A stretch of 47,063 nucleotides of DNA from Candidatus Nomurabacteria bacterium (GTDB lineage: Bacteria; Patescibacteriota; Minisyncoccia; Phycocordibacterales; UBA9973). The notes under the pieces are model-generated. The model had not been told where the DNA came from and searched no databases. It saw nothing but the letters and a program-made list of their open reading frames with translations. The DNA lies in the NCBI GenBank assembly GCA_943359475.1, contig CALRHK010000004.1:1-47063 (forward strand), read 5' to 3'. Below, piece by piece: positions 1-47,063 of this stretch. The position numbers were made by a program, and so were the translations under genes. The stretch's first letter is position 1. Each line of letters starts with the position of its first letter.

Positions 1-104
1 GAAAGTGGGTCACGAATATTTATCTTTACAAAAGAAAGTGCAGTGTAAAGTAAGAAGACGACCACAACCGCGAGAACCACAACAAAGTGGGACTTTTTAT
101 CCAT
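1..104 (-). CDS. N-terminal fragment of a membrane-anchored protein (MDKKSHFVVVLAVVVVFLLYTALSFVKINIRDPL...), runs off left edge
   Basis: Open minus-strand frame from ATG at 104 to the window edge; N-terminal TM helix; TGATATAAT 6 nt upstream. Not in the ORF track. Confidence 0.7.
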   Translation of the reverse strand, partial: MDKKSHFVVVLAVVVVFLLYTALSFVKINIRDPL

Positions 105-124
105 ACCAGGATTATATCATGCAC

Positions 125-1639
125 CTATTCATGGGCATCTGTGAATTTATAGAAGTAACCGTCTCGACTACCAACATAGATATTACCCTTCCAGACAGCA
201 GGAGTTGCTTCAATACAAGCGCCAGACGGCAAGAGCATGCGATGTAGCAATTCAGGCTTTGCAGGGTTTTTAAGGCTATATTGACGCAATGAGCCAACTT
301 CACATGTCGCCACGAGCAGTGCGTCATCTATGACCACTGGAGATGACCAGGCGTGGGTACCAATACTATCAAACCACGTCACTTCTCCACTGTCTTTATT
401 CACCGCGAGCAAGACGCCAGTATGCGTGGGCACATAAAGGTAATCACCAGAAAGTGCCGGAGTCGCCCAAATACCACCCTTTCCCGATGCATCAAGAGGC
501 ACATGAATCCCCCAAATATACGGATTAGTTTTATTATAAGGATTCAATTTAGTAAGTTGTCCAAGAAGTTGCGAAGTCTCATTCATTCGCTCTTCTTCAG
601 AACTTACATACAGCATGCCATCGCCATCAGCAACGATTGTTGCATCTGTGTCATCACCCACCCAATAATCAAATACGAGCGGAACCTCGCCTTCTCGTGC
701 CCTTGACACATCAAAGCCAACAATACGTCCTCCTGAGTTTGCGAAATAGACACGATCACCGTAGCGCACTACAGAGTTTTCGATACTCACTTCATTCCCA
801 ACACGCGCAATGAGTGCATCGTTATACGCAGGAGTTTCAAAAAGTAATTTTGGTGCAACCGCGACTTTGCCATCTACGTACGAACGATTGAGTTCATAAA
901 TAAAGAACCAACCATTCTCTCCACCTTCAAACAAAAGGCCATCCATTACTAGTGGGTTGCCGTCCCAATCATTGTTCCATTTCCCTTTCACTGCATCAGC
1001 ATCGAGTGACCAAAGTTCAGTTGGAATATCTTGGTCAAGTGCCACAATTCGTAACTTATTATCACGTGATCCAAAATATAAGAGTGGATAACCATCCGGA
1101 TCAAGTGTTACTGAACCCTTAATTAGGTCGCCGGTGAGAAATGACGGTCGCGTGTCTTTGCCTGTTTGCGAATCAACAAAATGCACCCTGCGGTCGTATG
1201 CACCAAAAATAATTTCTGTTACACCATCCGGGTGTTCCCAAACTACAGGTTGTCCTGTCCAGCCATTTCCACACCATTGTTTTGTTACACCAAATACCTC
1301 TGACAAACTACACATTGGTGAATCTGGGTACTTCCACGCAATTGTCGGTACTAGTGGTAGTGGGCCTTCTCCATACCACGTACGTGTTGGATTGCCTCGA
1401 AACATAGTGAGGCCTTGTACTTTAGCAAATGGTTTTGAGATTGTTGTCGCAGAAGTAATTTTCGCCTTTAGCGAATCAGGTGAAAGTGAGCGCTCTGACA
1501 CCTGCGCACCAACTGCATGTACGACTGGCGAAAAAACAGTTCGAACTGCAGAAAAATTTCTAACTATAAAAAAACCAAAAAGTGATACGACAATCAATAC
1601 CACGATAAGTACTACCTTTTTCATAAAGGAACTTCGCAT
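125..1639 (-). CDS. PQQ-like beta-propeller repeat protein with N-terminal membrane anchor
   Basis: 504 aa; N-terminal TM; repeated WxxxxG/YVGSRDGYFYKF-type blades (e.g. GGIWATPALSGDYLYVPTHTGVLLAVNKDSGEVTW). Confidence 0.85.
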   Translation of the reverse strand: MRSSFMKKVVLIVVLIVVSLFGFFIVRNFSAVRTVFSPVVHAVGAQVSERSLSPDSLKAKITSATTISKPFAKVQGLTMFRGNPTRTWYGEGPLPLVPTIAWKYPDSPMCSLSEVFGVTKQWCGNGWTGQPVVWEHPDGVTEIIFGAYDRRVHFVDSQTGKDTRPSFLTGDLIKGSVTLDPDGYPLLYFGSRDNKLRIVALDQDIPTELWSLDADAVKGKWNNDWDGNPLVMDGLLFEGGENGWFFIYELNRSYVDGKVAVAPKLLFETPAYNDALIARVGNEVSIENSVVRYGDRVYFANSGGRIVGFDVSRAREGEVPLVFDYWVGDDTDATIVADGDGMLYVSSEEERMNETSQLLGQLTKLNPYNKTNPYIWGIHVPLDASGKGGIWATPALSGDYLYVPTHTGVLLAVNKDSGEVTWFDSIGTHAWSSPVVIDDALLVATCEVGSLRQYSLKNPAKPELLHRMLLPSGACIEATPAVWKGNIYVGSRDGYFYKFTDAHE

Positions 1640-1651
1640 AGTCTCATTCTA

Positions 1652-2446
1652 TCAGTTTAAAGGAGTAAGCCCTGTGAATCTCATTGCATTTAGAAGTAAC
1701 TGCGCTCGTACTTTTTCAAAATCTTCATTGCGAATTTCAGCAATTTTTTTTACAACTTCTTCAACCATCCATGGTTCGCATGTTTTTCCACGATAGGGCA
1801 CTGGCGCAGCGAATGGCGCATCCGTTTCGGCCATAAGAGATTCAAGTGGCACCATTTGTATTACTTCGTCATAGTCTCTCGCAAACGTAATTGGACCATC
1901 AAATGATATCGTAAACCCCAACGCGAGTACTTGCATTGCAATTTCTTTATTGCCAATAAAAAAATGAAAATTTGCTCGAATGGTCTTTTGATATGGTTCA
2001 AGCATTGCAAGTACATCACTGTACGCATCCATACTTCCCTTTGATGGTCGCGCGTGAATCATAAGTGGCTTATTGAGCTCAAGCGCGAGCATGATGTGTT
2101 GTTTAAAAACTTCTTTCTGGCGATTTTTTGTTTCCTCGGTTTGATTACGAAAGTAATCAAGACCACACTCCCCAATCGCAACAACTCGTGGATGCGCTGC
2201 AATCTTTTTATATTCTTCAAAATCAAATGCTTCACTTGTATTGTCTGTGGGATGAAGTCCAACCGTCGCCCAAAAAAATGGATATTTTTCTGCAAGCAAA
2301 ACTGCGTCACGTGATGTTTGCGCATCAACACCAACAGTAATCGTTGCAGTTTCGTGTGCACGCATTCGAAACACTACAGCTTCTTCATCATTGCGAAGTG
2401 GTTGTAAATTGAGATGTGAATGGATGTCAAAATACTTGAAGTCCAT
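1652..2446 (-). CDS. TatD family metal-dependent hydrolase
   Basis: MDFKYFDIHSHLN, GECGLDY, ETDAPF motifs; start trimmed from ORF-track 2494 to the internal ATG next to the metG stop. Confidence 0.9.
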   Translation of the reverse strand: MDFKYFDIHSHLNLQPLRNDEEAVVFRMRAHETATITVGVDAQTSRDAVLLAEKYPFFWATVGLHPTDNTSEAFDFEEYKKIAAHPRVVAIGECGLDYFRNQTEETKNRQKEVFKQHIMLALELNKPLMIHARPSKGSMDAYSDVLAMLEPYQKTIRANFHFFIGNKEIAMQVLALGFTISFDGPITFARDYDEVIQMVPLESLMAETDAPFAAPVPYRGKTCEPWMVEEVVKKIAEIRNEDFEKVRAQLLLNAMRFTGLTPLN

Positions 2447-2447
2447 A

Positions 2448-3893
2448 TTAATCCTTGCGCATAAAGAGTGGCTGTTCAGGTTTTTTATTTTCAATAATAA
2501 GTTTTTGTATCATTATTGCTGTTTCTGGCATAAATGGTTCGAGTCTAACGGCAACTCCATACAAATGAGCGAGCACTCGATGTAAATCTTTTTTGGCTTC
2601 TTCTGGACTAGTTTTAATTTTTTTAAACGGCTCATTTTTCTGGATATCTTGATCAATCATGGAAATCGCAAGCCATATTTTTTGGACTTCTTCTGTAATA
2701 GCGAAATGCTCAAGCGTATCAACCTTTTTATCATAATAAGTAACTGACTTATCTTCGTCAGTAAGTGATACTCCATACGAGGTCGCCATGGTCATAATTC
2801 GTGACACAAGATTTCCAAGACCATTTGCGAGTCCTGCATTGTAGGCATCTTTAAAACGCTCAATGGTAAATGGACTATCTTCAAAGGTATTTATTTCTTT
2901 TGCAAGGAAAAAACGTAGAGCATCAGTACCATACTCAGCGACAATATCTTTTGGATTAATCACATTACCGAGCGATTTTGACATTTTCACGCCACCTTCA
3001 GCGGTAATGTGTCCATTAACAATGATCTGGTGTGAATTTGGAAGTTCAGCAGCCATAAGCATTGCTTGCCACATTGCTGCCTGAAAGCGCGTATTATCTT
3101 TCCCGCAATACTGCGTTGGATTTCCATCTTTCCAATAGATTTTAAAATTACCACTCTCGTCTGGCCAGCCAAGTGTTGATATATAATTCGTCAATGCATC
3201 AAACCAAACATACATTACGTGTTCATCATCGCCAGGAACTGGAACGCCCCATGGCATTTTTGACTTCAGACGTGAAATAGGAAAATCGCGTAATCCTCCT
3301 TTTACAAATGATTTTACTTCATTAAAACGAAAATCAGGGATCACAAAATGAGGGTGCTCGTCGTAAAAAGCGATAAGTTTCTCACCAAATGCAGAGTATT
3401 TGAAAAAATAATTTTCCTCCTGTATGTGTTCAAGTGGCTTGCCAGGATGTAGTGGGCACTCCCCATTTACAAGTTCAGAATCAGTCTTTTCTTCTTCACA
3501 CCCTATACAATATTTTGCTTCGTAAAACTTTTTATAGATAAAACCATTTTTCGCAACACGCTCCCAAAATGCTTGCGCGGCTTTAATATGATGCGTGTCT
3601 GTTGTGCGTATAAAATGGAGTTGGTCTGAGATCCCGAAACTTTTTACACTTTCTTTAAATTTTTCTACATAACCGTCAACAAAAACCTGCGGCGAAAGTC
3701 CTGCTTCCTTTGCTTTTTCAAATATTTTGAGTCCATGCTCGTCAGTCCCTGTATTAAAAAACACATCAAAACCCGCAAGCATTTTGTAGCGAGCAATAAT
3801 ATCAGCACGCACAAATTCAAGCGCGTGACCCATATGGAGTTCCGCATTGACATACGGAAGTGTTGTGGTGAGGTAAAATGGTTGTTTGTTCAT
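2448..3893 (-). CDS. metG: Methionine--tRNA ligase
   Basis: HMGHAL and KMSKSLGN signatures, YVWFDALTNY; 481 aa. Confidence 0.95.
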   Translation of the reverse strand: MNKQPFYLTTTLPYVNAELHMGHALEFVRADIIARYKMLAGFDVFFNTGTDEHGLKIFEKAKEAGLSPQVFVDGYVEKFKESVKSFGISDQLHFIRTTDTHHIKAAQAFWERVAKNGFIYKKFYEAKYCIGCEEEKTDSELVNGECPLHPGKPLEHIQEENYFFKYSAFGEKLIAFYDEHPHFVIPDFRFNEVKSFVKGGLRDFPISRLKSKMPWGVPVPGDDEHVMYVWFDALTNYISTLGWPDESGNFKIYWKDGNPTQYCGKDNTRFQAAMWQAMLMAAELPNSHQIIVNGHITAEGGVKMSKSLGNVINPKDIVAEYGTDALRFFLAKEINTFEDSPFTIERFKDAYNAGLANGLGNLVSRIMTMATSYGVSLTDEDKSVTYYDKKVDTLEHFAITEEVQKIWLAISMIDQDIQKNEPFKKIKTSPEEAKKDLHRVLAHLYGVAVRLEPFMPETAIMIQKLIIENKKPEQPLFMRKD

Positions 3894-4967
3894 TTAGTCA
3901 GTGAGCGGAACACCTGCTTTCTTCTTTTCGATATCGCCCATGTATTCGAGTATACTTACTGCCACGGGAATCGCAAGAATAAGCCCCCAGAAGCCCGCTA
4001 GAGACGCCCCCATCAATACTGAGAGTATGACCACTAGTGGTGAGATTCCAATCACCTTTTTTATCACAAGTGGTTGCAAGAAGTAATTCTCAAGTTGCTG
4101 AACCACTGTATAGAAACCTGCAACAATCACCGCGAGCGTAAAACCCCCTTGCATATACCCAAACATTATTGCTGGAATTGCCGCAAGCACTATACCAAAT
4201 GGTATAAGTTCGAAAATTCCAGCAAAGATTGCAAGTAGTAGTGCGTACGGTACATCTAGTAGTGTTAAACCAATAAAGGTTACGACACCGACGATAAGCC
4301 CGAGCAATAACTGTCCTTTGATCCAGAGCGCAATTTTCCGCTGTGAACGCTTCCAGAGTCCGACAATATAATCCTCATGTTTTTGAGGAACAACAATGCG
4401 CAAGAACTTTTCAATCCCGTTCTCTTGGATTGAAAGATAAAATGAAATGACTGTAACAAGTACGAGGTTGATGATGCCACCAAAAAGTGCTGCAAGGATG
4501 CCAAAAATGCCACCTGAAACTTTTGAGACAATCGCCTGAGCACCAGAAATTACATCGTTAAAATTACCACTTTGTGTGAGTGTTGAAATAATTTTTTCTG
4601 CCTGTGTAAGATTTTTCCCGGTAAGAAACGTTGGGATATCAGCTGAGGGGAAATATTTTTGAATTATTGGCGCCAAACTTGAGACTTCGGTAATAATAAT
4701 TGGCGCAAACATATAAAAGAGTCCTGCAAAGAGTACTATGATCAATATGTAAATGAGCACCACACTCAGCGTGCGGTTGAATCTATATCTTACAAGTCTG
4801 TTCGCTGTCGCTTCAACAAACGAAGCAATAACGATTGACGTAAGTAAAATAAGAAATATATCTTTGAGGTAATAGAGGAGGTATAAGAAAATACCCCAAA
4901 GCGCTACGCGCAAAATCGTGCCGTTTGAAATCGAAACATAGTTTGTACGGGGGTTATTTGCCATCAC
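3894..4967 (-). CDS. AI-2E/PerM family transporter (UPF0118)
   Basis: Multi-TM protein, family-like C-terminus PLVIKKVIGISPLVVILSVLMGASLAGFWGLILAIPVA. Confidence 0.88.
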   Translation of the reverse strand: MMANNPRTNYVSISNGTILRVALWGIFLYLLYYLKDIFLILLTSIVIASFVEATANRLVRYRFNRTLSVVLIYILIIVLFAGLFYMFAPIIITEVSSLAPIIQKYFPSADIPTFLTGKNLTQAEKIISTLTQSGNFNDVISGAQAIVSKVSGGIFGILAALFGGIINLVLVTVISFYLSIQENGIEKFLRIVVPQKHEDYIVGLWKRSQRKIALWIKGQLLLGLIVGVVTFIGLTLLDVPYALLLAIFAGIFELIPFGIVLAAIPAIMFGYMQGGFTLAVIVAGFYTVVQQLENYFLQPLVIKKVIGISPLVVILSVLMGASLAGFWGLILAIPVAVSILEYMGDIEKKKAGVPLTD

Positions 4968-5003
4968 TAGTTAAATAATACCAAAAATTCTTAATGCTAC
5001 CTA

Positions 5004-6167
5004 TTAACCTTCGTGGAAACAGGACTCCCACGTCGTATAGTATCGTCTCAGATACTCGTCTTTATCATAACCAAGAGCTTCTTTTGCGTAGTAAAGTGCG
5101 TTGAGCTTGAAATGTTCCCTGAGCCCTGGAGCATTAATAAACTCTCGTATTTTTTCAATAAAACATGTTTCGTCTCCCCTTTCACATACGAAATTCACCC
5201 CTCGAATATCATGCAAAATCGGTGCAGCAACACCAGCATTTGAAGTGATGACTGGGCACGAGCAAGCAAGTGCTTCAAGACTTGTCATACCGTTATCTTC
5301 ACTTTTAGAAGTAACGAGTACAAGGTTTGCTGTTTTGTAATAACTATAAATATCTACTGGCTCTGACTCAAAAACCACATTACCACTGATTCCTTTATGT
5401 ATCGCGTAATTTTGTAAGTGTTTCTTCTCGGGTCCAGCACCAACAATAACAAGACCAATTCTTGGGAAACTTTTTGTAAGCACTTTCATTACATCAATCG
5501 CAAGAGTGATATTTTTCGATCGAGTGAGCTCGCCATGCATGAGAATAATAAAAGTGAATGCTGGATATTTTGCGTGCAAATCAACCGTAACAGGAAGCTT
5601 GGCAATACGATCTACATCTAAAAACATCGGTAATACCGAAATTTTTGATGCGAGTATTTTATGACGTGCAACAATTCGATTTGCAATTTCATTTGAAACA
5701 ACACGCAGACCGGTCGCACGAAATACAACCGCTTTTGCAATTACTTTTTTGAGAAAAGTTGTCTTGGTAAAATCAGACTCGATCTGTACCTGTAATCGTT
5801 TTTTATAGTGATGTGCAGTAAACATAGCAAAAAGACCAAGCCAATATGGGTCCGCAACGGTTATTAAATCTGCATGTAGTCTTCCCTTCCATGTGAGTTG
5901 TGAGCGCACGACTCGCACGACATCAATTGGAAAAAAGAAACGGGAAAATGAATTTGTTGGATATACCCAAATATTCTCTCCTATTTTATGAGCAGTAGTG
6001 ATATGTGTGCGGGTATTTATTAAAAGAATATGAAGTTCTCCAGCAAGCGCAGCGTACTCAAGTATCCTGCCACGAAAAAGTGAGCCCTCGGTGAGAACGT
6101 CTAAGTTACTTGTAAACATGAGCACCTTAATTTTTATTGGAATTCGAGAACCTGATACAGGTGGCAT
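5004..6167 (-). CDS. Glycosyltransferase family 4-like
   Basis: GT-B fold features: MHGELTRSKNITLAIDVM, VIVGAGPEKKHLQ, EDNGMTSLEALACSCPVITSNAG. Confidence 0.85.
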   Translation of the reverse strand: MPPVSGSRIPIKIKVLMFTSNLDVLTEGSLFRGRILEYAALAGELHILLINTRTHITTAHKIGENIWVYPTNSFSRFFFPIDVVRVVRSQLTWKGRLHADLITVADPYWLGLFAMFTAHHYKKRLQVQIESDFTKTTFLKKVIAKAVVFRATGLRVVSNEIANRIVARHKILASKISVLPMFLDVDRIAKLPVTVDLHAKYPAFTFIILMHGELTRSKNITLAIDVMKVLTKSFPRIGLVIVGAGPEKKHLQNYAIHKGISGNVVFESEPVDIYSYYKTANLVLVTSKSEDNGMTSLEALACSCPVITSNAGVAAPILHDIRGVNFVCERGDETCFIEKIREFINAPGLREHFKLNALYYAKEALGYDKDEYLRRYYTTWESCFHEG

Positions 6168-6174
6168 ATCTCAA

Positions 6175-7446
6175 TTATAGTTTGAGAAGTGCAATAATGG
6201 AATCCTTGTCTGTGTATGGACCAATGAGCGCAAGGTTCGCATGTGATGATTGAAAAATTTCTCCGGCAATATCTTTGATTTGTTCTGCTGTGACTGCACG
6301 AATTTCTTCTTCGATTTGGGGAAGCGTCTTTATCTCTTTATGGAGAATATCCTGAGCGCCGTAAAATGATGCGAATTCATCACTCGATTCTAACCCGAGC
6401 TTCATATTGCCAATCAAAAATTGCTTTGCTTTTTGCAATTCAGTATCCAAGACACGTTCTTGTGTACATTGCTTACATTCAGCAATAATGGTACTGACCA
6501 CTTCTTCTACTCGTGAGGTATCGCACCCAACTGAAATCATAAATATGCCGTGATCGGTATAAGTATCGAGGCCAGTGCGCACATAGTAACAAACGCCCAT
6601 TTCCTCACGAAGTTTTTGGAAAAGACGCGAACTCATTCCTTGCCCTAAGATTGTAGCAAGTACACGCGCGGTTCGATTTTTAATGTTGTAGGTATCAAAC
6701 GCACGAAATCCCAAAACAAAGTGTGTTTGATCAGTCGCTTTGTGCGTTAATGATACTGCAGGTTCTTTTTGTAGTTCAAGTACTTTATCTTTCTTTTTTT
6801 TACTTGTACGTGGTTGCTCACCAAATACTTTTTCGATTTGGGTTCGCACTTCATCTTCATTAAAATTACCTGCGACAATTACGGTTGTTGCTTCTGGTAC
6901 ATACTGTTCACCATAATAACGGACAAGATCATCTCGTGTAAGACCTCGCACGCTTTCTACGGTGCCCGCAATATTCCAACCTGCAGGTGTATCACCATAC
7001 ATGAGCGCCATAAAGAGGTCTTGGACATGGTCTTGTGGTGAATCTTCATACATATGGATCTCTTCAATAACCACACCTTTTTCTTTTTCAATCTCCGATG
7101 CGGGAAAAGTGGAGTGAAGATAAATATCGGAAATAACATCAAATATTTTTGAAAAGTTTGAAGCATCACTCTTTGCATAGTATCCAGTATATTCTTGAGA
7201 AGTAAATGCATTTGATTGTGCGCCGATACTATCAAGCTCGTGCGCAATCGCAAGTGCACTTGGTCGATTGCTGGTACCCTTGAAACACATATGTTCAATA
7301 AAGTGCGAAATTCCTTGGTGTTGCTTCGTCTCATATTTTGAACCTGTCTCAACAAGCACAAGTACTGTCACTGTTTGATTCTCAGTTAGTGGCACCGTAA
7401 TGACACGCAAACCATTTGCGAGTTCTGTTTTGTGATAGTTACTCAT
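6175..7446 (-). CDS. M16 family zinc peptidase
   Basis: HFIEHM (HxxEH) zinc motif; 423 aa. Confidence 0.92.
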   Translation of the reverse strand: MSNYHKTELANGLRVITVPLTENQTVTVLVLVETGSKYETKQHQGISHFIEHMCFKGTSNRPSALAIAHELDSIGAQSNAFTSQEYTGYYAKSDASNFSKIFDVISDIYLHSTFPASEIEKEKGVVIEEIHMYEDSPQDHVQDLFMALMYGDTPAGWNIAGTVESVRGLTRDDLVRYYGEQYVPEATTVIVAGNFNEDEVRTQIEKVFGEQPRTSKKKKDKVLELQKEPAVSLTHKATDQTHFVLGFRAFDTYNIKNRTARVLATILGQGMSSRLFQKLREEMGVCYYVRTGLDTYTDHGIFMISVGCDTSRVEEVVSTIIAECKQCTQERVLDTELQKAKQFLIGNMKLGLESSDEFASFYGAQDILHKEIKTLPQIEEEIRAVTAEQIKDIAGEIFQSSHANLALIGPYTDKDSIIALLKL

Positions 7447-7449
7447 GTA

Positions 7450-8790
7450 TTATTTTAGATGAGTGGCAATGGTGGTAAGTAATGCATCGATCGCTACGCG
7501 GGTTTGCTGACCTGAATCACGATCACGAACGGTAACTGTATCACGAAGTGCATCTCCACCTTCACCGAGGGTATCGAAGTCAACAACAATACACCATGGT
7601 GTCCCAATTTCATCTTGGCGACGATAACGCTTTCCGATATTGCCATTGTCGTCCCACATAACACGGCCAAATTTTTCTTTAAGGAGAGTGAATACTTCGC
7701 GCGCTTTTGCAACAAGCTCTGGTTTGTTTTTCAAAAGTGGCGAGACTGCACAAATGACGGGCGCAATCTGTGGTTTGAGCTTAAGGAAACTACGAACTTC
7801 CCCATCCTTTTCATCTTCATGGTACGCTGCTGTCAAAATCGCAAGCACAGTACGATCGAGTCCAAACGTTGGTTCAATCACGTGAGGAACTATTTTTTCT
7901 TTCGCCTCTTCATCTAAATAAGTAAGTTCAACCGTTGATGCTTGCGAGTGATTCTGTAAATCAAAGTCAGTACGGTATGCGAGACCATAGAGTTCTTTTC
8001 TACCAAATGGGAAATCAAATTCGAAATCAATGGTGCGTTTTGAATAATGAGCTAGATCATCTTTTGGTACTTCGAGCTCGTGAATATTTTTTTCCGGTAA
8101 ACCAATAGTACGCATCCACTCATGCATACCTTTTCGCCACTCTTCAAACGTAGCCTCCCATTGTGATTCGTGAATAAAGTACTCAATTTCCATTTGCTCA
8201 AATTCTCGCACTCGAAAAATAAAATCACGTGGGGTAATTTCATTACGAAAAGCTTTTCCTATTTGTGCCATGCCGAACGGAAGCTTTGGATGAAAAGAAT
8301 CAATAACATTTTTAAAGTTTACAAACATCCCCTGTGCAGTCTCTGGGCGAAAATACGCAATTGATGACGAGTCTTCCATTGCGCCGATTTGGGTTTTAAA
8401 CATCATATTGAATTGACGAGGTTCACCAAGTGCCCCATCACATTCTGGACATTTTGTAGGGTCCTCAAGCTGGTCAGCACGAAAACGTCTCTTACATTGT
8501 GTGCATTCTGTAAGCGGATCTGAAAAACCGGCAACGTGACCACTTGCTTCCCATACTTTTGGATTCATGAGAAGCGCCGCATCTACTTCATACATATCTT
8601 CACGATTATATACAAATTGTTTTCGCCAGAGTGCCTTGATATTTTCTTTAAGCGCGACACCGAGTGGTCCGTAGTCCCAAGTACCAGCGAGCCCACCATA
8701 AATTTCTGAACCTTGGTAGATAAAACCGCGTCGCTTACAAAGCGACGTGATTTTATCCATTAATTCTTGATTCTTTTTATTGTCATGCAT
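7450..8790 (-). CDS. glyS: Glycine--tRNA ligase (alpha2 type)
   Basis: RRGFIYQGSEIYGGLAGTWDYGPLG, FRPETAQGMFVNFKN, EPTFGLDRTVLA. Confidence 0.95.
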   Translation of the reverse strand: MHDNKKNQELMDKITSLCKRRGFIYQGSEIYGGLAGTWDYGPLGVALKENIKALWRKQFVYNREDMYEVDAALLMNPKVWEASGHVAGFSDPLTECTQCKRRFRADQLEDPTKCPECDGALGEPRQFNMMFKTQIGAMEDSSSIAYFRPETAQGMFVNFKNVIDSFHPKLPFGMAQIGKAFRNEITPRDFIFRVREFEQMEIEYFIHESQWEATFEEWRKGMHEWMRTIGLPEKNIHELEVPKDDLAHYSKRTIDFEFDFPFGRKELYGLAYRTDFDLQNHSQASTVELTYLDEEAKEKIVPHVIEPTFGLDRTVLAILTAAYHEDEKDGEVRSFLKLKPQIAPVICAVSPLLKNKPELVAKAREVFTLLKEKFGRVMWDDNGNIGKRYRRQDEIGTPWCIVVDFDTLGEGGDALRDTVTVRDRDSGQQTRVAIDALLTTIATHLK

Positions 8791-8792
8791 GA

Positions 8793-10715
8793 TTATGGGG
8801 CAACCTTACCATTTGAACCATTGCTATACTGCGGATCATTCGAAATGATGGTTGAAAGATAATTTCGTACTGCTTTTAGTTGTACACCAGTGTATGAATC
8901 CTGTCCAGAGAACTTACTCTCAGTGATGAGTTGCGGCATGCTACCTATCTGGCTTGATGAAGGTGTGAAGGAAACTTGAAATGCTGCCTCTTTTGAAGTA
9001 CCACTTAAGCCTGCGCCACGATCTACTGCACCAATTTTCCATACAACCTCACGGCTTGAATCAATATAACTTACGTTCACACCTGCTGGTGCAACCGCAC
9101 CCTTCCAAGTAATCCATGCTGGAAGTGTTGTGCGAACCTCGGCACCAGTAACTCGATTCGAAGTATTCGTTACTCTCCAAATAATCGTATAGGTGGTAGT
9201 TTGTCCTGCGCGAGGAGGAATCGGTCCTGTGTTTGCAAACGGACCAATTGAATACACTGCAAGTGGTATTACAGTAAAATCAGTTACTACTTTTGCTATC
9301 TTTGTTTCAGAACCCTTTACTTCCTGTGTGATATTTCCAGCGTCAGTTTGTGTACCCTTGATCCCAACCTCAATCATTACTTGTGGGTCAACAAGAAATG
9401 AGTGGTTGCTGTTTTCAATAGCCGATGGTGTAAATGAAAATGTTACTTGTCCACTTTCTCCAGGCTCAATAGACGCAAGTGAAGAAGTAGTATTCTTATC
9501 CCACGTAATTATGCCGGTATTTGAATCAAAAAAACCGTCAGAGGAATGTACGTCGCTCGGCGAAAGTGCATTACCAGAAAGCTTTGCTGTAATTTGTGCG
9601 TCTAAAATACGCGTCGGTAAATTGTTTGACCATGGAATCTGTACCCGAACTGTCTCTCCAGGTTCAACCGCAATATTCTCACTTGTAGAATCATTGATAG
9701 TAATATGTGTTTCAAGGAATGGCTTTTTGATTGCAATTGTATGGAGGTATGAATTGTAGACTACTTGCAATTTTGAAAAGTCTCCAGGAGTGCCCACTCC
9801 GCCGTAAATATGGAAAGATTTGTCTTCCCCATCCTGCCCGATGAGCGTACCTGTTATTGAAATTGTTTTATCCGCACCAGCACCAAGGTCACCCAAGTCC
9901 CAAATATTATTTGAATATGCTGGTTTTGGATCACTCGAAGTAAAACGAAAGCCTGGTGGATATTGAAGCCGGACCAACATTCCTGAAACTGTTTTTGTTG
10001 CATTGAGTGATGCATGTACCTTGAGAGTAACCTCTTGGTTTGGATTTGTTTCAGTAGGACCATCGACAGTAAGTGAGATTGGTGCAGAATTTATTTGTAC
10101 TACGAACTCTTGCTCCTTGGTAAAGATTGCATTTGAGGCACGCAAACGGTACTCGAGAATAAAGTTGATTTTTTTTGTAGTACCCTGTTCACCATAGAGT
10201 GTAATTTTTGTGTTGTAAACTTTTGTTTCGTTTGCAGAAATAGTACCGAGCGAAGTGCGTGTGCGTACCATATCTGCACCTGCTGAATCATCAGAGCCTC
10301 GTGGATATTCAACAACAAGGTTTGCAAGTTCAAGTGGAATTGGATTTTGATTTTTTATTTCTACCTGTAGTGGCAATTCTTCTCCGCCTGCAGTATAGGC
10401 GTTACCAAGAACATCAATACCGATGCTTGCAGTTGATACTTCATTTTTTCCACCAAGAAAGTTGTACAGCACTACAATCAGCGTAAGAGAGAAGAAAATG
10501 AGGGCACCAATAAAAAGCTTCTTAAAAAGTGACGTCCGCCCTATCTGTGCCGAGGGTTTTTTTGTATTCATATCGTCATGCTTCCAGTCTGTCGAAGCGT
10601 CATTTGGTGTTTCGTGCAACAAACCAAAACGTCGTCGTGCCACCACCTTATCATCCTTTATATATAATCGTTTTCGAATATCATCGATACGACTTTTGTT
10701 CTCTGGAAACTCCAT
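8793..10715 (-). CDS. Large surface/membrane protein with DUF11-like/Ig-like repeats and N-terminal TM
   Basis: 640 aa; one TM near aa 70; repeated beta-sandwich-like segments (e.g. TYTIIWRVTNTSNRVTGAEVRTTLPAWITW). Confidence 0.75.
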   Translation of the reverse strand: MEFPENKSRIDDIRKRLYIKDDKVVARRRFGLLHETPNDASTDWKHDDMNTKKPSAQIGRTSLFKKLFIGALIFFSLTLIVVLYNFLGGKNEVSTASIGIDVLGNAYTAGGEELPLQVEIKNQNPIPLELANLVVEYPRGSDDSAGADMVRTRTSLGTISANETKVYNTKITLYGEQGTTKKINFILEYRLRASNAIFTKEQEFVVQINSAPISLTVDGPTETNPNQEVTLKVHASLNATKTVSGMLVRLQYPPGFRFTSSDPKPAYSNNIWDLGDLGAGADKTISITGTLIGQDGEDKSFHIYGGVGTPGDFSKLQVVYNSYLHTIAIKKPFLETHITINDSTSENIAVEPGETVRVQIPWSNNLPTRILDAQITAKLSGNALSPSDVHSSDGFFDSNTGIITWDKNTTSSLASIEPGESGQVTFSFTPSAIENSNHSFLVDPQVMIEVGIKGTQTDAGNITQEVKGSETKIAKVVTDFTVIPLAVYSIGPFANTGPIPPRAGQTTTYTIIWRVTNTSNRVTGAEVRTTLPAWITWKGAVAPAGVNVSYIDSSREVVWKIGAVDRGAGLSGTSKEAAFQVSFTPSSSQIGSMPQLITESKFSGQDSYTGVQLKAVRNYLSTIISNDPQYSNGSNGKVAP

Positions 10716-10744
10716 GGCTTTTATTATACCATGCGCCCACAGTG

Positions 10745-11332
10745 CTAGAGCTGTGTTTCTTGTAGGGACTGGTTGATTTCCTGAACGAGGCGAGGACGAA
10801 TAGTACGCACGTGGGCAAAAAGTTCTGTCGTATAAGGCCCCTCGAGTAATGCATGGTCATTATCCTGTGACGCCAAATAACCGAGGTGGTGTAATATCCT
10901 CGTAATAATCACCACCTCTACGAGCGGTATTTCTACGTGAGGAAGTTGTGTTTCTTTCATAAAACGTAAGAATTTGATAATTTCATCAAAAAGAATTTCG
11001 TTTGGTATTTCACCTTGGTAGAGTCTTCCGAGCAAACGCATTACTTTTTCAAAGAGTGACTTAGTGCTTTTCTGTAGTAGCAATCCTGAGAAACTTTCTT
11101 GTGGCTGTCCGCTTGTAACCCTCCACACCTCACGACCGCGGACAAGATCAACTGATGCCAGAGAGAAATCTTGGAGTGCGAAGCGGAGCTTTGACTTGCC
11201 GTGACGAATACCCTGCACCATAGCGTGTACAAGTCCAAGTTCTCGTGTTAGTAGCGTAATACGTTTATTTGCCTCGCCACTTGTTCGAGAGCCGAGCACG
11301 AGCGCATTGGTATGAAAAATCTGGTGTGACAT
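10745..11332 (-). CDS. recO: DNA repair protein RecO
   Basis: MSHQIFHTNALVLGSRTSGEANKRITLLTRELGLVHAMVQGIRHGKSKLRFALQDFSLASVDLVRG. Confidence 0.85.
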   Translation of the reverse strand: MSHQIFHTNALVLGSRTSGEANKRITLLTRELGLVHAMVQGIRHGKSKLRFALQDFSLASVDLVRGREVWRVTSGQPQESFSGLLLQKSTKSLFEKVMRLLGRLYQGEIPNEILFDEIIKFLRFMKETQLPHVEIPLVEVVIITRILHHLGYLASQDNDHALLEGPYTTELFAHVRTIRPRLVQEINQSLQETQL

Positions 11333-11336
11333 AATT

Positions 11337-12257
11337 TTAGAGCTCCTGTAATTTTTTTAAAATTTGTTTTCGTAATAGTAGTGACGTTGTCTGCGCACTA
11401 TTATCTCGAAACGTAATGCCGAGAATTTGCTCGAGATACTTTTGTATTTTTTCATCTTTAGTATAAATATAGTTCTTTCCTTCGCTAATACTTGGAATGC
11501 TCATCATTTGATACTGTGTGCCAAAAGACGAAAGTGCTTTTTCAATAGCCTCTAAATTGTTTTTCAAAAAACTGGAACCGTCCCACAACTCAAGTTGCCC
11601 AAACGTAAGTGGTGCATCTAAAAATGAGAACGTAAAAACTTTGGTATCATTTTTTATTGTTTCGACAACATTACTATAGAGCGTTTTTTCTTGTGCTTCA
11701 AAATACTCTTTTATCCAGTCTTTGGGCACGTTTGCAAATTGCAAAATTTCACGAAATGCAAAAATGTCACGATCGCTTGTAATATCGACAGAGAAATTGA
11801 GTGTATTTGAAACTATCGCATACGCAAGCAGTTTTGCTGATGTCGAAGAAATCATGTTTTCAAATTTTGACTTTTTCCACTCTTCCCAAATGAGCGTAGC
11901 GCACGCGCCAATCATTTCGATATGACTTTGTGATCCTATTTTCTCTTTCCAAAAATCTTCAAAACCACTATGGTGATCAAACACCTCACTCACCTTTTCA
12001 GCTGTAGCAAAATGGGCGATTTCGTTTGGATCTGATACATCGACAAGCACAATACTGTCACCTTCCCCAAGTGGTCGCAATCTAGTTATTTCTGGGAGCA
12101 ATATACGGACATGCTCAGTCACACTGTGGTTCAATACTCCAGGAAGCACAACTTCTGATGCTTCGCCTTTGAGTTTCAGAAGTTCATCGTATGCAAACGC
12201 ACACGCCAGCGCATCAATATCTGTATATTTTTCTCCTGCGGTAATAAGTTTTGTCAT
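11337..12257 (-). CDS. DHH-family phosphoesterase (family II PPase/bypass-like), divergent motif I
   Basis: FDHHSGFE DHH motif, TDIDALACAFAY, VLVDVSDP. Confidence 0.75.
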   Translation of the reverse strand: MTKLITAGEKYTDIDALACAFAYDELLKLKGEASEVVLPGVLNHSVTEHVRILLPEITRLRPLGEGDSIVLVDVSDPNEIAHFATAEKVSEVFDHHSGFEDFWKEKIGSQSHIEMIGACATLIWEEWKKSKFENMISSTSAKLLAYAIVSNTLNFSVDITSDRDIFAFREILQFANVPKDWIKEYFEAQEKTLYSNVVETIKNDTKVFTFSFLDAPLTFGQLELWDGSSFLKNNLEAIEKALSSFGTQYQMMSIPSISEGKNYIYTKDEKIQKYLEQILGITFRDNSAQTTSLLLRKQILKKLQEL

Positions 12258-12830
12258 TTATAACAAGGCAAGCGCTTCTGGTAAACTCACAACTCCGTCT
12301 TCAGCAGTAAAATGACCCTTGTTTTCTATAAGGAAAACTTTTGCATTTAACTTTTCTTCAAACGTGTGCTTATTTTCCTCTACATATTCATATGGTTCAT
12401 TGGTTGATAAGAAGACAGTAATTGCTGGACATACTTTTTTAATTGCCTCAAAATCAATCGGATTTTCTATCCAGGGTCTGCCAATATCCTCGGCGCCCTG
12501 CCCATCATATTCTTCAAGGTGAGCTAGATTAAACCACCCTGCAATAAAGAGTGCTCCGCCTACTACTTTTATATCATCGGGAAGTGTTGAGAGGTAGCGC
12601 ATGATCGTCTGACATCCGATTGAGTGACCAACAAAGTATGTATTTTCATCTGGCACTCCAACAAGAGACGCGAGGTGTGCTACCCATACTTCAATTTTTG
12701 GTTCAAGTGGGTTTGGCATTGCAGGACGTACTACCTCGTAGCCTTTCTTTTGCAATTCAGAGTCAAGCCACACAAGCAACGGCTCGTCTGGATTTCCACC
12801 CCATCCGTGTATAATAAATATCTTTTTCAT
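12258..12830 (-). CDS. RBBP9/YdeN-family alpha/beta hydrolase
   Basis: HGWGGNPDEPLLVWL, FVGHSIGCQTIMRY, NKGHFTAEDG. Confidence 0.88.
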   Translation of the reverse strand: MKKIFIIHGWGGNPDEPLLVWLDSELQKKGYEVVRPAMPNPLEPKIEVWVAHLASLVGVPDENTYFVGHSIGCQTIMRYLSTLPDDIKVVGGALFIAGWFNLAHLEEYDGQGAEDIGRPWIENPIDFEAIKKVCPAITVFLSTNEPYEYVEENKHTFEEKLNAKVFLIENKGHFTAEDGVVSLPEALALL

Positions 12831-12831
12831 A

Positions 12832-15800
12832 TTATTTCTCTATCTTAACAATAAACTTCACATCTTCGACAAGGATTTCATTGCCATCATTTTCAGTAAA
12901 TGAAATAGTTGAAACAAGAACTGTCTTTTTGATATCAGTTTCAAATTTTTCGACAAGCGCTTTTCCTGTCTCATTTGTGTCAACAAGAAGTGAGATGCTG
13001 TCTTTTGGAGTGAGTCCTGCCTCTTTGCGCATATCTTGCAGCGCGCGGATAAGTTCACGAACATTCCCCTCTTGCTTGAGTTCTGGTGTGATTTCTGTAT
13101 TGAGTTCAACTAATTCTGCAATCGTTTTATTTTCAACTACTTCTTTTACGTTCAGCTCATCTTTAATAAGATCGCCGTAATTTGTATCGAGGGAATATTC
13201 TTTAACGAAAATTTTGCTAAGTGGTTGCTTCACTGGAATATTTAATTTCTTTCTTTGCATATTCCCTGTAGTACAAATTTCTCGCACTATTCTCATATTC
13301 TCAAGAATGTGAGAATGTTCTTTTCCTGTTGTTTTTGGCCACTCTGAAAGATGTACTGATTCCTGATCAGTATCATTTTTTAGTTTCTGCCAAATATCTT
13401 CTCCCGCAAACGGCGCGAACGGTGCCATGATTTGTGCAACTGTTTTCATCACTGTATACAATGTCTTTTTTGCTTCTTCATCACCGTCTTTGATTCGGTC
13501 ACGAGAACGGCGAAGGTACCATGTCGAAAGGTCATCGATAAAGTCTCGAAGTGCTCGGACTGGTTCAAGAACCTTATACATATCCATTGAATTTGTAGTT
13601 TCAAGAACCAGTTCGTTCAATCGTGCAAGTATCCACTGATCAAGCACATTACTAGTTTCTAGCTTTTCACTATTTTTTTCCAATGATGTATCTCGATAGA
13701 GTTCATAGAATGAAAGTACGTTGTAAAACAAGTTGAAGATTTTGTTGTGAATTTCTGCGACAGTTTTCTCGTCGTAGTTTTTTGAATCGCCCGGCTGATT
13801 GACTGAGTACATCCAGAGACGAAGTGTGTCCACACCAAACTTATCCATTTGTTCCCATGGATTTACAATATTCCCGATAGACTTCGACATCTTCTTCCCT
13901 TCTTTATCAAGCAAGTGGCCAAGACAAATCACATTCTTATATGGTGTTCCCACTTCCATAAGGACACCGACAGCGAGAAGTGTATAGAACCATCCACGAG
14001 TTTGGTCAATTGCTTCTGAAATAAAATCAGCTGGGTATCCACGAGACGAGCTGAAGAGGCCATGCTTTGGATTAAAACCATTTTCTTTTTCAAATGGATA
14101 GTGGTCCTGCGCAAACGGCATTGCACCAGAATCAAACCACACATCCATCACTTCTTTCACACGACGAAATGCTTTGCCATCTTTCTCAAGAACTACGTCA
14201 TCAATATATGGTCGGTGTGGATCGAGCTCATAGTTTTCATTGTGAGGAAATGACACGAAAGCAACTTCTTTTACCTCTGCATTTTTAAAATAATGAAAAT
14301 CCTTTACATTTTTAATTGTTTCAAGCACGCCAGAGACAGAAAGGTGCCGGGCACCGGTTTCAATTAACCATGCTGGACCACCATGAGTTACGATTAGTAT
14401 TTTTTTATTTGCATATTTTTCTTCAACTTCAAACAGAAACTCCATCACACGACGACGTACATCGTTGTACGATTCGCCATCCTCGGGAGCTTTGTCAAAA
14501 TATTCTTTTGTTTTTGGGAAAACTGCATGATAGTCTTCCCATTTTTTGCCGTCATAAGTTGGACCAAGGTGCATCTCAGTCAAACGAATATCAGAGATCA
14601 CACTCTCCAAAGAGAGACCTAGTTCCTGCGCAATAATATTTGCGCTTTCTTTCGTACGTGAAAGTGGTGAATACAAGATGAGATCAATTTTCCCTTTCAG
14701 TGAACGCGCCGATGCCTTCAGCTCACTTACGCCTTTTTCGGTCAGTACACCATTCTCATTTGGATCATCAGCAATAATCCCCTCGAGATTCCCCTCAGTT
14801 TCTCCATGGCGCATCACAAAGTAAGTGTTCCCGGATTTCTTTGTGTATTTTTTGAGTGTCTCGTATGAATCAACAACTATTTTTTCTCCATCTTCTGCAA
14901 CCCAAATAGGAAGCGGTGTCCCCCAGTATCGCTCACGGGAGATAGCCCAGTCTTTTGCTTCTCGAATCCATTCGCCAAAACGCCCTTCTTTAATATGAGC
15001 TGGTTCCCAATTTATTTTTTCATTTTCTTTAATCAAATCCTTACGGAGTTTTGACATACCGATATACCACGAATCACGTGCGTAGTAGATAAGCGGAGTT
15101 TTACAACGCCAACAGTGTGGATAGGTATGTTCATACTTTTCTTTTTTAAACAAAAGCCCACGATGTGCTAGATCTTTGATAATATCTACTGCAACATCTT
15201 CACCTTTTACAAACTTCCCTTCAAGAAAATCTGTACCTGCTATAAAGTTTCCCGTCTCATCAACAAGATGAAACTTTGGTAACGTATTTTCTGTACCAAC
15301 AACAAAGTCATCTGCACCATACATTGGCGCAATATGTACCATACCCGTACCATCAGTCGTAGTAACAAAATCAGCTGAATATACTTTGTAGGCATTTTGT
15401 AATTTTGGTTTTTCTGTATCAGAGATAAGAGTACTCAAATATGGGTAGAGTGGTTCATACTGCATGCCAACCATTTCGCTCCCTTTGTGTGTTGCAATGA
15501 TTTCATACGGCTCAGTAACTACAGACAGTCTATCTTTTGCAAGGACGAGTATTTCTTCACCAATTTTTATTTCTACATATTCAACATCTTTCCCAACAGC
15601 AAGTGCAACATTTCCTGGAAGAGTCCATGGAGTCGTTGTCCAAGCTAAAAAGTAGGCTTTATCGAAACCTATGATTTTAAACTTTGCATACACTGACAAA
15701 TCTTTTACATCCTGATATCCTTGCGCAAGCTCGTGAGTAGCGAGACCCGTGCCACAACGAGCACAATATGGCACCACCTTGTAGTCTTTATAAAGTAAAT

Positions 15801-16314
15801 CTCTATCACTTACCCGCTTCACAATACTCCAAAGAGATTCAACGTAGTTTGCGTCAAATGTGTAGTAGGCATTTTCCTTGTCTACCCAGTAGCCAATACG
15901 ATCAGTAAATTTTTCCCATTCACCAATATACTCAAATACGCTGTCCTTACACTCCTTATTAAATTGAGCGACACCATATTGCTCAATTTCTTTTTTTGAC
16001 TGTAGTCCGAGCTTTTTTTCTATCTGAAGTTCTACAGGGAGACCGTGAGTATCCCACCCAGCACGACGACGTACATGAAACCCCTGCATTGTTTTGTACC
16101 GAGGAATAACATCTTTAAATGCACGTGCTTCGAGATGGTGTAATGCTGGTTTTGCATTTGCCGTTGGAGGTCCTTCATAAAAGACAAATTCCTTTTTGTC
16201 TTCATTTTTTGAAACTGATTTTTCAAAAATATTATTCTCTTTCCAAAATGCTAAAACACGCTCTTCACGAAGCGCTGCTGTACTTTTCCCCTTTTTTTGT
16301 TCTGTATTTTCCAT
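12832..16314 (-). CDS. ileS: Isoleucine--tRNA ligase with inserted histidine phosphatase domain
   Basis: 1160 aa; GWDTHGLPVE, WTTTPWTLPGN, DVWFDSGAMPFAQ, KKMSKSIGN; inserted FVMRHGETEGN...YSPLSRTKES...IVTHGGPAW at about aa 495-693. Confidence 0.95.
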   Translation of the reverse strand: MENTEQKKGKSTAALREERVLAFWKENNIFEKSVSKNEDKKEFVFYEGPPTANAKPALHHLEARAFKDVIPRYKTMQGFHVRRRAGWDTHGLPVELQIEKKLGLQSKKEIEQYGVAQFNKECKDSVFEYIGEWEKFTDRIGYWVDKENAYYTFDANYVESLWSIVKRVSDRDLLYKDYKVVPYCARCGTGLATHELAQGYQDVKDLSVYAKFKIIGFDKAYFLAWTTTPWTLPGNVALAVGKDVEYVEIKIGEEILVLAKDRLSVVTEPYEIIATHKGSEMVGMQYEPLYPYLSTLISDTEKPKLQNAYKVYSADFVTTTDGTGMVHIAPMYGADDFVVGTENTLPKFHLVDETGNFIAGTDFLEGKFVKGEDVAVDIIKDLAHRGLLFKKEKYEHTYPHCWRCKTPLIYYARDSWYIGMSKLRKDLIKENEKINWEPAHIKEGRFGEWIREAKDWAISRERYWGTPLPIWVAEDGEKIVVDSYETLKKYTKKSGNTYFVMRHGETEGNLEGIIADDPNENGVLTEKGVSELKASARSLKGKIDLILYSPLSRTKESANIIAQELGLSLESVISDIRLTEMHLGPTYDGKKWEDYHAVFPKTKEYFDKAPEDGESYNDVRRRVMEFLFEVEEKYANKKILIVTHGGPAWLIETGARHLSVSGVLETIKNVKDFHYFKNAEVKEVAFVSFPHNENYELDPHRPYIDDVVLEKDGKAFRRVKEVMDVWFDSGAMPFAQDHYPFEKENGFNPKHGLFSSSRGYPADFISEAIDQTRGWFYTLLAVGVLMEVGTPYKNVICLGHLLDKEGKKMSKSIGNIVNPWEQMDKFGVDTLRLWMYSVNQPGDSKNYDEKTVAEIHNKIFNLFYNVLSFYELYRDTSLEKNSEKLETSNVLDQWILARLNELVLETTNSMDMYKVLEPVRALRDFIDDLSTWYLRRSRDRIKDGDEEAKKTLYTVMKTVAQIMAPFAPFAGEDIWQKLKNDTDQESVHLSEWPKTTGKEHSHILENMRIVREICTTGNMQRKKLNIPVKQPLSKIFVKEYSLDTNYGDLIKDELNVKEVVENKTIAELVELNTEITPELKQEGNVRELIRALQDMRKEAGLTPKDSISLLVDTNETGKALVEKFETDIKKTVLVSTISFTENDGNEILVEDVKFIVKIEK

Positions 16315-16328
16315 AGTGTATATAAATT

Positions 16329-16380
16329 AAAAAGCTCGTCCTTGCACAACAATAACTTGTTGCAATGCAAGGACGAGCTT
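16329..16380 (-). terminator. T-box attenuator terminator
   Basis: AAGCTCGTCCTTGCA...TGCAAGGACGAGCTTTTT, about 15-bp stem plus inner CAACAA/TTGTTG, then T-tract. Confidence 0.92.
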
Positions 16381-16530
16381 CCTCGTGGTACCACCTTGTT
16401 TCTCCGCCAGAGGCGAACTTATTACCGCTGTATCGGGCATACCCGCTAGAGTCTACTTACCTTTTAGGCTTTCTTTCTAGAGCTCTGAGGTGATTGTATC
16501 CGCCACTCGCGGAATCCTCATCAACGCTAC
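16329..16530 (-). promoter_or_regulatory. T-box riboswitch (Ile specifier AUC) controlling ileS, very short Stem I
   Basis: Minus strand: stem UGAGG...AUACAAUCA/CCUCA with AUC at 16494-16492; pseudoknot-capable CGGGUAUGCCCGAUAC; stem III CGCCUCUGGCG; antiterminator AAGG-UGGUACC-ACGAG/CUCGU-CCUU (T-box bulge 16393-16387); competing terminator. Confidence 0.9.
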
Positions 16531-16533
16531 AGT

Positions 16534-16564
16534 TTTATACTACACCGCCAAAGAGATTTTGCAA
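16534..16564 (-). promoter_or_regulatory. Putative promoter of the T-box/ileS transcript
   Basis: TTGCAA-16-TAGTAT (or -19-TATAAA) just upstream of the leader. Confidence 0.5.
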
Positions 16565-16565
16565 G

Positions 16566-16597
16566 AAAACACCCCTACTTTTGTAGGGGTGTTTTTG
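16566..16597 (-). terminator. Intrinsic terminator downstream of the FN3 protein gene
   Basis: AACACCCCTAC-TTTT-GTAGGGGTGTT hairpin with T-rich tail on both strands. Confidence 0.85.
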
Positions 16598-16606
16598 ATT
16601 CAATCA

Positions 16607-18931
16607 TTATGGGCACAAAAGTGAGTATGCGTATGGTGTATTATTTGCTCGCTTATAATATTCAATACCAAACCCTTCAAATCCCGCACTCCTACTATTA
16701 GACACAATGCGACTATATGCATCAACAAGTTGATTCATCATATTTGTACATGTTGCACCGGCAACATCACTAAAGCTTGTCGTCGCACCATATCCAGGCG
16801 CAGTCTCTACTCCCAGACGCACTTTTTTACCGAGCGTAATACCATAATCAAGTTCATTTCTTCCATCGTTATAAATTGAAGAACCAGTAACTACATAATC
16901 CTGCACCGTCATCATGTCGAGCGAATCAAAGAGGTGCTTCATTACCGATTTACCAGAGATGCTTCCTGTTCCATTTGGTGTACGAATGAAAGTGCTATCT
17001 GTAAGACCAGTATCAGTATCAAGCCAACGTGGCGGAGCCATATCAAACAGTACATCAGATCCAGCAAGTGTCGCACGAATTGCTTCAGTCATATCGAGAT
17101 ATGCATTTGCAATTTTTTGATTACCAGCAGTCGTCTGTCCCCATTGTGGATCAAAAGACGGATATCCTTGTGCAGTATTGAGTAGGTAAGGCTCAACATC
17201 ATATTGCATACCAATAAGTTTTGCATTTCCGGCAGTAATACTATTGTTAAAACTTTTTATGGTATTTGCCCAATCAACTGCTGCAGTTGTTGTGCCTCCA
17301 GAAGTAAAGTACGTATTCCCTGGTAGTGCGACCCAGTCTGCTGCACCATCGAGCGCTTCTACTTCAAGACAATACTGATCGCGCGCTATATTGAGGAAAT
17401 CTTTCAAATTATCAACATCATTTGTATTACCGAAAAAGACAGTTGGTAAATTAAGGTAAACTGTCTGAATTTTGTGAGAATTAATGAAGTTAAAGAAATC
17501 GATCGAAGTCTGTGTCGAAGTATCTACAATATCACTGTTGTCTTTCCATACCCACATCTGCAGTGGAAATGGATATCCTGCTGCTGGAGCATTTGCGCAC
17601 GTAGGCGATGTGAATGAGTTTTCGCTCGAAAGGGTTGTTATTCCAGCAGCATTTGTTGATTTTACTTTGTAATAATATGTTTGACCGGAAGTAAGATTAT
17701 ACATAGAAACTCTATGTGCGGTCACCAATGTACTTACTGCGGTTGTTGCATACGGATAAGCACCTCCAGTTGCATGAGAAACGGTATCATAGAGCACTTG
17801 TGTAGTTGCTGGCACGTCGGTTGTCCAAGCAATTTTTCGCGTAACAGAAGTTGTTCCTGTTGTTGTAATGTTTGAAATAACTGGACCAGAGGTATTTGGA
17901 TTAGTTGTCACAGTAAGTGGTGGAGAAAAAGGCGAAGTGTTATATCCAGTATCAATTGAACGAATCCTGATGGTGTACTGTGTCCCAGGAATAAGGTTCG
18001 TAAGTGTATAGGAGGTTCCAGTAATTGAACCTCCAGTGTATGCACTTGCGCCTACATATATTTGATAGCCTGCCACACCCACATCATCCGTTGATGGGTC
18101 CCATTGTAAGGAAATAGTTGTCGTCGTTTTTGCTGGTGAAGAAAAATTCGTAGGAGTAGTTGGGTCCTGATTATCAGGTGACATCTGTACTTGGAGCTGG
18201 TTTGTTCTTTGTGAGTAATTTCCTGACGAGTCATGTGCCTGTATGCTAAAGGCAGCATTTGGACCCGATGGCGATCCATAGTAACCTCCTGGTGTAAGCC
18301 CTGTTATTGAAATTGAAAGAGTTCCAGTCTGGCTCGCACAAAGACCGGTAGTGCCACATACTCCCTCAGGGCCGTAGATATCATAGACAATATCTGCTTG
18401 CGGATCGGTATCGTCTGTTGAAGGCGACCATGTAAGCGTAAGGCTTGTTGTGCCTATACTGATTGCATCTAGGTTCTGAGGTATGCTTGGTGGTGTTACG
18501 TCTGTACTAAGAAGCGTATCTCCACCGAGGGAAAAGCCAGCTTGACGACTTATCCCACACACACCACTGACATCACACGACGAAACGTAATATTCATAAT
18601 TTTCTTTTGGATCAAGATTATCAATGATAACTCTGTGGCTCGTAGCTCCAAATTCTTTCTCTGTGGTTTCTTTTTGAATGTCTGTTTTAATAAAATCTTT
18701 TCCTCCCTTGCGCATATAAAGCACCTGAGATGTTGTTGGTTTATCTGTATTCCAATAAATTGCAACCGACGTATCGGAAACTTTTTTTACCTCGACCTTC
18801 GAGATCGTCGCGTCAGTAAAAACTTTTGCTAAAAGACCTTTTTGAATTCCGCTTGTTCCACTATTCCCTAAAATAACAATTACCGCGAGACAAGCAACTA
18901 CGACCGAGAGCGCAATGAGTTTGTTTTTCAT
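16607..18931 (-). CDS. Secreted fibronectin type III multi-domain protein with C-terminal glycoside-hydrolase-like domain
   Basis: 774 aa; signal/TM N-terminus; repeated FN3 motifs (LTWSPSTDDTDP, LQWDPSTDDVGVAGYQIYV); C-terminal region about aa 445-774 with barrel-like features (IGMQYDVEPYLL, RLGVETAP). Confidence 0.75.
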   Translation of the reverse strand: MKNKLIALSVVVACLAVIVILGNSGTSGIQKGLLAKVFTDATISKVEVKKVSDTSVAIYWNTDKPTTSQVLYMRKGGKDFIKTDIQKETTEKEFGATSHRVIIDNLDPKENYEYYVSSCDVSGVCGISRQAGFSLGGDTLLSTDVTPPSIPQNLDAISIGTTSLTLTWSPSTDDTDPQADIVYDIYGPEGVCGTTGLCASQTGTLSISITGLTPGGYYGSPSGPNAAFSIQAHDSSGNYSQRTNQLQVQMSPDNQDPTTPTNFSSPAKTTTTISLQWDPSTDDVGVAGYQIYVGASAYTGGSITGTSYTLTNLIPGTQYTIRIRSIDTGYNTSPFSPPLTVTTNPNTSGPVISNITTTGTTSVTRKIAWTTDVPATTQVLYDTVSHATGGAYPYATTAVSTLVTAHRVSMYNLTSGQTYYYKVKSTNAAGITTLSSENSFTSPTCANAPAAGYPFPLQMWVWKDNSDIVDTSTQTSIDFFNFINSHKIQTVYLNLPTVFFGNTNDVDNLKDFLNIARDQYCLEVEALDGAADWVALPGNTYFTSGGTTTAAVDWANTIKSFNNSITAGNAKLIGMQYDVEPYLLNTAQGYPSFDPQWGQTTAGNQKIANAYLDMTEAIRATLAGSDVLFDMAPPRWLDTDTGLTDSTFIRTPNGTGSISGKSVMKHLFDSLDMMTVQDYVVTGSSIYNDGRNELDYGITLGKKVRLGVETAPGYGATTSFSDVAGATCTNMMNQLVDAYSRIVSNSRSAGFEGFGIEYYKRANNTPYAYSLLCP

Positions 18932-19000
18932 AAATATATTTCTTATGCAATCACCATTATGTATATCTATGAAGTATAAAATAATCTACAGGAAATAGAA

Positions 19001-19021
19001 AAGGCCCCTGTGGAGGGCCTT
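19001..19021 (-). terminator. Intrinsic terminator after 19028-19486
   Basis: AAGGCCC-TCCACAG-GGGCCTTTTC on minus strand. Confidence 0.75.
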
Positions 19022-19027
19022 GGACAT

Positions 19028-19486
19028 TTATGATTGAAAAGTAGGATACACTGCTTGAAAGTGATCCTTGAATCTTCGATCAAAGCAATCTTCGAAAACT
19101 GGACATCCTTTACATTTTCCACCATCAGGACAAATCTTCGTGAGTCGAAGGAGCGCGATACTTCGCAATTCCTCATAAAGTGCTTTTATCTTTTTGGTAC
19201 TATCGAGTGGTCCACAACAGAGGTTTCTTGATACTTCAACAATAGTATTTCTGAAAATTCGCTGATATTCTTCAAAGGTAACGACACCCTCCGTAATTCC
19301 CCTTTTAGTAAGGAAAGCGTGCGCCAAATCTTTTTTGCTTTCAAAAAGAGTTTGGTCATTCAAATACGGGTTTTTCTCTTCGAGAAGCCCCCAGAGTAGC
19401 CGGTAGTGTGCTGGTATTTCAAGCACGGTTGTAGCATTTGGGTTGTATGGAACTTTAACTCTCATGGTGATGAACTTTTTTCCCAT
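19028..19486 (-). CDS. Hypothetical protein with C-terminal Cys cluster
   Basis: 152 aa; CPDGGKCKGCPVFEDC (C-x5-C-x2-C-x5-C). Confidence 0.65.
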   Translation of the reverse strand: MGKKFITMRVKVPYNPNATTVLEIPAHYRLLWGLLEEKNPYLNDQTLFESKKDLAHAFLTKRGITEGVVTFEEYQRIFRNTIVEVSRNLCCGPLDSTKKIKALYEELRSIALLRLTKICPDGGKCKGCPVFEDCFDRRFKDHFQAVYPTFQS

Positions 19487-19525
19487 CCTACCTTACTTCA
19501 CCGCTAATGTAAAATGGAACAAAAA

Positions 19526-21229
19526 TTACATTTTTTCAGGTGTTTCAATACCAAGCAAAGAGAGACCATTTTTCATTACCGTAGCAAAAGCTTGGGTTAG
19601 GGCAACTTTATATCCAGACGTTAGGTCAGTCGCATCTACAATTTTATGTTCTGCGTAATAGGCATTGAAGGCTCGGGCAATCTCAATGAGATATGTTGCA
19701 ATATATTGTGGAGAATATTCTTTAAGTGCAGAAGTAACTACTTCGGGGAAACGATAGAGCAGTCTTTCTACTTCATTCACTTCTTCCGGTGCACTCATAA
19801 AAAGCAAGTCAATCGCCTCTGTGTGAGCTTTTGCTATAACAGAAAGTGCACGTGCGTATGAATACTGCAGGTACGGGCCAGAATCACCTTCAAAAGAAAG
19901 TGACTTCTCGAAATCAAAAATAATGTCTTTCCCGGTCCCCTGACGAAGGACTGAATACTTTAGCGCAGCGACAGAAACGTGGTTGATTATATTTTCTGAC
20001 AAAACACCGCGCGCGTCTGTGTTCACCTTTTCGATCACCTTTTCTGCAATATCGCCAAGGAGTCCTTCGCCAGTAATGACGTCACCGGTTCGCGATGACA
20101 TTTTTCCTGTCGGAAGTCGAAGCATGCCGTGAGAAATATGTACTGTTTTTTCTGCAAGCTCGGGGAATACGAGTTTCATCGCCCCCAACAATACACGGAA
20201 GTAATCATTGATTTCATTCCCAGTTACAACAATTGATTTTGTATATGGATAGAGTTCATATTTTTTCTTTGCTAGCCCAAGCTCTTTTGCTTCGTACGTT
20301 GGTAAACCCTGCGCATTTACAAATACACGCGTGTGGAGTGTGGGGTCATACTGTTCACCTCGAAAAACAATGGCGCCACCTTCGCCCTTTTCAAATACAC
20401 CTTTTCCGAGAAATTCTTCTACGATCTCTTTCCCAAAGCCACCTGTCTCACTTTCAAGGAAATAGAAATCAAATTGTGTACCAAGTTTTTTATATATCTG
20501 TTCAAAATACTCAAGTGATATCTTTCTACCATGCTCATAGAGTGCATTTATTTTTTTGTCCGATTTTTCGTAAAGCACTTTATTAAGTGCATCGATTTCT
20601 TTTTTCGTATCTAATTCATCATACGCCCTTGAGCCCTGTGTGTAAGCACGCGCGAGATCTTTCACGGTAAGCTCTGAAAGATTCTCCGCCACACCCTCTT
20701 TAAGCAGTGCCCACATTGTTTTTGCAACATGTACCCCAACATCTCCTTGATAGCATGCACGTCTTACTTCTGCACCAGAAAATGCCACAATACGCGAAAG
20801 TGACTCACCGATGGTGTTGGACATCAAGTGGCCAATATGAAATTCCTTAAACGGATTTGGGTCGGTATATTCAATTACCACTTTCTCGCCGTTGAGAATT
20901 TTGTTAGTGCCAAATGCCTCACCCGTTTCATCGATTACTTCTATTGCATTTGTGAAAAAATCGCGTGAAAGGTGAAAATTAATAAAGCCTGGACCTACAA
21001 TTTCAATTTTTGAAACTTCGTTAAGTTTTTTTTCTGAAAGTCTTTCAACAATCTTCTCCGCAAGCTGACGAGGGTTTTCACCACTTCTTTGAGCATAAAC
21101 CATTGCGCAATTGGTGGAATAATCGCCGTGTGAAAGTAGTGTTGGGTGCTCAAGAGCAATCTCATCCGTCTCAATTGCCAGCTCTTTGAGTGCTGCCTGT
21201 ATATAAGTAGTAAGCTTTTCTGCAATCAT
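19526..21229 (-). CDS. argS: Arginine--tRNA ligase
   Basis: 567 aa; DPNPFKEFHIGHLMSNTIGESLSR; SFEGDSGPYLQYSYARALS. Confidence 0.95.
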   Translation of the reverse strand: MIAEKLTTYIQAALKELAIETDEIALEHPTLLSHGDYSTNCAMVYAQRSGENPRQLAEKIVERLSEKKLNEVSKIEIVGPGFINFHLSRDFFTNAIEVIDETGEAFGTNKILNGEKVVIEYTDPNPFKEFHIGHLMSNTIGESLSRIVAFSGAEVRRACYQGDVGVHVAKTMWALLKEGVAENLSELTVKDLARAYTQGSRAYDELDTKKEIDALNKVLYEKSDKKINALYEHGRKISLEYFEQIYKKLGTQFDFYFLESETGGFGKEIVEEFLGKGVFEKGEGGAIVFRGEQYDPTLHTRVFVNAQGLPTYEAKELGLAKKKYELYPYTKSIVVTGNEINDYFRVLLGAMKLVFPELAEKTVHISHGMLRLPTGKMSSRTGDVITGEGLLGDIAEKVIEKVNTDARGVLSENIINHVSVAALKYSVLRQGTGKDIIFDFEKSLSFEGDSGPYLQYSYARALSVIAKAHTEAIDLLFMSAPEEVNEVERLLYRFPEVVTSALKEYSPQYIATYLIEIARAFNAYYAEHKIVDATDLTSGYKVALTQAFATVMKNGLSLLGIETPEKM

Positions 21230-21258
21230 ATTGCAAGTCTAGCAGAGACCCACCAAAA

Positions 21259-21287
21259 CAAAAAGCCCCTCCTTCGAAGGGCTTTTC
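21259..21287 (-). terminator. Intrinsic terminator between DnaA-IV-like gene and argS
   Basis: Minus: AGCCCTTCGAAGGAGGGGCTTTTTG. Confidence 0.7.
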
Positions 21288-21293
21288 TTATCT

Positions 21294-22346
21294 TTAGCTA
21301 AGTAGATGTTTTGGTATTTTATAGCGATCAAAATACCGCATTAGTTCAGCTCGAGTGAAAGAGGCATCGGTTAATACTTTTTCTCTTAGTGCAACAAGAA
21401 ACTTATTGGTGCTTTCTGTTGAGTCCACTTTGGCTAAAAGCATTTCAATCTTTTTTAATGAAAAGGTAACGTGTTGTTGTACATAAGGTTTTGTTTTATC
21501 GATCAACAAGGTTACAACCGCAATATACTTCTCGCGATACTCAACTGATTTTTCAATTAAAGTATTGTGAGTACTCACTGCATGGAGTACAGTTGCATGA
21601 TCTCTTTTGAATGGTTCTCCCATTTTTTCTAAACTCATTGCTCCACGATGAAAATCATGGACTACAAACAAATATATTTTTCGTAAATCTGTAAGTATGC
21701 GCTTCCTTGAGGGTCGTTCAAGCATCTGGCGCGACACCCCATATAGTTCTTGGAAACATTCCATGAGCTTAGTTGCAAGTACTGCATACGGGAGATTCAC
21801 AAGGGTCTCGTACTCTTTTCTATTCGGCATACGTAATCGTCCGACCTGGTGAGGCATTTTGGGAAATACTCCCCCGGTTACTTGTGTATCAAGTTGACGC
21901 ACTTTTGTATTGCGTGGCAATTTGTGCGATGCATTTTCAAATAATATTCGGCATCGGGAACGGATTTTGTGCATCATGCTTTGATATTGCGCACTTCTAT
22001 CACCATACGTATTGAGGAAATTCTGGTGTTTACTAATCATTTCTCCTGGAGTTACACCATTGAGCATCAGCATTTGCGAAAGTTCCTTTACTTTAAATTC
22101 CGGGTATAAATCATAGAGAGAACCAAGAAATGCTACCCGTGGCATTTCAATCATTTTTTTGTCACCCTCGTTGGCGTAAATAGCTTCCGGGGTATTCCCG
22201 CTTACTTCCGCAACTACATTGAGCAAGGTGGCGATTTCATTGAGTACCCTACCTCCAATCGGCTTTTTTATATTTTCTTGTAAAAGAACAAATTTCTTTT
22301 CAATGGGATTCCATTCGTAGTTTCGTATATGTGCCTGTGGTTCCAT
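21294..22346 (-). CDS. DnaA domain IV-like protein lacking AAA+ ATPase
   Basis: SLEKMGEPFKRDHATVLHAVSTHNTL resembles the DnaA C-terminal signature; likely start MEPQAHIRNYEW (22346) rather than ORF-track 22490. Confidence 0.65.
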   Translation of the reverse strand: MEPQAHIRNYEWNPIEKKFVLLQENIKKPIGGRVLNEIATLLNVVAEVSGNTPEAIYANEGDKKMIEMPRVAFLGSLYDLYPEFKVKELSQMLMLNGVTPGEMISKHQNFLNTYGDRSAQYQSMMHKIRSRCRILFENASHKLPRNTKVRQLDTQVTGGVFPKMPHQVGRLRMPNRKEYETLVNLPYAVLATKLMECFQELYGVSRQMLERPSRKRILTDLRKIYLFVVHDFHRGAMSLEKMGEPFKRDHATVLHAVSTHNTLIEKSVEYREKYIAVVTLLIDKTKPYVQQHVTFSLKKIEMLLAKVDSTESTNKFLVALREKVLTDASFTRAELMRYFDRYKIPKHLLS

Positions 22347-22410
22347 GTGTTGTTTTTTCTCACCATACAACAAAAAGATACCCCTGCGCAAGGAGTATCT
22401 ACTTTTGAAC

Positions 22411-22833
22411 TTATTGCTTTCCAGTTGACCCAAATCTTCCATCGCCTCGACTTGAGTCTGAGAGCTCCGCCACCTCTTCGATGGTCGCAATCACTACTGG
22501 AAAAATAATGAGTTGGCTCGTCTTATCACCTTTTTCGAATGTGTATGGTTTAGCCGAAAGATTGATGAGGTGTGTATTATATTCACCACGATAACCCGCA
22601 TCGTAAACACCACCGAGTACTTTCATACCGGCTTTTGAAATGCCACTTTTATCATTAATAAGTGCAGCATATCCTTCTGGAAACTCAAGCGCAAAACCAT
22701 GAAAGATGATCTTACTTTCCCCAGGCGCAAGCGTGAAAGTCTCCAGGCAATATAAATCAAGCCCCACATCTCCCGGATGAGCATAGCTTGGAATTTTTGC
22801 CTCAGGATTTAGTTTTTTAAATTTGAGATGCAT
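22411..22833 (-). CDS. dut: dUTP diphosphatase
   Basis: HPGDVGLDLY, NDKSGISKAGMKVLGGVYDAGYRGE, GDKTSQLIIFPV, SRGDGRFGSTGK. Confidence 0.95.
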   Translation of the reverse strand: MHLKFKKLNPEAKIPSYAHPGDVGLDLYCLETFTLAPGESKIIFHGFALEFPEGYAALINDKSGISKAGMKVLGGVYDAGYRGEYNTHLINLSAKPYTFEKGDKTSQLIIFPVVIATIEEVAELSDSSRGDGRFGSTGKQ

Positions 22834-22866
22834 AGCGAAAGTGTAACAAAGTATTTGTAAATAAAA

Positions 22867-22890
22867 AAAGGTCCCTTAAAGGACCTTTTT
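22867..22890 (-). terminator. Terminator of tmk, stop codon in the hairpin loop
   Basis: AAAGGTCC-TTTAAG-GGACCTTT; TAA at 22878-22876 is in the loop. Confidence 0.75.
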
Positions 22891-23562
22891 GATAGTACGG
22901 TATATCTCTTCATGAATTACGTCACGAGGTAAAACTTCACCTTTTTCAGCACATTCAATTTTTACAAAATTATTGAGTTCGCCGACAAGCTTAAGTGCAC
23001 TCTTGCGTGAATTTTCGAGAAATTGGGGGCTCGCCTCGTGGACGTCCGTCTTTCTTTGCAGATACTTACGCTTTTTTGTAGCATCACGTTTTTTCAGCAA
23101 TTTTTGTACAAGCGCGATCGGAAGACTAAGGTACACGACGATATCGGGGCGAGGTATCCCAAAGACGTTATGTTCCATTTCGTCGAGCCATTTGAGAAAT
23201 GCTCTTCGTTTTTTGGCGTTAGTAATTTTACCCGCTTGATGGATTTGATTCGCACTCACATATCGGTTTGCAATGATTACATATCCTTTTTTGAGCCATT
23301 CTTCCATTTCTGCCTTTGACTCAAAACGGTCTGCCGCATAGAGCGCTGAGGCTATCTGTGGGTGAGTATTTAGAAAATTATATTCTTCATCTGAAAGACA
23401 CTTGCCGATAAAAGCTCCAAAAAAGTTTTTGTAATATTCAGGAAAATCAACAACCTTTACCGTATACCCTGCTTTTGTGAGTCGTTGTCGCAAAAGATCA
23501 ACTTGGGTTGCCTTGCCAGATCCATCAGTACCATCGATTACAATAAGTTTTCCTTTTTTCAT
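22876..23562 (-). CDS. tmk: Thymidylate kinase
   Basis: MKKGKLIVIDGTDGSGKATQVDLLRQRL P-loop; start trimmed from ORF-track 23721. Confidence 0.92.
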   Translation of the reverse strand: MKKGKLIVIDGTDGSGKATQVDLLRQRLTKAGYTVKVVDFPEYYKNFFGAFIGKCLSDEEYNFLNTHPQIASALYAADRFESKAEMEEWLKKGYVIIANRYVSANQIHQAGKITNAKKRRAFLKWLDEMEHNVFGIPRPDIVVYLSLPIALVQKLLKKRDATKKRKYLQRKTDVHEASPQFLENSRKSALKLVGELNNFVKIECAEKGEVLPRDVIHEEIYRTIKKVL

Positions 23563-23590
23563 AGTATGTAAACTAACAGTTTGAGTAAGG

Positions 23591-24766
23591 TTATTTCTTT
23601 TTAAGTATCCTGTCAATTTTCTGTGCAATTGCACGCATATCTTTCTCTGTCTTACCGCGAGTCGTTTCTGCGGGAGTACCGAGACGAATACCAGACGGAT
23701 CGACTGGGCTTCGTGTATCAAAAGGAATAGTATTTTTATTCACAATAATGCCATTTTTTTCTAAACGATCACTTGCCTCTTTACCACCAATGCCCTTTCC
23801 ATTCATCCATGTGTCGACTAAAAGTAGGTGCGAATCAGTTCCTCCTGAGACAATACGCCAGCCAAGCTTTTGTAATTCGTCTGCCAGAACCTCAGCATTT
23901 TTCACCACCTGCTTAGCATATTTCACATAAGTAGGAGTGAGCGCTTCTTTCAGCGCAACTGCAACCGCAGCAATCTGATTCATGTGTGGGCCACCCTGAA
24001 GTCCCGGGAAAACAGCCTTGTCTATTTTTTTATCAAGTTCACGCGAATCATGACATGAGAAAATAAGCGCACTTCGTGGACCACGAAGCACTTTGTGGGT
24101 TGTCGTAGTGACAACATCGGCATACCGAAAAGGTGATGGGTACACACCACCAGCAATAAGGCCAGAAATGTGGGACATATCTACCATCAAGAGTGCTCCA
24201 CATGCATCGGCAATTGCACGGAACCTTTCCCAATTCACAAAACGTGGATATGCGGTGTAGCCAGCAATAATGAGTTTTGGTTTTTCTCGAATCGCAAGTT
24301 CTTTCAATTTTTCATAATCAAGAACTTCTGTTTTTTGATCAACACCATACGGAACTTGTTTCCACCACTTACCAGTGACAGACACTTTATACCCATGCGT
24401 GAGATGCCCACCATGATCAAGTGACATACCCATTATTTTTTCTCCAGGTGGTACAAGTGCAACGAGCACTGCCAAGTTTGCAGGCGATCCTGAGAGGGCT
24501 TGAATATTTACAGACCACTTTTTCGGCGAAAGTTTAAAAAGTTTTAAGGCTCGAGCGCGTGTGAGATTGTCGAGTTTGTCGACATATTCGTTGCCGCCAT
24601 AATAGCGATGTTCAGAATACCCTTCTGCGTATTTATTGGTGAGCTCTGAACCAAGTGCCGTAAGGACATCGCTTGAAACATAGTTTTCAGAGGCAATAAG
24701 ATTAATGACACTTTTCTGACGTTTCTTTTCCAAATCTATGAGTTTTTTTACCTCTTTGTCTTTCAT
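23591..24766 (-). CDS. glyA: Serine hydroxymethyltransferase
   Basis: NLIASENYVS, YAEGYSEHRYYGGNEYVD, VVTTTTHKVLRGPRSALI; 391 aa. Confidence 0.95.
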   Translation of the reverse strand: MKDKEVKKLIDLEKKRQKSVINLIASENYVSSDVLTALGSELTNKYAEGYSEHRYYGGNEYVDKLDNLTRARALKLFKLSPKKWSVNIQALSGSPANLAVLVALVPPGEKIMGMSLDHGGHLTHGYKVSVTGKWWKQVPYGVDQKTEVLDYEKLKELAIREKPKLIIAGYTAYPRFVNWERFRAIADACGALLMVDMSHISGLIAGGVYPSPFRYADVVTTTTHKVLRGPRSALIFSCHDSRELDKKIDKAVFPGLQGGPHMNQIAAVAVALKEALTPTYVKYAKQVVKNAEVLADELQKLGWRIVSGGTDSHLLLVDTWMNGKGIGGKEASDRLEKNGIIVNKNTIPFDTRSPVDPSGIRLGTPAETTRGKTEKDMRAIAQKIDRILKKK

Positions 24767-24819
24767 TGTTGTTACCCATTATATGGTACAATCGGGTCGA
24801 TACAAAATCATGCACCTCG

Positions 24820-24847
24820 TTGACTATTTATAAATTTAGCGTAGAGT
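24820..24847 (+). promoter_or_regulatory. Putative thyA promoter
   Basis: TTGACT-16-TAGAGT, 39 nt before the thyA ATG. Confidence 0.45.
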
Positions 24848-24886
24848 TTGAAGCAGAATATTCTTTAACTCTAAAAAATATCACTT

Positions 24887-25726
24887 ATGGAAAGTCACCC
24901 ATTTACCCCGAGCGCCACACACGTAGATGTGCAATATGCTGCATTGCTCGAACGAATTATGAATACCGGAAACGTAAAAACTGACCGCACCGGTACTGGT
25001 ACAAAAAGTATTTTTGGTCACCAAATGCGCTTTGATCTTTCTGAAGGATTCCCACTTTTAACAACCAAGAAGGTTCACTTGAAGTCTGTCATCTACGAAC
25101 TTTTGTGGTTTTTGATGGGCGAGACAAATATCAAATTCCTCACTGATCATGACGTCACTATTTGGAACGAATGGGCTGACGAAAACGGAAACCTTGGTCC
25201 CGTCTATGGGAGCCAGTGGCGAAAATGGGAAGGTGCTGATGGAAAAATCTACGACCAGATAGCGGACGTGATCGAGATGATCAAAAAAAGTCCCGACTCA
25301 CGACGACTTATTGTCAGTGCATGGAAAGTTGAAGATATCGATAAGATGAAACTTCCACCATGTCATTGCCTGTTCCAATTTTATGTTGCTGATGGCAAAC
25401 TTTCTTGCCAGCTCTATCAACGTAGTTGTGATCTATTTCTCGGTGTGCCATTCAATGTTGGATCATACGCACTCCTGACAATGATGGTCGCACAAGTTAC
25501 CGGTTACGAGCTAGGTGAATTTGTCTGGACTGGTGGTGATATCCACATTTACAACAACCATTTTGAACAAGTTGCCACCCAACTCTCTCGAATGAATGAC
25601 GTGCGCCCAATGCCAAAAATGCGTATTAATCCGGAAGTGAAAAACATTTTTGACTTTAAGTTCGAAGACTTTACACTCGAAGATTATAATCCTCATCCGG
25701 GCATAAAAGCACCTATTGCTGTCTAA
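24887..25726 (+). CDS. thyA: Thymidylate synthase
   Basis: [53 protein letters not shown]. Confidence 0.96.
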
Positions 25727-25732
25727 ACAGCG

Positions 25733-25766
25733 GGGCCTGCGGTATACTTACCGCAGGCCCTTTTAT
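25733..25766 (+). terminator. thyA terminator
   Basis: GGGCCTGCGGTA-TACT-TACCGCAGGCCC then TTTTATTT. Confidence 0.9.
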
Positions 25767-25791
25767 TTGTCTAACTTAATCCCTCAACCCT

Positions 25792-26289
25792 ATGAAATTC
25801 ATCATTGCTGCACTCGGAGACAATAATGTTCTTGGAAATAACAACAAGCTTCTTTGGAAGCAAAAAACTGACATGCGAAACTTTAGCAAGCTCACCACTG
25901 GTGGAACTGTTATTATGGGTCGCAAGACGTTTGACTCAATTGGCAAACCTCTGCCAAATAGAAACAATGTCGTGGTCACGCGCAATCTTGCATGGAGACA
26001 TCCAGGCGTAGTGACAACGTCATCAATAAAGCATGCCATTGAGGCTGCCGAGCAATTTAACACTGACATCTATATTATTGGTGGTGCTGAAATTTATTCC
26101 CAAGCACTACCATTTGTTGATGAGCTTCTTATTACTCGTGTACGATGCGATAGGCCTGGGGATACTTTTTTCCCTGAGATACGGGATAGTGACTGGCGCC
26201 TTGTTGATGAAGAGCCTCATTCTCCCGATGTGGAAAATGAATTTCCCTACATTTTCAGAAAATATGTGCGAAAATCTACCGGTCTTTAG
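25792..26289 (+). CDS. folA: Dihydrofolate reductase
   Basis: MKFIIAALGDNNVLGNNNKLLWKQKTDMRNF, GGTVIMGRKTFDSIGKPLPNR, IIGGAEIYSQAL. Confidence 0.94.
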   Translation: MKFIIAALGDNNVLGNNNKLLWKQKTDMRNFSKLTTGGTVIMGRKTFDSIGKPLPNRNNVVVTRNLAWRHPGVVTTSSIKHAIEAAEQFNTDIYIIGGAEIYSQALPFVDELLITRVRCDRPGDTFFPEIRDSDWRLVDEEPHSPDVENEFPYIFRKYVRKSTGL

Positions 26290-26301
26290 GCCGGTTTTTT
26301 C
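26278..26301 (+). terminator. folA terminator, stop codon in the loop
   Basis: ACCGG-TCTTTAGG-CCGGT-TTTTT; TAG at 26287-26289. Confidence 0.65.
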
Positions 26302-26350
26302 TTTGCCTGTCAAAATAGTAAAAAAAGAAGAGACGTTGTATGCTTGAGAC

Positions 26351-26845
26351 ATGGAAACAACTCCTCATGCACGACCTTCGTGGGATGACTATTTTATAGG
26401 AATTACTCGTGCTGTAGCAGAACGCGCAACCTGCGATCGTGGACGCTCTGGCTGTGTAATAGTGCGAGACAAACAAATACTCGTAACTGGCTACGTCGGT
26501 TCCCCAAAAGGCATGCCCCACTGTGATGAGGTTGGGCACCAAATGAAAACAATGCGCCACGAAGATGGTACTGAAACAAAGCATTGTGTTCGTACTACCC
26601 ACGCAGAGCAAAATGCAATTGTACAAGCTGCAAAACGTGGTGTTTCAATCGATGGAAGTACGGTGTACTGCAAAATGACTCCCTGCACAACATGTGCAAA
26701 AATGATTATTAACGCTGGAGTTGTGCGTATTGTGTGCGAGAAACGTTACCATGCAGGAAGCGAGAGTGAGGAAATGTTTCGACAAGTTGGTATTGAACTT
26801 GATTACATAGACGAAAGTATAGAAACGTATGAAAACCAGAAATAA
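26351..26845 (+). CDS. dCMP deaminase family protein
   Basis: TTHAEQNAIVQAAKRG, TPCTTCAKMIINAGVVRIV. Confidence 0.93.
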   Translation: METTPHARPSWDDYFIGITRAVAERATCDRGRSGCVIVRDKQILVTGYVGSPKGMPHCDEVGHQMKTMRHEDGTETKHCVRTTHAEQNAIVQAAKRGVSIDGSTVYCKMTPCTTCAKMIINAGVVRIVCEKRYHAGSESEEMFRQVGIELDYIDESIETYENQK

Positions 26846-27410
26846 AAAAGGTGGGAAAAAACTCGTTGTAGGATTCGTTGGTAACATTTGCTCGGGCAAG
26901 GGTGTGGCAACAACTTACCTCGCAAAAAAATATTCCGCTGACACCATACTCTTTTCACAATCAATGCGGGATTGTCTCGCTCGTATTTATCAGCCCGCAA
27001 CACGGGAGAACATGCAAAAAATTTCATTACTCCTTCGCCAAAACTTTGGTCAGGATATTTTTTCAAAAACAGTTTTTGCAGATGTACAATCCAGTAAGAA
27101 AAAAATTGTCGCTGTTGATGGTATTCGTCGTCTTGATGATATTAACGCACTTTCAAAACTTCCTCATTTTATTCTCATCAATTTAACAGCGACACCAGAA
27201 ATGCGTTTCGCTCGACTCAAAAAACGTAAACAAAACCCTGGTGATGCAAAAGTTACTTGGGCTCAATTTCAAATACAAGATAGTGCCGAAACTGAACAGA
27301 CCATTGCTGCAGTTGCACAAAAGGCGAACTATGTTATTGATAACAGTGGTTCACTTAAAGAGTTTCAAAAACAAATTGATACGATCGTTACAAAAGCTCA
27401 GAAAAAATAA
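26829..27410 (+). CDS. P-loop nucleoside/nucleotide kinase-like protein (possible dNMP kinase)
   Basis: VVGFVGNICSGKGVATTYLAKKY Walker A; VAVDGIRRLDDI; overlaps the deaminase by 17 nt. Confidence 0.7.
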   Translation: MKTRNKKGGKKLVVGFVGNICSGKGVATTYLAKKYSADTILFSQSMRDCLARIYQPATRENMQKISLLLRQNFGQDIFSKTVFADVQSSKKKIVAVDGIRRLDDINALSKLPHFILINLTATPEMRFARLKKRKQNPGDAKVTWAQFQIQDSAETEQTIAAVAQKANYVIDNSGSLKEFQKQIDTIVTKAQKK

Positions 27411-27435
27411 AACCCGTATTTGTGTATACGGGTTT
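27410..27435 (+). terminator. Terminator after the kinase-like gene
   Basis: AAACCCGTAT...ATACGGGTTT. Confidence 0.75.
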
Positions 27436-27455
27436 CTGATTACAAATTGGGAAAA

Positions 27456-28019
27456 TTACTTTCCGGTTGTTTCAAATAATGATTTTCTATTCAAAATCCA
27501 ATTGCTAAGCGGTAATATATTTTCTTCAATTATTTTAGACATAAGGAGATCTGCTTTAAAATATTTTTTTCCGATTTTGCCACTTAAACTTGGACCAAAA
27601 ATCTCAAAGACTGGAACACTTTTTTCCAATTGCGAATCTTTATACGCAAGTTGCTTACTCCCTGCTATCTCATAACCAGCAACTAAATACATTATTGCCT
27701 TATTATTACCCAATGGTTCAGACCGCCAAAAACTCAAGATATAGTGTAGGGATGAATTTTTTTCACACACACACCAACCAAACACGCCGTTAGTAACCTT
27801 ACTATTAAGGCGAAACACAAGGCAATTTATTCCTCGATAACTTTTTGCAAACGGTTTACCATCACCATACTGTATACAAAGTTTTTGAAAAATATACAAA
27901 ATACTACTTTGAAATGGTGTATCATTTTGTAATTCAATTGGTGGCTCAACGCCAAATACATTTTTGTATACAGATTTAACATCTGGTCCATACTCAACAA
28001 TATTGTTTGATTTTTCCAT
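27456..28019 (-). CDS. Hypothetical protein, no recognised domain
   Basis: 187-aa open frame between two terminators; TTGACT-16-TATAGT promoter-like sequence upstream. Confidence 0.6.
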   Translation of the reverse strand: MEKSNNIVEYGPDVKSVYKNVFGVEPPIELQNDTPFQSSILYIFQKLCIQYGDGKPFAKSYRGINCLVFRLNSKVTNGVFGWCVCEKNSSLHYILSFWRSEPLGNNKAIMYLVAGYEIAGSKQLAYKDSQLEKSVPVFEIFGPSLSGKIGKKYFKADLLMSKIIEENILPLSNWILNRKSLFETTGK

Positions 28020-28084
28020 TTTCTTAAATTTTGAAGTTCGTTTACGGCCACTATATACTTCTCTATAAGTAAGTCAACCATTAA

Positions 28085-28110
28085 AAAAAACACCCCTCGG
28101 GGTGTTTTTT
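28085..28110 (-). terminator. rplK terminator
   Basis: AAAAAACACCCC-GA-GGGGTGTTTTTT. Confidence 0.85.
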
Positions 28111-28113
28111 TAA

Positions 28114-28539
28114 TTAACCTTTGATTTCAATTCCAGCCTGACGCGCAGAACCTTCGACAATGCGCATAGCGCCTTCAAGATCCTTTGCGTTAAGATCTGG
28201 CATCTTAATCTTTGCAATTTCTTCGAGTTGTGCACGGGTAATCTTACCTACTTTTGAAGTATTTGGTTTACCTGACCCCTTCTCAACTCCTGCGGCTTTG
28301 AAAAGAAGGCTTGCAACTGGTGGTGACTTGAGTACAAAATCGTAGCTACGATCTTCGTATACTGTAAGCACTACCGAAACCGTTCCTGAAAGTTCTTTGG
28401 TTGCACCATTAAACTTGTTAACGAAATCACCAATGTTTACACCGGCCTGACCGAGTGCTGGGCCAAGTGGTGGTGCTGGTGTTGCTTTACCAGCCGGCAC
28501 CATCAATTTAAGGGTTTTAGTTATTTTTTTTGCTGCCAT
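28114..28539 (-). CDS. rplK: 50S ribosomal protein L11
   Basis: [34 protein letters not shown]. Confidence 0.97.
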
Positions 28540-28594
28540 AGATAATAGTATCGAAATAGGTTGTTAAACAGTTAGAAGCATGCGTAACGGGGTT

Positions 28595-28623
28595 ATAGTA
28601 CCGTAAAAAGATTACGGGGTCAA
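28595..28623 (-). promoter_or_regulatory. rplK promoter with palindromic spacer
   Basis: TTGACC-CCGTAATCTTTTTACGG(17)-TACTAT; spacer is CCGTAA-TCTTT-TTACGG. Confidence 0.7.
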
Positions 28624-28629
28624 CCCACT

Positions 28630-28658
28630 CTAAAAAACACCCTCTGGGGTGTTTTTTA
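28630..28658 (-). terminator. nusG terminator overlapping its stop codon
   Basis: CTAAAAAACACCC-CAGA-GGGTGTTTTTTAG. Confidence 0.85.
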
Positions 28659-29204
28659 GAGTTTCTTTATTTGGAGAAAGTCGAGCTCGACTGGTGTTTC
28701 GCGACCGAACATTGAAACAAGTACTTTAACCTTTCCTCGCTCCATATCAACTTCTGATACTTTACCTTCGAGTTCTTTGAAGGGACCATCGGCAATCATT
28801 ACTGTTTCGCCGAGTTCGATATCAATCGCATGCTTTGCAGTCTCACCACCTTCCATACGAGAAAAGAGGAAGTTAATTTCTTCTTGATTGAGCGGGACGG
28901 GATTAACACCAGCACCAACGAAACCTGTTACGCGTGGCGTGTTGCGTACTACATACCAAGAATCATCTGTCACGATCATATCGACGAGCACATATCCTGG
29001 GTAAACTTTTTCTTCAACCTCAGTACGCTTACCGCCTTTGATTTTAATTTTCTTTTCAGTTGGAACAATGACATTAAAAATCTTGTCTTGCATGCCAAGA
29101 GAATCAATACGCTGTTTTAAATTTCGCAACACAGCATTTTCATACCCTGCGTACGTATGAATTGCATACCAATTGCGATGACCTTGTGTTTCTTGTTTTG
29201 CCAT
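28656..29204 (-). CDS. nusG: Transcription termination/antitermination protein NusG
   Basis: NWYAIHTYAGYENAVLRNLKQRI, VYPGYVLVDMIVTDDSWYVVRNTPRVTGFVG, KOW motif. Confidence 0.97.
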   Translation of the reverse strand: MAKQETQGHRNWYAIHTYAGYENAVLRNLKQRIDSLGMQDKIFNVIVPTEKKIKIKGGKRTEVEEKVYPGYVLVDMIVTDDSWYVVRNTPRVTGFVGAGVNPVPLNQEEINFLFSRMEGGETAKHAIDIELGETVMIADGPFKELEGKVSEVDMERGKVKVLVSMFGRETPVELDFLQIKKL

Positions 29205-29214
29205 AGTTTAAAAA

Positions 29215-29400
29215 TTACTTAGCAATAATTTTGCCCAAAAGTTTTACGAAGAGGAAATCAAAGAATCCCAACATGTACGCCACCACTCCCGAAATCACTA
29301 CCACGAGGATCGTAAACGTAATTGTTTGTTGGCGAGTTGGCCAGTTTACATGGCGAAACTCCGCACGTGTTTCTTTTATATATTCAGATAGTTTTGACAT
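29215..29400 (-). CDS. secE: Preprotein translocase subunit SecE
   Basis: 61 aa, YIKETRAEFRHVNWPTRQQTITFTILVVVIS. Confidence 0.93.
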   Translation of the reverse strand: MSKLSEYIKETRAEFRHVNWPTRQQTITFTILVVVISGVVAYMLGFFDFLFVKLLGKIIAK

Positions 29401-29451
29401 AAATGCAGACTTTTTTAGGTATTTAAAAACGCCCCGGGGGGCATTACTCTT

Positions 29452-29480
29452 ATACTACAGTATCCCTGGGGTAAAGTCAA
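29452..29480 (-). promoter_or_regulatory. secE-nusG promoter
   Basis: TTGACT-17-TAGTAT upstream of secE. Confidence 0.65.
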
Positions 29481-29505
29481 CAAAACCCCGACAAGCGGGG
29501 TTTTG
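29481..29505 (-). terminator. Terminator after the SIMPL-domain gene
   Basis: CAAAACCCCG-CTTGT-CGGGGTTTTG, 10-bp perfect stem. Confidence 0.85.
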
Positions 29506-29518
29506 TACTTCATAATCT

Positions 29519-30316
29519 TTATTCAATTTCGTAGGTAATTGTTACGTTTGAGGTAATCTTACTCTCACCCTTTGGAAGTTCTGGTGCAGGCGCTGCTCCA
29601 GAGTCTGAGGCATTCATTACCTTTTCAGCATAGTACATTGGTGGAGTACCATTTGATTCTTGGAAACTTGTAATACGGACAATGTGGACACCGAGGTCTT
29701 TTGCGAGCGCTTCAGCCTTCGTGCGTGCATCATCGATTGCCTTTTTGCGTGCTTCAGCTTGGAGTGCATCTGGATCATCAATACCAAACTCTGGACCAGC
29801 AATATTGGTTACATTCCTATCACCCAAACCCTGCAAAAGTGTACCTGCCTTGTCTGTATCACGGACCTTGATACTTATTGATTGATTGACACGATAGCCA
29901 ACAATTTTTGGTGATTTCGATGGTGGACACGAATAGCTCGTGCAGATAGTGCGGTCATATTCATACTCTGGATATGAACTATAGTTATCGGTATGGATAT
30001 CTTTGTCATCGATTCCTTGCGTTTTTAGATACGCAAGCACATCATTCACTTTCTTTGTGACTTGTGTTTGTGCCTCTTTCACAGTAGCACCTTTAACCTC
30101 TACTGAAAATGAAATACGTGCAACATCAGGCACTGCAAACACTTCCCCATTTCCATTTATTGAAATAGTATTCGCTGCATTTGCAGGATGTCCAACATAG
30201 CGAAGCGACTTAAGTGCCACGAGACCTTTTGAAGCAAAAAAGACTGCGACCACAATCATAACTACTCGCACGAGAAACAGAAAACTTTTTCTTTCGGTTG
30301 GATTCATTTCAAACAT
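29519..30316 (-). CDS. SIMPL (DUF541) domain protein
   Basis: ISINGNGEVFAVPDVARISFSVEVKGATVKEAQTQV; N-terminal TM. Confidence 0.88.
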   Translation of the reverse strand: MFEMNPTERKSFLFLVRVVMIVVAVFFASKGLVALKSLRYVGHPANAANTISINGNGEVFAVPDVARISFSVEVKGATVKEAQTQVTKKVNDVLAYLKTQGIDDKDIHTDNYSSYPEYEYDRTICTSYSCPPSKSPKIVGYRVNQSISIKVRDTDKAGTLLQGLGDRNVTNIAGPEFGIDDPDALQAEARKKAIDDARTKAEALAKDLGVHIVRITSFQESNGTPPMYYAEKVMNASDSGAAPAPELPKGESKITSNVTITYEIE

Positions 30317-30379
30317 GGTAAATATAAATTATTTTATAATATGCTATCTATGACGACGATAGCGGGTGAACCTTACAAA

Positions 30380-31636
30380 TTAGGGCTCGTAGCGTAATGC
30401 CTCAATCGGAGAAAGTCGTGCTGCGTTACGTGCAGGAAATACCCCAAAAATTACTCCGATTGCAGTTGACACTCCAACTGAAATTACAATACCTATCAAT
30501 GGAACCGAAAATTTCCACGCAAACCCAAATGCATTGGCGACTTGTGCCACCACAAACGAAAGAAATGTTCCCAAAATGATTCCTAAAATTCCACCAAGGA
30601 GTGTGAGAATTATTGCCTCGTATAGGAATTCATAAAGTATGTCACGATTTTTTGCACCGAGCGCTTTTTTGAGTCCCACTTCTGAAATACGTTCTGTAAC
30701 TACTACATACATAATATTCATTACTCCAACACCGCCAACAATCAAAGAGATGGTTGCGATTGCGATAAGTAGAAAAGTAGTCGCGGAAAGGATTGTATTA
30801 AATGTACTTAAATTTTCGTCTTGGGTTTTAATAACAAAATCATCCTTCACAGGATCAACAACTTGGTGATTTTGGCGAAGCACATCTTCCATTGAAAGTT
30901 TGGTGACTTGTGAGCGAGTGTTGTCGACAAGTGACGCCACCAGATAGAAATAGTAGTCTGTTCCTAAAATTTTTCTCTGTAGTGTGCTTGCGGGAATAAA
31001 AATTTGTTCGTCATCATTTGAAAAGCCACCCGAACCACGGCGAGCATAGACCCCCACAACTTCAAAATTCAAAGCACCAATACGTATTGTTTTGCCAATC
31101 GGATCTTCTTCACCAAAAAAACTTTGTGCAATATCATTACCAAGTACTGCGACTTGAGCGAGTGCCCGATCTTCTTGTTCTGAATACGCCCGTCCTTTTG
31201 TAATTACCCCACGATCAATTGCAAAACGACTCGCATCAGCCCCAAAGAGAAAGGCGTTTTTACTCACATCCCTATAGACAGAGATAGCTTGACCGATCGA
31301 AGCTCCATATACCCCCGCAATATTTGGTAACCGTGCAATATCTACAACATCACGTTTCTTGAGTGTTGTAATGGGTACAGCAACCCCAGCCGTATCTCCC
31401 CCCTCTGCTCCTTGTGCTCGCTGTTTTGTTGATGCGGGAATACGTGTTTCTATAGTGACAGTATTTGATCCAAATTCTTCAATTTGCGCGTTGATGTAAC
31501 TTTTAAAACCTGCACCCGCAGATAAAACGAGAATAACCGTTGCAATACCAATCACGATTCCAAGCGTCGTAAGAAGTGTGCGTGATGGATTACGTCTTAG
31601 TCCCTTAATGGCTTGTAAGTAATAAAATTTATTCAT
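30380..31636 (-). CDS. ABC transporter permease (MacB/FtsX family)
   Basis: LRRNPSRTLLTTLGIVIGIATVILVLSAGAG; GVGVMNIMYVVVTERISEVGLKKALGA; start trimmed to MNKFYYLQ. Confidence 0.92.
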   Translation of the reverse strand: MNKFYYLQAIKGLRRNPSRTLLTTLGIVIGIATVILVLSAGAGFKSYINAQIEEFGSNTVTIETRIPASTKQRAQGAEGGDTAGVAVPITTLKKRDVVDIARLPNIAGVYGASIGQAISVYRDVSKNAFLFGADASRFAIDRGVITKGRAYSEQEDRALAQVAVLGNDIAQSFFGEEDPIGKTIRIGALNFEVVGVYARRGSGGFSNDDEQIFIPASTLQRKILGTDYYFYLVASLVDNTRSQVTKLSMEDVLRQNHQVVDPVKDDFVIKTQDENLSTFNTILSATTFLLIAIATISLIVGGVGVMNIMYVVVTERISEVGLKKALGAKNRDILYEFLYEAIILTLLGGILGIILGTFLSFVVAQVANAFGFAWKFSVPLIGIVISVGVSTAIGVIFGVFPARNAARLSPIEALRYEP

Positions 31637-32873
31637 AACGAAGTGCGACAATCGGATCAAGCCTTGATGCTTTTTGTGCAGGATAGATTCCGAACGTGAC
31701 GCCAATTATTACAGATACACCGACCGCTAAAAGGATTGCTAGAAATGATACCCCAAATTTCCAATCATACCCGAGTGCTTGTGCACCGATTGCAATTAAA
31801 AATGAAAGCGTTGTACCAACAACCACACCTGCGATTCCACCTCCAAGCGTCAGAATTACCGACTCAATCAAAAATTGATTACGAATATTGCGACTTGTTG
31901 CACCAAGTGCCTTACGGAGACCTATCTCTCGTGTACGTTCAGAAACGGTCACCAGCATAATATTCATAATACCAATACCTCCCACAATCAAAGAGATTCC
32001 CGCCATAAGTGCGAGAAACATGCGTAGTACATCAGTAATTGAGGTAAGAATTTTAATTGCATCCGCAAGATCACGTACTGAAAAATCATCTTCATCTGCA
32101 GAACGAATATTGTGCTCTTCTCGTAAAATAGTTTGGATATCTCCTATAGAAGTTTTTATATTCTCTGGTGCATCAATTTTTACTAATGCATTTTGTATGT
32201 ACGTAATACCAATAATTTGTCGCTGAGCAATGGAAAATGGTACTAGCACCTGGTCGTCGAGATCTTGAAAAAAGACACTTCCTAATTTTTGTTGAACGCC
32301 AATTACCCGAAATGGTACATTTTTTATTTTAACGACTTCACCGATCGCATCACTATCACCAAAAAGCTCTTCTTTTACCGTTGCTCCGAGTACGGCTACG
32401 TTGAGTCCCCCTTTTGATTCATCAAGAGAGAAGAATCTTCCTTGAGCCACGGGCGCGTTCTCAATATCTGGATAATTCCCCTCGACACCTGTCACGCTTG
32501 TATCAATACTTCGTTTCCCATACACCACAGTAACATTTCCTTGGACAACGGGAGTAATCTCCTTAACATGTGGCGCGCGTGATTTATTTTCAATTGCTTG
32601 CACATCACGGAGCGAGAGTGTTGTTACCTTAACACCAAAAACCGATGCCGGTGGTCCAGACTCATTACTTTTACCCGGAAGAATATTCACCAAATTCGTA
32701 CCAAGTTTTGTAACCTGACCAAGCACAAGAGCTTGAGCGCCAGTACCGAGCGAGATAATAATGATCACTCCTGCGACACCAATAATAATTCCAAGTATCG
32801 TGAGAAAACTTCTACCTTTACGTGCGAGGAGCCCGCGGATGATGTAACTAAATTGTCCAACAAATGATTGCAT
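31629..32873 (-). CDS. ABC transporter permease (MacB/FtsX family), paralogue of the preceding gene
   Basis: [61 protein letters not shown]. Confidence 0.92.
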
Positions 32874-32874
32874 A

Positions 32875-33591
32875 CTATTCGTCAATTTTTACTTCCTTGG
32901 CGATATGTTTGTTGTGTACTTTTTCATCTGTATTGATTTCACCATCACGAATTGTAATGATGCGATCTGCGTGTTCTGCAGTAGTACGATCGTGTGTCAC
33001 AAGAATAATCGTTTTACCTTCATTGTTGAGTCGTTGTAATATTCCCATAACTACTGTACCTGACTTTGAATCAAGGTTACCTGTTGGTTCGTCTGCAAAA
33101 ATAACAGCAGGGTTATTAACCAGAGCTCGCGCAATTGCAACACGCTGCTTTTGTCCTCCAGAAATTTGATTGGACATAAAATTGACACGATGCGCTAGTC
33201 CTACGGAAGCAAGTGCCTCCTTTGCTCGCTCTTCTTGGTTTTTTAAATTTTTACTATAGAGAAGTGGAAGGGCTACATTATCAAGTACTGAAGTTCGTGG
33301 CAAAAGATTAAACGATTGGAAAACGAAACCAATGCGACGATTACGAATATCAGCAAGTTTTTCATCATCAAATTTTTCTGTATTTTTCCCTTCAAACAAA
33401 TACTCGCCATTTGTCGGTCGATCAAGAAAACCTAGAATATGCATCAGTGTTGATTTTCCTGAACCAGAAGGTCCCATAATCGCAACAAATTCACCCTCAT
33501 TGATTGTGAGGTTAATATCGTGAAGCGCCGAAGTCGCGACACCTTCGTTATTGTAGATTTTGTCTACCTTCTTTATTTCAATGAGTGCCAT
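32875..33591 (-). CDS. ABC transporter ATP-binding protein (MacB/LolD-like)
   Basis: [59 protein letters not shown]. Confidence 0.95.
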
Positions 33592-33592
33592 A

Positions 33593-35182
33593 TTATTTTG
33601 ATTGGATAAAAACAACAATTTCTTGTCCTTCTGTGAGACCGCTGGTGATTTCAATAAGCCCCGCATCACCTTCCATACCTGGTGCTACTTCTTTATTTTC
33701 GAAGGTTTTTTTCTTTGTATTAGTCACCACACGCACAAACTTCTTTCCAGGAAATGCATCGTCAGTCACGAGTGCGCGCGAAGGTATCACAAGAACAGAA
33801 TCTTTTTTTGCAATTTCAACGGTCATGTTTGCGGTCATGCCAGGTTTAACACCATCAATCGGATCAATCGTTGCAGTAATCTTATAGTTAACGACCCCAG
33901 AGACAAGCGTTGAACCTAAATCAATTTCAGAAATGTGCCCTGTAAAAATTTGGTTTGGGTCAAATGCATCAAGTGTAAACGTTACTGGCTGACCGATCGT
34001 CACACGCGCAATATTTGCTTCATTAATATTTGCCTCCAGATACAAATTACCAATATCTTGTAATACTATTACTTCCTTTTGCGCTGAAACAAGTTCTCCA
34101 ATTTTTACATCTACACGTGTAATCGTACCGTCTGCAGGTGCTCGGACGAGTGTATTTTCATACAAAGCTGTTGCACTCGATACCTGCCCATCTGCGGCAA
34201 GCACGTCCGCTTCAGCAAGTTCAATATCTGATGTTCGTGCTTTTGCCTTTTTTAAATCGAGAGCTGCTTGTGCGCTTGCGAGAGCTGCTTGTGCGCTTGC
34301 GAGAGCTGAGTCACGCGTCTGTTGTGAAGCTAAGTATGCATTGTAGTTTGCAACATACGTACTAGCTTGTGTGTTAGGAATTGTGACTGTCCAAGTAGAA
34401 GTAACGCTCGTACTAAAACTAGATCCGAATGTAATAAAAAGTCCGTCTACCCCGAGTTGTTGAGGAGTAGTCGTTGAAAGAGATCCGCTACTGCCAATAA
34501 CACCGCCAGTAGCCTGTGCGCTCCAGCTACCTCCATTTGCAGAGGGGTACACAGAAATGGTGTACGTGGTTTCCTTTGCTCCAGTATATGCACCAGAAAT
34601 AGTAGGTGGCTCTGTTGAACTTGATGGATTTGATGCAAGGCCTACTGCGATCAATGATGAGTTCATGTACGCACGACGGGCATTCTCAACTAATGTTGCC
34701 TGTTGGTTTTTTATATTTTGGAGATCAGACTGTGCACTTTCAACCACAAGTTCTGCTACACGAATTTCTTCATTTGTTGCACCTTCTTGAATTTTTCTGA
34801 GTCGCGCTTGAGCCGCCAAAAGACTTCCTCGTGCTTGTTGAAGCGTTGCGTATGCTGAAGCCTGATCAAGTGTTGCAAGCACTGTACCTGCTTTCACCTT
34901 GTCTCCGACTCTAACTCGCACTGAACGTACCGTCCCTGTACTGTTAAATGAAAGGTTAAGGTCAGTTGTACTTGTGATCTGTCCAGTTGCGAGTACTGTT
35001 TCAGCAAGATTTTGTTTCTTGACCGTATCGGTAACGACAAGCTTTGGGTCAATTCCCTTTGTTTTAAGGGCCATAAATAAAACGAGGACGACCAACAACA
35101 AAATCGCCCAAAAGCGTTTCTTGCGGAGGAGGTATTTCTTAGCCTTTAAATATGTCTTCAATTTTTGAAATAGGGTTCGCAT
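33593..35182 (-). CDS. HlyD/MacA-like periplasmic adaptor (membrane fusion) protein
   Basis: LAETVLATGQITSTTDLNLSF, VRAPADGTITRVDVKIGELVS; N-terminal TM. Confidence 0.9.
   Translation of the reverse strand: MRTLFQKLKTYLKAKKYLLRKKRFWAILLLVVLVLFMALKTKGIDPKLVVTDTVKKQNLAETVLATGQITSTTDLNLSFNSTGTVRSVRVRVGDKVKAGTVLATLDQASAYATLQQARGSLLAAQARLRKIQEGATNEEIRVAELVVESAQSDLQNIKNQQATLVENARRAYMNSSLIAVGLASNPSSSTEPPTISGAYTGAKETTYTISVYPSANGGSWSAQATGGVIGSSGSLSTTTPQQLGVDGLFITFGSSFSTSVTSTWTVTIPNTQASTYVANYNAYLASQQTRDSALASAQAALASAQAALDLKKAKARTSDIELAEADVLAADGQVSSATALYENTLVRAPADGTITRVDVKIGELVSAQKEVIVLQDIGNLYLEANINEANIARVTIGQPVTFTLDAFDPNQIFTGHISEIDLGSTLVSGVVNYKITATIDPIDGVKPGMTANMTVEIAKKDSVLVIPSRALVTDDAFPGKKFVRVVTNTKKKTFENKEVAPGMEGDAGLIEITSGLTEGQEIVVFIQSK
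34261..34302. repeat. 21-bp perfect tandem duplication inside the adaptor gene (ALASAQA x2)
   Basis: gagctgcttgtgcgcttgcga twice in succession. Confidence 0.95.
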
Positions 35183-35251
35183 TTCTATATATAAAATAAG
35201 TGAATAACTAGTCTAGTATAACGTATTTGACCATTCTGCGCACGATAAAAT

Positions 35252-35277
35252 AAAAACCTCGGTTGGCCGAGGTTTTT
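35252..35277 (-). terminator. Intrinsic terminator between adaptor and FKBP genes
   Basis: AAAAACCTCGG-CCAA-CCGAGGTTTTT; flanks the 3' end of neither gene but lies upstream of the FKBP stop at 35287 in plus coordinates. Confidence 0.7.
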
Positions 35278-35286
35278 ATTTTTTTG

Positions 35287-35736
35287 CTAATTTATTTTTG
35301 TAACTTCTACTTCAAAAATAAGATTCGCTTTTGGTGGAATTGGACCGTAGCCATTCTCACCATACCCGAGAGTATACGGGATGAAAATTTTTCTCTTCTC
35401 ACCAACTTTCATACCCAAGACTCCCTGATCCCATCCTTGGATTACCTGACCCGCGCCAAGCGTGAAGCTAAATGGTTGCACGTGGTTGAACGCTGGATCA
35501 ACATTTGAATCAAATTTTTTACCATCTTCAAAAGTGCCCGTGTAATTTACTGTAACTTTATCACCTGATTTTGTTGCCTCACCGGTACCCTCTTGTATGA
35601 CTGTCGTTTGTAATTGCATAGTAGTAGTGTTTGCAGGCTGTGGTGCACTACGGTGTGTTGCAACTGCATACACCACAAGACCAACGACCGCAATGATAAT
35701 AATAATTTGCACAACCGATACTTTTATTTGCTCCAT
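35287..35736 (-). CDS. FKBP-type peptidyl-prolyl isomerase, membrane-anchored
   Basis: [56 protein letters not shown]. Confidence 0.95.
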
Positions 35737-35781
35737 AGATACTTAAATATTTATACTGACAATAGAATTAGTATACCATTT

Positions 35782-37026
35782 TTAAGAAAGTATAAAATTT
35801 TTAGGTGAACCACGTGGTACTGTACGTCGAAACTGAATTCCTGCCCACATTACGAGTACCCCCGCAACAAAAATTGGCACCCACGTTGCAAAAAGTGCGG
35901 CTATCGCTCCTGCTAGTAATGGTGGTACCGCCTGCGCAACAGAATTTACACTGGTCGCAATGCCAAGTATTTCCCCCCTCCGTTTTGGATCAATGTGTTT
36001 CGTAAGAAATGCATTAAAGTTTGCAGCTTGTAGTCCGTTTGGGATTGCAAAGAATGGCACAATAAGATAAAACTGCCACAATTTTGTAGGCAACAAGTAA
36101 CAAATAAGTGCAACGCCAGTCCACAAATAGGCAATGCGTAAGAGCTGACTATCGTGCCAACGTTTTGCCACAAGTCGTACCACAAAAAGTTGTGTTAGTA
36201 CAATACAAATTCCTATGTAACCAAAAAACGTGCCTATACCACCGGCATCAAGATGAAAACGGTGTGAAAGATAGACATTAAAGAACGAGGTAAAAAATGC
36301 AAAGCCTGCATTAAAGAGAAACGAAACAATCAATAATTTGCGTACACCACCCAAATGCGTTGCACGTGTTATATTTCTTACGCTACCAAAAAAATCAACT
36401 TTTCTTTCTGGATCAATATGTTCATTTGTTTCCTTTAAAAACAAATAGATGAGTACAACATTAATGAACGCAAGAATTCCAGAAAAGAAAAAAGGTGTCG
36501 ATGCATTGAACCACGACACCAAAGATGGGTCAGCAAGCTTACCACCAAGAAAAGGTCCAAAGATAAAACCCAAACCAAATGCAGCACCAATCATTCCAAA
36601 TACTTTTGGACGATTCTCTGGTGTAGTGACGTCAGTAATTGCAGCTTGCGCGACGGTAATATTTCCACCAGTTACTCCATCAATTATTCGTGAAATAAAA
36701 AGAAGTGGAATGTTTCGTATGATTACCGCATAGGCAAATACGATATACGAGAGTGCTGTGCCAAAAATAGATGCGAGTAATACAGGTCGTCGCCCACGCT
36801 TATCAGAGAGCGTACCGAGAATCGGTGATGCAAAAAATTGTGCGAGTGGATAACTTGCCGTGAGAAAACCAAGCAAAATAAGTCCAAATTTTTCATTTCC
36901 GCCTGTGAGCAAATAATACGGCGAACTAGCATTTCCGAGGAGTTGTGGGATCACTGGGATGAGTATTCCTACCCCGAGCATATCTATAAAAATTGTAAGA
37001 AAAAGAAACCAAATTCGCTTATTCAT
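35782..37026 (-). CDS. MFS transporter (TetA-like)
   Basis: FLTIFIDMLGVGILIPVIPQLL, GTLSDKRGRRPVLLASIFGTALSY. Confidence 0.9.
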   Translation of the reverse strand: MNKRIWFLFLTIFIDMLGVGILIPVIPQLLGNASSPYYLLTGGNEKFGLILLGFLTASYPLAQFFASPILGTLSDKRGRRPVLLASIFGTALSYIVFAYAVIIRNIPLLFISRIIDGVTGGNITVAQAAITDVTTPENRPKVFGMIGAAFGLGFIFGPFLGGKLADPSLVSWFNASTPFFFSGILAFINVVLIYLFLKETNEHIDPERKVDFFGSVRNITRATHLGGVRKLLIVSFLFNAGFAFFTSFFNVYLSHRFHLDAGGIGTFFGYIGICIVLTQLFVVRLVAKRWHDSQLLRIAYLWTGVALICYLLPTKLWQFYLIVPFFAIPNGLQAANFNAFLTKHIDPKRRGEILGIATSVNSVAQAVPPLLAGAIAALFATWVPIFVAGVLVMWAGIQFRRTVPRGSPKNFILS

Positions 37027-37059
37027 GTCGTGCTATTGTAGCAAATTTTTCTATAATGA

Positions 37060-38217
37060 CTAGACATTTTCTAGTACGGTTTCTGGTAGTAGCTTTTGCT
37101 CTTTTATTTCTTCTTGATCGTAAATAGATGTCGCAATGAGCTCTTTTATTTCTTCGTCGGAATACACACCTCGAAGCAATTCCGTGAGGAGTTTTATTTG
37201 TTCACTTTGTGCAAGTAATTTCTCTGGTCCCCCTGGGCGTTTTTCTTTTGACCACTTCGCATACAACTCTCTGGTGTAAGCCATCGGCATCTTAACGAGA
37301 ACTAAATCATCAAGGTGAAGTCCTGCTGTGCCCTCCTCCCCTCGTGCGAGTTTGACTCGTTCAATTTGTTTTTCTTTATGGGCAACTTTGTCGAGTGCAG
37401 TCGTAAACTGTATTCCAATTTCTCGTGCATCAGAAACAACCTCCTCGACACGTGCACCACGTGCATGACTTTTACGACGAATGATGAAATCAATTTTTTG
37501 TTCCACGTCTTGATATACATCTGCATCTCGAACTTCAAAATCTACACCGGGAATTTGTGCAATTTTTTTAATAAAGTTTTTCACCATTTTTTCGGCAATA
37601 ACACCACGTTGTTCAAGTGGTTTTTCTTTGGCGCCGGATAGTGCTTCGTATGCTTTTTTCTTCCATTCGTGTACTTTATCTGAAAATGTTTCTCGTTTAA
37701 TAATTTGCGCGTCAAGCTTCTCGCCGATTTCACGCTTGAGCTCGTTTACCAAATATTCCTTTTGAATGTTGTATGGCACCGAGACGTCGAGAGTATACTG
37801 TATCCCCCACTCTGCATCAGTAAACAGTTCCTCTTTTGAGAAAGTAACTTTTTCGCCTTTCTCGTTTTGATAGAATAACCGTCGATTGGTCTGATCGAAA
37901 GAGACTGTGCGCGCATCTCTGTGTTCTATTGTTCCCCCCTGCTCAATTGTCTTGGTGTGCTTGAAAAAACGCTCCATGAGATTTTGTTTTTCTCGTTGCA
38001 GTTTATAGATATCCATCTCAGCTTCCCGTGCACCCTCACCAATATCAGCCTTTGGCAAATCTCTGTGCTCAATTTTCCCTGAGAGCGTATCTGTAATTGC
38101 TGTATCAATCTTTTCATGCATTTTTGCTCGCCCCTCTTTTGTAAGAGCTTGTTCTTGTTTGGATTCTTTCACAAGTTCATTGTAAGTATGTAGTTCTTTC
38201 TCAAAAGACTCTCGCAT
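37060..38217 (-). CDS. Hypothetical protein with possible PD-(D/E)XK-like nuclease core
   Basis: Coiled-coil N-terminal half; GVDFEVRDADVYQDVEQKIDFIIRR...EIGIQFTT; start chosen by promoter-like context (MRESFEKE). Confidence 0.5.
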   Translation of the reverse strand: MRESFEKELHTYNELVKESKQEQALTKEGRAKMHEKIDTAITDTLSGKIEHRDLPKADIGEGAREAEMDIYKLQREKQNLMERFFKHTKTIEQGGTIEHRDARTVSFDQTNRRLFYQNEKGEKVTFSKEELFTDAEWGIQYTLDVSVPYNIQKEYLVNELKREIGEKLDAQIIKRETFSDKVHEWKKKAYEALSGAKEKPLEQRGVIAEKMVKNFIKKIAQIPGVDFEVRDADVYQDVEQKIDFIIRRKSHARGARVEEVVSDAREIGIQFTTALDKVAHKEKQIERVKLARGEEGTAGLHLDDLVLVKMPMAYTRELYAKWSKEKRPGGPEKLLAQSEQIKLLTELLRGVYSDEEIKELIATSIYDQEEIKEQKLLPETVLENV

Positions 38218-38238
38218 ACCTTTATCGTAGCACAAACA

Positions 38239-38255
38239 TTTCCCAATTTGGGAAA
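38239..38255. promoter_or_regulatory. 17-bp perfect palindrome between divergent promoters
   Basis: TTTCCCAA-T-TTGGGAAA; flanked by TACGAT (38229-38224, minus) and TATACT (38262-38267, plus). Confidence 0.65.
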
Positions 38256-38273
38256 TAAGACTATACTCAAAGT

Positions 38274-39380
38274 ATGAAATTTGGCTTTTTACTTTTTGCG
38301 CTCCCTTTCCTACTCCTCATTGCGCTTGCTTCAATGGTAGTACTGAACTCGGGCGTTGCATTTGGAATCATCCGGACCGTGTCTGTAAAGAAAATCGTTA
38401 CTTGGGTATTGGTTTTAATGCCAATTGTCCTCGTCCTTACTATGATGATTGGTGCTCGCGTCTATAGTGGTATCAATACATTTTTTTATCTTATTACCGT
38501 AACATGGTTACCATTACTGCTTTATCTTTGTATGGGTGCACTTCTTCTGTATCTTATCCAGATTATTACAGTGGCAACTGGGCATCACCTTACAATGTAT
38601 CCTCTTGCACTCGGTGTTATTTTTATTTCCCTTGGAGCAGTTACCTTCGGTATCATTAATGCTACTATGCCACGGATTGTAAACTATACTATCTCGTCGC
38701 CCGCACTTGCTCCCGACTGGAGTGGCAAAAACATTATCCTGGTTTCCGATACACATCTCGGTATTGTGCGTAGTCGTTCCTTTATGGAAAAAGTTGTCGC
38801 CAAAATCAATAGCGTAAAACCTGACCTAGTACTTGTTGCGGGTGATATTATCGATGGTCCGGTATTTAATTATGCAGAAGGTCTTTCACCTTTAAAAAAG
38901 ATTCGCTCAACTTATGGTGTAATCTATACGCCAGGAAATCATGAGGGTTATAATTCTGAACCAGAAAAATTTTATCCAATTGTAAAATCGCTTACTACCA
39001 CCCTCATTGATGAACGTACTCGTATCGGCAACACAGATATTATTGGGCTTAATTATCAGATGCAAAATGCGAGTGCTACACAAACACAGCTTGCTGGGTC
39101 AGGGTTTACGCCAGGCACGCCGACCATTGCGCTTCTCCATGACCCAAAAAATGCTCGAACCTTACTCGATGCGGGAGTCTCTCTTGTGGTATCTGGTCAC
39201 ACACACTGCGGACAATTTTTTCCTCTCAATTTACTCGTTAAAAAAATCTACAAAGAATATACCTATGGTGTAACAACTATAAATGGTAATACTGCCATTA
39301 CCACCTGCGGCGTTGGTACTGCAATGTCACCGCTTCGCATTGGTACGAACCCTGAGATTGTAGTAATCCGTATTCAATAG
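38274..39380 (+). CDS. Membrane-anchored metallophosphoesterase (YkuE/YaeI-like)
   Basis: N-terminal TM helices; LVSDTHLGI, LVAGDIIDG, TPGNHEG, VSGHTHCGQFFPL. Confidence 0.93.
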   Translation: MKFGFLLFALPFLLLIALASMVVLNSGVAFGIIRTVSVKKIVTWVLVLMPIVLVLTMMIGARVYSGINTFFYLITVTWLPLLLYLCMGALLLYLIQIITVATGHHLTMYPLALGVIFISLGAVTFGIINATMPRIVNYTISSPALAPDWSGKNIILVSDTHLGIVRSRSFMEKVVAKINSVKPDLVLVAGDIIDGPVFNYAEGLSPLKKIRSTYGVIYTPGNHEGYNSEPEKFYPIVKSLTTTLIDERTRIGNTDIIGLNYQMQNASATQTQLAGSGFTPGTPTIALLHDPKNARTLLDAGVSLVVSGHTHCGQFFPLNLLVKKIYKEYTYGVTTINGNTAITTCGVGTAMSPLRIGTNPEIVVIRIQ

Positions 39381-39386
39381 TGACGA

Positions 39387-40229
39387 CTAACCGTGAGCAC
39401 TCCAGCGCGCATAAATGCCACACGGAAGCGTGTGAGTTTTATTTTGTGCAGTGAGTACCAATTCACCTGACTCATACACACCTTTTTTATTTGAAAGCAT
39501 TTGGCGCAAGCTTTGTTCATACGCTCGAGGGGAATACCCCGCAGCGTAACCATTTATAACAATAAACACAGGGTTTTCAGAAAGCACACTCTTGCATAAA
39601 TCGAGTACCTTTAAAAAATCTTCTTCTATTTTCCAGAGTTCGTCTTTTGGTCCATGACCAAAAGCAGGTGGATCCATAATAATGGCATCATACTTTTGAC
39701 CACGCTTAGTCTCGCGCTTAAGAAACGCAATACAATCATCTACTATCCAACGAATTGGTGCGTCAGCGAGGCCAGAGAGCGCAGCATTTTTCCGTGCCCA
39801 GGCGACTGCGGTTTTTGATCCATCAACAAGACAAACTTCTGCACCACCAAGGGCGGAAGCAAGTGTCGCGCCACCAGTGTAACCGAAAAGATTAAGTACT
39901 TTTACTGGTCCCCGCGCCCGACGAATGACGTCTTCAGTAAACTGCCAATTTTCTACTTGTTCGGGAAAAAGCCCTGTGTGTTTGAATGAAGTTGGCTTAA
40001 TAATAAAACGTAATTCCGCAAAAGATAGTTCCCATTCTTGGGGTACTTCTTTGGAAAGTTTCCATGTACCCTTTTGCCCATGACGCGTATAAACTGCCTG
40101 TGCTTTTTTCCATTCGCCCTCTGGTAAGTATTTTTTCCATAATGCGCCCGGGTCAGGGCGACGCATGAGTACCTCACCATAACGCTCAAGTTTTTCCCCC
40201 TCCCCACTATCAATTAGTTCGTACTGCAT
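39387..40229 (-). CDS. Class I SAM-dependent methyltransferase (RlmI/RlmK-like)
   Basis: VLNLFGYTGGATLASALGGAEVCLVDGSKTAVAWARKNA, IIMDPPAFGHG. Confidence 0.9.
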   Translation of the reverse strand: MQYELIDSGEGEKLERYGEVLMRRPDPGALWKKYLPEGEWKKAQAVYTRHGQKGTWKLSKEVPQEWELSFAELRFIIKPTSFKHTGLFPEQVENWQFTEDVIRRARGPVKVLNLFGYTGGATLASALGGAEVCLVDGSKTAVAWARKNAALSGLADAPIRWIVDDCIAFLKRETKRGQKYDAIIMDPPAFGHGPKDELWKIEEDFLKVLDLCKSVLSENPVFIVINGYAAGYSPRAYEQSLRQMLSNKKGVYESGELVLTAQNKTHTLPCGIYARWSAHG

Positions 40230-40233
40230 TGTA

Positions 40234-40752
40234 TTAGTGAATACCAAAATTACGTTTTAATTCATCGATCTCATGCATATTATTCTCTGATGCTTGCTTT
40301 TGCAATCGCTCAAGATCACGGATTGCACGATGGAGTTTTTTAAAATCATTTATCCAAGTTCCGCGCACAAACGCCTTCAGGTCAGCAATGTAGCGAAGGT
40401 GCCCCTCAACAAGAAATACTCTTGTTGAGTCTGACAAGAGTTCTAGTCGATAGGCGCCATCACCCAAGTTAAGATTTGGGCGGTCATATAAAAAAGTATA
40501 GTGATGACCATCCAAAGTAATCTCTGTTTTTTCTTTACCATTCTCAAGACTATAGTGCGCACTTTCAACAATTGATGGTACGTAGTTTTTTGAAGGTATC
40601 GTACGCCACGTAGGATAGTATCGTATATCAGAATGGTAAAGTCCGTTCACCAATTGCGGAATCCCGGAGCGCATCGCCTGTATTTTTTTGCGCTCAACAG
40701 TCGCGCGCACAGCATCAGTGCGTGTTTTAGAAAAAAAAGTAAGAAAACCCAT
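40234..40752 (-). CDS. Hypothetical protein
   Basis: Open frame; start MGFLTFFSK supported by TGGTATACT 7 nt upstream. Confidence 0.6.
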   Translation of the reverse strand: MGFLTFFSKTRTDAVRATVERKKIQAMRSGIPQLVNGLYHSDIRYYPTWRTIPSKNYVPSIVESAHYSLENGKEKTEITLDGHHYTFLYDRPNLNLGDGAYRLELLSDSTRVFLVEGHLRYIADLKAFVRGTWINDFKKLHRAIRDLERLQKQASENNMHEIDELKRNFGIH

Positions 40753-40836
40753 GTGAATGAGTATACCATGGGCTAGCGTGCTCAAAAATGCTGTCTATGG
40801 TACTATCGTGTAAGCTATTTCAAATCAAAGACACAT

Positions 40837-41757
40837 ATGAACATAATAATATCAGGAGCAACAAAAGGTCTCGGTGAAGCACTCGTAAGTGCATTTCTTG
40901 CGCGAGGCGACAAAGTGTTTGGTTTTTCAAGAAATCAAGCAAATATTGACGAAGCGCTTGACCGCCTTAGTAAAGAATTTCCCGAAGCTCTCCAAGAAAA
41001 GAAGCTTCGTTTAGTCACAGGCGATATTGCGAATCCCACAACGACTCGTGATATCGTAGAGAATGCCTACGAATGGCTCGGTGGGATAGACATGGTAATC
41101 AACAATGTCGGCATCTTCAAATTTGATCGACAAATGTCAGAACTTGCACCAGAGGATTGTAGTTTAAGTACGACACCCGACACACTACGCACTAAATTTG
41201 GTAATGCAGAGGATTTCGAAAAAAAGAGTCTGTATTGTTCGCTTATGCAAACAAACCTCTACGGCAATGCACGATTTATCGAGATGGTAATCTCACGAGC
41301 AACCAAAGACGGCCATCCACTTATTGTGGCAGATGTTGGTTCGATTGGTGCGATTGATCAACTCTCAGCAAAAAAGTTTGATGGTACTGTATTCTACAAT
41401 CGCTCAAAGGCACAGCTTGTTGCACACACAATAGAACTCGTGGATAAAAATCCCCTTCTCTTATTACGTGTTGTGCACCCTGGCCCATTTGGTGAATCCG
41501 CACAAGCAATCGCTGATGAATACGGCGATACCTGGGCAATTAAAAATGTTGCTGATGTAGCATCGCATGCCGTCAAATTATTTACCGAAGATACTCAAGA
41601 GAAAATTACCCACGGGATCATTGCCTCAGAGAAACATTTCTGTTGGCATACTGAATTCTTCGGTGACATCGAAGCACTTGGTATTCGTGGCCTCACGTGG
41701 AAACGAACACACAAAGTTCCAGAAGGAGAAAGTACACACCTTGTTTCAAAAAAGTAA
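40837..41757 (+). CDS. Short-chain dehydrogenase/reductase
   Basis: IIISGATKGLGEALVSAFLARGDKVFGFSRN, MVINNVGIF, FYNRSKAQLVAHT. Confidence 0.92.
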   Translation: MNIIISGATKGLGEALVSAFLARGDKVFGFSRNQANIDEALDRLSKEFPEALQEKKLRLVTGDIANPTTTRDIVENAYEWLGGIDMVINNVGIFKFDRQMSELAPEDCSLSTTPDTLRTKFGNAEDFEKKSLYCSLMQTNLYGNARFIEMVISRATKDGHPLIVADVGSIGAIDQLSAKKFDGTVFYNRSKAQLVAHTIELVDKNPLLLLRVVHPGPFGESAQAIADEYGDTWAIKNVADVASHAVKLFTEDTQEKITHGIIASEKHFCWHTEFFGDIEALGIRGLTWKRTHKVPEGESTHLVSKK

Positions 41758-41760
41758 GTT

Positions 41761-41787
41761 AAAAGCCACCGTTCGGTGGCTTTTTTA
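41761..41787 (+). terminator. SDR terminator
   Basis: AAAAGCCACC-GTTC-GGTGGCTTTTTT. Confidence 0.88.
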
Positions 41788-42252
41788 TTTCCTTCGTATT
41801 CGTGAATCTTGATGGACTTGATGTACTTTTCGAAATACTCCTGAGAGTCTCCCGACCATAATGCCAAAAATGAGAGAGAACGTTGCACCAGAGATAGTAA
41901 GAATGCTGTGGTAAAACGGACTCAGTAAATATTTTGCATCAACACGCACCACCCAATACGCAACAAGAATAGTAATGCCAACAACATCAATTCGCCCAAC
42001 AGTAACCATTCGTTTCTTTTTATCCCAATTTATACTATTAAGACGAGACAGTACGTAAAGACCAAAAATAAAACCAAGTACAAAAGGTACTATGAGTGAA
42101 TACCACGCGACTTTTTTCACAAAGATATCAAGAATAAGTTCCATACCAAAAATGATTGCCAAGGAAATAAAAAGGGCAAGGCGTATACGCAAACCTTTGT
42201 CGAGTTTACCCTCTTTGTTGAGCGTATGAACTGTCTGGACTTCTTCAAACAT
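41785..42252 (-). CDS. Multi-pass membrane protein, hypothetical
   Basis: 155 aa, about 4 TM helices; TGTTACACT 7 nt before ATG. Confidence 0.65.
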   Translation of the reverse strand: MFEEVQTVHTLNKEGKLDKGLRIRLALFISLAIIFGMELILDIFVKKVAWYSLIVPFVLGFIFGLYVLSRLNSINWDKKKRMVTVGRIDVVGITILVAYWVVRVDAKYLLSPFYHSILTISGATFSLIFGIMVGRLSGVFRKVHQVHQDSRIRRK

Positions 42253-42267
42253 GTTTCCTAGTGTAAC

Positions 42268-42295
42268 AAAAAACTGCCCACTTGGGCAGTTTTTT
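42268..42295 (-). terminator. tRNA-His terminator
   Basis: AAAAAACTGCCCA-AG-TGGGCAGTTTTTT. Confidence 0.85.
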
Positions 42296-42301
42296 GGAAG
42301 G

Positions 42302-42374
42302 GGGGACTATCGGGAATCGAACCCGAATCGAAGGTTCCACAAACCTCAGTGTTAACCGTTACACCATAGTCCCC
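42302..42374 (-). tRNA. tRNA-His (GTG)
   Basis: Cloverleaf: G-1 + GGGACTA/TAGTCCC, anticodon loop TTGTGGA, T-arm TCGGG-TTCGATT-CCCGA; encoded G-1 opposite C73; CCA not encoded (CCT). Confidence 0.95.
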
Positions 42375-42398
42375 ACATAATTCCTGTTTGGAACACAA

Positions 42399-42416
42399 AA
42401 TCGCGGAACCGCGATT
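42399..42416 (-). terminator. Hairpin between VKOR gene and tRNA-His, possible weak terminator
   Basis: AATCGCGG-TT-CCGCGATT followed by TTTGTG on minus strand. Confidence 0.5.
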
Positions 42417-42448
42417 CCCCTTGTTATAGCAGATTTTTCTAGGATTTG

Positions 42449-43477
42449 CTAGATGGTTGTCTTTTTGTCCGGGTACATATTTTTTGAGTTTCCGAGCATA
42501 CGCGGACCAAAAATTTGACTCCCTGCAACTGCGACAAGTATAAGTGACCCATACAGCGTGAGGAGTCCCATGAAATCAAATGTCATTCCACGAAGCGCAC
42601 CAAGAATAAAAATAAAATACCATGAGACAATCGAGATCGCACCAAGTGCAAATGAAAGTGAGCGTAGCTTTTTAAAACGTACGTCGCTCATTGGATCATC
42701 TTTAATAAACGAAATTTTGACAAGCGATGGTGCAATGAGCGAATTGAGTAAAAATCCATTTATAACAAGTACTCCAACTGCAATCATTTTTGTTAAAAAC
42801 TTTCCCGAATGTGCCAGCGTATCTGCATTGACCACATAAAGCGCAGTACCAGAAATAATAAGCAGTGCAATCGCAAACCACACCACCTGTGAAAGTGTTC
42901 CAAGGATCATATTTTCTTCCTCAGATATTCTGAAATCTTTTAAGAATCGGAAAAAGAGAATGTCAGAAAGTGTCGCAGTTCCAACGCCTAAAATAACCCC
43001 GATCAAGTGAAGTATCACTATGACATAACGATACTCAGTGAAAAGCTCTCGCGCACCATGAAACGGTGAGAGGAGGGTAAATACGAAAATAGCAATTGAA
43101 GTAAACGCGGAGAGCACACACCACGTACACCAACTACGGAGCACAAATGCTTGTACTGAAATTAAGTAGAGTGAAAAAAGGACTGCCCCTGAAGAAAAGA
43201 GTATCGCGAGAAAGGCAAATGTGTCTGGATAGAACGTCGGGTTAAGTAGCATAAGGGCGTGCAACAAGAGTATTACGCCGTAATACGCCATCCCCAATTT
43301 TTCTACCTCAACACCAAGAAACCGTGCGTGGGTACTATGAATCACCGTATCGCAACGTGCTCGCAAGGGGCAGATGAGCTTCTTTTTCTTTTGTTTCTTC
43401 TCGTAAATGTAGGTTGCGATTGCAAAACCGACACAACCGAGAAGTATGAAGATTGCTTCGTAAAGATGGATGTTCAT
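42449..43477 (-). CDS. Vitamin K epoxide reductase (VKOR)-like protein fused to an additional multi-TM domain
   Basis: CPLRARCDTVIHSTHARFLGVEVEKLGMAYYG and SWCTWC redox motifs, then about 190 aa of further TM helices. Confidence 0.8.
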   Translation of the reverse strand: MNIHLYEAIFILLGCVGFAIATYIYEKKQKKKKLICPLRARCDTVIHSTHARFLGVEVEKLGMAYYGVILLLHALMLLNPTFYPDTFAFLAILFSSGAVLFSLYLISVQAFVLRSWCTWCVLSAFTSIAIFVFTLLSPFHGARELFTEYRYVIVILHLIGVILGVGTATLSDILFFRFLKDFRISEEENMILGTLSQVVWFAIALLIISGTALYVVNADTLAHSGKFLTKMIAVGVLVINGFLLNSLIAPSLVKISFIKDDPMSDVRFKKLRSLSFALGAISIVSWYFIFILGALRGMTFDFMGLLTLYGSLILVAVAGSQIFGPRMLGNSKNMYPDKKTTI

Positions 43478-43486
43478 AGGTGCTCT

Positions 43487-43798
43487 TTATGCTACACGAG
43501 CAATACGCCCAGCAACAATAAAATCATTGTGTGTAAGTGCTCCTAACGAATGAGTGGTAAGCACTACTTCTACTGTACCATAGGAAATTCGTAAATCTGG
43601 GTGATGTCCCTCTTCTTCTGCAATATCAGTGATGCGATTTGCAAAGTCCATCGCGGAAACAAAATCTGGGAAAGAAAACTTTCTACTTAGTTTCTTGTTA
43701 GCAACGGTCCAGCCAGGAATTCTGGAAAGCTCGTGAATAATTTTCTCATTCGTAAGTGGTACGACACTTTTGTCTTCACACGGAATACATTTTTTCAT
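43487..43798 (-). CDS. 4a-hydroxytetrahydrobiopterin (pterin-4a-carbinolamine) dehydratase
   Basis: GHHPDLRISYGTVEVVLTTHSLGALTHNDFIVA. Confidence 0.93.
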   Translation of the reverse strand: MKKCIPCEDKSVVPLTNEKIIHELSRIPGWTVANKKLSRKFSFPDFVSAMDFANRITDIAEEEGHHPDLRISYGTVEVVLTTHSLGALTHNDFIVAGRIARVA

Positions 43799-43799
43799 A

Positions 43800-43955
43800 T
43801 TAGTGAGTCGCATCAATCGACTGCGCTTTCAACATTGCTTGCTCATATGAAATATCTTGCGCAATGTGGTAAACACGGCGTACAAAAAATACTGAAAAGA
43901 TGATAAGAACCAGACCGACGCAAAGTACTATTTTGGTTGAGACTTTTGATTGCAT
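43800..43955 (-). CDS. 51-aa single-TM small protein
   Basis: ATG at 43955 to TAA at 43800: MQSKVSTKIVLCVGLVLIIFSVFFVRRVYHIAQDISYEQAMLKAQSIDATH; fits exactly between neighbours; not in ORF track. Confidence 0.65.
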   Translation of the reverse strand: MQSKVSTKIVLCVGLVLIIFSVFFVRRVYHIAQDISYEQAMLKAQSIDATH

Positions 43956-43958
43956 ATT

Positions 43959-45572
43959 TTATTTACACGACATTTTAAGTGGCTTTGTATGGATTTCCTC
44001 ATTTACCCCACTTCCATCAAGACACCAGTAGGAATCTGTACTCCCGTAAGGAGCAAAAATAATCCACGTAGCTTTTGCAGAACGACACACTGGTGCAGGT
44101 AGTGTCGTATCGCCCTTAGCAATATCATTCGTAAGATCACGCAGTCCTTGTGGGCTTGTACAGAGCCCTGAAAATCCTGCATGGGCTCGTGCATATACTT
44201 CCGCAGTAAACGATGCAGCTGAGAGCAACTGTCGTGTACGTTCCTTGCCTTTTGACTTCTCAACTGAATTGAGAAGCTCTACAGCAGAAAGTGACGGTGA
44301 TGGTGGGTCAATACGAATATTTTTATTAAAATCACTAAGCGTAATTGCAAACTGTGAGACTGTTTTATTTTTTTCTACATCTTCTGCAACGGTCGTAAAT
44401 GCAACCTTATGAACAAAATGATCTTCTGCTCCAATCCATGCGGTACCTGTTGGTATCGAGATTCCTTCAAACATTTTCGCAATTGCTAAGATCCCCGATT
44501 GGTCTTGTCGTGTCATTGCTATTTGTGCGAGCATTTTCTCAAGAGCGAGGGTGTCAACAGAGAAATTAATTTTATAAGTACTTGTACCATCTATTACCTC
44601 TGTTCCCTTAAAGGAAAAATCTTTAACAACATTCCCCTTCCAGAGCTGCTCTTTTAAATCACCAAGAGAAGTAGTACCGAAAAGTTCTTTGGGTACAGTG
44701 CGTGAGACAGCGACAAGATCACCAAGTGCTGGTTTTTCTTTTTGAAGTGATCCCGCATCATTTTCTGAAAATGATATCCATGCATCCGTTTCCGGCTTTG
44801 CATCTTTGCTAATAAAAATATCCATGAGGTTTGTATCAGGTACACGCATATAAAAAATACCGTCAGTGTAACGCATTTCAAAAATGACAGGGACATCAAA
44901 GAGCGCAGGGGCAGAAACGCTCGCCGCAACAAGTGATGCAGGGTTTTCATTGTCGTGCGCATCAACCGCACCATCCACAGAGAGCCTAAAACTATCAACA
45001 TCTGCAAGTACTGCACTTGAGGCTAAAATACCCTTTTGAGAACCTTGCTGGATTTCTGCCTGCAGTTTAAATTGAAACGATTTAATTGAAGTAGAGGTAC
45101 TTGAACCACGTAGTAAATTTTCGGCGTAATTTGAATACCTTAAATATGCATATACCCCTCCTGCGACAAGTATCATAATACCCACAATAATTAAAATGAT
45201 TTTTACTACACCGGTTTTCTTTTTTGAAACAGGATCATTTTGTATCGTTTTTTGCTTATCTCCTTTTTTTGCTTCTATTGTTGGTTGCCATACATAGTCT
45301 TTGACAGTATTTTTTACAAGGAAAGGATTTTTTTCAAGATCATCTGCACTAAAAACTGGTGCTTCATTTTGTACTTTTTCGATTGGAACCCGATTTTCTT
45401 TTGGTTGCACAGGTTCAAGAGGTGCAAGCTTTGTTGGTTTGATTAATGTGAATGCCTCTTCGATATCTTTTTTGTTCCAACCATTAGAAATAAGCACACG
45501 CGAGAGAGTGTCTCGTGGAATACCTCGAGTGAGTTCACCTTTAATATACTCAACCAATTCTTTGGTGATCAT
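43959..45572 (-). CDS. Membrane-anchored hypothetical protein with N-terminal helical domain and Cys-rich C-terminus
   Basis: 537 aa; N-term ELVEYIKGELTRGIPRDTLSRVLISNGWNKKDIEEAF; one TM; C-term SGLCTSPQGLRDLTNDIAKGDTTLPAPVCRSAKATWIIFAPYG. Confidence 0.7.
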   Translation of the reverse strand: MITKELVEYIKGELTRGIPRDTLSRVLISNGWNKKDIEEAFTLIKPTKLAPLEPVQPKENRVPIEKVQNEAPVFSADDLEKNPFLVKNTVKDYVWQPTIEAKKGDKQKTIQNDPVSKKKTGVVKIILIIVGIMILVAGGVYAYLRYSNYAENLLRGSSTSTSIKSFQFKLQAEIQQGSQKGILASSAVLADVDSFRLSVDGAVDAHDNENPASLVAASVSAPALFDVPVIFEMRYTDGIFYMRVPDTNLMDIFISKDAKPETDAWISFSENDAGSLQKEKPALGDLVAVSRTVPKELFGTTSLGDLKEQLWKGNVVKDFSFKGTEVIDGTSTYKINFSVDTLALEKMLAQIAMTRQDQSGILAIAKMFEGISIPTGTAWIGAEDHFVHKVAFTTVAEDVEKNKTVSQFAITLSDFNKNIRIDPPSPSLSAVELLNSVEKSKGKERTRQLLSAASFTAEVYARAHAGFSGLCTSPQGLRDLTNDIAKGDTTLPAPVCRSAKATWIIFAPYGSTDSYWCLDGSGVNEEIHTKPLKMSCK

Positions 45573-45620
45573 TATTTCAAAGTATACCAGAGAATTTTAA
45601 AATTCGTCTGTGAAAAATAT

Positions 45621-45648
45621 AAAAACACGACCATTGAGTCGTGCTTTT
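45621..45648 (-). terminator. Hairpin with T-tract
   Basis: GCACGAC-TCAATG-GTCGTGTTTTT on minus strand. Confidence 0.6.
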
Positions 45649-45674
45649 ATTGTTGGTGCGCGGGAGAAGATTTG
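45645..45674. repeat. 30-bp direct repeat copy 1 (tRNA-Leu 3'-end fragment)
   Basis: TTTTATTGTTGGTGCGCGGGAGAAGATTTG, identical to 45832-45861. Confidence 0.97.
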
Positions 45675-45771
45675 GTCACGAATAGTATACTCGCCGACGC
45701 TCGTATACTTTCTCGACCCCGACTCGCGGTCTCGCCTACTGGCTCGACATCGCTCCGCCTTTCAAATCATC

Positions 45772-45797
45772 ACACAAGCCAAATAATTGGCTTGTGT
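45772..45797. repeat. 11-bp perfect inverted repeat
   Basis: ACACAAGCCAA-ATAA-TTGGCTTGTGT. Confidence 0.9.
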
Positions 45798-45810
45798 CCG
45801 CTACTCAAAT

Positions 45811-45836
45811 AAAAAAACCGCTTTGCGGTTTTTTTA
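45811..45836 (-). terminator. tRNA-Leu terminator
   Basis: AAAAAAACCGC-AAA-GCGGTTTTTTT. Confidence 0.85.
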
Positions 45837-45861
45837 TTGTTGGTGCGCGGGAGAAGATTTG
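45832..45861. repeat. 30-bp direct repeat copy 2 (within tRNA-Leu 3' end)
   Basis: Identical to 45645-45674; 187-bp offset. Confidence 0.97.
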
Positions 45862-45927
45862 AACTTCCACGCCTCGAAAGGCGCTACCACCTCAAGGTAG
45901 TGCGTCTACCAATTTCGCCACCCGCGC
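45841..45927 (-). tRNA. tRNA-Leu (GAG), CCA encoded
   Basis: GCGCGGG/CCCGCGC acceptor, loop TTGAGGT, long variable arm CGCCTTTCGAGGCG, ends ACCA. Confidence 0.95.
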
Positions 45928-45985
45928 ATGCTTTGATTTTCAAAGTGATTTGATTCTACTCTATTTGCCCTTTTATTTCAAGAAG

Positions 45986-46010
45986 AGAAAAACCCGCCAA
46001 AGCGGGTCTT
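45986..46010 (-). terminator. rplS terminator
   Basis: ACCCGC-TTTG-GCGGGTTTTTC on minus strand. Confidence 0.8.
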
Positions 46011-46011
46011 C

Positions 46012-46416
46012 TTAGTTCTCAGCCTCAGGAGTTGTTTCTTCCTCAACCATTTCTGGGAAAATTTTTGCAGTTTTCATTTTGCGTGAGACTTCTTTGACTG
46101 CCTTTTCTCGAACATAGTAGAGTTTCGAACGACGAGCGCGAGCACGCTTCACAATTTCGATTTTATCAATCATTGGTGAGTAGAGTGGAAAAATACGCTC
46201 AACACCAACTGAGTGAGAGACTTTTCGAACGGTAAAGGTTGCATCAGTTGACTTGTTTCCATGCTTTCGTGAAAGGACAATACCCTCAAAAGCCTGAAGT
46301 CGAAACTTTCCTTTATCCTCAATCTTTGACCAGACACGTACGGTGTCGCCAGAAGAAAAACCGAGCTTTTCACGGTCCTCTATTGCGACTGGAGTGAGTT
46401 TTACTGCTGATTTCAT
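46012..46416 (-). CDS. rplS: 50S ribosomal protein L19
   Basis: FSSGDTVRVWSKIEDKGKFRLQAFEGIVLSRKHG, VGVERIFPLYSPMIDKIEIVKRARARRSKLYYVR; start trimmed to MKSAVKLTP. Confidence 0.96.
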   Translation of the reverse strand: MKSAVKLTPVAIEDREKLGFSSGDTVRVWSKIEDKGKFRLQAFEGIVLSRKHGNKSTDATFTVRKVSHSVGVERIFPLYSPMIDKIEIVKRARARRSKLYYVREKAVKEVSRKMKTAKIFPEMVEEETTPEAEN

Positions 46417-46457
46417 AAGTGGCACTACTGTAGCATAGGTTTCTGACTTTTGCAAAT

Positions 46458-46491
46458 AAAAAACCCAATACACGCATAGTGTATTGGGTTA
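46458..46491 (-). terminator. Terminator of the SPFH gene
   Basis: AACCCAATACAC-TATGC-GTGTATTGGGTTTTTT. Confidence 0.88.
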
Positions 46492-46518
46492 CCTTTTTAC
46501 AGGATTTATAAACGGAAA

Positions 46519-47063
46519 TTAATCTTTCTTATCACGAGTTGGGGTGTCTGTAGCCGGAGCACTAGAAGCATTTGTTGCAGGTTTCTCGGTAACAAGCGAC
46601 AAAAAGTCTTTACCAGTTACTTTTTCAAGTAATGATAGTTTGAGGAAATTTTCGATCCCCCCACCACCTTCTGTGCCACCCATAATGAGAACATCTGGCA
46701 CAAGTTTTAATTTCAGCTCTTTTATCTCTTTCAGAGAGTTGATTCTTCCGAAATTTTCTTCGCCCATCGCTTCAACCTGAAGTTTGTACGATTCTGCATT
46801 AGATTTTCCTGTTTCCAGAATAACCTTCGCATTTGCAAGACCGACAGATTCTGCTGCCTTACCATCAGCTTCACCAATAATCCTTTTGGCTTCAGCGTCG
46901 GCCGCGGCATTTAATTTGGTCTTTTCTGCATTCGCGCCAGCTTCAAGTTTAACAGCTTGAGCTTTACCTTCCGCCATGTTAATTGCAGATTGTTTTTCAC
47001 CTTCTGATTTCTTCACGGCAGATTTTGCAATGTTCTCAGCGATTTCAACACCTCGTTCAGATT
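46519..47063 (-). CDS. SPFH/Band 7 (flotillin-like) protein, 5' end beyond the window
   Basis: Ala/Glu-rich AEGKAQAVKLEAGANAEKTKLNAAADAEAKRIIGEADGKAAESVGLANAKV; frame stays open to the right edge (SERGVEIAENIAKSAV...). Confidence 0.8.
   Translation of the reverse strand, partial: SERGVEIAENIAKSAVKKSEGEKQSAINMAEGKAQAVKLEAGANAEKTKLNAAADAEAKRIIGEADGKAAESVGLANAKVILETGKSNAESYKLQVEAMGEENFGRINSLKEIKELKLKLVPDVLIMGGTEGGGGIENFLKLSLLEKVTGKDFLSLVTEKPATNASSAPATDTPTRDKKD

Follow-up and report, generated by a model that had tools for sequence, protein, structure and literature searches.

An intact histidine phosphatase domain inserted in the isoleucyl-tRNA synthetase of a large clade of Patescibacteria

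The isoleucyl-tRNA synthetase (IleRS) encoded in the window (the whole stretch of 47,063 nucleotides analysed here) contains a complete histidine phosphatase (HP) domain. Its sequence and structural model make it very probable that this domain is an active phosphatase that selection has retained within a bifunctional IleRS. The ileS product would then be a two-enzyme protein, in which a working IleRS2-type synthetase bears, looped out of its CP3 zinc ribbon, a folded, catalytically competent branch-1 HP. If so, an essential and ancient enzyme keeps an intact second enzyme across a minimal-genome clade that discards most dispensable genes. This implies either unrecognised phosphate chemistry connected with Ile and Val charging or a phosphatase that is carried along.

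We found no description of an HP domain in IleRS or valyl-tRNA synthetase (ValRS) in the open literature; subscription literature and domain-architecture databases lay outside the scope of the search. That IleRS can carry an additional enzyme is already known as a kind, since the NCBIfam model NF040702 (ileS_w_GNAT) describes an IleRS with an acetyltransferase domain. The enzyme there is a different one, however, and the model stays far under its cut-off on the window protein; the HP version is new.

Results

The synthetase is encoded by a gene of 1160 codons on the minus strand (ileS, 12832..16314), whose product passes the TIGR00392 ileS cut-off with 876 versus 621 bits. It is the only ileS copy that we found in the 648-kb genome; the remaining matches are other class I synthetases. 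The protein has the KMSKS motif (residues 808-812), the editing-domain motifs TTTPWTLPGN and DGTG..GADDF, and the signature ALHHLE (16129..16146, minus strand), a non-canonical A/GxHH form of HIGH. The A/GxHH motif has been described for IleRS2, where it is tied to mupirocin hyper-resistance, and ALHH is its rarer Ala form (PMC10485003). An AlphaFold model of the full-length protein (pLDDT 87.9, pTM 0.79) groups in Foldseek with the IleRS2 of Priestia. The synthetase body, the editing motifs and KMSKS are like those of IleRS2, the mupirocin-resistant type (Priestia megaterium 8c8v; Thermus 1ile). The known IleRS2 structures, in contrast, have a short CP3 loop without a phosphatase domain at the place where the window protein has its HP.

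Comparison with uninserted IleRS places the inserted stretch at about residues 492-696 (14227..14841, minus strand), after RYWGTPLPIW...SYETLKKY and before LDPHRPYID...DVWFDSG. The sequence-only reading had reported about 200 extra residues at 14236-14832, and our boundaries lie close to these. From RYWG to DVWFDSG there are 65-75 residues in uninserted IleRS and about 260 in the window protein and 40-odd relatives. In Pfam the tRNA-synt_1 match is interrupted by His_Phos_1 (PF00300; residues 499-658; 14341..14820, minus strand; E=1.8e-30; 106.5 bits against a cut-off of 21.7), which is the split that had been predicted. Modelled alone by AlphaFold, the insert takes the HP alpha/beta fold with high scores (pLDDT 94.4, pTM 0.91), and PhoE, the phosphoserine phosphatase PspA and the glucosyl-3-phosphoglycerate phosphatase GpgP are among its top Foldseek matches. 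The domain match and the modelled fold together bear out the earlier claim of a complete HP domain.

Because CP3 of yeast IleRS is the region that follows RYWG, we place the insert in CP3, the zinc ribbon (PMC7955072). Among insert-bearing IleRS the pairs of Cys (knuckles) on either side of the insert are both present in 32 sequences, both absent in 35 and mixed in five. This co-occurrence (p about 1e-14, a value that ignores shared ancestry) suggests that CP3 folds around the looped-out insert. One locus (L056) seemed to hold a truncated insert, a candidate we rejected since the stretch in question is masked N.

The catalytic residues are intact, as claimed earlier, and all the HP hallmark motifs named at that time are present. 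The insert has the RHG motif, the two Arg, the proton-donor acid and the second His of branch-1 HPs. We take R502 to be the phosphate-binding Arg and H503 the nucleophile, from what is known of the superfamily (RHGETEGN; 14806..14811). Both are invariant in 83 of 83 IleRS inserts, and so are R553, the phosphate-pocket Arg (SPLSRT; 14656..14658), and H644, the second active-site His (THGG; 14383..14385). The expected proton donor, E580 (RLTEMHLG; 14575..14577; all four features on the minus strand), is Glu in 82 inserts and Asp in one. Outside the active site the 83 inserts are very divergent. Some loci of this set came from a His_Phos search and so are biased towards recognisable domains. A second set of 46 sequences was retrieved without use of the catalytic motifs and has five invariant insert columns (R502, H503, G528, R553 and H644), with E580 conserved in 45 of 46. 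By analogy with the superfamily, H503 would take the phosphoryl group to form a phospho-His intermediate, R502, R553 and H644 would hold the phosphate, and E580 would give a proton to the leaving group, resulting in hydrolysis of a phosphomonoester.

Pairwise dN/dS could be computed for ten pairs; nine of them give 0.10-0.17 for the insert, and one (L024/L030) gives 0.31. Values for the synthetase body are similar (0.10-0.16). Judged from these ratios, the insert is under long-term purifying selection. Invariant catalytic residues and synthetase-like dN/dS, together with the model, argue for the earlier suggestion that the domain is probably active rather than filler.

One could argue instead that the domain serves as a structural or tRNA-binding insert, a phosphate-binding surface for which catalysis is irrelevant. 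Its position would suit such a role: the insert lies in CP3 and adjoins the CP2-CP3 linker (ARDWNVSRNRYWG), which precedes CP3 and lines the tRNA site in yeast IleRS (PMC7955072). Yet the nucleophile and the phosphate-pocket residues are kept together with the proton donor in 83 of 83 inserts, and an acid is superfluous for binding alone. We consider this explanation very unlikely.

The closest known relatives of the insert are branch-1 histidine phosphatases (PhoE 1h2e, PspA 4ij5, GpgP 4qih and CobC), with which it shares fold and catalytic residues. These enzymes are free-standing, whereas the HP studied here sits within a synthetase and reaches no curated HP equivalog cut-off. None of the curated HP functions suits it. 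Alpha-ribazole phosphatase CobC was rejected on this ground (80 versus 163 bits). The bifunctional RNase HI / acid phosphatase (PRK07238) is likewise an HP fused to an RNA-acting enzyme, but the fusion is end-to-end and with another partner, and the insert scores 75 bits where 326 are required. The insert could also be the organism's phosphoglycerate mutase, which belongs to the HP superfamily and whose dPGM model gives a weak match. The score for dPGM_arch stays well below the cut-off, though (73 versus 225 bits), and neither enolase nor PF01676 was found in the window's genome. Lower glycolysis thus appears to be absent, and without an enolase a 'missing phosphoglycerate mutase' is hardly to be expected; we regard this identity as highly improbable.

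A survey of CPR IleRS had been proposed, and it revealed that the insertion is widespread. Among 74 genomes of the window's order, each at least 90% complete, 69 have PF00300 in a frame of more than 750 aa, that is, of synthetase size; the large frames that we read in the order are IleRS and a few ValRS. In one further genome (G300) a contig end truncates the IleRS match, which yet extends into the insert, and in another (G332) no IleRS was recovered. The insert is also carried by 45 other public genomes. An assembly chimera is refuted by the same architecture in 45 other loci and in at least 69 of the 74 order genomes. In a phylum-wide sample, His_Phos occurs in a frame of more than 700 aa in seven of seven genomes of the window's class and in about 9 of 100 outside it. 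The non-CPR IleRS that we compared have no His_Phos insert (their loop is 65-75 aa where measurable). As far as these sequences go, the HP insert is common to a large clade of minimal-genome bacteria and found in a minority of the wider phylum.

Uninserted IleRS are encoded in the three remaining genomes of the 74 (G309, G199 and G329). The synthetase body of G309 is nested among insert-bearing IleRS, and at its C-terminal junction a scar (SLPQNENGEPDLHKPYID) remains, from which we conclude that the insert was lost; no PF00300 match was found in that genome. The loss means that the insert is dispensable to aminoacylation and, with no HP match left in G309, that the phosphatase function can be dispensed with as well.

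ValRS carries an HP at the homologous place in several loci (L091, L092, L094, L095, L097, L108, L158, L160 and others). Two HPs stand in tandem in the IleRS of L133 and L134 and in the ValRS of L168. In a quick domain tree, which omitted the window row as a duplicate and in which many deep forks are weak, the IleRS inserts fall largely together (SH-aLRT 98) and apart from most free-standing HPs. The ValRS inserts fall elsewhere, and the second HP of L133 and L134 lies among them. In one further ValRS (L170) the second active-site His is replaced by Ser, the only such insert that we saw in an aminoacyl-tRNA synthetase; it is possibly a decaying copy.

The trees of insert and body disagree. In the body tree, where we ignored the drawn root and the placement of L191 (an absurd branch, probably from a wrong frame), the window IleRS groups with L049, L014 and L010. 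The window insert, however, is sister to the insert of L041 (100/98), and the body of L041 comes from a different IleRS lineage; the L049 insert is sister to that of L106 (100/99). Grouping the window insert with the L014 insert is rejected by an AU test on the 30-row insert tree (p 5e-4). This disagreement suggests that the insert has been exchanged between IleRS genes; we read it as swapping between IleRS lineages by recombination. The insert would thereby also mark the exchange of domains within essential genes.

Upstream of ileS lies a candidate T-box leader (16366..16533, minus strand), whose stem I is short and whose likely specifier is AUC (Ile). Its RF00230 score of 55.9 bits (E 9e-12) lies below the Rfam gathering score of 93 bits. 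The putative anti-terminator is AAGGTGGTACCACG, and a competing terminator hairpin, AAGCTCGTCCTTGCA...TGCAAGGACGAGCTTTTT, can be read from the sequence (16329..16380, minus strand). Of 40 relatives, 17 have the anti-terminator motif GGTGGNACC within 500 nt upstream of ileS, where the background is 0.005 per stretch. With a functional T-box, uncharged tRNA-Ile would increase the synthetase and, with it, the phosphatase. The insert would then be a candidate for a phosphatase under T-box control, in a phylum about whose regulation little is known.

Discussion

The HPs in ValRS, the tandem copies, the exchange between lineages, the T-box and the position of the insert as sole HP of its genome all go beyond the sequence-only reading. 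Our confidence concerns the activity and retention of the phosphatase, not its substrate. It is quite possible, if a little short of probable, that the phosphatase acts on something met at the synthetase. Candidate substrates would be damaged tRNA ends bearing a 3'-phosphate, phosphorylated nucleotides or phosphorylated compounds resembling amino acids. The preference of the HP for a single loop of IleRS and ValRS speaks for a connection with the two synthetases, and its coupling to aminoacylation is plausible.

The domain may also be a metabolic phosphatase without any tie to isoleucine or tRNA, for which IleRS provides expression and a scaffold only. Of the 74 genomes surveyed in the order, 21 (the window's genome among them) have a single PF00300 match, and it lies in a synthetase-sized frame, so that the insert is the sole HP domain found; this count also speaks for the active, retained phosphatase proposed above. 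By eye, we also recognised HP fusions to two other frames in the same phylum, one pyruvate kinase-like and one hydroxyacid dehydrogenase-like (L174, L152). Together with the loss in G309 and the existence of uninserted IleRS generally, these fusions point to a looser, metabolic role. Against this, the large-frame hosts that we read are nearly always IleRS or ValRS, with the HP in the same loop and sometimes in tandem, and two sister synthetases with one shared loop are not expected from random fusion. We think that such a passenger is the main alternative, but rather doubtful.

Another explanation is a detoxification or resistance module, in which the HP inactivates a phosphorylated inhibitor of IleRS or ValRS. 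A module of this kind would fit with the rapid divergence seen beyond the active site and with the exchange of inserts among lineages, and the A/GxHH motif of the window synthetase is the mupirocin hyper-resistance motif of other IleRS2 (PMC10485003). Inserts are also found, however, in canonical HxGH IleRS (L040, L041), which is why we rejected a link between the insert and A/GxHH, and in ValRS. We know of no phosphorylated natural inhibitor of either synthetase. This explanation is unlikely.

Returning to a phosphatase tied to its host enzyme, we tentatively suggest, without holding it to be the probable case, that the branched-chain class Ia synthetases of Patescibacteria are a chassis for swappable plug-in HPs, housed in the CP3 of IleRS and ValRS and coupling a phosphatase to aminoacylation. 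Such HPs might repair tRNA ends or clear away a phosphorylated by-product that is toxic; in genomes with a T-box ahead of ileS, they might be phosphatases under starvation control. The HP insert is a clean target for an assay comparing the wild type with H503A.

Three minor observations concern other domains and neighbours of these synthetases. A GNAT acetyltransferase is inserted in the IleRS at L169:2638-6990 (minus strand), which also has an HP, though at another place, just before the anticodon-binding domain. The IleRS at L167:1851-6074 has, in addition to an HP domain, a weak Ser_hydrolase match in the CP1/editing region (5e-4, just under the cut-off). Directly downstream of ileS in the window lies a gene for an RBBP9-like serine hydrolase (12258-12830, minus strand), and about a dozen relatives have similar genes in the vicinity of ileS.
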